Positions 1 to 64,000 of a stretch of 64,000 bases of DNA are shown here, in pieces. Position 1 is the first letter of the stretch; every line of letters starts with the position of its first letter. The position numbers were made by a program, and so were the translations under genes. Under the pieces are notes generated by a model. It had not been told where the DNA came from and did not search any database. It saw nothing but the letters and a program-made list of their open reading frames with translations. The stretch lies in assembly GCF_030687535.1 (NCBI RefSeq), contig NZ_CP117437.1:5949501-6013500 (forward strand), in the 5' to 3' direction. The stretch is from Pseudomonas sp. FP2335. Lineage in GTDB: Bacteria; Pseudomonadota; Gammaproteobacteria; Pseudomonadales; Pseudomonadaceae.

Positions 1-547
1 AGACTTCGCCGGTGAACGGCACGAAGCCTTCCAGCAGGCAGGCGACGCTGCCCAGTTCGGCGAAGGTGTCGACCACATCAGCGGCGGTGCGCAGGACTTT
101 CTGGCCCTTGCCGTCGTAACCCAGGGTGCGGGTTTTCAGCACGGCCGGCAGGCCGATGCTGGCGACGGCGGCGTCCAGGTCCGCCTGGGACTGGATGTCG
201 GCGAAGGCCGGGGTCGGAATGCCCAGGTCCTTGAACATGCTTTTCTCGAACCAGCGGTCGCGAGCGATGCGCAAGGCTTCGGCGCTCGGGTACACCGGCA
301 CGAACTGCGACAGGAAGGCCACGGTCTCGGCCGGGACGCTTTCGAACTCGAAGGTCACCAGGTCGACTTCGTCGGCCAGTTGACGCAGGTGGTCCGGGTC
401 GCTGTAGTCAGCGCGCAGGTGTTCACCCAGGGCCGCCGCACAAGCGTCCGGCGCCGGGTCCAGGAAAGCGAAGTTCATCCCCAGCGGGGTTCCCGCCAGG
501 GCCAGCATGCGACCCAGTTGGCCGCCACCGATTACACCGATTTTCAT
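1..547 (-). CDS. purK: 5-(carboxyamino)imidazole ribonucleotide synthase PurK (partial, N-terminal part)
   Basis: PurK uses ATP and bicarbonate to carboxylate AIR to N5-CAIR in purine biosynthesis, in the cytoplasm. Reading the minus strand from the ATG at 547 gives about 182 residues beginning MKIGVIGGGQLGRMLA, the typical glycine-rich start of the PurK pre-ATP-grasp domain, followed by FLDPAPDACAAA and KTRTLGYDGKGQ, the beginning of the ATP-grasp domain. The gene runs off the window at position 1, so roughly half of the usual ~360-residue protein is missing here. It starts 11 bp after the purE stop codon, so purE and purK form an operon that performs consecutive steps. Confidence 0.96.
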   Translation of the reverse strand, partial: MKIGVIGGGQLGRMLALAGTPLGMNFAFLDPAPDACAAALGEHLRADYSDPDHLRQLADEVDLVTFEFESVPAETVAFLSQFVPVYPSAEALRIARDRWFEKSMFKDLGIPTPAFADIQSQADLDAAVASIGLPAVLKTRTLGYDGKGQKVLRTAADVVDTFAELGSVACLLEGFVPFTGEV

Positions 548-558
548 CGTCAACAACC

Positions 559-1050
559 TCAGGCGATGCGTGGGTCTGGATTGTCCAGCACGCTGTCTGT
601 CTGCTCAGCACGGAATTTTTTCAGCACCGCGTGGAACTGCGGGTGCTTGGCGCCCAGGATGCTGGCGGACAGCAACGCGGCGTTGATCGCGCCGGCCTTG
701 CCGATCGCCAGGGTCGCCACCGGGATGCCGGCCGGCATCTGCACGATGGACAACAGCGAATCCACGCCCGAGAGCATCGCCGACTGCACCGGCACGCCAA
801 GGACCGGCAGGTGGGTCTTGGCCGCACACATGCCTGGCAGGTGCGCTGCACCGCCGGCACCGGCGATGATCACCTCGATGCCACGGGATTCTGCTTCATC
901 GGCATACTGGAACAGCAAATCCGGGGTGCGGTGGGCAGAGACCACTTTCACCTCATACGGAATGCCGAGTTTTTCCAGCATATCGGCGGTGTGGCTAAGG
1001 GTGGACCAATCGGACTTGGAGCCCATGATCACGCCAACCAATGCACTCAT
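559..1050 (-). CDS. purE: N5-carboxyaminoimidazole ribonucleotide mutase PurE
   Basis: PurE is a class I mutase that moves the carboxyl group of N5-CAIR to give CAIR, the step after PurK. The 163-residue length is normal. Visible motifs are [10 protein letters not shown] near residues 6-15, VSAHRTPD near 38-45 with the catalytic histidine, and [12 protein letters not shown] near 65-77, all PurE hallmarks. The ATG at 1050 is preceded by a purine-rich GAGAGAAGAGG stretch on the minus strand. purK follows 11 bp downstream. An intrinsic-terminator-like hairpin lies about 40 bp upstream of the start codon (see the separate entry). Confidence 0.98.
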
Positions 1051-1088
1051 CGTCGTGCCTCTTCTCTCTGGGCGCCCGCAGGCGCGTC

Positions 1089-1126
1089 AAAAAACAACAA
1101 GCCACGCGGGAAATCCGGCGTGGCTT
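1089..1126 (-). terminator. Intrinsic terminator (or attenuator) upstream of purE
   Basis: On the minus strand a 9-bp perfect stem (AAGCCACGC with GCGTGGCTT, arms 1118-1126 and 1099-1107) is followed by GTTG and then TTTTTT. It lies between the LysR gene, transcribed in the same direction, and purE. It may end the LysR transcript. Since only about 38 bp remain to the purE start codon, it may instead sit inside the purE leader and act as an attenuator. Function is inferred. Confidence 0.6.
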
Positions 1127-1290
1127 GGTGTGCGAATTAAGGCCGGTTGGACCGGCCGAAGGCCGCGCAGTATACCGTAATAATCCAGATAAACAGCCCC
1201 TTGGATGACCATCTGTCTAGCGGGGCAAAGCGGCGGTTTTATTGACTTTCAGGTCAGCGAAAACAACACACATTCCCCATGGGAACTGGG

Positions 1291-1370
1291 TCAATGTGGG
1301 AGCTGGCTTGCCTGCGATAGCAATGGTGAATTCACTACAGCTATCGCAGGCAAGCCAGCTCCCACATTGA
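1291..1370. repeat. REP-type inverted repeat
   Basis: Two perfectly complementary 30-bp arms (1291-1320 and 1341-1370) are separated by a 20-bp spacer. The arms contain the GTGGGAGCTGGCTTGC core seen in Pseudomonas extragenic palindromes. The element lies just downstream of the LysR gene. The rest of the 332-bp purE-LysR gap holds only the terminator above and the purE promoter region; no gene is seen there. Confidence 0.85.
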
Positions 1371-1382
1371 TCTTCAGCGCAC

Positions 1383-2291
1383 TCAAGCGCCCTGCGCCGC
1401 CCCACCTTCCAACTTGCGCCACAACAACCGCACGTTGGCCTTGCGCACCAACGCGCAGCGATACAGGCGAATCTCCAACGGCACATGCCATTGCGGGCCG
1501 CCGCACACCACCAATTCACCACGCGCCAATTCCGCCCGCACGCTCAACTGCGGCACCCAGGCGATACCCAAGCCTTCCAGGGCCATGCTTTTAAGACTGT
1601 CGGCCATGGCGGTTTCATACACGGTGGTAAAGCGCAGCGCACGTTGGCGCAATAGCAAGTGAACGGATCGGCCAAGAAACGCACCGGCGCTGTAGGCCAG
1701 GAGCGGCACGCTGCCCTCACCTTCCAGGTCGAACAACGGCTTGCCATCGGCATCGGCCGCGCACACCGGGAGCATTTCGGTGTTGCCCAGGTGCAGCGAG
1801 GGGAAAATTTCGGCGTCCATTTGCATCGCCGCGTCCGGGTCGTAGAACGCCAGCATCAGGTCGCAGCCACCCTCGCGCAGGGCGTGCACGGCATCGCCGA
1901 CGTTGGTAGCCACCAACCGCGTGGCGATGTTCAGGCCTTCGTTGCGCAATTGCGCGATCCAGCGCGGGAAGAACCCCAGCGCCAGGGAGTGGGCCGCCGC
2001 CACTTGCATGACTTCGCCCTGCCCGCCCTCAAGATGGTGCAAGTGGCGCAGCACTTCACCGAGCTGTTCGACCACGGTGCGCGCAGTCACCAGGAACAAC
2101 TGCCCCGCCGCCGTCAGCTCCACCGGCGTGCGCGAGCGATTGACCAGAGTCAGGCCCAGCGCCGCCTCCAGGCTGCGGATGCGACGACTGAACGCCGGCT
2201 GGGTGACAAAGCGCCGCTCCGCCGCCTGGGAAAAGCTGCGAGTGGCCGCCAGGGCGCTGAAGTCTTCCAGCCATTTGCTCTCAAGGTTCAT
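1383..2291 (-). CDS. LysR-family transcriptional regulator (HypT/YjiE-like)
   Basis: This 302-residue protein has the N-terminal winged helix-turn-helix of LysR regulators (SFSQAAERRFVTQPAFSRRI, near residues 20-39) and a C-terminal effector-binding domain. The opening (ESKWLEDFSALA) and the phrases AAAHSLALGFFP and GLGIAWVPQ closely resemble E. coli HypT (YjiE), a hypochlorite-responsive regulator; this similarity is from memory and is subfamily-level only. The ATG at 2291 has GGGAG six bases upstream and is preferred over an adjacent GTG at 2294. The gene diverges from aspA, so control of aspA or of itself is plausible but not shown. Confidence 0.88.
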   Translation of the reverse strand: MNLESKWLEDFSALAATRSFSQAAERRFVTQPAFSRRIRSLEAALGLTLVNRSRTPVELTAAGQLFLVTARTVVEQLGEVLRHLHHLEGGQGEVMQVAAAHSLALGFFPRWIAQLRNEGLNIATRLVATNVGDAVHALREGGCDLMLAFYDPDAAMQMDAEIFPSLHLGNTEMLPVCAADADGKPLFDLEGEGSVPLLAYSAGAFLGRSVHLLLRQRALRFTTVYETAMADSLKSMALEGLGIAWVPQLSVRAELARGELVVCGGPQWHVPLEIRLYRCALVRKANVRLLWRKLEGGAAQGA

Positions 2292-2310
2292 CACTTACTC
2301 CCACGGGTAC

Positions 2311-2386
2311 GCACCATTTTGGTACACACGCCCGCCATGATAGCCGGGTCACACCTGCATTATGCCGTTTATGCATAGCCCAGTGC
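2311..2386. promoter_or_regulatory. Divergent LysR-aspA promoter/operator region with inverted repeats
   Basis: The gap between the LysR gene and aspA contains the dyads GGTACGCACC-ATTTT-GGTAC and TGCATTATGCCGTTTATGCA. Such imperfect dyads with AT-rich centres suit LysR-type operators (T-N11-A). The assignment is inference from position and symmetry. Confidence 0.3.
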
Positions 2387-2473
2387 TGAACAGCATTGGC
2401 CCAAAAACACACACAAGCCTAGCATTCACAGCGTTCCGGCCAGTTCCGGGTCCATATCGAGATGATTTCCGTC

Positions 2474-3898
<1,425 letters not shown>

Positions 3899-3952
3899 GC
3901 GTTTGTTGCACCGCTCACCAGGTTGAGGGACTAGACACCTCTCACCTTTTGA

Positions 3953-3987
3953 GGGCCTGAAGGCTCGTTCTTCAGGCCCTTTTTTTT
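3953..3987 (+). terminator. Rho-independent terminator of aspA
   Basis: A 10-bp perfect stem (GGGCCTGAAG, 3953-3962; CTTCAGGCCC, 3970-3979) with a 7-base loop is followed by eight T residues. It lies 55 bp after the aspA stop. The remaining ~300 bp up to 4290 hold no gene that I can support; this stretch must contain the promoter and leader of the symporter gene. Confidence 0.92.
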
Positions 3988-4290
3988 GCCTCAAGGTTGT
4001 GAAATGACGCCCATAAAAACTCCAATATCGCCCTGTAAGCCCACCGCCCCTGCAACAGCTTGGCTGAAACCTTTAATCAGCCCAGGCAGACGGATCACGT
4101 TCGCCTAGGTATAGTGCCGCCCCTCTCGCGTCTGCGGCCGTCGGTAACGAGGCCCTGAACACAGCGCGAAACCGCATGAATAACAACCCGCAAAAGGATT
4201 GGGGTCGAACTGTCGCGCACTGCCTGGTGCCAAGCGACGGCGTCGAACCGTCCTGCGTTTGCCATTAGAAAAATCAGCGAGGAACACTCC

Positions 4291-5736
4291 ATGCTCGAAG
4301 TCATCAACGACTTCCTCTCAGGGAAAGTACTGATCGTGCTCATTGTCGGGCTCGGCGGTTATTTCACGATCCGCTCGCGTTTCGTACAACTGCGTCACTT
4401 TTTCCACATGTTCTCGGTGTTTAAAGACAGCCTGAAGAACAGCTCCGACCAACTCAGCTCGTTCCAGGCGCTGATGCTCAGCCTGGCCGGCCGCGTGGGT
4501 GCCGGCAACATTGCCGGTGTCGGCATTGCGGTGACCCTGGGTGGCCCGGGGGCGGTGTTCTGGATGTGGGTCACCGCATTGGTGGGCATGTCTTCGAGCT
4601 TTATCGAATGTTCCCTCGGCCAGTTGTACAAGCGCACCGACGCAGAAGGCACCTACCGTGGCGGCCCGGCGTATTACATCCAGCACGGCCTGCAGAAGCG
4701 CTGGTTGGGCATGGTCATGGCGTTCCTGCTGCTGGTGACCTTCGGCTTTGCCTTCAACGGCCTGCAAGCCCACGCCGTGACCCACTCGCTGAACAACGCC
4801 TTCGGCCTCGACACCACCTACACCGGCCTGGCCCTGGCGGCCTTGTTGGGCCTGGTGTTCATCGGCGGGATCAAGCGCATCGCCTCGATCGCCGACCTGC
4901 TGGTGCCGGTCAAGACCCTGGTCTACATCGCCGTGACCCTGTACGTGATCGTGCTGCAGTTCGACCACGTACCGGCCATGCTGATGACCATCGTCAAGAG
5001 CGCCTTCGGTCTGGACCAAGCCTTCGGTGGCCTGGTCGGCAGCGCGATCATCATGGGTGTGAAGCGCGGCGTGTTCGCCAACGAAGCCGGTCTGGGCAGT
5101 GCGCCGAACGTGGCAGCCGTGGCCTCTGTAGAGCACCCGATTGCCCAGGGCGTGGTCCAGGCATTCAGTGTGTTCCTCGATACCTTCGTGATCTGCACCT
5201 GCACCGCCTTGCTGATCCTGCTCTCCGGTTTCTACACCCCGGGCTTTGAAGGCGACGGCATTGCCCTGACCCAGAACTCCCTGGCTGCCGTGGTCGGTGA
5301 CTGGGGCCGCATGTTCATCTCCGTGGCCCTGGCGTTGTTCGTGTTCACCTCGATCATGTACAACTACTATCTGGGCGAGAGCAACCTGCGCTTTTTGGTG
5401 GGCAACAACCGCAAGGTACTGATGGGCTATCGCGCTCTGGTGCTGGTGCTGATCTTCTGGGGCTCCATCGAGAACCTGAGCACCGTGTTCGCGTTTGCCG
5501 ACATCACCATGACCATGCTCGCCTTCGTCAACCTGTTCGCGCTGGCGTTCCTGTTCAAGATCGCCATGCGTATCCTGAACGACTACGACAACCAGCGCGC
5601 GGCAGGCATCAAGACCCCGGTGTTCGACTCCAGCCAGTTCCCTGACCTGGACCTGGACCGCAGCGCCTGGCCGGCCAACCCGGTAAAACCCGAGGCCGCT
5701 CCATCGGCTGAACTGAACGCCCAAGCCCAGCGCTGA
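4291..5736 (+). CDS. Alanine/glycine:cation symporter family protein (AgcS/AlsT)
   Basis: This 481-residue inner-membrane protein belongs to the alanine-or-glycine:cation symporter family, which imports small amino acids with Na+ or H+. It shows about ten hydrophobic segments and the conserved stretches GRVGAGNIAGVGIAVTLGGP (near residues 69-88) and RGVFANEAGLGSAPN (near 258-272). The start at 4291 has GAGGAA seven bases upstream. The last ~40 residues are hydrophilic and proline/alanine-rich, a cytoplasmic tail. A terminator follows and then asparaginase. The substrate cannot be read from sequence; alanine, glycine or glutamine are the family options. Confidence 0.93.
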   Translation: MLEVINDFLSGKVLIVLIVGLGGYFTIRSRFVQLRHFFHMFSVFKDSLKNSSDQLSSFQALMLSLAGRVGAGNIAGVGIAVTLGGPGAVFWMWVTALVGMSSSFIECSLGQLYKRTDAEGTYRGGPAYYIQHGLQKRWLGMVMAFLLLVTFGFAFNGLQAHAVTHSLNNAFGLDTTYTGLALAALLGLVFIGGIKRIASIADLLVPVKTLVYIAVTLYVIVLQFDHVPAMLMTIVKSAFGLDQAFGGLVGSAIIMGVKRGVFANEAGLGSAPNVAAVASVEHPIAQGVVQAFSVFLDTFVICTCTALLILLSGFYTPGFEGDGIALTQNSLAAVVGDWGRMFISVALALFVFTSIMYNYYLGESNLRFLVGNNRKVLMGYRALVLVLIFWGSIENLSTVFAFADITMTMLAFVNLFALAFLFKIAMRILNDYDNQRAAGIKTPVFDSSQFPDLDLDRSAWPANPVKPEAAPSAELNAQAQR

Positions 5737-5751
5737 GCGTAGAGAGATGAC

Positions 5752-5795
5752 ACGCCGTACGACCTTGGGCATGCTCGGGGCCGTGCGGCGTTTTT
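5752..5795 (+). terminator. Rho-independent terminator after the symporter gene
   Basis: ACGCCGTACG (5752-5761) pairs with CGTGCGGCGT (5782-5791) with one G-U pair and a 20-base loop; a run of five T ends it. Only 18 bp separate it from the asparaginase start, so it may attenuate rather than fully end transcription into ansA. Confidence 0.75.
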
Positions 5796-5813
5796 CGTTC
5801 AGGAGATTTTTCG

Positions 5814-6791
5814 ATGCAACCAGCTAACAACGTCATGGTGCTCTATACCGGCGGCACCATCGGCATGCAGGCCAGTGCCAACGGCCTGGCCCCCGCTTCC
5901 GGCTTCGAAGCGCGCATGCGCGAACAGCTCGCCAACCAGCCTGTGCCCGCCTGGCGCTTCGAGGAAATGGCCCCGCTGATCGACAGCGCCAATATGACCC
6001 CCGCCTACTGGCAGCGCCTGCGCACCGCGGTGATCGATGCCGTGGACCAGGGCTGCGACGGCGTGCTGATCCTGCATGGCACCGACACCCTGGCCTACAG
6101 CGCAGCGGCCATGGCTTTCCAACTGCTGGGCCTGCCGGTGCCGGTGGTGTTCACCGGTTCCATGTTGCCCGCCGGCGTACCCGACAGTGATGCCTGGGAA
6201 AACGTCAGCGGCGCGCTGCAAGCGCTGGGCGCGGGCGTGGTGCCGGGCGTGCACCTGCACTTTCACGGCGCGATGATGGCGCCGACCCGCTGTGCGAAAA
6301 TCCGCAGCTTCGGCCGCAACCCTTTCGCGGCGTTGAACCGTCAAGGCGGCGTGGCGCATGCCGAGTCCATTCCCCAAGCCCTTGGCTATCGCCAGCCCAA
6401 AGCCCTGGCCAACGTCGGCGTGCTGCCGTTGGTACCGGGTATCGGTGCAGCCCAGTTGGACGCGATCATTGCCAGCGGCATCCAGGCGCTGATCCTGGAA
6501 TGCTTCGGCAGCGGCACCGGCCCCAGTGACAACCCAGCGTTTCTGGCCAGCCTCCAGCGCGCGCAAGAACAGGCCATTGTGGTGGTCGCCATCACCCAAT
6601 GCCATGAAGGCGGCGTGGAGCTGGATGTGTACGAGGCCGGTAGCCGCCTGCGCGGCGTCGGCGTGCTGTCGGGCGGTGGCATGACCCGCGAAGCCGCATT
6701 CGGCAAGCTCAACGCGCTGCTCGGCGCCGGGATCGACATCCCGCAAATCCGCCGCCTGGTGGAACTGGACCTGTGCGGCGAGCTGCGCTGA
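5814..6791 (+). CDS. ansA: Type I (cytoplasmic-type) L-asparaginase
   Basis: This enzyme hydrolyses L-asparagine to aspartate and ammonia. The 325-residue protein has both catalytic threonine motifs: TGGTIG near residues 12-17 and HGTDTLAYSA near 88-97. There is no signal peptide, so it is the cytoplasmic type. An AGGAGA ribosome-binding site precedes the ATG at 5814. The product aspartate can be used by the aspartase encoded upstream. A terminator-like hairpin follows the stop codon. Confidence 0.94.
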   Translation: MQPANNVMVLYTGGTIGMQASANGLAPASGFEARMREQLANQPVPAWRFEEMAPLIDSANMTPAYWQRLRTAVIDAVDQGCDGVLILHGTDTLAYSAAAMAFQLLGLPVPVVFTGSMLPAGVPDSDAWENVSGALQALGAGVVPGVHLHFHGAMMAPTRCAKIRSFGRNPFAALNRQGGVAHAESIPQALGYRQPKALANVGVLPLVPGIGAAQLDAIIASGIQALILECFGSGTGPSDNPAFLASLQRAQEQAIVVVAITQCHEGGVELDVYEAGSRLRGVGVLSGGGMTREAAFGKLNALLGAGIDIPQIRRLVELDLCGELR

Positions 6792-6841
6792 GCCACAGTC
6801 TAAGTAAGCACCACCGTTCCTGGCTGCACGCTTCCTAGCAT

Positions 6842-6883
6842 GGCAACACCCCGGCTTTCTTCTGGGGTCGTTGCCATTCTTTT
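6842..6883 (+). terminator. Terminator after ansA
   Basis: GGCAAC plus CCCC pair with GGGG plus GTTGCC across a short loop, with a small bulge, followed by ATTCTTTTG. It sits between the ansA stop and the next start codon. Confidence 0.65.
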
Positions 6884-6900
6884 GCCTGCCAGGACGCACC

Positions 6901-9900
6901 ATGACCACACCTCTTTCAACGTACTCCCATCAAAACCTCACCGACACGCTGGTCACGCAAATGTCCACCGGCCCGGCGTTTCGTGAAGTCGCCGCCACAT
7001 TGCTGCGTGAGCAACTGCAAGAGCTGTATCCGGACCTAGACCTCGACCCGAACGTGACCATGGTGGGTACCCCAATCTGGGGTATTGAAGAGGGTCATGT
7101 CGTACCCATCGACCGCCATTACAAAGCGCTCACCGATGTCCTCGCCGTCCAGGCGGTGCTGGCCGTGCCTGCGCTGTATATCGAAGGCGAGCACTTTCTG
7201 ACCCAACTGCCGATCGTTGAACCGGCAGTGCATTTGCCGGTGCGGATCCTCGACATCGCCCGCCTGATCAATACGCTGGCACCCGTGATGTTGCGTGGTT
7301 ATCAACAGGCTCAGACGGAGTACTGGAACGCGTCCGAGGCTGACAGCGGCCCGCGCTGGCACGCGCTGGCCGCGACGCTGCGCGATTTCTGGAACATAAC
7401 GCAGGCGCCCGGCTTGAGCGACGACGATTGCCAGATGGCACGCGAGCTGTATCGCACGCCGGACTTCGCCCAGCGCGGCCTCAATGACTCCCAGGCCGTC
7501 AGGGCCTACGTGATTGATATCGACAAAGTCGACGACGCAGGCAAGGCCACTCATCTGGAAGATCACTTGATCAGCGTGTTGATCGGCCGGAGAAATGGCC
7601 AAGAGGTGATCCTCACCCATTCCCTGCTTGGCGGCTTCAAGAAATACACCAGCCAGGAAAACCTGGGCGAAGACCTGCCGCACCTGTTGAGTACCGCACT
7701 GGGGCGCATCAAAGTGCAGTGGCGCCTGATAGAACCCGATGGCGATTTTTTCGACTACCTGGCCTGCACCTTTATCAGCCTCCAGATCACTGCCATTGGG
7801 GGCATCGACTTTTCCGGCCTGCGTGAGCCGGGCGCCTCCCAGCAACGCCTGGCCCAACCGCCAGCGCCTGATGTCACGCCCAGTGAGTCCGACATGCAGC
7901 AGTATGTAAACGCCCTTCCCGACTGGTTGACCGAGGCGTCGGCCTCAGACCAGGACGCCTTCTCGCGCCACCTCAAAGACCTCGCGACCCTGCACAGTTT
8001 GAGTCGCGGCAAGACCTATCAAGAGGGTATAAGCCCCCTCCAGCAATACACCCTGGACCAGCTTAACGCCGAGATGCTCAAGGACCATCCCGAGGCCTCA
8101 ACGCGGTGGCTGGGCAGCCTCGACATCGTCGTGCGCAGCCCAGTGTTCTGGGGCTTGTTCCCGGTGCCCGGGCAGATCGACACATCGATATTCAGCGTGA
8201 CCGAACTGGCGCTGCAAAACCTCATCGCCCTGCCTATGGGGGTCAAGACACTGCGCCAGCGTAGTCGGGAAAAACTGCCTGACTGGTTGACCGTCGACTA
8301 CCTGGAAAGCCTGATCAGCCGCGTGGACATCGGCAACACTTACCCGGCCCTGATCAAGGCAACACTGCTGGACGACCCGCTGGAGACCGCTCGCCGCCAG
8401 TTGCTCTACACCCAGCACTTGCGCATCCAACTGCCGATGCTGGCACTGCAATGCAAGATCCGTGGTGAGGGCGGGATCAATGAACTGGGTTATCGATACA
8501 TCAACGCATTGATGCAGGCTGTCCCCGCCGACCGCCAGGTGGATGGCCAGATGATCGTCATTCGCCCGCTGGCCTTTGTGCCGACCCGACGGCTGGACAC
8601 CACGCCGGATGTGGTCGCTAACATGTTCGTGATCGGCCCCCAGAACATGAGCGCCGGCCCTTGCTTGCTCTACCGGCCGCTGCTCGATAACCCACTGTCG
8701 CAATTCCCGTCGCCGAACAATTTGATCTACGCCTTGCAACAGTCGACGAGCCTGCGCGAATCGGTCTTGGCCTGGCTGCCCGATAACGCTCGGGATGACT
8801 ACGCCCAGTTCGTGTTTCCCGGTGATCTACCTTCACCTTGGGTGGCGATCACGTTCGTGGTGGACCCGGTCAAGGGGTGGGCAATGAGCGGGCCGATAAA
8901 ATTGAGCCAGAACACCATAGACGGCGATCTGTTCACCACGCTGTACAACGCCAACGCCAACGCACTGGTGAGCCTGGCCGACCGGCAATCGGTGTCCAAC
9001 GCCGAAGCCCGCTGGGCGACGTTCAAGCACATCGGTTGGGCGCTCTTCAACGCAGTCCTGCCGTTTCTCGGGCGCACCGTGGGCACGGCGGTCTGGATCT
9101 GGCAGATCATGGACCAAGTGCAACACGTCGAAGACACCCTGTCCCACCCCGAGCAAGAGTCGCCCTGGGTTGCCCTCGCCGACCTGCTGCTGAATATTGG
9201 CATGGCCATCACCTTGCACTGCGTCACCCACCGCTCGCCAGGCATCGCATCGAGAAACAATGCGTTTGCGCCGGTGCGCCCTCGGCCACCCGCCCAGCTA
9301 AAACCGGAGATAGTCAGCAAACTCGCAACCATCAGCTCCGATAACCTGGGCCCACACGACCGCCCTCTGCATATCAGTGGCGCAGTCAACCGCACGCCGG
9401 TGCGATTGGCCACCGTGCTGGACAGTTTCAAAGTGACCAAACCCGGCACCCTCGACGAGATCAACGACGAGGCAGGGCCTCACCAGCATCTGTATCGCAG
9501 TGGTGCGCACTGGTATGCCCCGGTGGGCGAGCGCTGGTTCCAGGTACTGGTGGATGAAAACGATACCGTCTTGATCGTCGACCCCGCCCGTCCCGAGCGC
9601 ACCGGTCCGCCGTTGGTCCACAACAGCAAGGGCCAGTGGTTTGTCGATACGCGTCTGCGCCTGCGAGGGGGTGGCCCCAAGGTCATCAACAGAAGGGCGC
9701 TAGCGCTCGCCAAAAAAAGGGCCAGCGAACTGCGCAACGAACTGGATGAATTTGAGCGTCGCAAAGCCACTGCACAAGAGGGATTGGAACGTGCTCGCCG
9801 TGAATACGACGAAGCCCCTGCACAATCGATCGAGACCTTGCGCAAAGCCTACATCCAGGCCCTGGAGAACCAGCGCACGGACTACGAGTCGGCACTTCAA

Positions 9901-11523
9901 AAACTCAAAGAGCTAAACGTTCTTGACCCCAGGGCCACCTACGCGCCAAATGCCCTCAATTACATTAAGGCGCAGACCAAACTGACCCAAGAGGCAATAC
10001 GAGACATTACCTCCCGCTTCACCCCCAAGTGGAGAACCGTGCAGGAACTACTGCAAAGCCAGGCCGAATTACCGCAAACGCGTGATATTGAAGTGTTTCG
10101 TGAGACGCACACGCTGACCAACGAGTTGCTTGCCCAGATCCAATATATGGATGGCCGGTTCATGGAGCTCAAACGTTTGGGTAAAGTCGGTTCGTTGCAC
10201 TTGGTGGATCAGCGGGCAAAGATGCCCGTCTACACCTCCAATAGCCTCAAGGCTTTTCGCGTAACACTCAGCCGCAACCTGTGCCTGCGTGCAGAGACCC
10301 TCGACACTGCTCAGGACGCCTGGGCGCAGATTGACCAAATCATCAACACGGCCGATATCGCAATCCAGTGCCTGCACGACACCCTGGCAGAGATAAGCGA
10401 ACGGCGTCTGGATGAGCGGATTGATAGCCTGAGCAGCTTGATCGAGCAGTTTCAGATGCTGGATGAACGCTTGCAGGATTTCCACGTGGAGTTCTCCGAA
10501 CAAGCCCTCACCAATCCGCTGCTTGAGTTACGCAGGGAGCTCACCGACTTCCAGCGGCTCGCCACCCGTAACCTCGGTGAGCTCAGTATGGAAAGAACGG
10601 CTGTCAGAAGCCGCCCCACTCCGCCTTCATCCCCGCTTCGCCCTCAAAAGAGGTTTATTTACACCCGTTTCAACGGCCTGTTGATTGGCGAGCCGCGCTT
10701 GTCGGATGTCGGTCTGGACACTGGCATTGTGGATATTCGCTCACCAACGACCAATCAAATCCTCGCGACCTACCATGAGAAAACTGAGGGTGTGTGGGTT
10801 TTACGCATAAAGACCCCGCCGCCCTCGGCTGAATCCATTGCCGTGGACGTACAAACCAGTATCGATCAGGGCCAGGCCTTGCTCGATGAATTGCCGGTGT
10901 TTCTCGCAAGGGCTCGCGCTCAAGCTCTGTTCTCAGACCGAGCGCCCTTCGGCATCGAATACCTGTATCACCAGCATGCTCTGAAACTGGAACACGCCAG
11001 CAATACAATCGAACACGCTCTGACGCAACAAAACATCACCGAAAGCTCTGGGCACTACGCCTCCGCCAGTAAGGTGAACGCGGCCCTCGATACCGCGCTG
11101 AAGGATCTCTACCAACAGAGCAATCAGCTGGTACAGCGCAGGCTCAAACTGCATCCGCCGACTGTGACCGGCGTCCAATGGCTGGAACGGCACAAGGCAA
11201 TCACCATCAAAAAAGAAACCGTGAAACGCCGCATGATCCCAGGCAACCCGAAAGACTTCCTGGATGAGTACAGCATCACTGACCGCTCCAACGGGACAGT
11301 GCTGTGGTACGCACACTTTCACTACAGCGCCGACTGGACATCGGACAACGCTTATCAGTCTGCCCGCTTGGTAACCCCGACAGAGCAACGTGCGGGTAAC
11401 ACCAGCTTTATGCCGCCAAACTTGACCCGGGCGGAAACGGTGGCGTTCTATCGCAGTGAGATCAGTGTGGCGCAGGCCCACATGCTGTTTTTCCAGAAAT
11501 CGACGCCCAAATCCGTCAGTTGA
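6901..11523 (+). CDS. Giant DUF6543/dermonecrotic-toxin-like protein, paralogue 1
   Basis: The protein is 1540 residues from the ATG at 6901, which has AGGA seven bases upstream; an in-frame ATG at 6871 lies inside the terminator and is rejected. No signal peptide is visible. The N-terminal part resembles the Pseudomonas family annotated as dermonecrotic-toxin (DUF6543) proteins; this is recall, not a search. A hydrophobic stretch LFNAVLPFLGRTVGTAVWIW lies near residue 717. A conserved block near 860-925 contains HWYAPVGERWF and ends RLRLRGGG. A helical, probably coiled-coil region spans about 925-1230. The C-terminus contains LDEYSITD and TVLWYAHFHY near 1454-1475. All these blocks recur in the paralogue at 14953-19587. 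No catalytic motif was recognised. Confidence 0.75.
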   Translation: MTTPLSTYSHQNLTDTLVTQMSTGPAFREVAATLLREQLQELYPDLDLDPNVTMVGTPIWGIEEGHVVPIDRHYKALTDVLAVQAVLAVPALYIEGEHFLTQLPIVEPAVHLPVRILDIARLINTLAPVMLRGYQQAQTEYWNASEADSGPRWHALAATLRDFWNITQAPGLSDDDCQMARELYRTPDFAQRGLNDSQAVRAYVIDIDKVDDAGKATHLEDHLISVLIGRRNGQEVILTHSLLGGFKKYTSQENLGEDLPHLLSTALGRIKVQWRLIEPDGDFFDYLACTFISLQITAIGGIDFSGLREPGASQQRLAQPPAPDVTPSESDMQQYVNALPDWLTEASASDQDAFSRHLKDLATLHSLSRGKTYQEGISPLQQYTLDQLNAEMLKDHPEASTRWLGSLDIVVRSPVFWGLFPVPGQIDTSIFSVTELALQNLIALPMGVKTLRQRSREKLPDWLTVDYLESLISRVDIGNTYPALIKATLLDDPLETARRQLLYTQHLRIQLPMLALQCKIRGEGGINELGYRYINALMQAVPADRQVDGQMIVIRPLAFVPTRRLDTTPDVVANMFVIGPQNMSAGPCLLYRPLLDNPLSQFPSPNNLIYALQQSTSLRESVLAWLPDNARDDYAQFVFPGDLPSPWVAITFVVDPVKGWAMSGPIKLSQNTIDGDLFTTLYNANANALVSLADRQSVSNAEARWATFKHIGWALFNAVLPFLGRTVGTAVWIWQIMDQVQHVEDTLSHPEQESPWVALADLLLNIGMAITLHCVTHRSPGIASRNNAFAPVRPRPPAQLKPEIVSKLATISSDNLGPHDRPLHISGAVNRTPVRLATVLDSFKVTKPGTLDEINDEAGPHQHLYRSGAHWYAPVGERWFQVLVDENDTVLIVDPARPERTGPPLVHNSKGQWFVDTRLRLRGGGPKVINRRALALAKKRASELRNELDEFERRKATAQEGLERARREYDEAPAQSIETLRKAYIQALENQRTDYESALQKLKELNVLDPRATYAPNALNYIKAQTKLTQEAIRDITSRFTPKWRTVQELLQSQAELPQTRDIEVFRETHTLTNELLAQIQYMDGRFMELKRLGKVGSLHLVDQRAKMPVYTSNSLKAFRVTLSRNLCLRAETLDTAQDAWAQIDQIINTADIAIQCLHDTLAEISERRLDERIDSLSSLIEQFQMLDERLQDFHVEFSEQALTNPLLELRRELTDFQRLATRNLGELSMERTAVRSRPTPPSSPLRPQKRFIYTRFNGLLIGEPRLSDVGLDTGIVDIRSPTTNQILATYHEKTEGVWVLRIKTPPPSAESIAVDVQTSIDQGQALLDELPVFLARARAQALFSDRAPFGIEYLYHQHALKLEHASNTIEHALTQQNITESSGHYASASKVNAALDTALKDLYQQSNQLVQRRLKLHPPTVTGVQWLERHKAITIKKETVKRRMIPGNPKDFLDEYSITDRSNGTVLWYAHFHYSADWTSDNAYQSARLVTPTEQRAGNTSFMPPNLTRAETVAFYRSEISVAQAHMLFFQKSTPKSVS

Positions 11524-11585
11524 TCAATACCAGGGGACGGCATGCAACTTGCTGCCCCTCAGGCACACTCTGGCACCGGCTTCCC

Positions 11586-12578
11586 ATGCTGCATTCACAC
11601 CTGACCACCCTCAATGCGGTGTCCCTGGTCCTGGCCACGTTCCAGGACCAGGGCACGGCAAGCGATGTATTACTGGCCGGCAGCGGTATCGGAACCGCCG
11701 ATCTGCGCCACGCAGACACGCGCATCACCACCTGCCAGGAAATGCGCGTATGCGCCAATGCCGTGGCCCTGCGGCAAGACATCGGCCTGGAACTGGGCCA
11801 GCGCATGCATGTGTCCGGCTACGGTTTGCTCGGCTATGCCCTACTCACCAGTGCCACCTTAGGTGACGCTTTGCGCCTGGCACTACGCTACCCGGCGCTG
11901 TTGGGAACACTCTTCGAGCTGAGCCTGGTAGACGATGGCGAACAGATCTGGCTGACCGCTGGCGACTATCGGGAGAACCCGGCATTGGCAGCGTTCAACG
12001 TGGAGTTCTGCCTGGTGTCGCTTAAGGTCATCTGCGATGACTTGCTGGGTCGCGCCTTGCCGTTGCGTGAGGCGCGCTTCGACTACCCAGCGCCGGATTA
12101 CCACGCTCGTTATGCCGAGCGTTTCGGCTGCCCATTGCACTTTGCCGCCCAGGCCAACGGGTTTGCCTTCGACCAGGCATGGCTTAAGCAACCGCTGCCG
12201 CTGGCAGACGCCATCACCCACCGCGCCATGGCCGAGCGCTGCCGTAAACAGAACTCCGAATTCACCGGGCGCCAGGCCTGGCTCAACCGCGTGCGCCAAT
12301 TGTTGGCCGATCAACTGCACGCCGCGCCCGGCCTTGATGGCTTGGCGGCACAGATGAACTGCTCGGCGCGTACCCTGCGGCGGCACTTGCAGGCCCTGGG
12401 ATGCAGCTACCAGCAATTGCTCGACGAGCTGCGCTTTGAGCAAGCCAAGCAATGGCTGGCGCAAGATCAGATGCCGATCCATCAGATTGCCGAGCAACTG
12501 GGCTTTAGCGAAACCGCGAGCTTTCGCCATGCGTTTGTGCGCTGGAGTGGTGTAGCGCCCAGCCTGATGCGCCATTAA
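11586..12578 (+). CDS. AraC-family transcriptional regulator
   Basis: This 330-residue regulator has an N-terminal 'arabinose-binding-like' domain of the OruR/ArgR-type AraC group and a C-terminal double helix-turn-helix (CSARTLRRHLQALGCSYQQL, then IHQIAEQLGFSETASFRHAF). The ATG at 11586 begins MLHSHLTTLNAVSL, which matches the usual start of this group; the reading frame stays open further upstream. It lies just ahead of the acetylpolyamine amidohydrolase gene on the same strand, so it is the likely local regulator of polyamine use. The inducer is unknown. Confidence 0.88.
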   Translation: MLHSHLTTLNAVSLVLATFQDQGTASDVLLAGSGIGTADLRHADTRITTCQEMRVCANAVALRQDIGLELGQRMHVSGYGLLGYALLTSATLGDALRLALRYPALLGTLFELSLVDDGEQIWLTAGDYRENPALAAFNVEFCLVSLKVICDDLLGRALPLREARFDYPAPDYHARYAERFGCPLHFAAQANGFAFDQAWLKQPLPLADAITHRAMAERCRKQNSEFTGRQAWLNRVRQLLADQLHAAPGLDGLAAQMNCSARTLRRHLQALGCSYQQLLDELRFEQAKQWLAQDQMPIHQIAEQLGFSETASFRHAFVRWSGVAPSLMRH

Positions 12579-12700
12579 TGGGCGAATTATGGTCAGCGTT
12601 TTTGGCCACATTTATCCCCTTCTGGCCGCTCCTGCCGTTCTCATGATTGCTGCGTGACGCAACACTGCAAGGCACAACAACGAGCCTGCGGGGAGTACCC

Positions 12701-13741
12701 ATGCTGACGATCTACTCCGACGACCACCACCTGCACCACGGACGCTGCGAACTGATGGACGGGCAACTGATGCCCTGTTTCGAAATGCCCTCGCGCGCCG
12801 ACCACGTGCTGCATCGGGTCAAGGACCGCGAGCTGGGCCCGGTACTGGCGCCGCAGGACTTTGGCCTGGCGCCCCTGCAACGCATACACAGCCGCGACTA
12901 CCTGGATTTTTTCAAAGGTGCCTGGGCACGCTGGAGCGAATTTGGCCAGGACGGCGACCTGCTGCCCTACACCTGGCCCGCCCGCACCCTGCGCCGGGTG
13001 TTGCCCACCAGCCTGCATGGGCAACTGGGGTATTACAGCTTCGACGGTGGCGCCCCCATCACCGTCGGCACCTGGCAAGCGGCCTATAGCGCGGCCCAGG
13101 TCGCGTTGACCGCGCAACAGGCGATCCAGCAAGGCGCCCACAGCGCCTTCGCCCTTTGCCGACCACCGGGGCACCACGCCGCCAGTGACTTGATGGGGGG
13201 TTATTGCTACCTGAACAATGCCGCGATTGCCGCCCAGGCATTTCTCGACCAGGGCCGGCAGAAGGTCGCGATCCTGGATGTGGATTACCACCACGGCAAC
13301 GGTACCCAGTCGATTTTCTATGAGCGCAGCGATGTGCTCTTTACCTCGATCCATGGCCACCCCGAGGCGGAGTTTCCGTTTTTCCTGGGGTATGCCGATG
13401 AGCGGGGAGAGGGTGCCGGTGAAGGCTTCAACTTCAACTACCCGTTGCCGGCCGGCTCGGGCTGGGACATCTGGAGCGCGGCACTGGACGCGGCCTGCGA
13501 TGAGATCGAGGACTACAGCGCCGACATCATCGTGGTATCCCTGGGCGTCGACACGTTCAAGCACGACCCCATCTCCCAATTCAAGCTCGACAGCCCGGAC
13601 TACCTGGCCATGGGCCGCCGCATCGCACGCCTGGGCAAGCCCACGCTGTTCGTGATGGAAGGTGGCTACGCGGTGGCAGAAATCGGCATCAACGCCGTCA
13701 ACGTCCTCGAAGGTTTCGAACAACAAGGAGCTACCCGATGA
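12701..13741 (+). CDS. aphA: Acetylpolyamine amidohydrolase (histone deacetylase family)
   Basis: This Zn-dependent enzyme removes acetyl groups from acetylated polyamines such as acetylputrescine. The 346-residue protein has HDAC-fold motifs: PPGHHA near residue 155 (active-site histidine pair), DVDYHHGNGT near 193 (metal ligands), HPEAEFPFFLGY typical of the polyamine branch, and the late GGYAV tyrosine. GGGGAG five bases before the ATG at 12701 fixes the start. The stop overlaps the ATG of the polyamine-binding protein gene (ATGA), so the two are translationally coupled. The same pair exists in P. aeruginosa (PA1409/PA1410, from memory). Confidence 0.93.
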   Translation: MLTIYSDDHHLHHGRCELMDGQLMPCFEMPSRADHVLHRVKDRELGPVLAPQDFGLAPLQRIHSRDYLDFFKGAWARWSEFGQDGDLLPYTWPARTLRRVLPTSLHGQLGYYSFDGGAPITVGTWQAAYSAAQVALTAQQAIQQGAHSAFALCRPPGHHAASDLMGGYCYLNNAAIAAQAFLDQGRQKVAILDVDYHHGNGTQSIFYERSDVLFTSIHGHPEAEFPFFLGYADERGEGAGEGFNFNYPLPAGSGWDIWSAALDAACDEIEDYSADIIVVSLGVDTFKHDPISQFKLDSPDYLAMGRRIARLGKPTLFVMEGGYAVAEIGINAVNVLEGFEQQGATR

Positions 13742-14829
13742 AGATGCTCACCTCCCTGGCCCTGTGCATCGCCGTGTTGAGCGGCACGGTGCATGGCGAA
13801 GAAAAAACCCTCAAGGTCTACAACTGGTTCGACTACATCACCCCCAAGGCGCTGGAAGACTTCAAGGCGCAGAACACCAGCGTCAAGCTGGTGTATGACA
13901 TCTTCGACACCAACGAAGCCCTGGAGGCCAAGCTGCTCACCGGCAACTCCGGCTATGACGTGGTGGTGCCGTCCAACGTGTTCCTGGCCAAGCAGATCGA
14001 GGCCGGCGTGTTCCAGCCCCTGGACCGCAGCCAATTGCCCAACTGGAACCACCTGGACCCCAAACTGATGAAGTTGATCGAGGCCAACGACCCCGGCAAC
14101 AAGTTCGCCGTGCCCTACATGTACGGCACCATCCTGATCGGCTTCAACCCGGCCAAGGTCAAGGCCGCCCTGGGGGATAACGCGCCGGTGGACAGCTGGG
14201 ACCTGATCTTCAAGCAAGAGAACATCAGCAAGCTCAAGCAGTGCGGCGTGGCCCTGCTGGACTCGCCGTCGGAGATCCTGCCCCTGGCCCTGCAACACCT
14301 GGGCCTGGACCCCAACAGCAACAACCCCAAGGACTATGAAAAAGCCGAGGCGCTGTTGCTGAAGATCCGCCCCTACATCACCTACTTCCATTCCTCCAAG
14401 TACATGGCCGATATTGCCAACGGCGACATCTGCGTGGCCGTGGGTTACTCGGGCAGCTTCTCCCAAGCCGCCAACCGTGCCAAGGAAGCCAAGAACGGCG
14501 TGACCGTGGACATGCGCCTGCCTAAAGAAGGCGCGCCGATCTGGTTCGACATGCTCGCCATCCCCAAAGGCGCTCAGAACCCGCAGGACGCCTACACCTT
14601 CATCAACTACCTGTTGCAGCCCCAGGTCATTGCGCCCATCAGTGATTTTGTCGGCTACCCCAACCCCAACAAGGACGCCACCCTGCAAGTCGACCCGGCG
14701 ATCCGCAACAATCCCAACCTGTACCCCACCGACGCGGCCATGGCCACGCTCTATACCTTGAAGCCACTGGACAGCAAAGCCGAGCGCGCCAGAACGCGGG
14801 CCTGGACCAGGATCAAGTCCGGCACCTGA
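13738..14829 (+). CDS. Periplasmic polyamine-binding protein (PotF family)
   Basis: This 363-residue extracellular solute-binding protein resembles PotF/SpuD proteins that capture putrescine or spermidine for ABC import. It has a signal peptide (hydrophobic core LALCIAVLSG, probable cleavage after VHG) and the family opening LKVYNWFDYI. DVVVPSNVFLAKQ and MYGTILIGFNP are further family stretches. It overlaps aphA by four bases. No permease or ATPase genes follow, so it must work with a transporter encoded elsewhere or serve as a sensor. Acetylpolyamines are a reasonable ligand guess given the partner gene. Confidence 0.92.
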   Translation: MKMLTSLALCIAVLSGTVHGEEKTLKVYNWFDYITPKALEDFKAQNTSVKLVYDIFDTNEALEAKLLTGNSGYDVVVPSNVFLAKQIEAGVFQPLDRSQLPNWNHLDPKLMKLIEANDPGNKFAVPYMYGTILIGFNPAKVKAALGDNAPVDSWDLIFKQENISKLKQCGVALLDSPSEILPLALQHLGLDPNSNNPKDYEKAEALLLKIRPYITYFHSSKYMADIANGDICVAVGYSGSFSQAANRAKEAKNGVTVDMRLPKEGAPIWFDMLAIPKGAQNPQDAYTFINYLLQPQVIAPISDFVGYPNPNKDATLQVDPAIRNNPNLYPTDAAMATLYTLKPLDSKAERARTRAWTRIKSGT

Positions 14830-14836
14830 TCGCAAC

Positions 14837-14860
14837 GCCCGCTCCCGCCAGGGAGCGGGC
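14837..14860 (+). terminator. GC-rich hairpin after the polyamine-binding protein gene
   Basis: A perfect 10-bp stem (GCCCGCTCCC, 14837-14846; GGGAGCGGGC, 14851-14860) with a 4-base loop starts 8 bp after the stop codon. There is no T run, so it may be a factor-dependent terminator or an mRNA 3'-end stabiliser. Confidence 0.55.
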
Positions 14861-14952
14861 CCCGGTACTTATCTACCGTCTACGCAGCACCCTCAGTGAT
14901 TACTTTGCGGCTCCACAGCCCGAACGGGCTGGTGACCGACAAGGAGCTGAAT

Positions 14953-17900
14953 GTGCCCAACGACGCCCCCAACCACAGCAATAACAACCGCCCCTCTACC
15001 AGCTATGGCCTGCTGACCCAGTTGACCACTGGCCCGACCACTCGAGAGGTCGCCAGCACCCTGCTGAAGACGGCGCTCAGCGAGCAATACCCTACGCTCA
15101 ACCTCAACCCGGACCTGGCGATGCTCGTAACGCCACGCTGGCGAGCCAACAAGGAGGTGGTCGAGCCACTTGAACCACTGAGCGAATCCCTCACCAGCAT
15201 CCTGGCCCGCCAGGCGCTGGGACGTGAACCGGTCACCTACCTGGAAGGCGAACACTTCCTGACCCTACAACCCAACACCACACCCTCCGTACACCTACCC
15301 GTACAGATCGACGCCATAGGCCGCCTGATCAACGAACTCGCCTTACTGCTGTACAGCGCGTTCCAGGAGCAACAACTGGATTACTGGAACGCGTCCTACA
15401 ACAGCACCGGCATTCGCTGGCAAGTGTTTTCCAGTGCCTTGCGCAAAATATGGAATGTGACCCAGGTGCAAGGCTGGGATGAAGAAGACTGCGCCATGGC
15501 CCGCACGCTGTACCACTCCCCCGACCTGGCCATGCGGGCGGACAAGGACCCCTATCAGAGCCACGCCTACCTGATGGATGTAGACCTGCAAGGGCCCACC
15601 CACCAACAACACGTAGGCCTGTTGGATATGGCCATATTGGTGGGCACCCATCAGCAACGCACGATCATCCTCACCTACTCGCTGATCGCCGGATACGAGC
15701 GCTTCGACTCCATGGAGCAACTGTCGGACAGCCTGCTCTACAAGCTGAGCAACGTGCGCCCGGATGCCGAGGTGAAATGGCGGCTGTACGAGCCCCGCGG
15801 CAACTTCTTCGACAGCCAGGCGTGCGCCCTGATCGCCCTGCAAATCGACGCCATCGGCACGCTGGACAAGGACGCCGCCGACAACCGGGCCGAACTGTCT
15901 CGACATCGCCCGGCTGTCGCCCGGATCATGCCCAGCATCGAAGACCTGAGCGACCACCGGTTGTCGAATATCCGGGAGATCCACCAACGCTTGCCTGCCT
16001 GGATGATCGCGGCCTCGGACCTGGATATGGCCGCCTACAGCCGCCTCATGATCGACCTGGCCCAATTGCATACCCATTATCGCGGGCGCACCTTCAACGA
16101 CGACATTGCACCGATCCGCGATTACGCTCGTGAGCAACTGCAAGACCGGATCAAGACGCATCCTAAGGGCGCGATGCTGAATGTGGACAAGATCCAGATC
16201 GTGATTCAGAGCCCGGTGATCTGGGGCACCTTCGTGGTCCCAGGGGGTGAGGAAATCACTCGCCGCAGCCTGATTGACCTGGCCCTGGACAACCTCACAG
16301 GCCTACCCACCGGCGTATCGAGTGTGATCTACAACGGTAACGACGCTCCCGACTGGCTGACTTTTGACTACTTGAAGGGAGTGATCGAAAGCCTGGATAT
16401 CGGGGCAAACTACCCAGCCCTGATCCGCCAGAAGTTGCTGGATGCCCCCCTGGAGTCCAACCGCCGCCAGGCGCTGTACACCTCGCACCTGCGCCTGCAG
16501 CTACCCTTGTTGGCGCTGCAATTGAAAATGCAGCGGCGCAACGGGCTGGATGAGCGCGGTTTTTTGTATGTCGCTGCGGCAGTGCAGGCCGAAGCGTATG
16601 AGCGCCACGTCGACGGGCAACCCGCCGTGATCCGCCCCCTCGCCTTCTCCCCCGCCCTGCGGCCCGGCCACCGCGAGGACGTGGTTGCCAATATGTTCGT
16701 CATCGGCCCCCAGGACCACACCGCAGGCCCCTGCGTGCTCTATCGGCCCTTGCTGCAGCCGATGCTGCTGCAGTTTCCCTCTCGACAAAACCTGCTCTAT
16801 GCCATCAAGCATGATTGTGCATTGCGTGAGTCCGTGCTGGCCTGGCTCCCCGAAGCAGAACGTTTCAATTATGGCCAGTACGTATTCCCCGGCACCCTGC
16901 CATCGCCATGGATCGCTGTGCGCGCACTGGTCGAGCCGGCGACCCTGGTGTACATGAGCGGGCCGATTGGCCTCGGTGACGAAGTCCTGCTCGGCGATCC
17001 ACTGGCGACATTGTTCACCAGCAATGCCAACGCGCTGATCGAACTGGCGACCCGGCAATCGGTTTCCAACGCGCAAAAACGCTGGGCCACCCTTCGCCAC
17101 GCAGGCTGGCAGATTTTTAACGGCGCCCTGCCATTCCTTGGACGCACTGTCGGTATCGCCGTGTGGATCTGGCAGATCATGGACGACCTCCAGGAAGCCG
17201 AGCAGTTGGTCGACACCCCCGAAGCCCATGCCCCCTGGACAGCACTGGTGGATATGTTCCTCAACCTGGGCATGGCCCTGGCCCTGCATGTCGCGTTGCG
17301 CCATCCCACTCGCGAAGTCATTCCCGAGTCCCTTGAGCCGCTGGCAGAACCCAAGCTCGAGCTCGACCTGGGTGAAATCACCAAAGAAGAACCCGCCCCA
17401 GCGATCGAACAGGTTTCGGTGACTCGTCAACCCGACGTTTCCGAACGCGAACTGCCCCCCTTGCACCAAGGCCCGCTGAACGCCAGTGGCGCCTTGCTGC
17501 GCACCCCCTCTAGCCTTGGCGCGACGCTGGACAGCTTTGCCACCCCCCAACCCGAAGGGTTGGGTGCGCCCAGTAAAACCGCCGGGGCACATATGCACCT
17601 CTATCCCCACGGCGATAAATGGTACGCACCCGTTGCACAGCGTTGGTTCGAAGTCACGCTGGACGCCAACGACAACGTGATGATCATTGATCCGCAAAAA
17701 AACACTCGTACCGGCCCCCTGCTGATTTGCAACCTGGCCGGGCAGTGGTTTGTCGACACGCGCCTGCGCCTGCGCGGCGGCGGGTTCAGAAACCGGCGGC
17801 GGGCCGCCCAGGAGCAGAAGCCCTCGCGGATCCAGACCCTGCGCAGAGAACTCAGCGCGTTCAACGCCGATGAAGATCGCGTTCAGGCTCAATTGTCCGC

Positions 17901-19587
17901 CGCACTGTTGGCGATAGGCACTGAGCCGGGCCCTTCCACCGACCTGCGCCGCGAAGCCTTTATCAGCCAGGTGAATGAACGCCTGGAGGCCTACGATGTG
18001 CCGATCCGCCAGCTTCGGAGCCTGGGCATCATCGACAGCGTGCCCAACTATCAGAGTGCGATGGTGGACTACCTGAACAAGCAGTTGATACTGACACGCA
18101 CCGCCGTAGAGGAGCGCCTGGGACCGTTCCGCGACCTGCTGGAAACCACCGTGGAGGCATTGGAATCCAACCTGCCTGCCGACCCGCAGACCCAAGCCGC
18201 GTACGCGCAGACCATGTCGGACATGACCGTAGAGATGATTCGACGCATGCAGTACATCGAGACGCGCTTTCGGGAACTGGACGGCCTCGGGGCGGCGGGC
18301 GCCCGGGTCATCCAGAGCACCATGCGGGCGTTGCCGAACATTCGAGTCACCGACCTCAAGGCCCTGCAAATCACCATAGGCCGCTACTTGTGCAGCGCTA
18401 TTACAGCGGGTGATGGGCAGGACGTTGCCCGTGGCCGGCTCAATGTCATCGTCGACGCCGTGGACCTCAGCGTGCAGAGCTTCATCGAGGTGCTCGACAA
18501 GATCAACGGTAGCCCGCTGGAGCAGCGCATTGAAGTCTTGAACAGCCTGGTCGAGCAGTTCACGCTCGGCGACCAGCGCCTGCTCGATCTGCATGCCGAT
18601 TACCCGGAACACCTGCTGCGCGAGCCACTGGAAACCCTGCGCCAGTATATCGACGACTTCAATCAGCGGGCCATCCAAGACCTGGTAAAACTGCTGCGCG
18701 AAAGAAGGTCCCAGGAACCCAAGCCCGGGCCATCCAAGCCGCCAACCACGCCACAGCGCAAAATCATCAAGACCCGCTTCCAGGGTGTCGTGGTGGGCGA
18801 ACCCCGCGAATCCGACAGTAGCCTGGTGGACGTCAAGGCGCCGATGACCGGTAAGATCATCGCCACCTTCCACGAGAAAACGCCAGGGGTGTGGGTTGAA
18901 CGCGTAGCCCCGGTAGTGCTCCCGTCAACGCCGAAAAAGGTCGACCTGGACACAAGCGTCAACGCCGGCCAGAGCCTGCTGGAGGAAGAGGCGGCGACGA
19001 CCCGGCGCATCCTTGGGCACTCCCGCAAAGCCGGACGGCTGCCGGTGGAGATTGAAGAAATGTTCAGCCAATACGCCACGCGCCTGGCACACGCCGCCAG
19101 CGAAGTAGAAACGGCACTGACCCAACTCAACCTGACCGGAATCGACCGCCCCCTTGTCGCCACCCTCAGCAAAAACCTCGCCGACGCCTCCACACGGCTG
19201 TTTGAACTGGGCAAAAACACCCGCATCAGCATGATCAAGCAGCAACCCCCTACCGCTACACGCCTGGAGTGGCTGCACAACGACGGGCAGGTGGCCATCA
19301 AACAAGTCGGCGCCCGTCGCCGCCTCAAGGGCCCGGGCAAGGACTACCTCGACGAATACGAAATACGCGATGCCCAGGACAATACAGTGCTGTGGTACGC
19401 ACACTTTCATTACCCTTCGCCCCAGGCGGCTGTTGAAGCGTTCAGCGCCGCACACCTCAAGACCCGGGACCAACAGAAACTCGGCGGCGCCTTTGAGCGC
19501 AAGGGGGCCAGTGACCGTGACCAGATTGCGATTTATCGCAGTGAGATCAGCCCGGCATTGGCCAGGTCACTGTTTTTCCGAGGTTGA
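14953..19587 (+). CDS. Giant DUF6543/dermonecrotic-toxin-like protein, paralogue 2
   Basis: A 1544-residue paralogue of the protein at 6901-11523, nearly the same length and block order. I chose the GTG at 14953 because AAGGAG lies six bases upstream and the resulting N-terminus aligns with paralogue 1 (LTTGPTTREVASTLL against MSTGPAFREVAATLL); an upstream GTG at 14896 lacks such a site. The hydrophobic PFLGRTVGIAVWIW lies near residue 726, the KWYAPVAQRWF to RLRLRGGG block at about 880-945, and TVLWYAHFHY near 1478. Its last 21 bases overlap the convergent regulator gene. No secretion signal or catalytic motif was recognised; a toxin or effector role is inferred only from family naming. Confidence 0.75.
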   Translation: MPNDAPNHSNNNRPSTSYGLLTQLTTGPTTREVASTLLKTALSEQYPTLNLNPDLAMLVTPRWRANKEVVEPLEPLSESLTSILARQALGREPVTYLEGEHFLTLQPNTTPSVHLPVQIDAIGRLINELALLLYSAFQEQQLDYWNASYNSTGIRWQVFSSALRKIWNVTQVQGWDEEDCAMARTLYHSPDLAMRADKDPYQSHAYLMDVDLQGPTHQQHVGLLDMAILVGTHQQRTIILTYSLIAGYERFDSMEQLSDSLLYKLSNVRPDAEVKWRLYEPRGNFFDSQACALIALQIDAIGTLDKDAADNRAELSRHRPAVARIMPSIEDLSDHRLSNIREIHQRLPAWMIAASDLDMAAYSRLMIDLAQLHTHYRGRTFNDDIAPIRDYAREQLQDRIKTHPKGAMLNVDKIQIVIQSPVIWGTFVVPGGEEITRRSLIDLALDNLTGLPTGVSSVIYNGNDAPDWLTFDYLKGVIESLDIGANYPALIRQKLLDAPLESNRRQALYTSHLRLQLPLLALQLKMQRRNGLDERGFLYVAAAVQAEAYERHVDGQPAVIRPLAFSPALRPGHREDVVANMFVIGPQDHTAGPCVLYRPLLQPMLLQFPSRQNLLYAIKHDCALRESVLAWLPEAERFNYGQYVFPGTLPSPWIAVRALVEPATLVYMSGPIGLGDEVLLGDPLATLFTSNANALIELATRQSVSNAQKRWATLRHAGWQIFNGALPFLGRTVGIAVWIWQIMDDLQEAEQLVDTPEAHAPWTALVDMFLNLGMALALHVALRHPTREVIPESLEPLAEPKLELDLGEITKEEPAPAIEQVSVTRQPDVSERELPPLHQGPLNASGALLRTPSSLGATLDSFATPQPEGLGAPSKTAGAHMHLYPHGDKWYAPVAQRWFEVTLDANDNVMIIDPQKNTRTGPLLICNLAGQWFVDTRLRLRGGGFRNRRRAAQEQKPSRIQTLRRELSAFNADEDRVQAQLSAALLAIGTEPGPSTDLRREAFISQVNERLEAYDVPIRQLRSLGIIDSVPNYQSAMVDYLNKQLILTRTAVEERLGPFRDLLETTVEALESNLPADPQTQAAYAQTMSDMTVEMIRRMQYIETRFRELDGLGAAGARVIQSTMRALPNIRVTDLKALQITIGRYLCSAITAGDGQDVARGRLNVIVDAVDLSVQSFIEVLDKINGSPLEQRIEVLNSLVEQFTLGDQRLLDLHADYPEHLLREPLETLRQYIDDFNQRAIQDLVKLLRERRSQEPKPGPSKPPTTPQRKIIKTRFQGVVVGEPRESDSSLVDVKAPMTGKIIATFHEKTPGVWVERVAPVVLPSTPKKVDLDTSVNAGQSLLEEEAATTRRILGHSRKAGRLPVEIEEMFSQYATRLAHAASEVETALTQLNLTGIDRPLVATLSKNLADASTRLFELGKNTRISMIKQQPPTATRLEWLHNDGQVAIKQVGARRRLKGPGKDYLDEYEIRDAQDNTVLWYAHFHYPSPQAAVEAFSAAHLKTRDQQKLGGAFERKGASDRDQIAIYRSEISPALARSLFFRG

Positions 19588-21111
19588 AGCCTGCCACGCC
19601 ACCGTCAGACGCGCCAACGCCTGGGCGATGGCTGGCTCGGGCACGGCGGCAAACCCCAACACCAGGCCTGCGCGCTGGTCCACGGGGGTTGTGGATTGCG
19701 CCAGCCAGTAAGTGCTCAAGCCGTTGACTTCGACCTCTGCGGCCCTGGCCTGCTCAAGCAATTGCTGCTCGCGCGCCAGGCTGTCCACCCGCACCGTCAG
19801 GTGCAGCCCGGCCGCGACACCCGGTAACTGACCGACACCCGCCAGGCCGCTCGGCCAACCGGCGAGCAAGGCGTTGCGTCGGCTCAAGGCCGCACGCCGC
19901 ATGCGCCGGATATGCCGCTGGAAATGCCCGGCGGCCATGAATTCGGCCATCACTGCCTGGGTACTCACCTCTGAGTGACGCATATCCACCGCACGGCGGC
20001 GGGAGAAGGCATCCACCAGCCCCGGCGGCAATACCAGATAGCCCAGGCGCAACGCGGGGAACGCGACTTTGCCGAAGGTGCCGACATAAAGCACGCGGCC
20101 GCTGCGATCCAGGGCCGCCAAGGGTGACAGGGGCGCACCGCTGTAGCGGTACTCACCGTCGTAGTCGTCTTCGATGATCCAGCCACCCGCGCGCTCGGCC
20201 CAGGCCAGCAACTCCAGGCGTCGCGCCAGGCTCATGACCACGCCCAGCGGGTATTGGTGGGACGGCGTGACATACGCCACACGGCAGTCATCCAGGCTAT
20301 TGAGTACCTGGCAGTCGATCCCCTCAGCGTCGACCTGCACGCCGTGCAAGCGCCCGCCCGCCAGCGCGAACGCATGGCCTGCGGCGCGGTAACCAGGGTT
20401 TTCCACCGCAACCCCGTCGCCGGGCTCCACCAGCAACTGTGCACAAAGGCTAATCGCCTGCTGCGCACCACTGGTGATCACAATTTGTTCAGCACTGCAC
20501 TGCATACCCCGGGAGCTGAGCAGGTAAGCGGCGATCAAACCACGCAGGCGTGCATCACCCGCCGGGTCGCCGTAGCACAGTTGCTCCAGGTCCGGTTTGC
20601 GCCAGAAAGCCCCATTCAGCTTGGCCCATACGTCAAACGGAAACAGATCGAACGCCGGTACACCCACGCGAAAAGCCCGTGGCGGACCCACCGGTGGTTG
20701 CGGCAAATGGTTGTTTTCCACGCGCCCCAATGCAGCTCTGTGGATAACTTCCGTGGAGGAATTGACCGGCAGATCCAGCCAATTTGTGGATAAGGCTGGG
20801 GATAAGCCTGTGCGTAACCCTGTGGATACTTTTGTGGATAATTTTCCCGCGCCTGGCAGTTGCGCCACATAAGTGCCATCACCGACCCGGCTTTCGATAA
20901 ACCCTTCGGCGTACAGCTGATCGTAGGCACGCACCACGCTGTTGCGCGAGATCGACAGCGCCGCCGCCAAATCACGACTGGCGGGCAAGCGCGTGCCACT
21001 GACCAGACGCCCGTCCAACACCCGTTGGCGCAGGGCTTCGTAGAGTTGGCGGGCCAGCCCCTGGCGACGATCCAGTTCGATACCGGCGGGATTGAACGAC
21101 ATTGGCGGCAT
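19567..21111 (-). CDS. MocR-type PLP-dependent regulator (GntR helix-turn-helix fused to aminotransferase domain)
   Basis: This 514-residue protein joins a GntR winged helix (residues ~15-80, with SRDLAAALSISRNSVVRAYD) to a fold-type I aminotransferase-like domain (~125-500). The PLP-lysine motif reads GTFGKVAFPALRLGY with the lysine near residue 348; DDYDGEYRY is also typical. The linker at about 91-124 contains a four-residue repeat (KLST, KVST, GLRT, GLSP, ALST) whose DNA is a row of TTATCCACA-like 9-mers. The gene diverges from the PaiB-like/GNAT operon, its likely target. Its 3' end overlaps the giant paralogue by 21 bp. Confidence 0.92.
   Translation of the reverse strand: MPPMSFNPAGIELDRRQGLARQLYEALRQRVLDGRLVSGTRLPASRDLAAALSISRNSVVRAYDQLYAEGFIESRVGDGTYVAQLPGAGKLSTKVSTGLRTGLSPALSTNWLDLPVNSSTEVIHRAALGRVENNHLPQPPVGPPRAFRVGVPAFDLFPFDVWAKLNGAFWRKPDLEQLCYGDPAGDARLRGLIAAYLLSSRGMQCSAEQIVITSGAQQAISLCAQLLVEPGDGVAVENPGYRAAGHAFALAGGRLHGVQVDAEGIDCQVLNSLDDCRVAYVTPSHQYPLGVVMSLARRLELLAWAERAGGWIIEDDYDGEYRYSGAPLSPLAALDRSGRVLYVGTFGKVAFPALRLGYLVLPPGLVDAFSRRRAVDMRHSEVSTQAVMAEFMAAGHFQRHIRRMRRAALSRRNALLAGWPSGLAGVGQLPGVAAGLHLTVRVDSLAREQQLLEQARAAEVEVNGLSTYWLAQSTTPVDQRAGLVLGFAAVPEPAIAQALARLTVAWQASTSEKQ
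20739..20841. repeat. 12-bp-period row of TGTGGATAA (DnaA-box-like) motifs inside the MocR gene
   Basis: The plus strand has TGTGGATAA or one-mismatch versions at 20785, 20797, 20809, 20821 and 20833, exactly 12 bp apart, plus another exact copy at 20739. Exact copies are at 20739, 20785 and 20833. The reverse complement TTATCCACA is the bacterial DnaA-box consensus. The stretch encodes the MocR interdomain linker, so the repeat may simply be a four-residue coding repeat. Confidence 0.7.
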
Positions 21112-21198
21112 ATTGGACCTATGAAATTGGCCTTAGATGGCTCTTACAACGAACCATTAGCCTGCCTAGGATGGGCGCATTCGCCAAGGAAATTTTCC

Positions 21199-21837
21199 AT
21201 GTACACACCCCGCGCCTTTGCCCTCGACGATTTGCCCGAACTGCATCAGTTGATCCAGCACACACGCCTGGCGCAGTTGGTGACGTTTGGCGAACAAGGC
21301 CTGCTGGCCAGCCATTTACCGCTGCTGCTCAACCCCGATGAAGGCCCGAACGGCACGCTCTACGGGCACTTGGCCAAGGCCAATCCACAGTGGCGGGACT
21401 TGCAGAACGGCCGCGAAGCTTTGCTGATCTTTGCCGGCGCCGAGGCCTATGTCAGCCCGGCGTTTTACCCGTCCAAGGCTGAGCACGGCAAAGTCGTGCC
21501 CACCTGGAACTACATCGCCGTGCACGCCTACGGTACTGCCGACGTGTTCAGCGATGCCGAGCGGCTGCTTGGGGTGGTCAGTGCGCTGACCGATCGCCAT
21601 GAAACCGGTCGCACCCAGCCGTGGAAAGTCAGCGATGCCCCGGCCGACTACATTGACGGCATGCTCAAGGCTATCGTCGGCTTCGCCCTGCCCATCGAGC
21701 GCCTGATCGGCAAGCGCAAACTCAGCCAGAACCGCAGCCCGGCCGACGTCGCCGGGGTCCGCGAAGGCCTGGCTGCCAGCACCGATGTGCGCGACCAGAG
21801 CCTCGCCCGCTATATTCCCCAAGGAGTTGCAGAATGA
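21199..21837 (+). CDS. FMN-binding negative transcriptional regulator, PaiB family
   Basis: The 212-residue protein matches the PaiB/FMN-binding split-barrel family: opening MYTPRAFALDD, HLPLLL, HLAKANPQW, and the core AYVSPAFYPSK followed by VPTWNYIAVHAYG. Such proteins bind FMN, and some repress protease or sporulation genes in Bacillus, but the role in Pseudomonas is unclear. AAGGA eight bases before the ATG at 21199 supports the start. It is divergent from the MocR regulator and overlaps the next acetyltransferase gene by four bases (ATGA), an arrangement that recalls the paiAB pairing of an acetyltransferase with PaiB. Confidence 0.9.
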   Translation: MYTPRAFALDDLPELHQLIQHTRLAQLVTFGEQGLLASHLPLLLNPDEGPNGTLYGHLAKANPQWRDLQNGREALLIFAGAEAYVSPAFYPSKAEHGKVVPTWNYIAVHAYGTADVFSDAERLLGVVSALTDRHETGRTQPWKVSDAPADYIDGMLKAIVGFALPIERLIGKRKLSQNRSPADVAGVREGLAASTDVRDQSLARYIPQGVAE

Positions 21838-22280
21838 GTTCGATCGAGATCCGCCAGGTGACCGCCGCCGACCACACCGCCTGGCTGCCGCTGTGGCAGA
21901 CGTACCTGAAGTTCTACAACACCGAACTGCCGGACGCCGTCAGCCAAAGTACCTGGCAACGCCTGATCGACCCAAGCGAGCCGACCCATTCGGCGCTGGC
22001 CTGGCAGGATGGCAAGGCGGTGGGCATGGTCAATTTCATCTACCACCGTTCCAACTGGAGCATCGAGAATGCCTGCTACCTGCAAGACCTGCTGGTGGAC
22101 CCGGCCCAACGCGGCACCGGTGTCGGCCGCAAGCTGATCGAATTCGTCTACACCACCGCCAGGGCCGATGGCTGTTGCAAGGTGCACTGGCTGACTCACG
22201 AGACCAACGCCACGGCGATCCAGTTGTACGAACGCATCGCCGAACGCCCCGGTTTCATCCAATTTCGCAAAGGTCTTTAA
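21834..22280 (+). CDS. GNAT family N-acetyltransferase
   Basis: This 148-residue acetyltransferase shows the GNAT acetyl-CoA-binding motif A: LQDLLVDPAQRGTGVGRKLI near residues 83-102, containing the R/Q-x-x-G-x-G/A loop, followed by motif B around WLTHETNATAIQLYERI. The substrate cannot be predicted. It is translationally coupled to the PaiB-like gene by a four-base overlap, and the next acetyltransferase starts 10 bp downstream. Confidence 0.92.
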   Translation: MSSIEIRQVTAADHTAWLPLWQTYLKFYNTELPDAVSQSTWQRLIDPSEPTHSALAWQDGKAVGMVNFIYHRSNWSIENACYLQDLLVDPAQRGTGVGRKLIEFVYTTARADGCCKVHWLTHETNATAIQLYERIAERPGFIQFRKGL

Positions 22281-22290
22281 GGAGCGCAGC

Positions 22291-22974
22291 ATGTCCACTT
22301 CCCTCGCCGACTGGAAAGGCGCACCCGCCCCCACCGTGCAACTGCTTGAAGGGCGCTTTATCCGCCTGGAAAAACTCGACCCGGCGCGCCATGCCGAGCA
22401 GTTGTGGCAAGCCCTCGAAGGCCCCGGCGCCGATCCCAAGCTGTGGGACTACCTGCCTTACGGCCCTTTCCCGGAGCGCAGCGCGTTCAACGACTGGCTC
22501 AACAACCACGCGACCCACAGCGACCCGTACTTTTTCAGCGTGGTCGACCGCGCGACCGGCCAGGTGCAAGGCATTCTCAGCCTGATGTCCATCGTGCCGG
22601 CCCAGGGCCGCATCGAGATCGGCCACGTCACCTTTGGCGCGCCGATGCAGCGCTCGCCAAAAAGCACCGAGGCGGTGTATTTGCTGGCCAAATATGCGTT
22701 CGAGCAGGGTTATCGTCGCTTGGAGTGGAAGTGCAACAACGGCAATGCCCGCTCCAAATATGCGGCTGAGCGCTTGGGCTTCAGCTTTGAGGGGGTGTTC
22801 CGCCAGCATATGGTGGTCAAGGGGCAGAACCGGGATACGGCGTGGTATTCGATCATTGACTCGCAATGGCCGCAGATCGGGGCGGGGTTCGAGCAGTGGT
22901 TGTCGGAAGAAAACCAGTCAGGCTCGGGCCAACTGAAGTCCCTGGCTGAATGCCGAAGCCCAGGCAGCGCATAA
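22291..22974 (+). CDS. GNAT family N-acetyltransferase (RimJ/RimL type)
   Basis: The 227-residue protein resembles the RimJ/RimL-like group (Acetyltransf_3). Visible stretches are LEGRFIRLEKLDPARHA at the start, GRIEIGHVTFGAPMQRSPKS in the strand-4/acetyl-CoA region, and RRLEWKCNNGNARSKYAAERLGF in motif B (cited in part). AAGGAG lies upstream of the ATG at 22291. It is the last gene of the PaiB-GNAT-GNAT operon; after it the sequence becomes a tandem repeat array. The acetyl acceptor is unknown. Confidence 0.92.
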   Translation: MSTSLADWKGAPAPTVQLLEGRFIRLEKLDPARHAEQLWQALEGPGADPKLWDYLPYGPFPERSAFNDWLNNHATHSDPYFFSVVDRATGQVQGILSLMSIVPAQGRIEIGHVTFGAPMQRSPKSTEAVYLLAKYAFEQGYRRLEWKCNNGNARSKYAAERLGFSFEGVFRQHMVVKGQNRDTAWYSIIDSQWPQIGAGFEQWLSEENQSGSGQLKSLAECRSPGSA

Positions 22975-22977
22975 CCC

Positions 22978-23745
22978 CTGTGGGAGGATCTATGGTTGAG
23001 GGGCAGCATATCCGCCAGCAGTGCCACCGCCTTCGCAGCCTCGCTAAAGCTCGACAGCTCCCACAAGGGATTGGCAGTGCCTGGGCGATCTCCAGCCAAA
23101 CACTGACAGCCCGGCAACCCCAATCAACTGTGGGAGCGGGCTTGCCCGCGAAAGCGGTGGTTCAGGCAACCTCTCTGCCAGCAGTACCGCCGCCTTCGCA
23201 GCCTCGCTAAAGCTCGACAACTCCCACAAGGGATTGGCAGTGCCTGGGCAATCTCCAGCCAAACACTGACCGCCCAGCAACCCCAATCAACTGTGGGAGC
23301 GGGCTTGCCCGCGAAAGCGGTGGTTCAGGCAACCTCTCTGCCAGCAGTTCCACCGCCTTCGCAGCCTCGCTAAAGCTCGACAACTCCCACAAGGGATTGG
23401 CAGTGCCTGGGCAATCTCCAGCCCAAACAATCTGAAGCGGGGGCGGGCTTGCCCGCGAAAGCGGTGGTTAAGGCAACCTCTATGCCAGCAGCACCGCCGC
23501 CTTCGCAGCCTCGCTAAAGCTCGGCAGCTCCCACAGGGAACTGGCAGTGCCTGGGCGATCTCCAGTCGAACGCTGACCGCCCAGCAACCCCAATCAACTG
23601 TGGGAGCGGGCTTGCCCGCGAAAGCGGTGGTTAAGGCAACCTCTATGCCAGCAGTGCCGCCGCCTTCGCAGCCTCGCTAAAGCTCGGCAGCTCCCACAGG
23701 AGATTGGCAATGCCTGGGCGATCTCCAGCCGAGCGCCTACTGCCC
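22978..23745. repeat. Tandem array of about five 163-bp REP-containing repeat units
   Basis: The phrase CTTCGCAGCCTCGCTAAAGC recurs at 23031, 23194, 23357, 23501 and 23664, giving spacings of 163, 163, 144 and 163 bp. The REP core TGTGGGAGCGGGCTTGCC recurs at 23129, 23292 and 23599, with a degraded copy near 23440. Each unit also carries GCTCCCACA in opposite orientation, so hairpins can form. Short open frames here encode repeated peptides and are not genes. The array fills the 826-bp gap between the acetyltransferase and mmuM genes. Confidence 0.9.
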
Positions 23746-23800
23746 ATCAACATCGCTCCCACACAAGCCTGCTCCCACCTGTTGACGTGTGTGGGTTCTA

Positions 23801-24697
23801 TTACCCCAGCTTCTGCGCCAACACCGCGATATGCTCCGGCCCAATCCCGCAGCAACCACCCAGGTGGCTGGCACCGCGGGCCTGCCAATCGGCCGCCCAG
23901 TGCAAGTAACCCGGTGGATCAAGGTCTTCGCGCAGCGGGTCCAGGCCATCGTTGGCCGTGGCTTCTTTCGGCTGCGGAGGAAAGGCGTTGGCGTAGGCCC
24001 CCACCTGAATCTGCACGCCCAGGCGTGCGAAAGTCTGGCGAGCGGCGTCGATGGCGTCGCCAATCACTTCCGGCTGGCTGCAGTTGAACAGCAGCACCTC
24101 AACCCCCAACTGCGCAGCGGCCTCTGCCGCTTGCGCCACCGGCTCGCCGGAGCGCAGGCGCGGCACGTCGTCGGTGTCTTCATCCTTCAAGGTAAACGAC
24201 AGCCAGAACGGTTTGCCGTCCTTTGGCAGCCCGGCCCGGATGGCGCGTGCTTCGGCGATCGAGCTTTGGGTTTCCGCCAGCCACAGGTCGACAAAGGGCG
24301 CGAGGCCCTGCACCAGTGGCGTCAGCAATTCAGACACGCGCTGCGGTTCGAACAGGTCGGGACGATATGAACCAAACAGCGGCGGCAGCGAGCCGGCCAC
24401 ACGCACAGCCTTGCCGGATGCCTCCACGGCACGTCGTGCCAATTCACCCGCCAGCGCCGCCAGGGCCTGGCCCTCGGCGGCGAAGCGCGCCTCGCCGATA
24501 TGGAACGGCACCACCGCGTAGCTGTTGCTGGTGATGACGTTGGCGCCGCTCTGGATATAAGCCGCATGCACCGCCTCAACCGCTTGTGGCGCCTCGCTCA
24601 AGGCCAAGGCTGACCACTCCGGCTGCCGGAACGGCGCGCCACGGCGTTGCAGTTCACGGCCCATGCCGCCATCGAGTATTACTGTTGTTGTGGCCAT
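23801..24697 (-). CDS. mmuM: Homocysteine S-methyltransferase family protein (MmuM-like)
   Basis: The enzyme transfers a methyl group, typically from S-methylmethionine, to homocysteine, giving methionine. The 298-residue protein begins MATTTVILDGGMGRELQRRG, contains NVITSNSYAV, and has the zinc-binding cysteines in LLFNCSQPEV and GGCCGIGPEHI near the C-terminus. I chose the ATG at 24697; an in-frame ATG at 24712 overlaps a perfect palindrome (24709-24722) that looks like an operator, and lacks a clear ribosome-binding site, as does the chosen start. It diverges from an ABC binding protein and permease, which suggests a link to uptake of a sulfur amino acid. Confidence 0.88.
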   Translation of the reverse strand: MATTTVILDGGMGRELQRRGAPFRQPEWSALALSEAPQAVEAVHAAYIQSGANVITSNSYAVVPFHIGEARFAAEGQALAALAGELARRAVEASGKAVRVAGSLPPLFGSYRPDLFEPQRVSELLTPLVQGLAPFVDLWLAETQSSIAEARAIRAGLPKDGKPFWLSFTLKDEDTDDVPRLRSGEPVAQAAEAAAQLGVEVLLFNCSQPEVIGDAIDAARQTFARLGVQIQVGAYANAFPPQPKEATANDGLDPLREDLDPPGYLHWAADWQARGASHLGGCCGIGPEHIAVLAQKLG

Positions 24698-24708
24698 ATG
24701 CTTTTTAC

Positions 24709-24722
24709 TCATAAGCTTATGA
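24709..24722. promoter_or_regulatory. Perfect palindrome in the divergent mmuM-ABC promoter region
   Basis: TCATAAGCTTATGA is a perfect 14-bp palindrome in an AT-rich 112-bp divergent intergenic region, a plausible regulator site. The identity of the regulator is unknown. Confidence 0.4.
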
Positions 24723-24809
24723 AAATAACTCACTATGAGAGTCGTTCTTATAACTATTTAATACGTTCAATTCCGCTCATAACAACTCTTTTTTACTCAG
24801 GTGTCCTCC

Positions 24810-25631
24810 GTGAAACTAAAACCGCTGCTGGCCTTGGGCCTGACGATTCTGGCTGCTTCCACTCAAGCCTTCGGCGGCGTCACGCTGGATCGGGTCGAGA
24901 AAAACAAAGAACTGGTCGGCGTGCTGATGGAAAGCTACCCGCCGTTCTCGTTTCTGAACGAGCAAAACCAGCTCGATGGCTTCGACGTCGACGTCGCCAA
25001 AGCCGTGGCACAAAAGCTCGGCGTGAAGCTGCGCCTGGAAACTCCGTCCTGGGACGTGATCGCCGCCGGCCGCTGGAGTGGGCGCTACGACATCTGCATC
25101 TGCTCCATGACCCCGAGCAAGGCCCGCGCTGAAGTGTTCGACTTCCCGGTGGAGTACTACGCGTCGCCAGCGGTGATCGTGGTCAACGCCACGGATAATC
25201 GCATCCACAGCGCCAAGGACTTGAGCGGCAAGAAAGTCGGCCTCACCAGCGCCTCCAGCTACGAGAGCTACCTGAACAAGAACCTGGTGATCGAAGGTGC
25301 CGAGGATACCCAGTTGCAGTACCCGTTCGACAACGTCGAAATCGCCCCCTACGACACCGACAACGTGGCCTTCCAGGACCTCGGCCTGGGTGCCGGCAAG
25401 CGCCTGGATGCGATCCTCACCAACCTGGTCACCGCCCAGCCGCGCCTGACCGAAGACAAGCGCTTCAAGCTGGCCGGCGAGCCGCTGTATTCGGAGCCCA
25501 ACTCGGTGGCCATCGAAAAAGGCGACCCGCAGTGGGACAGCAAGGTGCGTGAGGTCTTCGCCCAGTTGAAACAGGACGGCACCCTGAGCAAGCTCTCGCA
25601 AAAATGGATCGGCGCCGATATCAGCCAATGA
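24810..25631 (+). CDS. Amino-acid ABC transporter substrate-binding protein
   Basis: This 273-residue protein belongs to the SBP_bac_3 family that delivers amino acids to ABC importers. It has a signal peptide (LLALGLTILAASTQAFG) and the family stretches PPFSFLNEQNQLDGFDVDVA and CICSMTPSKARAEVFDF. I chose the GTG at 24810, with AGG eight bases upstream; a GTG at 24801 lacks a ribosome-binding site. The stop overlaps the permease start (ATGA). The ligand is unknown; the divergent homocysteine methyltransferase gene suggests a sulfur-containing amino acid. Confidence 0.92.
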   Translation: MKLKPLLALGLTILAASTQAFGGVTLDRVEKNKELVGVLMESYPPFSFLNEQNQLDGFDVDVAKAVAQKLGVKLRLETPSWDVIAAGRWSGRYDICICSMTPSKARAEVFDFPVEYYASPAVIVVNATDNRIHSAKDLSGKKVGLTSASSYESYLNKNLVIEGAEDTQLQYPFDNVEIAPYDTDNVAFQDLGLGAGKRLDAILTNLVTAQPRLTEDKRFKLAGEPLYSEPNSVAIEKGDPQWDSKVREVFAQLKQDGTLSKLSQKWIGADISQ

Positions 25632-26458
25632 CAGCGTTCCCGACACCTCCCAAGCCACCGGTGAGTGCATCGCGGGTGCAGCGGCTGTTTGGCTTTCGCA
25701 CGCGGCTGTACCTGACCTGGGCTGCGCTGCTGTGCCTGTTTGCCAGCTTCTTCCTGAGCTTTGACCTGAAGTTCTCGATCATCCTCGACAAGCTGCCCAA
25801 CCTTGTCGGTGTGCACCTGGCGCCCAACGGCTTCCTGCAAGGTGCGGCGTTGACGCTGTTTTTATGCCTGTGCTCGATCGCAATTTCGTCGGTGCTGGGC
25901 TTTGTCACCGCACTGGGGCGCTTGTCGAAAAGCGCCGTGGCCTTCGGTATCGCGAGCTTCTACGCCTCGTTTTTTCGCGGCACGCCGCTGCTGATCCAGA
26001 TCCTGCTGATCTACCTCGGCCTGCCGCAGCTGGGTTTGGTGCCGGGCGCGATCGTCGCCGGGATCATCGCGTTGTCGCTGAACTACGGCGCCTACCTGAG
26101 CGAAATTTTCCGCGCCGGCATCCTCGGCGTCGCCCACGGCCAGCGCGAAGCCGCCCTGGCCCTGGGCATGCGCGACAGTGCGATCTTCTGGCACGTGACC
26201 CTGCCCCAGGCCATGCGCACCATCATCCCGCCGGCGACCAACCAGTTCATCTCGATGCTCAAGGACTCGTCGCTGATCTCGGTGATGGGCGTGTGGGAAG
26301 TGATGTTCCTGGCGCAGTCCTATGGACGGTCGAGTTATCGCTATATCGAGATGCTGACCACCGCTGCGATTATCTACTGGGTGCTGTCGCTGGGCCTGGA
26401 ACTGATCCAGGCACGGATGGAACGGCATTACGGCAAGGGGTATGTGCGCCGTAGCTGA
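25628..26458 (+). CDS. Amino-acid ABC transporter permease (His/Glu/Gln/Arg type)
   Basis: The 276-residue inner-membrane protein has about five transmembrane segments and the EAA loop that contacts the ATPase (GQREAALALGMRDSAIFWHV). FASFFRGTPLLIQ-like sequence (ASFFRGTPLLIQILLIYLG) is the classic HEQRo permease signature. It starts inside the stop codon of the binding-protein gene. No ATP-binding subunit follows: the next 230 bp hold no gene, then an autotransporter begins. The transporter must borrow an ATPase encoded elsewhere. Confidence 0.93.
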   Translation: MTAFPTPPKPPVSASRVQRLFGFRTRLYLTWAALLCLFASFFLSFDLKFSIILDKLPNLVGVHLAPNGFLQGAALTLFLCLCSIAISSVLGFVTALGRLSKSAVAFGIASFYASFFRGTPLLIQILLIYLGLPQLGLVPGAIVAGIIALSLNYGAYLSEIFRAGILGVAHGQREAALALGMRDSAIFWHVTLPQAMRTIIPPATNQFISMLKDSSLISVMGVWEVMFLAQSYGRSSYRYIEMLTTAAIIYWVLSLGLELIQARMERHYGKGYVRRS

Positions 26459-26689
26459 TGCTCAGCTGTAGTGACGGCGCAGTTTGACCACGCCCATTTG
26501 CACACCGGGCAACTGCAATAAAATGCAGGTAAATGACGGCTGTGCGATTTTGTACGCAATAAAATGCAGACCCTACTTGAACGCGTGCCAATAGAGACAA
26601 CTCCCGCAAACCGGCAGCCCTTGCCCTGACAGTTATCCCCCCGCCATCTCGCTAAATTCCCGGCCTCATCCACAAGAGGTCGGGAACTC

Positions 26690-27973
26690 ATGCCCATAAC
26701 CCCCCGCAGAATCGCATTTTTCATCAGCCTTGCGGTTGCCGCCAGCCTTCCCCATGCGCAAGCACGGGGCGACATCGAATACATGCCCTATTGGGTTCAC
26801 CCTTACGACGCACTGGATGACGAATGGGCGTATGAACCGACAATCGAAGCCGCGCCCATCGACGGCTATTTCACCCGGCAAGCCACCACGTACAACGGCT
26901 TGCAGGTCGCGAAAGTGCTAGAGCCCGCAGTGGTTCGCCTGCTGGAATCCGGCCAACTGACCTCCGAGCAACTCAAGGCCTTGCAAACACTCAACGCCGA
27001 ACTTGCGCAGCAACCGAATGGCTTTGGCGCGGCCCTCGAACAGTTGGCCGGTAGCCAGAATGCCAACCTGGCGGCTGCAACACAGAGCACCACCCAGCAG
27101 CTCGGCAGCCGCGTGCTCTCGGCCTTGCGCGAACTGCCCACCGACACCGACGGTCACTTCTGGGTCAAGAACCTCGGCAGTGAAGGCGGCCTCGACAGCC
27201 AGCGCGGCACCGCCGGCCTGAACACGGCCAACCAGGGTGTGCTCATGGGCGCAGACTGGGCAGTCGATCATGCTTGGCGAGTCGGGGTGCTGGGGGCCAA
27301 GTCCAGCAGTCGCTTCGACGCCCAACGCTTTACTGCCGACCTGGACAGCTGGCACCTGGGCGGCTACGCCGTGCGTCAGGACGGCCCATTGGCGTTGCGC
27401 CTGGGGGCGATCTACAGCAGCCATGCCGGGCAGAACCGTCGCGGCATTGAGATCCTCAGTTACAAGGAAACGCTCAAAGGCAAGTACGACGCCAGCAGCC
27501 AAAATGTGTTTGGTGAAGTGGGCTACCAACTGGGCACTGGCAGCTTGAGCATCGAGCCATTTGCCGGGCTTGGCTACCAGCGCTACAGCCGTGACAGTTT
27601 CAGGGAGCAAGGCGGGCCGGCGGCGTTGCATGTCGAGGCACAAACCCAGCAAAACCTGAGCAGCACCTTTGGCCTACGCCTGGCCAAGCAGATTCGGTTC
27701 GATAACCAGATGAGCCTCACACCCCACCTGAGTGCGGGCTGGAAACACCTCTACGGTGACGTTGATAGCCAGGTGCGCCAATCCTTTCGCCAGAGCGGCA
27801 TTGAAGCTTTCACCATTCAGGGCTCCTCTCTGGATCGCAACAGCCTCAGCCTGCAAGCCGGGCTGGACCTGGCACTGTCGGAAAACCACACCGTCGGCCT
27901 GGCCTACGTCGGCGAAAACGGCACCCATAGCAGCAACCAGGGTTTGATGGGCCAGTGGCGCATGCGTTTCTAA
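26690..27973 (+). CDS. Autotransporter beta-barrel domain protein with a short passenger
   Basis: This 427-residue protein has an N-terminal signal peptide (FFISLAVAASLPHAQA), about 120 residues of mostly helical sequence, and a C-terminal autotransporter barrel from about residue 155 (FWVKNLGSEG, GVLMGADWAVDHAWRVGVLG) ending in the aromatic ...MGQWRMRF, the usual outer-membrane signature. The large beta-helical passenger of classical autotransporters is missing, so either the short N-terminal segment is the functional part or this is a reduced barrel-only form. It is transcribed alone. The 231 bp before it hold only its promoter region. Confidence 0.85.
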   Translation: MPITPRRIAFFISLAVAASLPHAQARGDIEYMPYWVHPYDALDDEWAYEPTIEAAPIDGYFTRQATTYNGLQVAKVLEPAVVRLLESGQLTSEQLKALQTLNAELAQQPNGFGAALEQLAGSQNANLAAATQSTTQQLGSRVLSALRELPTDTDGHFWVKNLGSEGGLDSQRGTAGLNTANQGVLMGADWAVDHAWRVGVLGAKSSSRFDAQRFTADLDSWHLGGYAVRQDGPLALRLGAIYSSHAGQNRRGIEILSYKETLKGKYDASSQNVFGEVGYQLGTGSLSIEPFAGLGYQRYSRDSFREQGGPAALHVEAQTQQNLSSTFGLRLAKQIRFDNQMSLTPHLSAGWKHLYGDVDSQVRQSFRQSGIEAFTIQGSSLDRNSLSLQAGLDLALSENHTVGLAYVGENGTHSSNQGLMGQWRMRF

Positions 27974-27987
27974 GCAAATTTCAGGCG

Positions 27988-28014
27988 AAAAAAAAGGGGG
28001 GCACCTGCCCCCCC
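27988..28014 (-). terminator. Rho-independent terminator of oadA
   Basis: On the minus strand a GC stem (GGGGGGC paired with GCCCCCC, loop AGGT) is followed by eight T residues. It sits 30 bp after the oadA stop and may also slow transcription from the convergent autotransporter gene. Confidence 0.85.
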
Positions 28015-28044
28015 GAGGATTAAGCGGTCGTGTCGAAGGCTGGA

Positions 28045-29853
28045 TCAGCCTTCGATTTCAATCAGGATTTCGCCAGGGTTGACCCGGTCGCCCTTGGCCA
28101 CGTGAACGGCAGTCACCTTGCCGGCAATCGCTGCCTGCACTTCGGTTTCCATCTTCATCGCTTCGGTGATCAGCACGGCCTGGCCGGCCTTGACCACGTC
28201 GCCGGCCTTGACCAGTACGTCGACGATATTGCCCGGCATCGCGGTGCTGACATGGCCAGGCTCGGTGGCTTGCTTGCGCTTGCTGCTGCCGCCGCCGACA
28301 AACTCGTTGAGCGGTTCGAACACCACTTCTTCCGGCATGCCGTCGATGGACAGGTAGAAGTGCCGCTTGCCTTCGGCCTTCACGCCGACACCGGTGATGT
28401 CCACGCGGTAGCTCTCACCGTGGACGTCGATGACGAACTCGGTCGGCACCCCTTCGCCACCGGCACGCGCCACGCCGCCGGCTTCAGGGATTGGCAGCAA
28501 CACTTCTGGAACCAGGGTACCGGCGTCGCGTTCTTCGAGGAACTTGCGGCCAATGTCCGGGAACATGGCGTAGGTCAGGACGTCTTCTTCAGACTTGGCC
28601 AACGCACCGATTTCGCCGCGCAGCTTGGTCATTTCCGGCTTGAGCAGGTCGGCCGGGCGTACGTCGATCACTTCTTCGCTGCCGATGGCCTGGCGCCGCA
28701 GTTGTTCGTTCACGGTGCCCGGCGCCTTGCCATAGCCGCCTTGCAGGTACAGCTTCACTTCGTTGGTGATGGTCTTGTAGCGCTCGCCGGCCAGCACGTT
28801 GAAGAACGCCTGGGTGCCGACGATCTGCGAGGTCGGCGTGACCAGCGGCGGGAAGCCGAGGTCTTCACGCACGCGCGGGATTTCGGCCAGCACTTCGCCC
28901 ATGCGATTGAGGGCGCCCTGCTCTTTCAACTGGTTGGCGAGGTTGGAAATCATCCCGCCCGGCACTTGGTTGACCTGCACACGCGTGTCGACGGCGGTGA
29001 ATTCGCTTTCGAACTGGTGATACTTCTTACGCACAGCGTAGAAGTACAGGCCGATCTCTTGCAGCAGTTCCAGGTCGAGGCCGGTGTCGAATTCGCTGCC
29101 TTTGAGGGCGGCGACCATCGACTCGGTGCCCGGGTGACTGGTGCCCCAGGCGAAGCTGGAGATGGCGGTGTCGATGTGATCGGCACCGTTTTCGATGGCC
29201 TTGAGTTGGCACATCGCGGCCAGACCCGCAGTGTCATGGGAGTGGATAAAGATCGGCAGGGTCTGCTCGGCTTTCAGCGCCTTGACCAGTTCGCCGGTGG
29301 CGTACGGGGTCAGCAGGCCAGCCATGTCCTTGATCGCGATGGAGTCGCAACCCATGGCTTCCAACTGCTTGGCCTGGGCCACGAATGCCTCGACGGTGTG
29401 CACCGGGCTGGTGGTGTAGGCGATGGTGCCCTGGGCGTGTTTGCCGGCGGCTTTCACGGCCTCGATGGCAACGCGCAGGTTACGCACGTCGTTCATCGCG
29501 TCGAAGATGCGGAACACGTCGATGCCATTCACGGCGGCCTTGGCGACGAAGGCTTTGACCACGTCGTCGCTGTAGTGACGGTAGCCCAGCAGGTTCTGGC
29601 CACGCAGCAGCATTTGCAGGCGCGTGTTGGGCAGTGCGGCGCGCAGTTTGCGCAGGCGCTCCCACGGGTCTTCCTTAAGGAAGCGCACGCATGCATCGAA
29701 GGTCGCGCCGCCCCAGACTTCCAGGGACCAGTAGCCGACTTTGTCGAGCTTGTCGCAGATCGGCAGCATGTCGTCGGTGCGCATGCGGGTGGCCAGCAAC
29801 GATTGATGGGCGTCGCGCAGGATGGTGTCGGTTACGAATATTTTCTTAGTCAT
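28045..29853 (-). CDS. oadA: Pyruvate carboxylase subunit B / oxaloacetate decarboxylase alpha-type (carboxyltransferase plus biotin carrier)
   Basis: Together with the upstream PycA this subunit makes oxaloacetate from pyruvate, replenishing the TCA cycle. The 602-residue protein has the carboxyltransferase start (TDTILRDAHQSLLATR, residues ~8-23), a PYC_OADA middle domain, and a C-terminal biotinyl domain with EAMKMET and the biotinylated lysine near 567. I chose the ATG at 29853 (MTKKIFVTDT), 11 bp after the pycA stop; an ATG at 29868 overlaps the pycA end. In Pseudomonas this gene is also called pycB. No Na+-pump membrane subunits are nearby, which favours the carboxylase role. Confidence 0.95.
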   Translation of the reverse strand: MTKKIFVTDTILRDAHQSLLATRMRTDDMLPICDKLDKVGYWSLEVWGGATFDACVRFLKEDPWERLRKLRAALPNTRLQMLLRGQNLLGYRHYSDDVVKAFVAKAAVNGIDVFRIFDAMNDVRNLRVAIEAVKAAGKHAQGTIAYTTSPVHTVEAFVAQAKQLEAMGCDSIAIKDMAGLLTPYATGELVKALKAEQTLPIFIHSHDTAGLAAMCQLKAIENGADHIDTAISSFAWGTSHPGTESMVAALKGSEFDTGLDLELLQEIGLYFYAVRKKYHQFESEFTAVDTRVQVNQVPGGMISNLANQLKEQGALNRMGEVLAEIPRVREDLGFPPLVTPTSQIVGTQAFFNVLAGERYKTITNEVKLYLQGGYGKAPGTVNEQLRRQAIGSEEVIDVRPADLLKPEMTKLRGEIGALAKSEEDVLTYAMFPDIGRKFLEERDAGTLVPEVLLPIPEAGGVARAGGEGVPTEFVIDVHGESYRVDITGVGVKAEGKRHFYLSIDGMPEEVVFEPLNEFVGGGSSKRKQATEPGHVSTAMPGNIVDVLVKAGDVVKAGQAVLITEAMKMETEVQAAIAGKVTAVHVAKGDRVNPGEILIEIEG

Positions 29854-29864
29854 TGTTCTATTCC

Positions 29865-31280
29865 TCACAGGCCTGCGTGGGCGGCGATGGCGGCGGCGAT
29901 GGCCAGGGCCAGCTCTTCGGGTTTGCGCTTGATCGAGTAGTTGGTCAGCTCAGGGTGGCTTTCAACGAAACTGGTGTTGAACTGGCCGCTGCGGAATTCC
30001 GGATTGCGCAGGATTTCCTGGTAGTAGGCGGCGGTGGTCTTCACGCCTTGCAGGCGCATGTCATCCAGGGCACGCAGGCCGCGGTCCATGGCTTCTTCCC
30101 AGGTCAACGCCCACACCACCAGTTTCAGGCACATGGAGTCGTAGAACGGCGGGATGGTGTAGCCGGTGTAGATCGCCGTGTCGGTGCGCACGCCGGGGCC
30201 GCCGGGGGCGTAGTAACGGGTGATCTTGCCAAAACTGGGCAGGAAGTTGTTTTTCGGGTCTTCGGCGTTGATCCGGAACTGCAACGCGAAACCACGGTGC
30301 TGGATGTCTTCCTGTTTCACCGACAGCGGCAGGCCCGAGGCGATGCGGATCTGCTCACGGACGATGTCGATCCCGGTGATTTCTTCGGTGATGGTGTGTT
30401 CCACCTGCACCCGGGTGTTCATCTCCATGAAGTACACCTCGCCCTCGGCGAGCAGGAACTCCACGGTGCCAGCGTTCTCGTAGCCCACGGCCTTGGCGGC
30501 ACGCACCGACAGGTCGCCGATGTAGGCACGCTGTTCCGGAGTCAGCTGAGGGCTGGGGGCGATTTCGATGAGCTTCTGGTTACGACGCTGGATCGAGCAA
30601 TCGCGCTCGAACAAATGCACCACGTTGCCAAAGCTGTCACCCAGGATCTGCGCCTCGATGTGCTTGGGATTGACGATGCATTTTTCCAGGAACACTTCCG
30701 CCGAACCGAACGCCTTGGTGGCTTCGGAAATCACGCGGGGGAAGGCTTGTTCGAGTTCTTCGCGGCTGTTGCAGCGACGGATACCGCGACCGCCACCACC
30801 GGAGGTGGCCTTGAGCATCACTGGGTAACCAATGCGGTCACCTTCGGTGAGTGCCTCAGCGATGTCGGCGACGTTGCCTTCGGTGCCGGGAGTGACCGGC
30901 ACACCGGCCTTGATCATGCTGCGGCGCGCTTCAGTCTTGTCGCCCATGCGGCGGATCACTTCAGCGGCCGGGCCGATGAACTTGATTCCACGTTCGGCGC
31001 AGATGTCCGCCAGTTCGGCGTTTTCCGACAGGAAGCCGTAGCCGGGGTGCAGCGCGTCACAACCGGTTTCCACAGCCAGGTTCACCAGCTTGCGCGGGTT
31101 CAGGTAACCGGCCAGGGGCTCGGCACCGATGCTGTGGGCTTCATCAGCACGTTTGACGTGCAACGCGTGGCGGTCGGCGTCGGAGTAGACCGCGACCGAG
31201 CGAATGCCCATCTCGGCGCAGGCACGCACGATTCGTACGGCAATTTCACCACGGTTGGCGATCAGGATCTTTTTTATCAC
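29865..31280 (-). CDS. pycA: Pyruvate carboxylase subunit A (biotin carboxylase)
   Basis: This ATP-dependent biotin carboxylase subunit loads CO2 onto the biotin of the partner subunit. The 471-residue protein starts at a GTG (31280) with AAGGGA nine bases upstream and reads IKKILIANRGEIAVRIVRAC. Further motifs are ATP-grasp KATSGGGGRGIRRC near residue 158, FLEKCIVNPKHIE, and EMNTRVQVEHTITEE. The C-terminus extends slightly beyond AccC length, as usual in split pyruvate carboxylases. It forms an operon with oadA and diverges from the LysR gene pycR. Confidence 0.95.
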   Translation of the reverse strand: MIKKILIANRGEIAVRIVRACAEMGIRSVAVYSDADRHALHVKRADEAHSIGAEPLAGYLNPRKLVNLAVETGCDALHPGYGFLSENAELADICAERGIKFIGPAAEVIRRMGDKTEARRSMIKAGVPVTPGTEGNVADIAEALTEGDRIGYPVMLKATSGGGGRGIRRCNSREELEQAFPRVISEATKAFGSAEVFLEKCIVNPKHIEAQILGDSFGNVVHLFERDCSIQRRNQKLIEIAPSPQLTPEQRAYIGDLSVRAAKAVGYENAGTVEFLLAEGEVYFMEMNTRVQVEHTITEEITGIDIVREQIRIASGLPLSVKQEDIQHRGFALQFRINAEDPKNNFLPSFGKITRYYAPGGPGVRTDTAIYTGYTIPPFYDSMCLKLVVWALTWEEAMDRGLRALDDMRLQGVKTTAAYYQEILRNPEFRSGQFNTSFVESHPELTNYSIKRKPEELALAIAAAIAAHAGL

Positions 31281-31403
31281 TTGGAAATTCCCTTGAGCCG
31301 ATTGCTGCGTTCTTCGACCCGCTAGACCCGGGTCGACGCGTGACCAAATGTTTCATGACAGTCGCGAGACACACACTAAGCCCGTGGAGGGATTAACAAA
31401 AAT

Positions 31404-31439
31404 CAATAATTATTGGGTCGTGCATAAGTAAAGACTTAT
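31404..31439. promoter_or_regulatory. Divergent pycA-pycR operator region with two palindromes
   Basis: CAATAATTATTG (31404-31415) is a perfect 12-bp palindrome, and ATAAGT-AAAG-ACTTAT (31424-31439) is a perfect dyad. Both lie in the AT-rich region between pycA and pycR. LysR regulators usually bind such dyads in divergent promoters, so PycR is the natural candidate; binding is inferred. Confidence 0.5.
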
Positions 31440-31476
31440 AGTTGGCCGAACGGCCTCCCGCGAAAGGACTATAAAA

Positions 31477-32451
31477 ATGCGTAAGTCATTGATGCGTATG
31501 ACATTGCGTCAATTGCAGATCTTCAATGAGGTGTGCGATTTGCGCTCCTATAGCCGCGCTGCCGAGGAAATGTCCCTCACGCAACCGGCCGTCAGCCTGC
31601 AAATTCGTCAGTTGGAAGAGCTGATCGGCCAGCCGTTGTTTGACTACGTCGGCAAAAAACTCTACATGACCGAGGCCGCCGAAGCCTTGCAGCGCGCCAG
31701 CCGGGATATTTTCGGGCGCCTGGAAAACCTCGATATGCAGCTCTCGGACATGCAGGGTTCGCTGCAAGGCCAGTTGAAGCTGGCGATTGAGTCCAGCGCC
31801 AAATACTTCGTGCCGCACCTGTTTGCCGCGTTCAAGCGCCAGCATCCCGAAGTGCAACTGCACCTCACGGTGGTCAACCGCGCCCAGGTGATCCGCAGGC
31901 TGTCGGATAACCGGGACGATCTGGTGATCATGTCCATGGTGCCCCAGGACATGGGCCTGGAATTCCTGCCGTTCCTCAACAACCCGATTGTCGCCGTGGC
32001 GCGCCTCGACCATCCCTTGAGCCTGCAAGGTCCGCTGCGCCTGCAGGATCTGGAGCCGTACACGCTGCTGGTACGCGAGCAGGGTTCCGGCACGCGGATG
32101 GCTTGCGAGGAGTACTTCAAGGAGAAGCGCGTGCACTTCACCCAGACGGTGGAAGTGTCGTCCGCCGAGGCCCAGCGCGAATGTGTGAGCGCAGGTTTGG
32201 GCGTGGCCTTGCTGACGCGCCACGCGGTCAACCTGGAACTGGCCACCGGCGGGCTCAAGGAGCTGCCGGTGGAAGAACTGCCGCTGTACCGCAGCTGGTG
32301 CCTGGTGCAGGCCAAGGCCAAGCGCCTGTCACCCGTGGCCCACGCGTTCCTGGGCTTTATCCGCAGCGAACGGGTGCAGATCAGCGCGCTGGCTGAGCGT
32401 TTCGCTGGGCAGCTACGGGTACCTGCCAATGGAGTTCCGGGTAGTCACTGA
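31477..32451 (+). CDS. pycR: LysR-family transcriptional regulator PycR
   Basis: This 324-residue LysR regulator is divergent from pycA-oadA, the arrangement of P. aeruginosa PA5437 (pycR). The helix-turn-helix reads YSRAAEEMSLTQPAVSLQIR near residues 25-44, and the effector domain follows from about 95 (GQLKLAIESSAKYFVPHLF in part). AAAGGAC lies upstream of the ATG at 31477; an internal ATG at 31498 (MTLRQLQIF) is also possible and gives the more usual LysR N-terminus. Its 3' end overlaps a small convergent gene by 71 bp. Confidence 0.92.
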   Translation: MRKSLMRMTLRQLQIFNEVCDLRSYSRAAEEMSLTQPAVSLQIRQLEELIGQPLFDYVGKKLYMTEAAEALQRASRDIFGRLENLDMQLSDMQGSLQGQLKLAIESSAKYFVPHLFAAFKRQHPEVQLHLTVVNRAQVIRRLSDNRDDLVIMSMVPQDMGLEFLPFLNNPIVAVARLDHPLSLQGPLRLQDLEPYTLLVREQGSGTRMACEEYFKEKRVHFTQTVEVSSAEAQRECVSAGLGVALLTRHAVNLELATGGLKELPVEELPLYRSWCLVQAKAKRLSPVAHAFLGFIRSERVQISALAERFAGQLRVPANGVPGSH

Positions 32452-32578
32452 TGCTTTTGAGCAATTGGCGTTCTTCACAACGGTCTTCGATTGCACGACG
32501 GAACGCCATGCGGCGTTGGTCTTCCTGCTGACGGCGGGTTTTTACGGCGCTGTTGCTGTCTTCGTAGGGACGGGCCAT
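32381..32578 (-). CDS. Small conserved protein, PA3496 family (putative envelope integrity)
   Basis: A 65-residue, very charged protein. The stretch KTRRQQEDQRRMAFRRAIED, followed by RCEERQLL, resembles the small Pseudomonas PA3496 family; the match is from memory. There is no signal peptide or membrane segment. GGGAG lies nine bases upstream of the ATG at 32578. Its last 71 bp overlap the 3' end of pycR on the opposite strand. Molecular function is unknown. Confidence 0.75.
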   Translation of the reverse strand: MARPYEDSNSAVKTRRQQEDQRRMAFRRAIEDRCEERQLLKSISDYPELHWQVPVAAQRNAQPAR

Positions 32579-32689
32579 TTCGAGTCTCCCAATGCGAGTA
32601 CGGGAGTTCAGGATGGGCTCTGGCGGTTACGGTTTGGCGGCGGTGGGATGACAGGACGATGAATCTGCTGGAAATACAGGAGATCAAAA

Positions 32690-32779
32690 TGTGGGAGCGG
32701 GCTTGCTCGCGAAGGCGGAGGATCAGTTAAAACATCTTTGACTGACACGCCGCCTTCGCGAGCAAGCCCGTTCCCACAC
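32690..32779. repeat. REPIN-like inverted repeat
   Basis: Two near-perfect arms of about 29 bp (TGTGGGAGCGGGCTTGCTCG... and its complement) flank a spacer with ACATCTTTGACTGACAC. The same spacer occurs in the element at 50761-50853. The element lies between the PA3496-family gene and rccR. Confidence 0.9.
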
Positions 32780-32813
32780 AAGCCCAACCCCACATGGCTC
32801 CGCGTCCGACCTA

Positions 32814-33680
32814 TCAGTCGTCGAGGGCTTTGACGGACTTGGGCGACAACCGCAGGCTGCGCAAGCTGCGCTTCACGCTCTTGAGGTGGTTGACCAGGCT
32901 CGGCCCGCGCGCCATGGCCACGCCCATCGCCAGCACGTCGATCACCACCAGGTGGGCAATCCGCGAGGTCAGCGGCGTATAGATCTCGGTGTCTTCGTGC
33001 ACATCGATCGCCAGGTTGACCGTGGACAGCTCCGCCAATGGCGTCTGGCTCGGGCACAGGGTGATCAGGGTCGCGCCGCTTTCACGCACCAGGTTGGCGG
33101 TGATCAGCAGGTCTTTGGAACGGCCGGACTGGGAAATGCAGATCGCCACGTCGGTGGGCTTCAACGTCACCGCCGACATCGCCTGCATGTGCGGATCGCT
33201 GTAGGCCGCCGCCGTCAGCAGCAGTCGGAAGAATTTGTGCTGAGCGTCAGCCGCCACCGCGCCCGAAGCGCCGAAACCATAGAACTCGACACGCTGGGCC
33301 TGGGACATGGCCGTCACGGCTTTTTGCAGCTCGATCGGGTCGAGTTTCTCGCGCACTTCCATAAGGGTGTGCAGCGTGGTGTCGAAGATTTTCAGGCTGT
33401 AGTCGGCGACGGAATCGTCTTCGTGGATCGCAAACTGCCCGAAGCTCGCACCGGCGGCCAGGCTCTGGGCCAGCTTGAGTTTCAAGTCCTGGAAACCCGA
33501 GCAACCGATGGCGCGGCAGAAGCGCACGATGGTCGGCTCGCTGATGCCCACGCTGTGGGCGAGGTCGGCCATGGAACTGTGCATCACGGCCGCAGGATCA
33601 AGCAGCACGTGGTCGGCAACCTTGAGTTCCGATTTGCGTAACAGGTGGCGCGACTGGGCGATATGTTGCAACAGGTTCAA
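32814..33680 (-). CDS. rccR: RpiR-family transcriptional regulator RccR (KDPG-responsive)
   Basis: The 288-residue protein has an N-terminal RpiR helix-turn-helix (SSMADLAHSVGISEPTIVRF, residues 35-54) and a C-terminal SIS sugar-phosphate domain from about 125 (GFGASGAVAADAQHKFFRL). It resembles HexR, but its sequence and its position next to pycR correspond to RccR of P. fluorescens and P. aeruginosa PA5438, which senses KDPG and controls glyoxylate shunt, gluconeogenic and pyruvate-node genes (from the literature). The start codon is TTG at 33680. A strong palindrome lies 45 bp upstream. HexR itself, normally next to zwf, is not in this window. Confidence 0.9.
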   Translation of the reverse strand: MNLLQHIAQSRHLLRKSELKVADHVLLDPAAVMHSSMADLAHSVGISEPTIVRFCRAIGCSGFQDLKLKLAQSLAAGASFGQFAIHEDDSVADYSLKIFDTTLHTLMEVREKLDPIELQKAVTAMSQAQRVEFYGFGASGAVAADAQHKFFRLLLTAAAYSDPHMQAMSAVTLKPTDVAICISQSGRSKDLLITANLVRESGATLITLCPSQTPLAELSTVNLAIDVHEDTEIYTPLTSRIAHLVVIDVLAMGVAMARGPSLVNHLKSVKRSLRSLRLSPKSVKALDD

Positions 33681-33724
33681 AGGGCAGGACTCTTGTTATT
33701 GGCAGGTGCCAGGGATGTAGCAAG

Positions 33725-33743
33725 CTTGTAGTTATACTACAAG
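33725..33743. promoter_or_regulatory. Probable RccR operator upstream of rccR
   Basis: CTTGTAGTTATACTACAAG is a near-perfect 19-bp palindrome (TGTAGT and ACTACA half-sites) 45 bp before the rccR start codon. It agrees with the TGTAGT/ACTACA pattern that I recall for RccR sites, implying autoregulation. Confidence 0.65.
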
Positions 33744-33842
33744 AATTGTCGTTTTGCCCGTCTGATGCATCACTAAATCGCCCTGCTGCCCTCTGATTCA
33801 AAGGGCAGGCGCTTTGTAGCCCGCAGGGCGGCCTTGGTGCGA

Positions 33843-36716
33843 TCAGGGAAAACCTGCATTTTTCCGTAACAAATCTGCCAGCCCTTGTGCCTGCATCGGC
33901 CGGCTGATCAGGTAGCCCTGCACTTCGTCACAACGCTCCAGCCGCAGGAAGTCCAACTGCTGCTGATCTTCCACGCCTTCGGCCACCACTTTCAGCGCCA
34001 GGCCATGGGCCATGGCAATGATTGCGCGGGTGATCGCCGCATCTTCGCGGCCCTGGCCGAGGCCACGGATGAAGGTTTGGTCGATCTTTACGTAATCCAC
34101 CGGGATGCGCTTGAGGTAGCTGAGGGAGGAATAACCTGTGCCGAAATCGTCGATGGCCAGCTTCACGCCCAGGTCGCGCAACTGCTGGAAGGTCGAGATG
34201 ATGTGTTCGACGCTGTCGAGCAGCTGGCTTTCCGTCAACTCCAGCTCAAGGTATTGCGGGTCCAGCCCGGTTTCTTCGAGGACCTGGCGCACCAGGCTGA
34301 CCAGCTTGCCCTGGCGCAACTGATGCACCGACAGGTTCACCGACACGCGAATCGGCACCAGCCCCTGGCGTTGCCACTCACACGCCTGCCAGCAGGCCTG
34401 GCGCAGCACGAACTCGCCCAACGGTGCGATCAGGCCGGTCTCTTCGGCCAGGCCGATAAACTCGCCCGGCGGCACCATGCCCCACTGCGGATGCTCCCAC
34501 CGCACCAGCGCCTCGGCGGCATTCAGCTTTCCAGTGGCCAGGCACAGCTTGGGTTGGTAGAACACCGTGAGCTGGCGCTCGTCGATGGCCTTGCGCAGCT
34601 GGTTTTCCAGCTGCAAACGCTCCAGCGTGCTGGCTTGCAGGCTGTCGGTGTAGAACTGGAAGTTATTGCCGCCCAGGTGTTTGGCATGCTGCATGGCCAT
34701 GTTCGATTGGCTGACCAACGCGGAAATTTCACGCGCATTATCCGGCAGCAGGCTGACGCCCATCGAGGCGCTGACCACCAACTCATGCCCGTCCACCGTC
34801 ACCGGCACCCGCAGCTTGGCCAGCAGCCGGGTGGCCACGCGTGCCAGGCTCGACAGGCTGCCGTATGCGTCGAACAGCACGGCGAATTCATCGCCGGACA
34901 AGCGCGCAATGGTGTCCGCCTCGGGCAAGGCGTTGATCAGGCGCCGTGACATTTTTTGCAGCAACTGGTCGGCGACTTCATGGCCGAGGCTGTCATTGAG
35001 CAGCTTGAAACGGTCCAGGTTGATGTGCAGCAACGCCAGGCTACGCCCGCCCAGGCGCACCCGTGAGTGAGCTTCGCGCAGGCGTTCGCGGAACAGCGAG
35101 CGGTTGGCCAGGCCGGTCAGCTCGTCATAGTGGGTGAGGTAGCGCATGCGCTCTTCGGACTCGCGGCGCGCGGATAGATCGGCGAAAAAGCCCACGATAT
35201 GGCTGACTTTTCCCCGAACATCGCGCACCACATTCAATTGCAGCCACTGCGGGTACAGCTCGCCGTTCTTGCGCGTTTCCACCAGCTCGCCCTGCCAGGT
35301 GCCGTGGCTGAGCAACGCCTGGCGGATCACCGGGAAGTGCCGGCGCGCATCGCGGCTACTGGGCAGCTCGACGACGTTGCGCCCGAGCATGTCGTCGATC
35401 TCAAACCCGGTGACGCGGCTGAACGCCTGGTTGACCGCGATCAACTTGTAGTCCGGGTCCAGAATCACGATGCCTTCGCTGGCCGCCTCGAATACCGTCG
35501 ACGCGAGCCGCTGCTGTTCTTCCAGGACCTTGCCGGCACTGATGTCGCGGCGTGTACCGAGCATTCGCGTGACCCGGCCACTGGGCGCACGCTCGACAGC
35601 GCGGCCACGGTCTTCGATCCAGACCCAGTGGCCGGCACCGTGACGCACGCGGTACTCGACTTGATAGTCCTCGCTGCGGCCCTTGAGGTGCTCGACCAGC
35701 GCGCGCTTGAGCAACGGCAAGTCATCGGGGTGCAGGCGCGGCTTGAGGTGGCTGAGCATCGCCGTGACGTACTCGGGCTCCAGGCCGAACAGTTCCTTGA
35801 GTTGAGTGTGGTGGACTTCGTCGGTTTGCAGATTCCAGTCCCACAGGCCCAGTTCGCTGGCTTGCAACGCCATGGCCAGGCGCGCTTCGCTTTTATTCAG
35901 GGCGAGGCTGGCGGCGTCGAGCTCCTGGCTGCGTTGCGCCACCCGGTCTTGCAGGCCGGTCTGGGCATTGCGCAGTTCCTGTTCGATCTGGCGACGCTGT
36001 TCGACTTCGCGCACCAGGTCTTGATTCAACTGCTCGCTGCGCTGCTGCGCCTGCTGCAGATGTTCGATCAGCGCCTGGTTCTGGAAGCGCCGCAGCAGCC
36101 CGCGCTGGATCAGGCGGTTGACTTGCCACGCCACCACGCTCAAGGAGGCCAGCAGGATCAGGCCGAGCACGCCCCAGCCTTGCTGCTGCGGGGCGCCGTT
36201 CCAGAACAGATAGACAATCGCCGGCAACAGGCACGGCACGGCAAACGACAAGAACGCCGGCAGGCTCACGGCGTAGGCCACGCTGGCCGACAGCGTTGCG
36301 GCGCCGATCAGGCCGAATACCCACGCCTGCTGCATGAAGCTGTCCGCTGGCACCAGGGCGATGGCGGCGATGGCCAGGGTCAGGCCGCTGACCGCCGAGC
36401 CGAGCATGAACATGCGCCGCCACACCGGCTGCGCCTGGCGGCTGGGCATCGCCGAATCAAACGCCGCCACCTGGATCACCCGCATCGCGACCAGTGCCAG
36501 CAGCCAGACCAGCCAGATGCTGTCCAGCAGGTATTGCTTGGGGTTCCACAGCAACCAGGCGCAGACCAGGCCATTGATCAGCATCAACAAGGTGGGCAGC
36601 AACGAGCCCTGATACAGCAGGCGCGTGCGTTCGACCGCCATCTCGGTGGCGTACTGCTTGCGGATAACCTGCGCCGGCGCCACCGAGGGGCTGAGCAGGT
36701 CGGTACTGAGGGTCAT
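33843..36716 (-). CDS. Membrane PAS-GGDEF-EAL protein (cyclic-di-GMP turnover)
   Basis: This 957-residue protein controls c-di-GMP. In order: about six hydrophobic segments (residues ~20-190), a coiled coil (~195-265), two PAS domains (~270-400 and ~405-525), a GGDEF domain with signature RLSGDEFAVLF near 605, and an EAL domain with EALVRW near 733. The EAL residues look intact: VNLSVHQL, LELTESQ, AIDDFGTGYSSL, VDYVKIDQ and VAEGVE. The first glycine of GGDEF is serine, so cyclase activity is uncertain while phosphodiesterase activity is likely. I chose the ATG at 36716 (MTLSTDLLSP) over one 36 codons upstream. Confidence 0.92.
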   Translation of the reverse strand: MTLSTDLLSPSVAPAQVIRKQYATEMAVERTRLLYQGSLLPTLLMLINGLVCAWLLWNPKQYLLDSIWLVWLLALVAMRVIQVAAFDSAMPSRQAQPVWRRMFMLGSAVSGLTLAIAAIALVPADSFMQQAWVFGLIGAATLSASVAYAVSLPAFLSFAVPCLLPAIVYLFWNGAPQQQGWGVLGLILLASLSVVAWQVNRLIQRGLLRRFQNQALIEHLQQAQQRSEQLNQDLVREVEQRRQIEQELRNAQTGLQDRVAQRSQELDAASLALNKSEARLAMALQASELGLWDWNLQTDEVHHTQLKELFGLEPEYVTAMLSHLKPRLHPDDLPLLKRALVEHLKGRSEDYQVEYRVRHGAGHWVWIEDRGRAVERAPSGRVTRMLGTRRDISAGKVLEEQQRLASTVFEAASEGIVILDPDYKLIAVNQAFSRVTGFEIDDMLGRNVVELPSSRDARRHFPVIRQALLSHGTWQGELVETRKNGELYPQWLQLNVVRDVRGKVSHIVGFFADLSARRESEERMRYLTHYDELTGLANRSLFRERLREAHSRVRLGGRSLALLHINLDRFKLLNDSLGHEVADQLLQKMSRRLINALPEADTIARLSGDEFAVLFDAYGSLSSLARVATRLLAKLRVPVTVDGHELVVSASMGVSLLPDNAREISALVSQSNMAMQHAKHLGGNNFQFYTDSLQASTLERLQLENQLRKAIDERQLTVFYQPKLCLATGKLNAAEALVRWEHPQWGMVPPGEFIGLAEETGLIAPLGEFVLRQACWQACEWQRQGLVPIRVSVNLSVHQLRQGKLVSLVRQVLEETGLDPQYLELELTESQLLDSVEHIISTFQQLRDLGVKLAIDDFGTGYSSLSYLKRIPVDYVKIDQTFIRGLGQGREDAAITRAIIAMAHGLALKVVAEGVEDQQQLDFLRLERCDEVQGYLISRPMQAQGLADLLRKNAGFP

Positions 36717-36872
36717 AGGCAGTGTTCTTATAATGGTGAGCCCGAAACGTCGACGGAGCATACACAAGCAAAGGTCTGCGCCAAACTGCTCCACGTCATA
36801 AAATCCCCCAGGATTTACCTGCAAACCACGGGGGCAGACCCCTCAAGCGAAGCGTGGCGGGGCCTGGACCCT

Positions 36873-36888
36873 ATGACCGACCGGTCAT
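36873..36888. promoter_or_regulatory. Palindrome between the GGDEF/EAL gene and uvrD
   Basis: ATGACCGACCGGTCAT is an inverted repeat with 6-bp perfect arms, 73 bp before the uvrD start in a divergent promoter region. It looks like a TetR-type operator but has no assigned regulator. No canonical LexA box was seen in the gap. Confidence 0.3.
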
Positions 36889-36961
36889 CCGCCCCGGCAG
36901 AATTATCGACCATCCGGCATTGGGGTTTGCCCCACTCCGCCGAGGGCCATAGAATGCGCCG

Positions 36962-39145
36962 ATGCGCGATGATCTCTCCCTTTTGCTGAACTCCCTCAAC
37001 GATGCCCAACGCCAGGCCGTAGCGGCCCCCGTTGGCCGTCAGTTGGTCCTGGCCGGTGCCGGCTCCGGTAAAACCCGAGTGCTGGTGCACCGTATCGCCT
37101 GGTTGATCCAGGTCGAAAACGCGTCGCCCCATTCGATCCTGTCGGTGACCTTCACCAACAAGGCCGCTGCCGAGATGCGCCATCGCATCGAGCAGTTGAT
37201 GGGCATCAGCCCGGCCGGCATGTGGGTCGGCACCTTCCACGGCCTGGCACACCGCCTGTTGCGGGCGCACTGGCAGGAAGCGGGTCTGGCCCAGACCTTC
37301 CAGATCCTGGACAGCGATGACCAGCAACGTCTGGTCAAGCGGGTGATCCGCGAGCTGGGCCTCGACGAACAACGCTGGCCGGCGCGCCAGGCACAGTGGT
37401 TCATCAACGGCCAGAAAGACGAAGGCCTGCGCCCGCAGCACATCCAGGCCAGCGGCGACATGTTCCTGGCCACCATGCGCAGCATCTATGAAGCATACGA
37501 AGCGGCCTGCGCGCGCGCCGGGGTGATCGACTTCTCCGAGCTGCTGCTGCGCGCCCTCGACCTGTGGCGCGACAACCCGGGCTTGCTGGCCCATTACCAG
37601 AAGCGCTTCCGGCACATCCTGGTGGACGAGTTCCAGGACACCAACGCCGTGCAATACGCCTGGTTGCGCCTGCTGGCCAAGGGCGGCGACAGCCTGATGG
37701 TGGTGGGCGACGACGACCAGTCGATCTACGGCTGGCGTGGCGCGAAAATCGAGAACATCTACCAGTATTCCGAAGATTTCCCGGACGCCGTCACCATCCG
37801 CCTGGAGCAGAACTACCGCTCCACCGCCGGTATCCTCAAGGCCGCCAACGCCTTGATCGCCAACAACACCGGGCGCCTGGGCAAAGAGCTGTGGACCGAC
37901 GGCGGCGAAGGCGAGGCGATCAACCTGTACGCCGCGTTCAACGAGCACGATGAAGCACGCTATGTGGTGGAAACCATCGAGAGCGCGCTGAAAACCGGCC
38001 TCGCCCGCAGCGACATCGCCATCCTTTACCGCTCCAACGCCCAATCGCGGGTGCTGGAAGAAGCCTTGCTGCGCGAACGCATCCCGTACCGCATCTATGG
38101 CGGCCAGCGCTTCTTCGAGCGCGCCGAAATCAAGAACGCCATGGCCTACCTGCGCTTGCTGGAAGGGCGTGGCAACGATGCGGCGCTGGAGCGGGTGATC
38201 AATATCCCGGCGCGTGGCATCGGCGAGAAAACCGTCGAAGCGATCCGCGACCACGCGCGCCACGCCGATGTGTCGATGTGGGAAGCCATGCGCTTGCTCA
38301 TCGCCAATAAAGGCCTGACCGGGCGCGCAGCCGGGGCGCTGGGGGTGTTTGTCGAGCTGATCGAGAACCTCGCCGCCAAATGTGCCGAAATGCCGCTGCA
38401 TTTAATGACGCAGACAGTGATCGAACAGTCCGGGCTGATCGCCTATCACGAAGCGGAAAAAGGCGAGAAAGGCCAGGCTCGGGTAGAAAACCTTGAGGAA
38501 CTGGTCAGCGCCGCCCGTGCGTTCGAAAACACCGAGAATGAAGAAGACCTCACGCCGCTCGCCGCCTTCCTTGGCCATGCTTCGCTTGAAGCCGGGGATG
38601 CTCAGGCCGACGAGCATGAGGACAGCATCCAACTGATGACCTTGCACAGCGCCAAGGGCCTGGAATTCCCATATGTGTTCCTGGTGGGCATGGAAGAAGG
38701 CCTGTTCCCCCACAAGATGAGCCTGGAAGAACCCGGCCGCCTTGAGGAAGAGCGCCGCCTGGCCTACGTGGGCATTACCCGGGCGATGCAGAACCTGGTG
38801 ATGACCTACGCCGAGACACGACGCCTGTACGGCAGCGAGACCTACAACAAGGTGTCACGCTTCGTACGCGAAGTGCCGAAGGGGCTGATCCAGGAAGTGC
38901 GCCTGTCCAACAGCGTCAGCCGCCCGTTCGGTGGCGGCCAGCAGCAGAGCGCAAGCAGCTTGTTCGCCGGTTCCGCGATCCCGGAAACCGCGTTCAGCCT
39001 GGGCCAGCAGGTCAAGCATGCGATCTTTGGCGAAGGCGTGATCCTCAACTTCGAAGGCGCCGGTGCGCAGGCACGGGTGCAGGTTAACTTCGCCGAAGGC
39101 AGCAAGTGGCTGATGATGGGCTACGCGAAGCTCGAAGCAATCTGA
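36962..39145 (+). CDS. uvrD: DNA helicase II UvrD
   Basis: UvrD is a superfamily 1A 3'-5' helicase for nucleotide excision and mismatch repair. The 727-residue length is normal. All helicase motifs are visible: LAGAGSGKTRVL (motif I), LSVTFTNKAAAEM (Ia), VDEFQDTN (II), VVGDDDQSIYGWRGA (III), LEQNYRST (IV), LMTLHSAKGLEFPYVFLVG (V) and RRLAYVGITRAM (VI). The C-terminus has the Tudor-like RNA-polymerase-interacting segment (LGQQVKHAIFGEGVILN). No strong ribosome-binding site precedes the ATG at 36962, but the N-terminus fits the family. Confidence 0.98.
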   Translation: MRDDLSLLLNSLNDAQRQAVAAPVGRQLVLAGAGSGKTRVLVHRIAWLIQVENASPHSILSVTFTNKAAAEMRHRIEQLMGISPAGMWVGTFHGLAHRLLRAHWQEAGLAQTFQILDSDDQQRLVKRVIRELGLDEQRWPARQAQWFINGQKDEGLRPQHIQASGDMFLATMRSIYEAYEAACARAGVIDFSELLLRALDLWRDNPGLLAHYQKRFRHILVDEFQDTNAVQYAWLRLLAKGGDSLMVVGDDDQSIYGWRGAKIENIYQYSEDFPDAVTIRLEQNYRSTAGILKAANALIANNTGRLGKELWTDGGEGEAINLYAAFNEHDEARYVVETIESALKTGLARSDIAILYRSNAQSRVLEEALLRERIPYRIYGGQRFFERAEIKNAMAYLRLLEGRGNDAALERVINIPARGIGEKTVEAIRDHARHADVSMWEAMRLLIANKGLTGRAAGALGVFVELIENLAAKCAEMPLHLMTQTVIEQSGLIAYHEAEKGEKGQARVENLEELVSAARAFENTENEEDLTPLAAFLGHASLEAGDAQADEHEDSIQLMTLHSAKGLEFPYVFLVGMEEGLFPHKMSLEEPGRLEEERRLAYVGITRAMQNLVMTYAETRRLYGSETYNKVSRFVREVPKGLIQEVRLSNSVSRPFGGGQQQSASSLFAGSAIPETAFSLGQQVKHAIFGEGVILNFEGAGAQARVQVNFAEGSKWLMMGYAKLEAI

Positions 39146-39168
39146 CACATCTTCCTAGGATGAAGGTT

Positions 39169-39205
39169 ATTGGCCCGCCCTTGTAATTCACGAGCGCGGG
39201 CCAAT
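39169..39205 (+). terminator. Hairpin after uvrD
   Basis: ATTGGCCCGC (39169-39178) pairs perfectly with GCGGGCCAAT (39196-39205). No T run follows, so it is a weak or factor-assisted terminator candidate 23 bp after the uvrD stop. Confidence 0.5.
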
Positions 39206-39335
39206 ATCTGTAATAAGTCCTACGGACACTTCCGAATCCGTCCTACGCAAAAGCCCGAAACATTATGTCGCTAGCCACTGTCACGACACCTGTGCAACAT
39301 GGCGCGCGTGCAATCCACAAATGGGAATTCCCTTT

Positions 39336-40208
39336 ATGAAACGTTTTCTTAGCATCGCCATGGCGTTGTGCATCGGCCTGACGATGAGCCTCGACGCCAA
39401 CGCCAAGCGCTTCGGTGGCGGCAAAAGTTCGGGCGCAGCACCGACTCACCAGACCAGCCAAATGGCTCCATCCGCCGGTGGCATGGGCGGTGCAGCCGCG
39501 ACCGCAGGCGCAGCCGGTGCCGCTGGCGCCGCTGCCAAGGCTGGCGGTGCTTCGCGCTGGCTGGGCCCTCTGGCCGGCATCGCGGCCGGTGGCCTGCTCG
39601 CTTCCATGTTCATGGGCGGCGGCTTCCAGGGCATGCAGATCTTCGACATTCTGATCCTGGCGGTCATCGCCTTTGTGATCTTCCGCTTTATCGCCGCCCG
39701 TCGCCGCAAGCAGCAGGAGCACATGGCTCCAGCCGGTGCGCCGATGCAGCGTGAAGTGTTCGAGCAAAAGCCAGCCATGGGCTCGATCTTCGGCGGCGGT
39801 TCGCCAGCCGCTGCTGCCCGTCCGGTGATCAACGCACCGGCGTGGTTCAACGAAGAGCGTTTCGTCGAAGCAGCCCGCAGTCACTTCCAGTCCCTGCAAC
39901 AGCACTGGGACGCCAACGAAATGGACAAGATCGCCGAGTTCGTGACCCCGCAATTGCTGGAGTTCCTCAAGCGCGAACGCGCTGAGCTGGGCGATGCGTT
40001 CCAGTCGACCTACATCGACGACCTGCGCGTGCAACTGGACGGTGTGGATGACCGCGCCGACAAGACCATCGCCACCCTGACATTCAGCGGCGTGTCGAAA
40101 AACTCGCGCTTTGACCAGGGCGAAGTGTTCAGCGAAAGCTGGAACATGGAACGCCCACAAGGTGAAAACCAGCCTTGGCTGGTCGCCGGTATCCGCCAGA
40201 ACGGCTGA
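39336..40208 (+). CDS. Tim44-domain membrane protein
   Basis: The 290-residue protein has a signal-like N-terminus (FLSIAMALCIGLTMSLDANA), a Gly/Ala-rich low-complexity region (residues ~35-75), one or two hydrophobic segments (LGPLAGIAAGGLLASMFMGG and FDILILAVIAFVIFRFIAAR), and a C-terminal Tim44/Tim44-like domain (from ~170; FNEERFVEAARSHFQSLQQH). Bacterial members are inner-membrane proteins of unclear function. I chose the ATG at 39336 (MKRFLSIAM) because the upstream ATG at 39321 spoils the signal. A strong terminator follows. Confidence 0.9.
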   Translation: MKRFLSIAMALCIGLTMSLDANAKRFGGGKSSGAAPTHQTSQMAPSAGGMGGAAATAGAAGAAGAAAKAGGASRWLGPLAGIAAGGLLASMFMGGGFQGMQIFDILILAVIAFVIFRFIAARRRKQQEHMAPAGAPMQREVFEQKPAMGSIFGGGSPAAAARPVINAPAWFNEERFVEAARSHFQSLQQHWDANEMDKIAEFVTPQLLEFLKRERAELGDAFQSTYIDDLRVQLDGVDDRADKTIATLTFSGVSKNSRFDQGEVFSESWNMERPQGENQPWLVAGIRQNG

Positions 40209-40237
40209 TCACCTGGCGCCTTGAGCGCGCAGTAAAC

Positions 40238-40280
40238 GACCCCGACGGTGTATGCAAATACACCGCCGGGGTCTTTTTTT
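40238..40280 (+). terminator. Rho-independent terminator
   Basis: A long stem (GACCCCG-CGGTGTAT paired with ATACACCG-CGGGGTC, each arm about 15 bases with one mismatch) around GCAA is followed by seven T residues. It ends the Tim44 gene transcript and insulates the downstream sigma-factor gene. Confidence 0.93.
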
Positions 40281-40315
40281 GCCGGGCGGAAATGCGTTGC
40301 GGTTTTTACTGGATT

Positions 40316-40334
40316 AATGAGAAACATTCTCACT
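40316..40334. promoter_or_regulatory. Fur-box-like site upstream of the sigma-factor gene
   Basis: AATGAGAAACATTCTCACT is a near-palindrome (AATGAGA and TCTCACT arms) that fits the Pseudomonas Fur-box pattern derived from GATAATGATAATCATTATC. It lies 48 bp before the sigma-factor start codon, so iron repression of the haem locus is likely. Confidence 0.7.
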
Positions 40335-40382
40335 ATACTCGTGCCCTCTCCCGGTTCTGCCCGAGCATAGGAACGTGCCGCC

Positions 40383-40880
40383 GTGCTGGAAAAACTCTTC
40401 AATCAACACGCATCCGCGCTGCATCGCTACCTGTTGCGCAAAAAATGCACACCCAGCCTGGCCTCGGACCTGGTGCAGGACACCTTCCTGCGCATCGCCC
40501 AGCTGGAGAACGTGGAACGCATCCTGTGTGCGCCGTCCTACCTGTTTCGCGTCGCGCACAACCTCATGATCGACCACCATCGCCGCTACGGTGAAAAGCG
40601 CTTCGACAACGATGCCGCCGCCTATTTCGATACGTTGGTGGATGAGGCCAGCGGCCCCGAAGAACAGGCCCTCGACGCCCTTGCCCTGGAACAACTGGAA
40701 AGCCTGCTGGAGCGCATGCCAGAACGTACCCGTGACATCTTCCTGCTGTGCCGGGTCGAGGGCATGACGCACAAAGAGACCGCCCGCTATTTACGGATTT
40801 CCACAAGCTCTGTACAAAAACACATGGCGATGGCGCTGGCCAGGATTGGTAAGGCGCTTGACCCAGACCAGGAGGGCTAA
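40383..40880 (+). CDS. ECF sigma factor, FecI family
   Basis: The 165-residue protein has sigma-70 region 2 (ASDLVQDTFLRIAQ, PSYLFRVAHNLMIDHHRR) and region 4 (LLERMPERTRDIFLLCRVEG, followed by MTHKETARYLRISTSSVQKH), typical of FecI-type iron-starvation sigma factors. Translation starts at the GTG at 40383. A Fur-box-like site lies 48 bp upstream. A FecR-type regulator follows 43 bp downstream and a TonB receptor with a signalling domain after that, giving a complete cell-surface signalling set. The expected target is the receptor/hemophore promoter. Confidence 0.93.
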   Translation: MLEKLFNQHASALHRYLLRKKCTPSLASDLVQDTFLRIAQLENVERILCAPSYLFRVAHNLMIDHHRRYGEKRFDNDAAAYFDTLVDEASGPEEQALDALALEQLESLLERMPERTRDIFLLCRVEGMTHKETARYLRISTSSVQKHMAMALARIGKALDPDQEG

Positions 40881-40923
40881 GCCTTGGGTCTCTTGCAAAG
40901 CGATAAGGTAAACAGTCAGAACC

Positions 40924-41898
40924 GTGAATGCTTCCCCACAAACGACCGACCCGTTGGAGCGCAAAGCTGCCGATTGGGTGATGCGTCATCGACAAGGCCA
41001 GCTGTCGGCGCGTGAGCTAGAAGCTTTTCAGCGTTGGCAGGAAGCCGACCCCAGGCATGCCGCCGCTGCCGGTCGGGCGGATCGCGCCTGGCGCGCCACC
41101 GCCGCGCTCAAACGCCGCCCAGGCTATGTCAAACCGCAGCGCCCGCCACGCAGCCTCTGGACACGCTGGACAGCCACCAGCGCTGTCGGCGCCCTCGCGC
41201 TGGGGTGCTGGATGCTGCTTGCACCGCCCTTCTGGCTGCAAGCGCTGAGCAGCGACTATCACACCGGTTTCGGCGAGGTTCGCCACATCACCCTGGCGGA
41301 TGGCAGCCAGGTTGAACTGGGCAGCCACAGCATCCTGAACATCGCCTATGACGATCAGACCCGCCTGGTGAACCTGAGCCAGGGCGAAGCGGTGTTCACC
41401 CCATCGCCAATCAATGATCAGGAACGCCGCCCGTTTACCGTGCGCGCCCCCGGCGCCGACATCACCGCACGCGGCACGCGCTATCTGGTCGGTATCGGCC
41501 AGGAGCGTGAAGGCTGGGTTGGGGTGTTGCAGCATAAGGTCGAGGTCAATCTCACCCCTGCCCAGCGCGATGACGTGGCCGGGTCCGCGCTGCTGGAGCA
41601 AGGCAACAGCCTGCGCTTCAGCCCGAAAGCCGGGTTGGTGCCGCTCACCACGCACCCGGATGAACTGGCCAGCTGGCAGGAAGGTCGCCTGGTGTTCCAG
41701 CGCGAAGCGTTGGGCGATGCCGTGGCGCGCATCAACCGCTATCGGCCGGGGCTGATCGTAGTCAAAGGCGACACATTGCGCGCCGTGCGAATCAGTGCGG
41801 TGATGCGCCTGGACAACCTCGACGACGCCGTCAAACGTCTCGCACAGCAAGCCCACGGGCGCATTCTCGACCTGCCCGGGCTCACGCTGATCTACTGA
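40924..41898 (+). CDS. FecR-family anti-sigma/sensor protein
   Basis: This 324-residue transmembrane regulator should hold the partner sigma factor and receive the receptor signal in the periplasm. It has the N-terminal DUF4880 segment (AADWVMRHRQGQLSARELEA and FQRWQEADPRHAAA), one transmembrane helix near residues 86-106 (ATSAVGALALGCWMLLAPPF), and the periplasmic FecR domain (HITLADGSQVELGSHSILNI and FTVRAPGADITARGTRYLV). Translation starts at a GTG (40924); the ATG four bases on is out of frame. A weak terminator hairpin follows, so the receptor gene probably has its own promoter. Confidence 0.93.
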   Translation: MNASPQTTDPLERKAADWVMRHRQGQLSARELEAFQRWQEADPRHAAAAGRADRAWRATAALKRRPGYVKPQRPPRSLWTRWTATSAVGALALGCWMLLAPPFWLQALSSDYHTGFGEVRHITLADGSQVELGSHSILNIAYDDQTRLVNLSQGEAVFTPSPINDQERRPFTVRAPGADITARGTRYLVGIGQEREGWVGVLQHKVEVNLTPAQRDDVAGSALLEQGNSLRFSPKAGLVPLTTHPDELASWQEGRLVFQREALGDAVARINRYRPGLIVVKGDTLRAVRISAVMRLDNLDDAVKRLAQQAHGRILDLPGLTLIY

Positions 41899-41921
41899 AA
41901 GGCCGCGTCTGCGGGCCTTTT
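41898..41921 (+). terminator. Hairpin terminator after the FecR gene
   Basis: AAAGGCC-GC pairs with GC-GGGCCTTT around GTCT, with a short T run (four T). It starts at the last base of the fecR stop codon. Confidence 0.6.
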
Positions 41922-41937
41922 GACATCATTCATATAT

Positions 41938-41976
41938 AAAACGCGATACATAGACCATATCGATCTATCGCGTTTT
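41938..41976. promoter_or_regulatory. Inverted repeat upstream of the haem receptor gene
   Basis: AAAACGCGATA (41938-41948) and TATCGCGTTTT (41966-41976) are perfect 11-bp arms with a 17-base loop, about 65 bp before the receptor start codon. It could be an operator or an mRNA structure in the promoter recognised by the local ECF sigma factor. Function is inferred from position only. Confidence 0.45.
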
Positions 41977-42042
41977 GACTGCTGCTGCGTTTCTACTACA
42001 TGTGAATAACTCTTATTTGCTTTAGTGAGGCCGGTTTTGCAG

Positions 42043-45000
42043 ATGCAACAGAACCACAAGAAGCGCAAGGCAACCCATCGCACTCGGCTGAGCCTGGGGA
42101 TTCAGCTCGCCGTGTTCGCGCTGGCCGCCGACGCCGCCGACATCCATCCGCTGCAAACTCGCCCGGCCAGCAGCGCGGCCCAGGTGCAACCCCAAAGTAC
42201 GTATCACGACTTCGACGTCCCCGCCCTGTCACTGGACGAAGGCCTGGTCCTGCTGGCGCGCCAAGCCGGCGTCGAGGTGTACCTGGGCAGCAATGACCTC
42301 ACCGGCACCTACGGCAACCCGGTCAAGGGCCGGCTATCCCTGGAAGCCGCACTGCAACAACTGCTCGCCAACCAGGCGCTGACCTACAGCCTGGGCAACC
42401 ACCCCGAGCGGCCGATCATCCAGGTGCAACCCGCGCCGGGCATGAGCGGCATCCAGCAAGGCGACCTGCACCCGATCTACGTGCACGGCCTGGATGGCAA
42501 GGAGTCCCGCGACGAAAAAGGCTACAACGACATCTACGATCAGGACGTGTCCTCGGTGTATTCCGGCAAGGAACAGATCGAACGCTACAAAGGCGCCGCC
42601 CCCGCCGATATGTTCAAGGGCATGCTCAACGTCTACAGCGGTGACGGCCGCAACAGCGGCGCGCTGGACCCGAACGTGCGTGGCATCCAGGGCCCCGGCC
42701 GCGTGCCGCTGACCATCGATGGCACCGAGCAGGCGCTGACGGTGTATCGCGGCTACATGGGCGCCAACAACCGCAATTACATCGACCCCAACCTGATCGG
42801 CAGCATCAAGGTGCTCAAGGGCCCGAACCTGGAGCGCAACGTCTACAGCGGCGTGGGTGGCGCGGTAGTCGCCAACACCCTGAACGTGGATGACATCCTC
42901 AAGGAAGGCCAGGCATTCGGCGGCGAGCTGAAGGTGGAAGGCAGTAACAACTCGGTGTCGCCCAAGCTGCCGCACTTGATGACCGGCCAAAGCCCGCCCG
43001 CCGACTATCAGTACATCCCGATCTCTTCCTACTACGACCCGTCGTTGTACAAGCACCCACGCACCAGCCGCGACAACAACCTGATCACCGGCGGCGACTC
43101 GGCCTATCGCCTGGCCCTCGGCACCCGCCAGGAAAAATTCGAACTGCTCGCCGCCTACGCCTACCGCGAAAAGGGCAACCACTACGCGGGCAAGAACAAA
43201 AGCGGGTTCTACGCCACTGGCGAACAGGTCAACGGCCAGTTCGACTACATCCCCAATCTGGCCAACATCTACAAGCCGGGCGATGAAGTGCCCAACACCT
43301 CCAGCAAGATGGAGTCCTGGCTGGCCAAGGCCAAGCTCAAGATCGACGACGACCAATCCCTGGAGTTCGGCTACCGCGACACCGATTCGCTGTACGGCGA
43401 AATCCTGCCGTCACGCATTTCGTTCTTCCGCCCCGGCGACCAGTTCGATGCCGAATCCAGCGGCGTGCCGCAGTGGCCCCTGAGCCATGTGCAGAGCAAA
43501 GCCTACAACCTGGAATACAACCTCAAGCCCGAGGGCAACCCGTGGGTGGATTTCTATTCGAACCTCTGGGCCACCAATACCCAAAGCGACACCTACTCAA
43601 GTGGCGGCGTGCCCAACGCCACCAGCGCCGCCGACCCGGTGTTCAGGAATACCGCCGTCGCCAATGCCCAACATGACCGGGCCGGGGTGACCGTCAGCAA
43701 CAAACTCAAGTTGATCGACAGCCTGGACCTGACCCTGGGCGCGAGCTACCAACATGAGAAGTTGGGTTCCAAAGACAACTATTACGACGCGGCGATCTTC
43801 GACACCTTGCGCATGAACCCGCGCGCGGGACGCCGTGAAGAAAAGGAATACAACTTCAATTTCGAGTGGCGACCGGTGAGTTTTGCCAAGTTCACCGCAG
43901 GCGCGCGCTATTCATCGTATTGGGCGTTTGATGACTACTTGAAAGAAACCCAAGACAAAAGCGGTGCAACCACGCAGTGGGTCAATACGGCCTATCGCGT
44001 GGATTACACCACTCGCAAAACATTGACGGATGCTGAATGGAATGCCGCCGTTGATAAGAAAGTTGCCGACCTCAACGCCGCATTTGATCTGTTTGGCATT
44101 CCGCCGGAATTCCGCATCATTGATGTAAAGCAGTTGCAGGCAGAAACGCCGCGGGTTGAAGACACCCAACTTCGGGCTGTGTGGAATGCGGATGATAAAG
44201 GTCGCCTTGCCCGTTATAACGACCCGTGCATTCTGGCGGCCAATGCGGGCCAGAATGTAGTGTCTTGCGGCGTGTCCGATACCGGCATTGGCTACCAAAA
44301 AGACGTGACGGCCAAACATCAGAAAGACAGCGCCTGGGCGCCGACACTTTCCGGTACGTTCTATACCTCCGAGAACGGTCGGGTTTACATCCGCTACAGC
44401 GAGGCCATTCGCTACCCGAGCATGTTTGAAAGTACCTTGGGCTTTTCCTCCTCTCTCAACCCATGGGGGCTTGAACCCGAACACGCCTATAACTATGAGG
44501 CCGCGTATATCCATAACCTGGCCGGGTGGGGCGGCAGTGAACGCGCCGACGTCAAACTGACCTATTACCACAACACCACCAAAAACGTGATTGAACGCAG
44601 CCCGGAACTGGTGTTCAGCAACGTTGAAAAACAGACCACATCCGGCCTTGAGTTTCAGGGGCGTTATGACAGTGGGCGGTTCTTCACTGACCTGAGCGTC
44701 GCCCATGTGTTGAAGAACCGGGTGTGCGATGAGAGGTCGGCCATCACTATTACACCCGACGGCAGTACCCCAAACTGCGTAGATGATGGCTTTGTCGGTG
44801 GTTACCTGGCGAGCATGTCGCAACCCGAATGGTCGGCCAACCTCGGGCTGGGCGGTCGATTTTTCAACCGTAAGCTGGAAGTTGGCGGGCGCGCCATTTA
44901 TTACCGCCAACACGAAAACAAGTTTAATAAAAACTACCCCAACAGCCCCATGGTCAGTTACTACATCAATACACCGATGTCGTGGGACAAGATTGTCACG

Positions 45001-45156
45001 TATGACGCCTATATCAATTACAAGTTAACCGACGACGCCTCGATCGAACTCACCGGCACCAACTTGAGCAATCTCTATTACGTCGACCCGCTGACACGCT
45101 CGGCCATGCCCGCGCCGGGGCGCACATTAAAACTCGGCTTTACCACTACGTTCTAA
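42043..45156 (+). CDS. TonB-dependent haem/hemophore receptor with N-terminal signalling (STN) domain
   Basis: This 1037-residue outer-membrane receptor has, in order: a signal peptide (SLGIQLAVFALAADA), an STN domain (residues ~55-125; FDVPALSLDEGLVLLARQAG) that signals to FecR, a plug (~155-290; NVRGIQGPGRVPLTIDGTEQ), and a 22-strand-type barrel ending LKLGFTTTF. The motif AIRYPSMFE ... NPWGLEPEHAYNYE resembles the FRAP/NPNL boxes of haem receptors. It lies directly before a hemophilin-like gene and a Slam gene, like HphR in Acinetobacter. I chose the ATG at 42043 (GAGG 12 bases upstream) over a GTG at 42025. Codon choice changes near 43,900: the second half is less GC-biased. Confidence 0.93.
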   Translation: MQQNHKKRKATHRTRLSLGIQLAVFALAADAADIHPLQTRPASSAAQVQPQSTYHDFDVPALSLDEGLVLLARQAGVEVYLGSNDLTGTYGNPVKGRLSLEAALQQLLANQALTYSLGNHPERPIIQVQPAPGMSGIQQGDLHPIYVHGLDGKESRDEKGYNDIYDQDVSSVYSGKEQIERYKGAAPADMFKGMLNVYSGDGRNSGALDPNVRGIQGPGRVPLTIDGTEQALTVYRGYMGANNRNYIDPNLIGSIKVLKGPNLERNVYSGVGGAVVANTLNVDDILKEGQAFGGELKVEGSNNSVSPKLPHLMTGQSPPADYQYIPISSYYDPSLYKHPRTSRDNNLITGGDSAYRLALGTRQEKFELLAAYAYREKGNHYAGKNKSGFYATGEQVNGQFDYIPNLANIYKPGDEVPNTSSKMESWLAKAKLKIDDDQSLEFGYRDTDSLYGEILPSRISFFRPGDQFDAESSGVPQWPLSHVQSKAYNLEYNLKPEGNPWVDFYSNLWATNTQSDTYSSGGVPNATSAADPVFRNTAVANAQHDRAGVTVSNKLKLIDSLDLTLGASYQHEKLGSKDNYYDAAIFDTLRMNPRAGRREEKEYNFNFEWRPVSFAKFTAGARYSSYWAFDDYLKETQDKSGATTQWVNTAYRVDYTTRKTLTDAEWNAAVDKKVADLNAAFDLFGIPPEFRIIDVKQLQAETPRVEDTQLRAVWNADDKGRLARYNDPCILAANAGQNVVSCGVSDTGIGYQKDVTAKHQKDSAWAPTLSGTFYTSENGRVYIRYSEAIRYPSMFESTLGFSSSLNPWGLEPEHAYNYEAAYIHNLAGWGGSERADVKLTYYHNTTKNVIERSPELVFSNVEKQTTSGLEFQGRYDSGRFFTDLSVAHVLKNRVCDERSAITITPDGSTPNCVDDGFVGGYLASMSQPEWSANLGLGGRFFNRKLEVGGRAIYYRQHENKFNKNYPNSPMVSYYINTPMSWDKIVTYDAYINYKLTDDASIELTGTNLSNLYYVDPLTRSAMPAPGRTLKLGFTTTF

Positions 45157-45244
45157 CTTATGAGGTGCACCATGGGAGGCTAAAGAAGAAATTGGCAAAT
45201 GCTCTACGTGTTGACTTAATTAAATTCACTCAATGGAACATGAA

Positions 45245-46006
45245 ATGAAAACTTTTAACTACACCGTACTGGCAGTGGCTTTTCTTGGTTTGGCTGGCGT
45301 TGCTCAAGCAGATACTTCTTCCGGTCAAAGTTATGACGGCACCATCGTTGTAGATGGCTCCAGCGGCACGGGCACTACCAATCACCCGGGTGCAGCGGGC
45401 CAACCTGCCGTGGGCGTAAAAGCCTTTTACAACGGCGCCAAAGTGACGTTTGCCGGCCTGAAAGGCATGGTCCCCACCGACACCAACGGCGTCACCACCA
45501 TTACCCCGGCAATGATGCCAGCCTCCCACTCTGCACTGGGCAATTTCGACTTCAAGCAAGTTGCCAGCCAGCAGGTGTACTACGGCGAGTGGTCGCAGAA
45601 CGGCACCCACAACGATCCGACTCGCGTCGTGTACTACTCCGGCGACACCACCGGCCGTGTGCTGCCCACCACCAGCGTGACCTACGCGGTGCAGGGCATC
45701 AACAACTACTCCGGGGCTAACCTGCTGTCCGGCGACCTGACCGCCACCTTCGGCACCGCATCGCCCACGCTCACCGGTTCGCTGACCAACGCCGCGCTGA
45801 AAGTCGGGATTTCGGCCAACATCAACACCGCCACCGCCGGTTTCAGCGGCAGCGCCATTGCCCAGAACCCGACCACCAGCGCAGTGCTGGCAGCCGGCAC
45901 CACCCAAGGCAGCTTCTTCGGTGCAGGCTCCACCGCGTCGCTGGCCGGTATCGCCAAGTTCACCAACCGCAACTACGACACCGCTTTCGGCGGCGTAGCC
46001 AAGTAA
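45245..46006 (+). CDS. Secreted hemophilin-like hemophore (Slam client, TbpB-like C-terminal barrel)
   Basis: This 253-residue protein has a cleavable signal peptide (LAVAFLGLAGVAQA, cleavage after residue 22) and no lipobox; it has no cysteine at all. It should therefore be soluble and released, unlike classic Slam lipoproteins. The C-terminal part from about residue 158 is a small beta-barrel of the transferrin-binding-protein-like family, ending GSFFGAGSTASLAGIAKF and DTAFGGVAK, the usual Slam-recognition barrel. Only three histidines remain in the mature chain (H47, H95, H122), candidates for haem ligation. It resembles HphA/hemophilin by context (receptor upstream, Slam downstream); haem binding is inferred. 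The ATG at 45245 is chosen over 45233 because it gives a clean signal peptide. Confidence 0.8.
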   Translation: MKTFNYTVLAVAFLGLAGVAQADTSSGQSYDGTIVVDGSSGTGTTNHPGAAGQPAVGVKAFYNGAKVTFAGLKGMVPTDTNGVTTITPAMMPASHSALGNFDFKQVASQQVYYGEWSQNGTHNDPTRVVYYSGDTTGRVLPTTSVTYAVQGINNYSGANLLSGDLTATFGTASPTLTGSLTNAALKVGISANINTATAGFSGSAIAQNPTTSAVLAAGTTQGSFFGAGSTASLAGIAKFTNRNYDTAFGGVAK

Positions 46007-46034
46007 CTGCGGCTTGCACTGACGTAGCACCACG

Positions 46035-46068
46035 AAGCAAGTGCCTGGTCTCCAGGCACTTGCTTTTG
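46035..46068 (+). terminator. Hairpin (attenuator/terminator) between the hemophore and Slam genes
   Basis: AAGCAAGTGCCTGG (46035-46048) pairs perfectly with CCAGGCACTTGCTT (46052-46065) around a 3-base loop, followed by TT. The strong stem and short T run suggest partial termination, allowing high hemophore and lower Slam expression from one promoter. Confidence 0.7.
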
Positions 46069-46098
46069 GCGTTTTGAAGCGATCTCGAGAGCCCGGTA

Positions 46099-47598
46099 AT
46101 GCCCCAGCCCTACTGCAAGCGATCCCTCACGTTGCATGTTTTGCCCCTTTCCCTGCTGCTGTTTACGGCCCCAACGGTGTTCGCCGCCGACCAGGACACC
46201 AACCTGCGCCTGAACCAGAGCATCGAGTACCGCGCCAACAAGCAAGAGCGCGAGTTGCTCAAGGATGAACTGCCGAGTGACGGTGCCGCGCCGTCGCTGA
46301 CTATCGACGGCCAGGTCTACAGCGTCGGCAACAACCTCGACGAGCTGGGCCGCGCGGTGTACCTGAGCGTCGAGCGCCAGCAATGGCCGCAAGCCCGCGA
46401 CTATCTCAAGCGCTACACCGCCCTGCCCGGCCACGACCCGATGCTCACCGCCTACGCCAACGGCGGCCTGGCCCGCGCCGATGGCGACCTGGAAACCGCC
46501 GAACGCTATTACCAGGACCTGCTGGCCATCCAGCCCGACTTCCTGCCCGGTCGCCTGGAGTTGGCACGGGTACAGTTCGAGAACCGCAAGGATCGCGACT
46601 CCAAAGCCGTGTTCGAACAGATCAGCAGCAGCCTCAGCCCGTCGGACGCCCAAGCCATGGGCCTGGGCAAGACCGTCGACAGTTTTATCCAGGCCCTGGA
46701 CCATCGCGAAGACTGGCAAGGCTCATTCGCCATCGGTCCGACCTGGAGCGACAACCTCAACCAGTCCTCCGAAGGCAGCGTGACCTACCGCTATGAGACC
46801 GCTGAAGAGACCTACGTGGTCAAGCAATCCCTGCCCAAGGCGGTGTCGGCCCACGGCCAGGACTATGAGGCCACGCTCAACAAACGCATCTCCATCAGCG
46901 GCCATCACGGGCTGTTCGTGCGTTCGCTGCTGTACGGCCAAGCGTACGAAAAAGAGAGCAAGTACAACGAAGCCACCGTGATCAACAACGCCGGCTACAG
47001 CTACCACGATGCGCGCAACCAGTACGCATTCGGACCGTCCTACGAGTTCAACACGATCGGCGACAACGCCATGTACAGCGCCTGGGGCCTGCGCGGCGAG
47101 TGGATTCACACGCTCTCGGCCACACGTATGTTCAAACTCGAAGGCGAGTACAAGGACATGACGTACAAACACTCGATCAACAGTAACCTCGACGGCGGTA
47201 TCAGCTCGGTCTACGCCACCCTGTGGCAAGTCTTGCCCCAGCAATGGACGCTGTTCGGCGGCGTCGACATCACCGAACGCGACGCCCGGGACCGCGTCGC
47301 GGCGTACCTGCAAAAAGGTGTGCGCCTGGGCATCGCCAAGGACTTCGATATAGGCGTGAGTGCCGTGCTGTTTGCCTCGTACCGTAAGCGTCAATACGAT
47401 GCCTACAGCGCAATCGTCGATGACACACGGGAAGAGAATGAGCAGGGCTACACCTTCATCCTACGTGCGCCAAGACTGGCGGTGTACGACGTGGTTCCCA
47501 GCCTCACCGTCAAGTACAACAAGGTGCAGAGCAACATCGACTGGATTTATTCCTACGACAAAAACAGCATTAGCCTAAAGCTGGAGAAACAGTTCTAA
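46099..47598 (+). CDS. Surface lipoprotein assembly modifier (Slam) family outer-membrane translocon
   Basis: Slam proteins (type XI secretion) move TbpB-like lipoproteins or hemophilins across the outer membrane. The 499-residue protein has a signal peptide (VLPLSLLLFTAPTVFA), an N-terminal periplasmic tetratricopeptide-like region (residues ~70-195; DLETAERYYQDLLAIQPDFL and PGRLELARVQFENRKD), and a C-terminal DUF560 barrel (from ~210; GSFAIGPTWSDNLNQSSEGS) ending in an aromatic residue (SLKLEKQF). It follows its presumed client, the hemophilin-like protein, by 92 bp with an attenuator-like hairpin between. Confidence 0.92.
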   Translation: MPQPYCKRSLTLHVLPLSLLLFTAPTVFAADQDTNLRLNQSIEYRANKQERELLKDELPSDGAAPSLTIDGQVYSVGNNLDELGRAVYLSVERQQWPQARDYLKRYTALPGHDPMLTAYANGGLARADGDLETAERYYQDLLAIQPDFLPGRLELARVQFENRKDRDSKAVFEQISSSLSPSDAQAMGLGKTVDSFIQALDHREDWQGSFAIGPTWSDNLNQSSEGSVTYRYETAEETYVVKQSLPKAVSAHGQDYEATLNKRISISGHHGLFVRSLLYGQAYEKESKYNEATVINNAGYSYHDARNQYAFGPSYEFNTIGDNAMYSAWGLRGEWIHTLSATRMFKLEGEYKDMTYKHSINSNLDGGISSVYATLWQVLPQQWTLFGGVDITERDARDRVAAYLQKGVRLGIAKDFDIGVSAVLFASYRKRQYDAYSAIVDDTREENEQGYTFILRAPRLAVYDVVPSLTVKYNKVQSNIDWIYSYDKNSISLKLEKQF

Positions 47599-47717
47599 TC
47601 CGCCGCTGTCACAGGGATTGTGCTTGTGCCGGAATATCTATTTCACGGTTGCACTTATAGCGAGCTACTGTATAAAACGCCCCTATAAACCGCGCCATCA
47701 GCAAGAGGATCCCGGCC

Positions 47718-48125
47718 GTGGAAGAAATCATCGAACAATTGCGTGAAGCCAACGAACCGGTCCCGGTTCCTCTGGAACTGCCTGACGAAGACCAACTGGT
47801 GGAAATCGAAGAACAACTGTTCATCGACATCCCGTTTGTCTTCCGTGAATTCCTGCTGACCGTCAGCGACGTGGTGTACGGCAGCCTGGAGCCGGTGACC
47901 GTCACCGACCCGCAGTCCCACACCTACCTGCCGGACGTGGCCGCCAACGCCTGGGACGCCGGTGTCGATCGCAGCATGATCCCGATCTGCCAGGACGGCG
48001 ACGACTACTACTGCGTCGAGGAAGACGGCACCGTGGTGCTGTGGTCCGGCGAAGAAGAACTGGTCACCGAAGAAACCTGGGAATCGGTCTGGCACTGGGC
48101 GCGGGACGTCTGGCTGGAAAGCTGA
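47718..48125 (+). CDS. SMI1/KNR4-family protein
   Basis: The 135-residue acidic protein fits the SMI1/KNR4 (SUKH) fold: an early EEQLFIDIPFVFREFLLTVS stretch, and a late HWARDVWLES. Members often act as immunity proteins to nuclease or deaminase toxins, but stand-alone forms also occur in Pseudomonas without a toxin, as here. No toxin gene is adjacent. Its specific role is unknown. Confidence 0.85.
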   Translation: MEEIIEQLREANEPVPVPLELPDEDQLVEIEEQLFIDIPFVFREFLLTVSDVVYGSLEPVTVTDPQSHTYLPDVAANAWDAGVDRSMIPICQDGDDYYCVEEDGTVVLWSGEEELVTEETWESVWHWARDVWLES

Positions 48126-48130
48126 TCCAG

Positions 48131-48186
48131 AGCGCGCGCGTGGCGAGGGAGCTTGCTCCCGCTGGGCTGCTTCGCAGCCCCCCCGA
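48131..48186. repeat. REP-type palindromes
   Basis: Two adjacent short hairpins (GGGAGCTTGCTCCC and GGGCTGCTTCGCAGCCC) lie between two convergent genes. They match another common P. fluorescens REP class and may serve as a bidirectional terminator. Confidence 0.8.
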
Positions 48187-48195
48187 CATTAGCCA

Positions 48196-49959
48196 CTAGT
48201 GCTCCGCCGTATCCTTATGGTTATCCAGCGTCTCCAGCAAGGCGACCTGCATCCGCGTATGCACGCGGATGAACCAACGCCAGAGCACGGCCGCCACCGC
48301 CGCCGTGACTACGGCGATCAACACCAGCAACTTGTTGGTTGGCAGAATACTGGCCGATAAGGCTGCCAATAGCAGGAAGATCACCAGCAGCGACAGGATC
48401 GGGATCAACTCCGCAATCACCCGCCGCACGCGCTGGGTATGCCGCCCGGCCATCTCCGGCTTCACGCTCATCTCCGCCAACAGCATCGACAGCGCCTTGA
48501 GCTTGCGATAAGCCGCAATCAAAAACGGCAGCGATAACAGCAACGCCCCGCCCCAGATCAACGCCTTCTGCCAGCTTGGATCACTGATCCAGCTTTGCAG
48601 ATAACCGCCAATGCGCACTGCAAAAAAGCTGCCGGCGAAGAAGATCGCCACCACCAGCGCCAGGTTCACCCCCACTTGCAGGATGATCTTGCGGATCATC
48701 GACGCCAGCATCGCGCCTTCACCCTGGGGCTGAATGCTGCGCAGCCACTCGCCGTACAGGCCGAACACCCGGCTCATGCGCTTGGGCATCACCGCCGCGA
48801 TCTTCAATGACAGTGGGTCGGCCCCCCGGATCAGGTAAGGCGTGAGCAAGGTTGTGATCGCCGAAACCGCCACCGCCACCGGGTAGAGGAAGTCGCTGGT
48901 CACCTGCAGCGTCATCCCCAACGCCGCGATAATGAAGGAAAACTCACCAATCTGTGACAACCCCATACCTACTCGCAACGAGGTTCGGCCATCATTGCCG
49001 GCGATAAATGCCCCCAGGCCGCAGGACAACATCTTGCCCAGCACCACCGCCACCGTGATCACCGCAATCGGCCAGGCGTATTGCAGGAGGATATGCGGGT
49101 CGATCATCAGGCCGATGGCGACAAAGAAGATCGCACTGAACATGTCGCGAACCGGCTCGATCAGGCGCTCGATGTCGAGCAACTGCTTCGATTCGGCCAT
49201 GATCGCGCCAATCAGGAACGCGCCCAGCACCATGCTGTATTCCAGCTTGACCACCAGCAGACAGAAACCGAAACACAGGCCCAATACGGTGATCAGCAAC
49301 ATCTCGTTGCTTTCGAACTTGGCCACGTAGGCCAGCAGGCGCGGTACCAGCAGGATGCCAATGACCAGCGCGACGATCATGAACAGCGACAGCTTGCCAA
49401 CGGTGGAGAACACCTCGCCGGAGCTGACCGTGCCACTGACGGCGATGCTCGACAGCAAGGCAATGATGCCGATGCCAAGGATGTCTTCGACGATCAGCAC
49501 GCCGAAAATCAACTGGGCAAAGCGTTGGTTCTTCATCTTCAGGTCGTTGAGCGCCTTGACGATGATGGTGGTGGAAGAGATTGCCAGGATCGCGCCGAGG
49601 AATAGCGAGTCCATGGTATTCCAGTCGAACCAGCGGCCGATCTCGTAGCCGATCCAGATCATCAGGATGATCTCCAGGAACGCCGCGATAAACGCGGTGG
49701 CCCCGACCTTGAACAGCTTGCGCAGGCTGAACTCCAGGCCCAGGCAGAACATCAGGAAGATCACCCCCAGCTCGGCGAGGGTCTTGATCGTGTCTTCGTC
49801 GTGGATCAGGCCAAACGGCGGGGTATGCGGGCCGATGATGAAGCCGGCGACGATGTAGCCCAGCACCACCGGCTGCTTGAAGCGATGAAACAGGATGGTG
49901 ACCACCCCTGCCACCAGCATGATCACGGCCAGGTCCTGGATAAAGCTGATGGCGTGCAT
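48196..49959 (-). CDS. KefB-like monovalent cation:proton antiporter (CPA2 family)
   Basis: The 587-residue inner-membrane protein has the Na+/H+-exchanger (CPA2) domain over residues ~1-385 with about 12 membrane segments; conserved stretches include GYIVAGFIIGPHTPPFG, FCLGLEFS, and LSQIGEFSFIIAALGM. After it come further membrane segments instead of the RCK/TrkA-N nucleotide-binding domain of KefB/KefC, so regulation must differ. I chose the ATG at 49959 (MHAISFIQDLAVI), with AAGGAG 12 bases upstream. It may exchange K+ or Na+ for H+; specificity cannot be read. Confidence 0.9.
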   Translation of the reverse strand: MHAISFIQDLAVIMLVAGVVTILFHRFKQPVVLGYIVAGFIIGPHTPPFGLIHDEDTIKTLAELGVIFLMFCLGLEFSLRKLFKVGATAFIAAFLEIILMIWIGYEIGRWFDWNTMDSLFLGAILAISSTTIIVKALNDLKMKNQRFAQLIFGVLIVEDILGIGIIALLSSIAVSGTVSSGEVFSTVGKLSLFMIVALVIGILLVPRLLAYVAKFESNEMLLITVLGLCFGFCLLVVKLEYSMVLGAFLIGAIMAESKQLLDIERLIEPVRDMFSAIFFVAIGLMIDPHILLQYAWPIAVITVAVVLGKMLSCGLGAFIAGNDGRTSLRVGMGLSQIGEFSFIIAALGMTLQVTSDFLYPVAVAVSAITTLLTPYLIRGADPLSLKIAAVMPKRMSRVFGLYGEWLRSIQPQGEGAMLASMIRKIILQVGVNLALVVAIFFAGSFFAVRIGGYLQSWISDPSWQKALIWGGALLLSLPFLIAAYRKLKALSMLLAEMSVKPEMAGRHTQRVRRVIAELIPILSLLVIFLLLAALSASILPTNKLLVLIAVVTAAVAAVLWRWFIRVHTRMQVALLETLDNHKDTAEH

Positions 49960-50250
49960 GGCGAGGGGCTCCTTGAGGGTACTGGTGCTTTTCCCACTTC
50001 CGCTCGCGCCGCTGAAATGTCGCAAAGCGCGGAAGGAAAAGTCTGCCGAAATCGTAAGAAATGCCCTGGGACGGGCTTTTGCAGGTTAACACCGCGACTT
50101 CCGGCAGAAAGCCGGTGCAATATATGGAAACAGATCGGCCAGCGCGTGACGGCAAGCCGCCCGCCGGCGTCCCGTTATGGATGGCGCAGTAAAGATTCCA
50201 GCACCCGCAGAGGTGCCCCCCAACAGATGCCTACAACCCGTGAGTGTGCT

Positions 50251-50727
50251 ATGGAACCCGGAAACGCCCAGCTGTCGATGACGGTGCTGATGACCCCTGA
50301 TATGGCCAACTTCTCTGGCAATGTCCACGGTGGCACCCTGCTCAAGTACCTCGACGAAGTGGCCTACGCCTGCGCGAGCCGTTATGCCGGTCGCTACGTA
50401 GTGACATTGTCCGTAGACCAAGTGATTTTTCGCGAGCCGATCCATGTCGGTGAGCTGGTGACCTTCCTCGCCTCGGTCAACTACACCGGCAACACCTCGA
50501 TGGAGGTGGGTATCAAGGTGGTGACCGAAAACATCCGCGAGCGCTCAGTGCGCCACACCAACAGCTGCTTTTTCACCATGGTGGCTGTGGACGACCAGCG
50601 CAAACCGGCCGCCGTGCCGCCGCTGCAACCGCACAACAGCGAAGACAAGCGCCGTTTCGTGCAGGCCCAGCAACGTCGGCAGATTCGCCAGGAGCTGGAA
50701 AAGCGTTATCAGGAAATCAAAGGCTGA
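50251..50727 (+). CDS. Acyl-CoA thioesterase (hotdog fold)
   Basis: This 158-residue hotdog-fold enzyme hydrolyses acyl-CoA thioesters. The opening MEPGNAQLSMTVLMTPDMAN leads into the catalytic motif NVHGGTLLKYLDEVAY. The C-terminal tail is helical and charged. I chose the ATG at 50251; an upstream in-frame ATG at 50227 adds eight atypical residues. The 291-bp gap to the divergent antiporter gene contains only the two promoter regions. The acyl-chain preference is not predictable. Confidence 0.92.
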   Translation: MEPGNAQLSMTVLMTPDMANFSGNVHGGTLLKYLDEVAYACASRYAGRYVVTLSVDQVIFREPIHVGELVTFLASVNYTGNTSMEVGIKVVTENIRERSVRHTNSCFFTMVAVDDQRKPAAVPPLQPHNSEDKRRFVQAQQRRQIRQELEKRYQEIKG

Positions 50728-50760
50728 GGCGCTGACAATCCCAGGGTGTAAACCGGGTCA

Positions 50761-50853
50761 AATGTGGGAGCGGGCTTGCTCGCGAATACGGTGGTTCAGT
50801 TGGAACATCTTTGACTGACACACCGCTTTCGCGAGCAAGCCCGCTCCCACATT
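50761..50853. repeat. REPIN-like inverted repeat
   Basis: Perfect 26-bp arms (50761-50786 and 50828-50853) carry the GTGGGAGCGGGCTTGCTCGC core. The spacer includes ACATCTTTGACTGACAC, shared with the element at 32690-32779, which shows that the whole unit, not just the palindrome, is mobile. It lies between the thioesterase gene and the 3' end of pdxY. Confidence 0.92.
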
Positions 50854-50867
50854 TTTGCTGTGCGGTG

Positions 50868-51740
50868 TTACAGGCCGATCGGCGTGGCTTCGAAGCGCAC
50901 ACGCGGATGGGCGATGCGATCCTGAGCCCGCACCAGTTCCAACTCGTAACTGGCACACGCCTGGGTTTCCAGCAGCACTTCATGCACCGCCGCTGCGGTG
51001 AACTCGAAGGCCGCCACCAGGCTGTCACCCAACAGCACCCGAGCCAGGAACAACCCGGAAGTCAGATCCCCCACCCCCACCGGCTGACGCGGAAACGCCA
51101 GCAATGGCCGACGCAGGTGCCAGCTGCCATCAGTCGTCACCAACAACATCTCGAAACCGTCCGGCAACTTGCCCGGGTAATCCAAATGTTTCACCAGCAC
51201 AGCCTTTGGCCCGCGTGCCAGCAACGCCTTGGCCATTGCCAGGCAGTCGAACAGCGATTGCGGCTTGCGCCCGGCAAAACTGTCCAGCTCCAGTTGGTTG
51301 GGGCACAGGAAGTCGGCCATGGCAGCCGCTTCGTCGAGCAGGAAATCGCTGACTTCCTGGGGCACGATGCAACCTTTCTCCGGGTGACCCATCACCGGGT
51401 CGCACAGGTAAAGGGCCTTGGGGTTGATGGCCTTGATGCGCGCCACGCCGTTCAGAATCGCCCGGCCCTGATCCGCACTGCCCAGATAGCCAGACAGCAC
51501 CGCATCGCAGTTGCCCAGTTCGCCAATCGCGGCGATGCCTTCCACCAGCGCCGGAATTTGCTGCGGCGCCAACACTTCGCCGGCCCACTGGCCATACTGA
51601 GTGTGGTTGGAGAACTGCACCGTGTTCAACGGCCAGACGTTTACCCCGACCCGCTGCATGGGGAACACGGCGGCGCTGTTTCCGGCATGGCCAAAAACCA
51701 CATGAGACTGGATCGCAAGCAGATGAGGTGTGCGTTTCAT
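50868..51740 (-). CDS. pdxY: Pyridoxal kinase PdxY
   Basis: PdxY phosphorylates pyridoxal to PLP in vitamin B6 salvage. The 290-residue protein has the PdxK/Y opening ([20 protein letters not shown]), [32 protein letters not shown], and the anion-hole/catalytic region [19 protein letters not shown], where the catalytic aspartate sits in VGDLTSG as usual for PdxY. It is transcribed alone and diverges from a DUF3301 gene. Confidence 0.95.
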
Positions 51741-51857
51741 GCAGGGGATTTCCGTAAAACCGATGAAATTCTGGCCGCGCAGTATGCGACTAAACGCAGC
51801 CTGTACGACAGACCGGCGACACAGTTAAGCTGCTCTCACTTTGTTGGAGTTTTTCGC

Positions 51858-52253
51858 ATGCTGACCCTGGGAAATATCTTCGTGTTGATGCTGCTGGCGA
51901 CCGCTGCCGCCTGGGTGTGGCACAACCACGGCCTGCGCGAGCGCGCGTTGGAGCGGGTCAAGCAGCATTGCGCCAAGCTCGACATCGAACTGCTCGATGG
52001 CGCCGTGGCGCTCAAGCGTATCGGGTTTGTGAAGGATGCCAAGGGGAGGCGACGCTTGGCGCGCATCTACAATTTCGAATTCACCGTGACCGGCGAAACC
52101 CGCCATCCGGGGACCATCACCCAATTCGGCGCCCACAGTGCGCAGATCGAACTAGCCCCCTACCCGTTCGAGATCAAGACGCCGCTGCCCAGCGCCGAAG
52201 TGATCGAGCTCAGCCAATGGCGCCAGGACCACGCGAGCAAGAACCGTCACTGA
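51858..52253 (+). CDS. DUF3301 domain-containing protein
   Basis: The 131-residue protein has a single N-terminal membrane segment (LGNIFVLMLLATAAAWVW) followed by a conserved cytoplasmic stretch (RVKQHCAKLDIELLDGAVAL and RRLARIYNFEFTVTGETRH) typical of DUF3301. GGAG eight bases before the ATG at 51858 supports the start. The function of this family is unknown. Its 3' end overlaps the convergent CobW-type gene by seven bases. Confidence 0.88.
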   Translation: MLTLGNIFVLMLLATAAAWVWHNHGLRERALERVKQHCAKLDIELLDGAVALKRIGFVKDAKGRRRLARIYNFEFTVTGETRHPGTITQFGAHSAQIELAPYPFEIKTPLPSAEVIELSQWRQDHASKNRH

Positions 52254-53218
52254 CGGCAGGCGGCCAGCGCGGCCTGTAGCGTCGCCACGTCCTGTGGCGC
52301 GCTGAAGATCAATTCGATACGTGAATCGCGGCGCCATTCGCTGGGCTGCCAGGCGACTGGGCTGTTATCCACAGCGTTGGCGCTGACCCAGCCTTCGGCG
52401 CTGTGGATAACCAGCTTGGCACGACGCCAGCTCAGGGATGACAGCCATTGATCAAGGCGCTCGGCACTGAATATCTGACCCGGATGCCAGCGCCAGCCGA
52501 TACTCCAGCCGCCTTCTTGAGCCTGGCTGAGGCAGATGGGCAGCGTCGGGTCGCTCCAGATCGCCGGCATTTGCGCGAGCCCCTTGGGCACAGTGAAGTT
52601 ATCCACAGCCGCGCCAGCCTTGATAGTCAGCCCCGGCAACTGCGCCAGCGGCAACTGCGCCTGGCGGGTCCAGTAGCGTGCACAGTCGGGCAATTGCCGT
52701 TCGATGGCCTCACGCTGTGCAGCGTCCAGCCCTTCATCCTTGTTCAAGACCAACAGCCCGGCACCGGCCAGCGCTTGCTGCTGGGCTTGCGGCAAAGGTT
52801 TGCCCGCGGCCAGGGCTTGGGCATCCAGCACCAGTACGCAGGGTTGCACCGCCAGCACGTTTTGCCACGGCGCCTCCTGTAGCTGCTTGAGCAACTGCGC
52901 GGGATGGCCCAGGCCCGACGGCTCGATAAACAACCGGTCCGGCTTGGCCTTACGCAGCAAGCGGCCCAGGCCTACCTGGAACGGCGCACCATTCACACAA
53001 CACAAGCAGCCGCCGGCCACTTCGCCCAGGGCAATGCCATCGTCATCCAGGGTCAACAGCGCAGCGTCCAGGCCGATCTGCCCGAACTCATTGATCAGCA
53101 CGGCCCAGCGCTCGTCCGCCGGGCGCTGGGTGAGCAGGTGCTTGATCAGGCTGGTCTTGCCGGCTCCCAAAGGGCCGGCAATCACGTGGGTGGGAATGTT
53201 CTGCAACATGGAGGGCAT
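52247..53218 (-). CDS. CobW/COG0523 GTP-binding metallochaperone (YjiA-like)
   Basis: A 323-residue G3E GTPase of the COG0523 family, which handles zinc or other metals. It has Walker A GPLGAGKT (residues 15-22), the metal-binding motif GGCLCCVN (C71, C73, C74), IEPSGLGHP, and NKDE for guanine recognition; the C-terminal CobW_C domain spans about 215-323. It is the last gene of the minus-strand group dksA2-zigA-DUF1826, so zinc-limitation control is likely. Three exact TTATCCACA 9-mers lie in the gene. The start at 53218 is tentative; an in-frame ATG lies at 53209. Confidence 0.92.
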   Translation of the reverse strand: MPSMLQNIPTHVIAGPLGAGKTSLIKHLLTQRPADERWAVLINEFGQIGLDAALLTLDDDGIALGEVAGGCLCCVNGAPFQVGLGRLLRKAKPDRLFIEPSGLGHPAQLLKQLQEAPWQNVLAVQPCVLVLDAQALAAGKPLPQAQQQALAGAGLLVLNKDEGLDAAQREAIERQLPDCARYWTRQAQLPLAQLPGLTIKAGAAVDNFTVPKGLAQMPAIWSDPTLPICLSQAQEGGWSIGWRWHPGQIFSAERLDQWLSSLSWRRAKLVIHSAEGWVSANAVDNSPVAWQPSEWRRDSRIELIFSAPQDVATLQAALAACRQ

Positions 53219-53253
53219 CGTTCAGGCCGTGTAGAGGGTTTGATCCTACGCGG

Positions 53254-53897
53254 TTATGCGAGCCAATCCAGTGTCAGGATCAAGCGCCGCTCATCGGCTT
53301 TTAATGCCGGCGAACGGTGGATCAAACCGTAGCCTTCGTTACCGTGCCATTTGGTGCCCTTGAGCAGGGCGACTTCGCCGCAGTGGATCTGCTCGATGCG
53401 CTCGCTGGGCTCGGCGTCCGCCTGGCTCAGTTTGCGGCGATCCATCACGCCTTCGCGCAACCACTGGCTGCCGATGCCAGCGTAGGTGGTGATCAGCCGC
53501 ACCGGCACGTGATCGACGTGAAAACGCGGGCACATGGCCTTGTCCAACAAGCGCAGGCGCACGCCAATGCGCTTGGCGCCCAGCAGGCAGGCAAACGCGC
53601 TGACCAGCCATGACACGTCGGCGATAAAACCTTCGTAGCCTTCAAGATCGCGACAACTGGCCGCCAAACCGTGCAAGTTCGCCGTGGCATCTTCGCTGTT
53701 GAGCTCGATGACCATGGAATCCGCCAAGGGCTCGTTGAGCGCCACCAGCAAGGCGCCGAATTCGGCGATGTGCAGCGGCAACTGCCGCTGCCACAGCGCC
53801 AGGTTGACGCCATCTTCAAGGATTTCAGCGAGCACCAGCGGGGTTTCACCAGCGCTCTGGCGAATAACGGGGCGCAGGGCAATTACCGGGGCCAGCA

Positions 53898-53898
<1 letters not shown>
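53254..53898 (-). CDS. DUF1826 domain-containing protein
   Basis: The 214-residue protein matches the DUF1826 family often found beside COG0523 chaperones. Conserved histidines and cysteines occur in CPRFHVDHVPVRLITTYAGI and the C-terminal KGTKWHGNEGYGLIHRSPAL, reminiscent of a metal-binding cupin-like core. The gene starts inside the zigA stop (ATGA overlap), so translation is coupled. The biochemical role is unknown; zinc-related by context. Confidence 0.9.
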
Positions 53899-55103
<1,205 letters not shown>

Positions 55104-55130
55104 CAGGTATTCCTCATCAGGGTTGGCCGG

Positions 55131-55535
55131 TCAAATCGCCCGTTTATGGCGTTCGCGCAGCTCTTCACGTTCTTTGGCTTCGATACACAGGGTGGCGGTA
55201 GGACGTAGCAACAAGCGCTGTAGGCCGATAGGCTCGCCGGTTTCACGGCACCAGCCGTATTCACCGCGGGCCAGCCGTTCGAAGGCCTCGTCGATCTTGT
55301 CCAACAGCTTCTTTTCCCGCTCCAGCAGGCGCAGTTGCCATTGGCGCTGTTCTTCGGCGCTGCCGACGTCCGCCGGGTCGCTGTTGGGTTCCTGCTCGCG
55401 CAGCAGCTGGAACTCGGCGTCGATGCGCGCTTGCAGCTCATTGCGCTGAGCCAGCAACAGCTCGCGGAAGAAGCCTTGCTGGGCTTCGTTCATGTAGTCG
55501 GCGGGCGGTTGGGCCAGCAGGTCTTGTTCAGTCAT
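55131..55535 (-). CDS. dksA2: Zinc-independent DksA paralogue DksA2
   Basis: DksA2 binds the RNA polymerase secondary channel and, with ppGpp, adjusts transcription when zinc is too scarce for normal DksA. The 134-residue protein keeps the coiled coil with tip DPAD (residues 53-56), but the zinc finger has only two of four cysteines: C96 and C117, with T99 and A120 in place of the others. This matches the P. aeruginosa DksA2 pattern. It is the first gene of the minus-strand zinc operon, with a Zur-type palindrome 35 bp upstream of the ATG at 55535. Confidence 0.95.
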   Translation of the reverse strand: MTEQDLLAQPPADYMNEAQQGFFRELLLAQRNELQARIDAEFQLLREQEPNSDPADVGSAEEQRQWQLRLLEREKKLLDKIDEAFERLARGEYGWCRETGEPIGLQRLLLRPTATLCIEAKEREELRERHKRAI

Positions 55536-55569
55536 GGGGAGCGGTTCACGGGTCAGGCTGTGGCTTAAT

Positions 55570-55582
55570 GTTATAGTATAAC
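55570..55582. promoter_or_regulatory. Zur box between dksA2 and the small secreted-protein gene
   Basis: GTTATAGTATAAC is a perfect palindrome around one base and the core of the known Pseudomonas Zur box. It lies between divergent dksA2 (start 55535) and the gene at 55661, so both may be repressed by Zur with zinc. Confidence 0.85.
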
Positions 55583-55660
55583 AATACAAATAAGCCAATC
55601 CCCCTTGCTCGACATGACGAAGGGCGCAATGCTTGAGCCTCTGCGCCCCTGAGAAGCCTT

Positions 55661-56029
55661 ATGAAATATCTGGTATGCGCCCTGTTGTTGGCAGCGGCAG
55701 GACCTGCCTGCGCCCAAGCGCCGAGCCTGCTGGCGAAATGCTCGCGCAGCGCCAATCTGCTGGCCTGTGTAGACCCCCAGGGCAACGCCTATAGCGTGGC
55801 GACGGTCGGCAGCACCACCTATCTGCGCGGCTTCGAGGTGATCGGCAAACGTCGGTGGGCACAGACCAACAGCCGTTATGGGCAACTGACGTTTTTTACC
55901 GGGCTGGCTTCGGACGGTGAGGCGTGGGTCGGCTACACGCGGCGCGTGGGCTGGACCACCATAAACAGGTTCTCCAGTTCCGGTGGGAGCAGCGCCAAAT
56001 TCACCTGTAGCCGGATAACGGGCTGTTAG
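55661..56029 (+). CDS. Small secreted protein of unknown function (zinc-locus neighbour)
   Basis: The 122-residue protein has a signal peptide (YLVCALLLAAAGPACAQA) and a small mature domain with four cysteines (KCSRSANLLACVDPQG near the start; FTCSRITGC at the end) likely forming disulfides. I recognise no family with confidence. It shares the Zur box at 55570 with divergent dksA2, so it is probably made under zinc limitation. Its stop overlaps the convergent amidase gene by four bases. Confidence 0.8.
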   Translation: MKYLVCALLLAAAGPACAQAPSLLAKCSRSANLLACVDPQGNAYSVATVGSTTYLRGFEVIGKRRWAQTNSRYGQLTFFTGLASDGEAWVGYTRRVGWTTINRFSSSGGSSAKFTCSRITGC

Positions 56030-57228
56030 ACCTGGCCACTCTTCTGTTCCTGGGCCCAGGCCATGTAGCTGTTCATCGGCGGGTTCTTCTCGAAATACTT
56101 TTTCAGGCCGTCGAACAAGCCGTCTGCAACCGCCTGTTGATGACGCGCCGTGACCAGCCGCTCGGCGTCCCTGGCATTGGAGATAAACCCGGTCTCCACC
56201 AGGATCGACGGTACATCCGGTGATTTGAGCACCGCAAAACCGGCCTGCTCCACGCGCTTCTGATGCAGGGTGGTGATGCCTTCCAGGCTGCCCAGGATCG
56301 AGCTGCCCAGTTGCAGGCTGGAGGCGATGGTGGCGTTCATCGACATATCCAGAATCACCCCGGCCAGCATCGGGTCCTTGTCCTTGAGATTGAGCAGGGT
56401 GGTAGCCCCCAACAGGTCGGCACCGTTTTCGCGCTGGGCCATGAAACGTGCGGTGGCAGACGTCGCGCCGCCTTCAGACAACGCATACACCGAGGCGCCC
56501 GAGGCCGTCAGCCGTGGCGCCGCATCCGCATGCACCGAAATGAACATGTCGGCCTTGTGCTGACGGGCGATGTCCACACGTTTGCGCAGCGGCACGAAGA
56601 AGTCGTCGTTGCGTACCAGCTTTACGTCGAAGCCTTTCTCGCGCTTCAAACGTTTGGCCAGCAGTTGGGCGATGGACAGCACCACGTCTTTTTCACGCTG
56701 GCCTTTGGAGCCGATGGCGCCGGGGTCTTTGCCGCCGTGGCCGGGGTCGACCACCACGATGATGTCGCGCTTGGGGTGTGCCTTATCTACGGACCGTGCC
56801 GGTTCGGCGGCGATTTGACGAGGTGCCTGGGTGGCGCTGGTCAGGTCCAGTACCAGGCGATGGCCCTGGCCGTCCTGCGGCGGCAATAGAAAGCTGTTGA
56901 GCCGCATCGGCGCCGCCAAGTCCAGCACGATACGGGTATCGGCCTTGCCGAAATGCCCCGAGCGGATCGAAGTGATGCCGCTGTTCTTCAAGGCCAACTG
57001 CGAGAAATCTCCGCTCAGCCCCGCGCCACTGAGGTCGATGATCAAGCGTTCCGGCGAGGTCAGGGAAAAGGTCTTGTACTGCACCGGACCGCTGAGGTCG
57101 AACACCAGCCGCAGCTTGTCTTCCGAGCGCCATAGGCGTGCATTGCTGATCTGCGTGGCGTGGGCCGTAAACGGCAAGGTGAACAGCGGGCTGACCAGCA
57201 GCAGGTTAAGGAGCTGACGTCTGTGCAT
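56026..57228 (-). CDS. amiA: Zinc-dependent N-acetylmuramoyl-L-alanine amidase (AmiA/AmiB type)
   Basis: This periplasmic enzyme cuts the peptide from peptidoglycan glycan strands during division. The 400-residue protein has a signal peptide (LLNLLLVSPLFTLPFTAHA), an AMIN domain (~30-130), and an Amidase_3 catalytic domain from about 155. The zinc ligands are visible: DPGHGGKDPGA, QREKDVVLS and SVHADAAP, with the catalytic glutamate in LVETGFISN. It is divergent from folE2 with a Zur box between, like P. aeruginosa PA5538. A zinc enzyme in a zinc-starvation group probably supplies extra copies to keep the envelope maintained. Confidence 0.93.
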   Translation of the reverse strand: MHRRQLLNLLLVSPLFTLPFTAHATQISNARLWRSEDKLRLVFDLSGPVQYKTFSLTSPERLIIDLSGAGLSGDFSQLALKNSGITSIRSGHFGKADTRIVLDLAAPMRLNSFLLPPQDGQGHRLVLDLTSATQAPRQIAAEPARSVDKAHPKRDIIVVVDPGHGGKDPGAIGSKGQREKDVVLSIAQLLAKRLKREKGFDVKLVRNDDFFVPLRKRVDIARQHKADMFISVHADAAPRLTASGASVYALSEGGATSATARFMAQRENGADLLGATTLLNLKDKDPMLAGVILDMSMNATIASSLQLGSSILGSLEGITTLHQKRVEQAGFAVLKSPDVPSILVETGFISNARDAERLVTARHQQAVADGLFDGLKKYFEKNPPMNSYMAWAQEQKSGQV

Positions 57229-57312
57229 GAAAAATACCGCAGATAAAAGGAGCGTCCCTACTCGACATGACTGAAAAAAGACCGGAGCAGAAAAATCATC
57301 GTCGACTCAATA

Positions 57313-57325
57313 GTTATAATATAAC
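57313..57325. promoter_or_regulatory. Zur box between amiA and folE2
   Basis: GTTATAATATAAC is the same palindrome as at 55570-55582 apart from its central base. It lies 85 bp before amiA and 33 bp before folE2, in position to repress both divergent transcription units. Confidence 0.87.
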
Positions 57326-57357
57326 ATGTCTTTTTACTTCCAACGATGGACCTGCCC

Positions 57358-58248
57358 ATGAATGCGCTGACTCTGCCGGATATTGCCGCGCAGGCTTCAC
57401 GCCAAGCCTTGCCACTCGACTGGGTCGGCATGTGCGGCATCGCCCTGCCGATCCTCGTCGACGGCCAACGCCTCACCGCCAGCGCGGATGCCGGCGTCAG
57501 CCTGGACGATGGCGAGGCCCGTGGCATTCATATGTCACGCCTGTACCTGGCGCTGGAGATGCTTGAGCAGCAGCCCCTCACGCCGGCACTTCTGCGTAAT
57601 GTACTGCAGCGTTTCCTCGACACACATGAAGGTTTATCTAAGAACGCCTACCTGCGCATCCACAGCGATTTGCTGCTCAAACGCCCGGCATTGGTCAGCC
57701 CGCTGACGGGCTGGAAAGGCTACCCGGTGAGCATCGAAGCGCGCCTGGAAAACCAGATGTTCCACGTGGAACTAAAAATTGACGTTACCTACTCCTCAAC
57801 CTGCCCCTGCTCCGCCGCCCTCGCCAGGCAGTTGATTCAGCAGCAATTTCTTGAGGATTTCGGCAACGCCCCGCTCAAGCACGAAGACCTACTGACCTGG
57901 CTCGGCAGCGCCAACGGCATCGTCGCCACACCCCACAGCCAGCGCAGCAGCGCGCAACTGCACATCCATCTGCAAGGCGATCAACTGCCCTTCACCGACC
58001 TGATCGACAGCGCCGAAGCCGCCCTCGGCACCGCCGTGCAAACCGCCGTAAAACGTGCCGACGAACAAGCCTTCGCCCTGGCCAACGGGCAGAACCTGAT
58101 GTTCTGCGAAGACGCCGCACGCCGCCTGAACCTCGCCTTGAAACGCTCGGATGCCGTCAAAGCCTTCCACCTGAAAGTGATCCACGCCGAAAGCCTGCAC
58201 GCGCACGATGCCGTGGCTGAAAGCCGCTGGACGAGACACCCTGCATGA
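57358..58248 (+). CDS. folE2: GTP cyclohydrolase FolE2 (GCYH-IB)
   Basis: FolE2 makes dihydroneopterin triphosphate from GTP, the first step of folate synthesis, and can use metals other than zinc, replacing FolE under zinc starvation. The 296-residue protein has the GCYH-IB core TYSSTCPCSAALARQ with the catalytic cysteine (C149 or C151) and HSQRSSAQLHIHLQ. I chose the ATG at 57358 (GGA eight bases upstream); an ATG at 57346 lacks a ribosome-binding site. The next gene overlaps its stop by four bases, so it heads the plus-strand zinc operon. Confidence 0.95.
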   Translation: MNALTLPDIAAQASRQALPLDWVGMCGIALPILVDGQRLTASADAGVSLDDGEARGIHMSRLYLALEMLEQQPLTPALLRNVLQRFLDTHEGLSKNAYLRIHSDLLLKRPALVSPLTGWKGYPVSIEARLENQMFHVELKIDVTYSSTCPCSAALARQLIQQQFLEDFGNAPLKHEDLLTWLGSANGIVATPHSQRSSAQLHIHLQGDQLPFTDLIDSAEAALGTAVQTAVKRADEQAFALANGQNLMFCEDAARRLNLALKRSDAVKAFHLKVIHAESLHAHDAVAESRWTRHPA

Positions 58249-58913
58249 TTACCTGCACCGCATTACGTTGGGGCGCCCCGGGCCAGCCGCTGACTCCCGC
58301 CCTGGACCTCACCCTGGAAAAAGGCAGCCTCACCGGGATCATCGGCGCCAACGGCACCGGCAAAAGCAGCCTGCTCAAAGTCATCGCCGGCCTGCAAAAA
58401 CCGCTGGCGGGCAAAGTCAGCGTGGAGGTTCCACGGCGCGGTGGCCTGTCGTTCCTGCCGCAGCAACAACACCTCGACCGCCAGTTCCCCATCAGCCTGC
58501 AAGAGCTGGTCGCCGCCGGCTTCTGGGGCTCGCAGCTCACCCCGCAACAACGCAGCCAACGCCTTGAGGCGGTCCTGGAAGACTGGTGCCTCAGCGGCCT
58601 GCAACAGCGCCCGTTGATGGCGTTGTCCGGCGGCGAATTGCAGCGCGCCCTGCTTGCCCGCATGAGCCTCGCCGAAGCGCCCATCCTGCTGCTCGACGAA
58701 CCCCACGCCGCCCTCGACGAAGACGGCCAGGCACTATGCTGGAAACACATCCACGCCTGGCACGCTGCGGGCCGCACGCTGATCGTGGTCTGTCACGACC
58801 TGGCCTCCGTGCGCCAACACACCCAGCAAGTGGTGCAAATCAAAAGCAGCGGCTGCGTGTTCGGCGACAGCAAAACCCTGATCCGCCCCCAACCACATAT
58901 GCAGGTGGCCTGA
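58245..58913 (+). CDS. Metal (zinc-type) ABC transporter ATP-binding protein
   Basis: The 222-residue ATPase powers the metal importer of this operon. It has Walker A GANGTGKSS (residues ~34-42), Q-loop FLPQQQ, signature LSGGELQR, Walker B ILLLDEP and the switch histidine in VVCHD. It begins inside the folE2 stop codon and ends inside the permease start (both ATGA overlaps). Zinc specificity is inferred from the operon and the cluster-9 binding protein. Confidence 0.94.
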   Translation: MITCTALRWGAPGQPLTPALDLTLEKGSLTGIIGANGTGKSSLLKVIAGLQKPLAGKVSVEVPRRGGLSFLPQQQHLDRQFPISLQELVAAGFWGSQLTPQQRSQRLEAVLEDWCLSGLQQRPLMALSGGELQRALLARMSLAEAPILLLDEPHAALDEDGQALCWKHIHAWHAAGRTLIVVCHDLASVRQHTQQVVQIKSSGCVFGDSKTLIRPQPHMQVA

Positions 58914-59779
58914 TGCACCTCGCCGCCCACCTGTGGATGCCCTTCGTCGACTTCGTATTCATGCGCCGCGCACTGCTCGGCGGGCTCGTGCTCGCCTGCA
59001 GCACCGCGCCGCTCGGTGTGTTCCTGATCCTGCGGCGCATGAGCCTGATCGGTGACGCCGTGGCCCACGGCATCCTGCCCGGCGCGGCCCTTGGTTTCTG
59101 GTTCGCCGGCCTCAGCCTACCCGCGTTGACGATCGGCGGCCTCGGCGCCGGGCTGAGCATGGCTGGCCTGTCCGCGTGGATCACCCGCCGCACCGGCCTG
59201 CGCGAAGACGCCAGCCTCGCCGCCATCTACCCCATCTCCCTGGCCGCCGGTGTGCTCATCCTCGGTCTGGCCGGCAAACGCCTGGACCTGCTGCACCTGC
59301 TGTTCGGCTCCGCCCTGGCGGTGGATCAGACCACCCTCACCGGCATGCTCTGGGTCACAGGCTTCAGCCTGATCGCCATGGCGGCGATCTACAAACCGCT
59401 ACTGCTGGACACCCTCGACCCGCTGTTCCTGCAAACCGTCAGCCGCCTCGGCCCACTCGCCCACGGGCTGTTCCTGACGCTGGTGGTGCTGAACCTGGTC
59501 ATCGGTTTCCAGGCCATCGGCGCCTTGATGGTGGTGGGCCTGATGATGTTGCCGGCCATTGCTTCACGTTTCTGGAGCCGGCGCCTGCCGGTGTTGATCG
59601 CGGTATCGGCGGTGCTGGGATGCCTGTCGGTGTGGCTTGGCTTGTTGCTGTCGTTCTACTACTCGTTGCCCAGCGGCCCGGCCATCGTGCTGGTGGCTGG
59701 CGCCGGGTATCTGCTGTCCGTGGTCTTCGGTCCGGTGCACGGCCTGCTGCGCCGCCCGCCCTTGCTGTCATCCCAATGA
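58913..59779 (+). CDS. Metal (zinc-type) ABC transporter permease
   Basis: This 288-residue ABC-3 family permease forms the inner-membrane channel. It shows about eight hydrophobic segments, an early FMRRALLGGLVLACSTAPLG, LILRRMSLIGDAVAHGILPG, and VVGLMMLPAIASRFW, all typical of ZnuB/TroC proteins. It is coupled to the ATPase gene by an ATGA overlap. The binding-protein gene starts 11 bp downstream. Confidence 0.94.
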   Translation: MHLAAHLWMPFVDFVFMRRALLGGLVLACSTAPLGVFLILRRMSLIGDAVAHGILPGAALGFWFAGLSLPALTIGGLGAGLSMAGLSAWITRRTGLREDASLAAIYPISLAAGVLILGLAGKRLDLLHLLFGSALAVDQTTLTGMLWVTGFSLIAMAAIYKPLLLDTLDPLFLQTVSRLGPLAHGLFLTLVVLNLVIGFQAIGALMVVGLMMLPAIASRFWSRRLPVLIAVSAVLGCLSVWLGLLLSFYYSLPSGPAIVLVAGAGYLLSVVFGPVHGLLRRPPLLSSQ

Positions 59780-59790
59780 GGTGTTTCCCG

Positions 59791-60669
59791 ATGCGCGCTT
59801 TACTCGTACTGTTCAGCCTTCTGCTGCCGCTGTCGATGGCCCAGGCGGCCGACAAACTCCAGGTGGTCACCAGCTTCAGTATTCTCGATGACATCACCCA
59901 CCAGATCGGTGGCGAGCACATCCAGATCAGTAACATGGTCGGCCCGGACGCCGATGCCCACACCTACGAGCCGTCACCGGACGACGCCAAGGCGCTGCTC
60001 AAGGCCAAGATCATCATCAAGAACGGCCTGGGCTTCGAGCCGTGGCTGGACCGCCTGGTGACCAGCACCGAAACCAAAGCCACCGTAGTGACCGCCAGCA
60101 AAGGCGTGATTTCCCACACCATGGACGAGGACGGCGAAACCATCCCCGACCCGCACGCCTGGCACAACCTGGCCAACGCTGAAATCTATGTGAACAACAT
60201 CACCAAGGCCCTGATCGCCGCCGACCCGGCCAACAAAGCCGACTACCAGCGCAACAGCCAAACCTACCTGAAAGAAATCTACCGCCTGCTCGCCGAAGCC
60301 AAGGCCAAGTTCGGCGCGCTGCCAGCCGGCAACCGCCGCATCGTCACCTCCCATGACGCCTTCGGCTACCTGGGCCAGGCCTACGGGATTCAGTTCCTCG
60401 CGCCCCAAGGCCTGTCCACCGAACGTGAGCCATCCGCCGCCGAAGTTGCCGCGCTGATCACCCAGATCCGCAAAGACAAGGTCAAGGCCGTGTTCATGGA
60501 AAACATCAAGGACTCGCGCCTGCTCAAGCAGATCGCTGACGAAAGCGGCGCGCAGATCGGCGGCACGCTGTACTCCGACGCCCTCGCCGCCGAAGGCCCG
60601 GCCAGCACCTTCACCGGGCTGTTCGAATACAACCTCGACACCCTGTGCGCCGCCCTGAGCAAGCCATGA
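59791..60669 (+). CDS. Metal-binding periplasmic protein of the zinc ABC transporter (cluster A-I)
   Basis: The 292-residue binding protein has a signal peptide (LLVLFSLLLPLSMAQA) and the four ligands of zinc/manganese cluster A-I proteins: H57 (DADAHTYEPS), H122 (DPHAWHN), H188 (TSHDAFGY) and D263 (LYSDALA). The spacing 122-188-263 equals that recalled for AztC, and the His-rich loop of ZnuA is absent, so it may be AztC-like. GAGGTG eight bases upstream supports the ATG at 59791. The hisI2 gene overlaps its stop. Confidence 0.93.
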   Translation: MRALLVLFSLLLPLSMAQAADKLQVVTSFSILDDITHQIGGEHIQISNMVGPDADAHTYEPSPDDAKALLKAKIIIKNGLGFEPWLDRLVTSTETKATVVTASKGVISHTMDEDGETIPDPHAWHNLANAEIYVNNITKALIAADPANKADYQRNSQTYLKEIYRLLAEAKAKFGALPAGNRRIVTSHDAFGYLGQAYGIQFLAPQGLSTEREPSAAEVAALITQIRKDKVKAVFMENIKDSRLLKQIADESGAQIGGTLYSDALAAEGPASTFTGLFEYNLDTLCAALSKP

Positions 60670-61079
60670 GCCTGCACATGCTCGACCTGGAAGGGGCTGC
60701 CCTCGGCAGCCGCTTTCCACTCGATCAGGTGCTCGACGCGCTGGCGTGGAACAGCGACGGCCTGATCGCGGCCATCGCCCAGCAATACGGCAGCGGCGAA
60801 GTGCTGATGCTGGCCTGGATGAACCGCCAGGCCCTCGACGAAACCCTCGCCACCGGCCAGGTCTGCTACTGGTCGCGCTCGCGCCAGCGGCTGTGGCGCA
60901 AAGGCGAATCTTCCGGCCACAGGCAACAGTTGGTGCAAGCGCGCCTGGACTGCGACGGCGATGCCGTGCTGCTGATCGTCGACCAGCACGGCCCGGCCTG
61001 TCACACCGGCCGACCCACCTGCTTCTACAACGCTATCGACGGCGACCTCATCCACATCATCACGGAGCCCTCAGCATGA
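60666..61079 (+). CDS. hisI2: Phosphoribosyl-AMP cyclohydrolase paralogue HisI2
   Basis: HisI opens the purine ring of PR-AMP in histidine synthesis. The 137-residue protein keeps the family metal residues: D95, D97 and D99 in LDCDGDAV, C96, and C112 and C119 in ACHTGRPTCFY. So the paralogue keeps the zinc-binding cysteines; its advantage under zinc limitation is not evident from sequence. Placement in COG0523/zinc clusters is known from comparative work on this family. It overlaps the preceding and following genes by four bases each. Confidence 0.93.
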   Translation: MSLHMLDLEGAALGSRFPLDQVLDALAWNSDGLIAAIAQQYGSGEVLMLAWMNRQALDETLATGQVCYWSRSRQRLWRKGESSGHRQQLVQARLDCDGDAVLLIVDQHGPACHTGRPTCFYNAIDGDLIHIITEPSA

Positions 61080-61636
61080 TCCGCAAAAACCCTTCCGGCG
61101 ATCTGCCAGTGATTGCCGAATCGGCCTACGTCGACAAGACCGCCATCATCTGCGGCAAGGTGATAATCGGTGAGAACGTCTTCGTCGGCCCCTACGCCGT
61201 GATCCGCGCCGACGAGGTCGACGCCAGCGGCGCCATGGACCCGATCACCATCGGCGCCAACTCCAACATCCAGGACGGCGTGGTGATCCACTCCAAGTCC
61301 GGCGCCGCCGTGACCATCGGCGAGTTCACCTCCATCGCCCACCGCTCCATCGTCCACGGCCCCTGCACCGTTGGCGACCGCGTGTTCATCGGCTTCAACA
61401 GCGTGCTGTTCAACTGCGCCGTGGGCGATGGCTGCGTGGTGCGCCACAACTCGGTGGTCGACGGTCGCGACTTGCCCGACACGTTCTACGTACCCTCCAC
61501 CACCCGCATCGGGCCCAACACCGACCTGTCGCAGTTTCCGCCAGTGAGCGTCAGCGCCTCGGAATTTTCCGAAGACGTCGCGCGCACCAACGTCGACCTG
61601 GTGCGCGGCTACAAAGCCCTGCAAAACGAGTTCTGA
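61076..61636 (+). CDS. Gamma-class carbonic anhydrase-like protein
   Basis: The 186-residue left-handed beta-helix protein has hexapeptide repeats (IICGKVIIGENVFVGPYAVI) and the three histidine ligands of gamma carbonic anhydrase: H72 (VVIHSKS), H89 (SIAHRS) and H94 (IVHGP). Gamma enzymes can use iron or cobalt instead of zinc, so it may replace a zinc beta-type carbonic anhydrase. Translation is coupled to hisI2, and pyrC2 starts three bases after its stop. Confidence 0.93.
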   Translation: MIRKNPSGDLPVIAESAYVDKTAIICGKVIIGENVFVGPYAVIRADEVDASGAMDPITIGANSNIQDGVVIHSKSGAAVTIGEFTSIAHRSIVHGPCTVGDRVFIGFNSVLFNCAVGDGCVVRHNSVVDGRDLPDTFYVPSTTRIGPNTDLSQFPPVSVSASEFSEDVARTNVDLVRGYKALQNEF

Positions 61637-61639
61637 GCC

Positions 61640-62977
61640 ATGAGCCGCCTGCTGATCCGCAACGCCCGCCTGGTGAATGAAGGCCAGCAATTCGACGCCG
61701 ATGTGCTGATCGCCAATGGCCGCATCGAGAAAATCGCCGGCAGCATCGAAGGCTGCAACGCGCCCGTGGCCATCGATGCCCAGGGCCAGTGGCTGCTGCC
61801 GGGCATGATCGATGACCAGGTGCACTTTCGCGAACCCGGCGCGCCGGACAAAGGCAGCTTCTACAGTGAATCCCGCGCGGCGGTGGCCGGCGGTATCACC
61901 AGCTTCATGGACATGCCCAACACCAGCCCGGCCACCCTCACCCTCGAGGCCCTGGCCGATAAAAAACGCCGCGCCGCGCTGCACTCGGTGGCCAATTACG
62001 CCTTTCACTTCGGCGTAAGCAACGACAACCTCGACACCGTCGCCGCCCTCGACCCGCGTGAAGTGGCCGGCGTCAAAGTGTTCATGGGCGCCTCCACCGG
62101 CAATATGCTGGTGGACGATCCGCGCATCCTCGAGCGCCTGTTTGCCGAAGTACCGACCATCCTGCTGGCCCACTGCGAACACACGCCAAGCATCCTGGCC
62201 AACGAACAGCGCCTGCGCGAGCGCTTTGGCGAGCACATCCCCGCCGTCGCCCACGCGCTGATCCGCGATGCGCATGCCTGCTATCGCTCGTCGTCCTTTG
62301 CGGTGGAATTGGCCAAGCGCCACGGCACCCGCCTGCATGTCCTGCACCTGACCAGCGCCCGTGAGCTGGCGTTGTTCGAAGACAAACCGCTGGCGGAAAA
62401 GCGCATTAGCGCTGAAGTCTGCATCCACCACTTGCTGTTCGACGACCGCGACTATCACCGCCTCGGCCACCAGATCAAATGCAACCCGGCGATCAAGACC
62501 CGCGCCGACCGCGACGCGCTGCGCCTGGCCTTGTTGAGTGAACGTCTGGATGTGATCGGCACTGACCATGCGCCGCATACCTGGGCGCAAAAACAGTTGG
62601 GGTATCGTGAGGCGCCGTCGGGTTTGCCCCTGGTGCAGCATGCACTGCCGGCGTTATTGGAGTTGGTGGCCGATGGGCATCTGCCCCTGACCACCCTGGT
62701 GGCGAAGACCAGTCATCGCGTGGCCGACCTGTTTGCCATCCCCGATCGCGGCTACCTGCGTGAAGGTTATTGGGCCGACCTGGTGTTGATCCAGCCCGAG
62801 CCTGCCGGCAAGCCGGTGAGCAGCCAAGCGATCCTTGGCCGCTGCGGCTGGACGCCCTTCGCCGGGCGCAGCTTTCGCCATAGCGTCAGCACCACCCTGG
62901 TCTCGGGCCACCTGGCGTGGCACAACGGCCAGGTGGTCGACAGCTGCCAGGGCTTGCCCCTGCACTTTTTGCGTTAA
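61640..62977 (+). CDS. pyrC2: Dihydroorotase paralogue PyrC2
   Basis: Dihydroorotase closes carbamoyl-aspartate to dihydroorotate in pyrimidine synthesis. The 445-residue protein is an amidohydrolase with MPNTSP, FMGASTGNML, AHCEHTP and GTDHAPHTW. The N-terminal metal motif reads DDQVHFREPG: the first histidine of the usual HxH pair is glutamine (Q60), with H62 and R64 kept. This fits a paralogue with altered metal use in a zinc-sparing operon. It is the last gene of that operon; its stop overlaps a convergent DUF3617 gene by four bases. Confidence 0.92.
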   Translation: MSRLLIRNARLVNEGQQFDADVLIANGRIEKIAGSIEGCNAPVAIDAQGQWLLPGMIDDQVHFREPGAPDKGSFYSESRAAVAGGITSFMDMPNTSPATLTLEALADKKRRAALHSVANYAFHFGVSNDNLDTVAALDPREVAGVKVFMGASTGNMLVDDPRILERLFAEVPTILLAHCEHTPSILANEQRLRERFGEHIPAVAHALIRDAHACYRSSSFAVELAKRHGTRLHVLHLTSARELALFEDKPLAEKRISAEVCIHHLLFDDRDYHRLGHQIKCNPAIKTRADRDALRLALLSERLDVIGTDHAPHTWAQKQLGYREAPSGLPLVQHALPALLELVADGHLPLTTLVAKTSHRVADLFAIPDRGYLREGYWADLVLIQPEPAGKPVSSQAILGRCGWTPFAGRSFRHSVSTTLVSGHLAWHNGQVVDSCQGLPLHFLR

Positions 62978-63495
62978 GCGCGGGGTTTGACCGTACCGCA
63001 ATCGTTGCCCAGCCACTGTGCGTGGCTGTCCAGGCTGCCCTTCTGCTGGATGCCGGTGGCATTGAAGGTGCCGTTGACGGTGGTGGTGAATTCCTTCTGG
63101 CTCTGGAAGGTCGCCACGCCGGTGCCCTGGGCTTTCGGGCAACTGAAGCGGAACTTCCACTGGTTGCCGGTCTTGTCGGTCACTTGCTGCTTGCAGCCCG
63201 ATTGCGGGTCGGTCAGGGGGATCGAATCCGAGGCGACCTGCGCCGGAGTCAGGCACACCTGCACGCCTTTGCCGGCCATGGTGATGCCCTGCTTTTCCAG
63301 CATGGCGCGCTGTTCGGGGGTCATCTGTTGCTTGAGCTGACCGAGGATCAGCGACAAGTCCGGCAGCTCCTGGTTATCGACTTTCATATTGCTGGTGGTC
63401 AATTCCCACAAGCCTGGCGCCAGCATCTGCGCCTGTGCTGCCACCGGCAGCGACAAACCAACAACCATGGCTAAGCAGAGCAGACGTGCATTCAT
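62974..63495 (-). CDS. DUF3617 domain-containing periplasmic protein
   Basis: The 173-residue protein has a signal peptide (LCLAMVVGLSLPVAAQA) and the DUF3617 pattern: opening MLAPGLWELTTSN, KGVQVCLTPAQV with the first conserved cysteine, DPQSGCKQQV, RFSCPKAQGTGVATF and a final cysteine in NDCGTVKPRA. The four cysteines probably form disulfides. The function of the family is unknown. The gene ends against pyrC2 and starts 130 bp from the divergent cls gene. Confidence 0.9.
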   Translation of the reverse strand: MNARLLCLAMVVGLSLPVAAQAQMLAPGLWELTTSNMKVDNQELPDLSLILGQLKQQMTPEQRAMLEKQGITMAGKGVQVCLTPAQVASDSIPLTDPQSGCKQQVTDKTGNQWKFRFSCPKAQGTGVATFQSQKEFTTTVNGTFNATGIQQKGSLDSHAQWLGNDCGTVKPRA

Positions 63496-63625
63496 CGGGT
63501 AACTCCTGGGTAATTGTGGGCGTTAGACGCCGCAAAGCGGTCAGTGTTGCACGGCAAAGAAAATAGCGACATTCGTCACCAGACATGGTCTGTTAGGCAT
63601 TGGATTGTCTGGAGTAACGTCGTCC

Positions 63626-64000
63626 ATGGATTTCTTTGGCCCACACCTGCTCGCCTACGTCATCGCCACGCTGCACTTTCTCGGGACCCTCGCCGCGCTC
63701 CACGCGGTGCTGACCGTCAGGACCGCGCAAGGCTCGATCGCCTGGGCCTTGTCGCTGATGTTCATGCCTTATCTCACGCTGATCCCCTACCTGATCTTTG
63801 GCCGCAGCACCTTCGACGCCTACATCCAGGCACGCCGCCAGGCCAACCAGGAAATGCACACCGCCATCACCGAGCTGAACTGGCGCCCGTGGGTCGAGGA
63901 AGCCCTCGCCGCGCGCAACTCCAGCGCCTACGCCTCGCTGCGCGCCATGCCCAAACTGGGACGCATGCCGTGCCTGGCCAACAACGACGTGCGCTTGTTG
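63626..64000 (+). CDS. cls: Cardiolipin synthase (partial, N-terminal part)
   Basis: The first 125 residues of a cardiolipin synthase, cut by the window end. The start [20 protein letters not shown] and the two N-terminal membrane segments ([19 protein letters not shown] and [20 protein letters not shown]), followed by [10 protein letters not shown] and RRQANQEM, are typical of the ClsA-type N-terminus; the two HKD phospholipase-D motifs lie beyond the window. GGAG lies 11 bases before the ATG at 63626. It makes cardiolipin from phosphatidylglycerol in the inner membrane. Confidence 0.9.

Follow-up and report, generated by a model that had tools for sequence, protein, structure and literature searches.

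Closest described systems

The closest described arrangement is the hemO cluster of Acinetobacter baumannii, whose gene table in PMC10483418 lists an ECF sigma factor, an anti-sigma factor, hphR, hphA and hsmA. HphA is described in PMC8560813 as a Slam-dependent hemophore with the HphA fold. The FecI-like sigma factor ABUW_2987 belongs to an eight-gene cluster with FecR, TonB and HemO homologues (PMC5382811), and a 2011 paper (PMC3224125) proposed that haem internalisation in A. baumannii is regulated by a fecIR pair lying beside a haem oxygenase operon, very probably this same hemO cluster. Hemophilin-type clients are also represented by Haemophilus hemophilin (6om5) and by the Xenorhabdus hrp locus (HrpC), where the client is accompanied by a Slam-type secretor and a TonB receptor; the words sigma and FecR are absent from the main text of the paper on that locus (PMC8406197). 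As regards regulation, PMC9249621 describes the HasI/HasS pair of the Has system as being of the FecI/FecR type, and the E. coli Fec system as having a Fur site at the sigma promoter, with the receptor gene downstream under its own sigma-dependent promoter.

Layout of the locus

The window is the whole stretch of 64,000 nucleotides analysed here. It contains five consecutive genes on the + strand, encoding a FecI-type sigma factor, FecR, an STN-bearing TonB receptor, a hemophilin and Slam. The features, with the evidence for each, are:

40313-40331, + strand: Fur-like box (consensus match), then a TATACT -10-like hexamer (40334-40339)
40383-40880, + strand: FecI-type ECF sigma factor, 165 aa, GTG start (ORF and profile matches)
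40924-41898, + strand: FecR-type regulator, 324 aa, DUF4880 and FecR domains (profile matches)
41950-41968, + strand: imperfect inverted repeat, 19 bp, kept in Pseudomonas (aligned loci)
41973-41996, + strand: candidate FecI-type promoter TTTT-N11-CGTTTCTAC, 5' of the receptor gene (conservation)
42025-45156, + strand: TonB-dependent haem-type receptor (HphR/HasR-like), 1043 aa by mechanical start (profiles, HasR match)
within 42025-45156, + strand: receptor parts, namely the N-terminal STN region and the plug (residues 181-268)
45245-46006, + strand: hemophilin (HphA family), 253 aa (domain, structure-database sequence matches, AlphaFold2)
46037-46063, + strand: hairpin GCAAGTGCCTGG-TCT-CCAGGCACTTGC followed by TTTT, in the client-Slam gap (folding)
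46099-47598, + strand: Slam / type XI secretion outer-membrane protein, 499 aa (profile matches)

The intergenic gaps are, in gene order, 43, 126, 88 and 92 nt, the longest being 5' of the receptor gene, and the gene after Slam is a SUKH gene (Pfam). The genes, domains, Fur-like box, histidines, kept gene order and kept intergenic blocks are read directly from the sequence. All six elements named in the preliminary description (the Fur-like box and five genes) occur on a single strand and follow the order given there. Both the identity of the locus as a hemophilin/Slam locus and its FecI-FecR-STN wiring are borne out by family, sequence and comparative evidence.

The gene order matches that of the hemO cluster. 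The novelty that the preliminary description implied for the FecI-FecR coupling does not stand, since the same order had already been published for A. baumannii, and the locus is a well-formed further example of a published arrangement rather than a new system. It differs from the hemO cluster in that no TonB gene or haem oxygenase was found in it; the two haem oxygenases of the source genome lie elsewhere in it, at 4.83 and 4.97 Mb of contig C1. The Has system is similar in having a FecI/FecR-type pair, a secreted hemophore and, in HasR, the solved structure nearest to the receptor, but the hemophore here is of the HphA family and would leave via Slam, whereas HasA is exported by type I secretion. 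The HasA profile PF06438 had no match in the source genome, nor in the control genomes. In Fec the substrate is ferric citrate, while here it would be haem on a secreted protein carrier.

The hemophilin group that includes 8gmm (g167, probably Stenotrophomonas) has the order FecI-FecR-receptor-client-Slam in 5/5 loci (L030, L056, L057, L086 and L087). In L057 the client differs little from 8gmm and has 71% identity to a Stenotrophomonas sp. protein. This group differs from the window in that the L057 client is 44% identical to the window's, the promoter-region sequence is different, and L030 and L056 have two clients each. The main text of a survey of T11SS cargo (PMC12282271) does not contain Pseudomonas, sigma or FecR. 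A literature search on Pseudomonas hemophilin gave by title only A. baumannii and Lysobacter papers, and one on T11SS with FecR gave none, from which we do not claim absence from print.

The hemophilin and its translocon

The client matches both HphA_N (86.2 bits, cut-off 22) and HphA_C (76.1 bits, cut-off 31) in Pfam, and is the sole HphA_N match in the source genome. It matches six hemophilin-type sequences with solved structures, the best being 8gmm hemophilin (E 4.5e-36) and another the Haemophilus hemophilin 6om5, and the AlphaFold2 model has a mean pLDDT of 89.7. A reading of the client as merely TbpB-like was dropped in view of the specific matches to HphA_N and HphA_C. It also scores 103.3 bits (cut-off 80) against the NCBIfam family of Slam-dependent surface lipoproteins, a name that NCBI already uses for clients of this kind in several Pseudomonas. 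The start is probably at 45245 rather than at the mechanical ORF start of 45233, in agreement with the 253 residues originally given, and a signal peptide extends by eye to about residue 22.

In the alignment, Ser94-His95 of the client falls on the HphA Ser-His pair, S105-H106 in PMC8560813. His47, a residue of the N-terminal loop, falls two positions short of the aligned HphA-type histidine and is therefore near but not exact. The client keeps, by alignment, two histidines at or near the haem ligands of HphA. Some relatives (L029, L060 and the first of the copies in L008) have lost both histidines.

Slam has 183.6 bits for SlipAM and 76.3 bits for TPR_Slam, above the Pfam cut-off, and is the only match of its kind in the source genome at E 0.01. 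It starts 92 nt after the client, which it is predicted to export. The gap between them folds into a hairpin in 16/16 Pseudomonas loci, that in L028 being of unrelated sequence. Across all loci, 17 of the 19 client-Slam gaps were long enough to be tested: 8/17 had a stem equalled by no more than 10 of 200 shuffles, and 11/17 had an MFE z of -2 or below, with 4/10 of the control receptor-client gaps passing each test too. A simple terminator scan did not flag 46037-46063. These outcomes are mixed; the hairpin would probably tip production towards hemophore over translocon.

The receptor and its STN domain

The receptor matches barrel (78.8 bits) and plug (43.1 bits) in Pfam, both above cut-off, and is nearest to HasR among solved structures and to haem-receptor families in NCBIfam. 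The STN domain is less obvious in Pfam, scoring 20.8 bits as a fragment and 16.2 bits in the whole protein (residues 99-125) against a cut-off of 28.4. However, when a profile of six Pseudomonas N-termini was compared with one made from the N-termini of six relatives whose receptors are above the Pfam STN cut-off, the probability was 98.5 with E 1.6e-15. The match to HasR (E 3e-32) spans residues 50-309 and aligns the HasR N-terminal region. On this sequence evidence the receptor bears an STN domain, despite its low Pfam score. Of 15 receptors scored one by one, 8 are below the Pfam STN cut-off; the intact loci L002, L005, L007, L008, L010, L011, L013, L026, L083, L084, L086 and L087 lie outside this scoring.

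Tyr244 occupies the position of HasR His189, the haem ligand in the HasR plug. Unlike HasR, 18 of the 19 aligned receptors have tyrosine here, and one has phenylalanine. This raises the question of whether hemophilin receptors take haem with tyrosine where HasR uses histidine.

Regulators and DNA elements

The sigma factor matches Sigma70_r4_2 in Pfam (58.8 bits, cut-off 25.7), and its best NCBIfam relative is FecI, at 85.7 bits, below the family cut-off of 185. The FecR regulator has PF04773 (57.6 bits, cut-off 24) and an N-terminal DUF4880, with a hydrophobic stretch between the domains that was taken by eye to be a membrane span. The Fur-like box matches 14/19 positions of the Fur consensus; it is the top 19-mer of the window, and its score was reached in 0/20 simulated windows. 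It adjoins the -10-like hexamer of the sigma gene, an arrangement also described at fecI (PMC9249621). The block is kept in 15 aligned Pseudomonas loci and is visible in L009. A simple sigma-70 consensus scan flagged no promoter in 40300-40340.

In the gap 5' of the receptor gene, TTT and CGT are invariant in 16/16 Pseudomonas loci. The spacing TTT[TC]-N11-CG[GT] is found in 5/7 genus representatives, compared with a mean of 0.40 and a maximum of 2/7 in 100 shuffles, the motif having been picked by eye from the sequences counted, so that only new loci can test it. Among these it occurred in 2/2 Marinomonas (a genus already sampled) and 0/2 g167 loci, the fifth new locus (L085) having no receptor on its contig. 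An unbiased dyad search across the promoter regions of seven loci gave no significant result, its best support of 4 being reached by 31/300 shuffled sets. TTTT-N11-CGTTTCTAC is put forward as a candidate FecI-type sigma promoter of the receptor gene.

Distribution

The preliminary description had called for a search for the same gene order in Pseudomonas. The order FecI-FecR-receptor-client-Slam was found in 16/17 Pseudomonas hemophilin loci, one of them (L027) with a split Slam frame, and also in Marinomonas, probable Stenotrophomonas and, with small variations, four further genera. Receptors of the window's type had an STN match in 18/18 tested cases with FecI/FecR (E up to 1) and in 0/3 without. 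The residues ahead of the plug number 126-181 in 16 STN receptors, compared with 38-71 in the three STN-less ones, whose loci also show no visible FecI/FecR. One of these loci (G1298) starts 671 nt into its contig, so upstream FecI/FecR genes are possible there.

In the receptor tree the split between STN-bearing and STN-less receptors needs a single change (support 98/97), and the tree program warns that long branches come together in the STN-less part. The co-occurrence therefore does not represent many independent events, and a count of ten independent genera (Fisher p 0.008) was dropped for this reason. The count excludes L029 (no receptor), L060 (none near), L044 and L048 (whose STN receptors are of a different type, in L048 with FecI/FecR), and L045, L049, L074 and L085 (cut by contig ends). 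In L044 the STN receptor is about 5 kb from the hemophilin, and no FecI/FecR was seen within the 16.5 kb read, which stops at the start of that receptor.

Proposed mechanism and alternatives

It is concluded, with a probability of roughly 0.8, that this operon acquires haem by means of a Slam-secreted hemophilin and is controlled by FecI-FecR cell-surface signalling, in which the sigma factor would raise its own receptor, client and Slam. The sequence leads to the predictions that the client binds haem and is secreted, that the receptor signals, that the candidate promoter is used and that the hairpin attenuates. When iron is short, Fur would leave the first promoter and the sigma factor and FecR genes would be transcribed. 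Hemophilin exported by Slam would capture extracellular haem and hand it to the outer-membrane receptor, whose occupation would be passed through the STN domain and FecR to activate the FecI-type sigma factor. This in turn would act at the promoter just 5' of the receptor gene, raising receptor, hemophilin and Slam together, with the hairpin probably favouring hemophore over translocon. Self-activation of the operon through a known receptor-to-sigma-factor signal is very probable.

As for the signal, the suggestion of the preliminary description that the bacterium detects its hemophore coming back loaded with haem is plausible. In its specific form, which we put forward tentatively and at well short of even odds, the receptor would be switched by returning haem-loaded hemophilin, acting as an extracellular messenger of the cell's own supply, and the haem would be taken with the tyrosine at the HasR His189 position. 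The wiring could also be right with haem from any source as the signal at the receptor and hemophilin a mere carrier that is not sensed, a reading whose chances we place only somewhat below even. In A. baumannii, HphR is described as not depending on HphA for its action (PMC8560813 and PMC8977872), and therefore haem at the receptor could suffice. The source genome also has a second FecI-FecR-STN receptor locus (L066), adjoining a haem oxygenase, and since the only HphA_N match is in the window, a locus of this type needs no hemophilin. Against this, the client gene is present in loci with FecI/FecR and the window's receptor type, although this observation is biased because the loci were found via the client.

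Two further explanations concern the wiring and the ligand. Ordinary Fur-controlled uptake by read-through from the sigma promoter, with FecI-FecR serving mainly other targets, would suit the close gene spacing and the Fur-like box at the operon head. We consider it unlikely, as the longest gap is the one 5' of the receptor gene and holds blocks kept in 16 Pseudomonas loci, and wherever an STN receptor of the window's type could be scored, FecI/FecR accompanied it. That a Slam-secreted client of hemophilin fold binds something other than haem is very improbable here: the relatives lacking both histidines imply that the fold can exist without haem ligands, but neither histidine is missing from the window's client, which also has the Ser-His pair, and its receptor is nearest to HasR and haem-receptor families.

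Implications

Judging by the distribution, a whole branch of hemophilin receptors has FecI-FecR wiring as a stable trait, in Pseudomonas, Marinomonas, probable Stenotrophomonas and others, and not an oddity of an A. baumannii island. The Fur-like box, candidate sigma promoter and client-Slam hairpin make self-regulation testable in environmental Pseudomonas. If the returning hemophilin is indeed sensed, this would be, as far as the literature seen goes, the first hemophore-sensing circuit to be shown with a hemophore that is not of the HasA family and has an unrelated fold.

Gene order and distribution

The window belongs to a 6.06-Mb single-contig genome. On its + strand, five consecutive genes code for an ECF sigma factor of the FecI type, a regulator with a FecR domain, a TonB receptor of the haem type, a hemophilin (the client) and Slam, the type XI secretion translocon. 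The gene on one side of the five has a Tim44 domain, and the one on the other side is a SUKH gene. Gene calls and domain matches agree with the preliminary description, which had a Fur-like box, sigma, FecR, receptor, client and Slam consecutive on one strand. As judged from its sequence, the locus is a complete, conserved hemophilin/Slam operon with probable cell-surface signalling.

HphA_N-positive genomes numbered 9/298 in Pseudomonas, 3/369 in the class, 11/390 in the order and 9/398 in the phylum sample, samples which overlap and each of which counts the window's own genome. Additional samples gave 1/32, 5/197, 6/160 and 7/48. The same gene order, which had been proposed as something to look for in Pseudomonas, is present in 16 of the 17 Pseudomonas hemophilin loci whose neighborhood was read, with Tim44-like and SUKH neighbors in 12 of these 16. 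Variants among the 16 are a second client (L008), a client fragment (L011) and a split Slam frame (L027). In this last locus the Slam frame is in two pieces (9189–10685), and the remaining operon genes are open. The exception, L029, has client and Slam only, and a protein identical to this client is known from Pseudomonas parafulva.

The same parts were found in the genera Marinomonas, g167, g289, g293, g411 and g600. Marinomonas (g299) was identified from the client of L085, which is identical to a Marinomonas rhizomae protein; g167 is probably Stenotrophomonas, its client having 71% identity to a Stenotrophomonas sp. protein and being almost identical to 8gmm, a hemophilin of solved structure. 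In g293 the FecI/FecR pair follows Slam, and the receptor and client genes of g411 and g600 have two additional genes between them.

PKD-domain proteins are encoded upstream of hemophilin in four loci (L044, 8919–12263; L048, 4985–7783; L059, 11208–12557; L073, 5811–7154 and 7241–8611), in L059 and L073 between a receptor of the present type and the client. They may be further surface cargo.

The hemophilin client

The client matches HphA_N at 86.2 bits and HphA_C at 76.1 bits in a profile search, and matches six hemophilin-type sequences among solved structures, the top one being 8gmm (E 4.5e-36), which supports its earlier identification as a hemophilin. An AlphaFold2 model made with a 30-row alignment has a mean pLDDT of 89.7. 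The HphA study gives H43 and H106 as haem ligands and S105 as contacting a propionate (PMC8560813). The Ser-His pair of HphA aligns with client S94-H95, and client H47 is in the N-terminal loop, two residues off the HphA-type histidine in the alignment.

Hemophilin paralogues in which both haem-ligand histidines are missing occur in L008 (7135–7884), in tandem ahead of the normal copy, and in L029 (6049–6831) and L060 (9720–10436), which have no receptor nearby. Tandem pairs of hemophilin genes are found in L030 (8536–10115), where the first copy keeps one of the two histidines, and L056 (9484–11063).

Receptor and signalling domain

Among solved structures the receptor is closest to HasR (E 3e-32), in an alignment spanning residue 50 through the plug, and its closest NCBIfam family is a haem/haemoglobin receptor (195.6 bits, under the cut-off of 316.85). 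HasR has in its plug the haem ligand His189, and Tyr244 of the window receptor aligns at this position. Across 19 aligned receptors the position is Tyr in 18 and Phe in one, and no invariant histidine was found.

Pfam gives the STN domain of the window receptor a low score, between 16.2 and 20.8 bits where the cut-off is 28.4. A profile of six Pseudomonas N-termini nevertheless matched a profile of six N-termini from Pfam-passing receptors with probability 98.5 (E 1.6e-15). Among 15 individually scored receptors, seven are above the cut-off and eight below, the weakest at 14.2 bits.

If STN serves FecR, both are expected to appear and vanish together. At E up to 1, 16 of the 19 aligned receptors have an STN match, and the three lacking it (L031, L058 and L075) come from the same three loci that show no FecI/FecR, although the contig of L058 begins 671 nt before the client. 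With the separately scored L043 and L056 included, an STN match is found in 18/18 receptors with FecI/FecR and 0/3 without. STN-bearing receptors have 126–181 residues ahead of the plug, against 38–71 in STN-less ones. The two kinds fall on opposite sides of one branch in the receptor-part tree (support 98/97), where long branches meet, and the association is therefore counted as one evolutionary step. The comparative result and the STN profile match support the FecI-FecR-STN coupling suggested earlier. The hemophilin of L044 and an STN receptor of a different type are ~5 kb apart, and the sequence read there shows no FecI/FecR; since that sequence runs only as far as the receptor, the locus was left unscored.

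Elsewhere in the genome, a second FecI-FecR-receptor locus (L066, ~4822600–4827600) has an STN receptor and adjoins a haem oxygenase, with no hemophilin, and a second haem oxygenase is at 4.97 Mb. Haem breakdown could therefore be supplied from outside the locus, by oxygenases at ~4.82–4.83 and 4.97 Mb.

Control elements

The features are as follows.

40313–40331, +, Fur-like 19-mer (14/19, top of the window), followed closely by the hexamer TATACT and then the sigma gene
41950–41968, +, imperfect inverted repeat of 19 bp, conserved, ahead of the receptor gene
41973–41996, +, candidate sigma promoter TTTT-N11-CGTTTCTAC, itself a conserved block
42005–42017, conserved block AATAACTCTTATT in the FecR-receptor gap
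46037–46063, +, hairpin then TTTT, between client and Slam

The Fur-like box described previously is retained: it is the best 19-mer of the window, scored against the Fur consensus, and no site in 20 simulated windows reached 14/19. A simple sigma-70 scan flagged no promoter near it. The block upstream of the sigma gene is conserved in 15/15 aligned Pseudomonas loci and visible in the sixteenth (L009).

The FecR-receptor gap contains three conserved blocks in the Pseudomonas loci. The inverted repeat, at which the Fur scan found no site, is possibly an operator, and TTTT-N11-CGTTTCTAC is a good candidate for a sigma-dependent promoter before the receptor. The TTT-N11-CG spacing, a motif picked by eye, occurs in 5/7 genus representatives, where shuffled sets average 0.40, and in newly examined loci it was present in 2/2 from Marinomonas and 0/2 from g167. 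An unbiased dyad search of the promoter regions of the seven representatives was not significant.

The client-Slam gap folds to a hairpin in 16/16 Pseudomonas loci, and in several other genera too, with unrelated sequence; statistics of hairpin significance were mixed. The hairpin reads as a putative attenuator, which would give more hemophore than translocon.

The receptor-client gap (45172–45183 and 45204–45221) has a conserved block and, in most Pseudomonas loci, a tiny ATG-GGA-GGC-TAA frame after a purine-rich stretch; its ATG is not retained in L027 and L028.

Relation to known systems

The preliminary description implied that sigma/anti-sigma coupling was new, which does not stand. One report gives, for the hemO cluster of A. 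baumannii, the genes ECF sigma, anti-sigma, hphR, hphA, hsmA, a TonB-related gene and haem oxygenase (PMC10483418), the first five in the same order as here. In another, the FecI-like sigma ABUW_2987 belongs to a cluster of eight genes that includes homologues of FecR, TonB and HemO (PMC5382811). Since the hemO cluster is published, and a client nearly identical to 8gmm likewise comes from a FecI-FecR locus, the wiring is already known as a gene order. No demonstration that it works was found in the accessible literature. The signal may be loaded hemophilin or haem alone.
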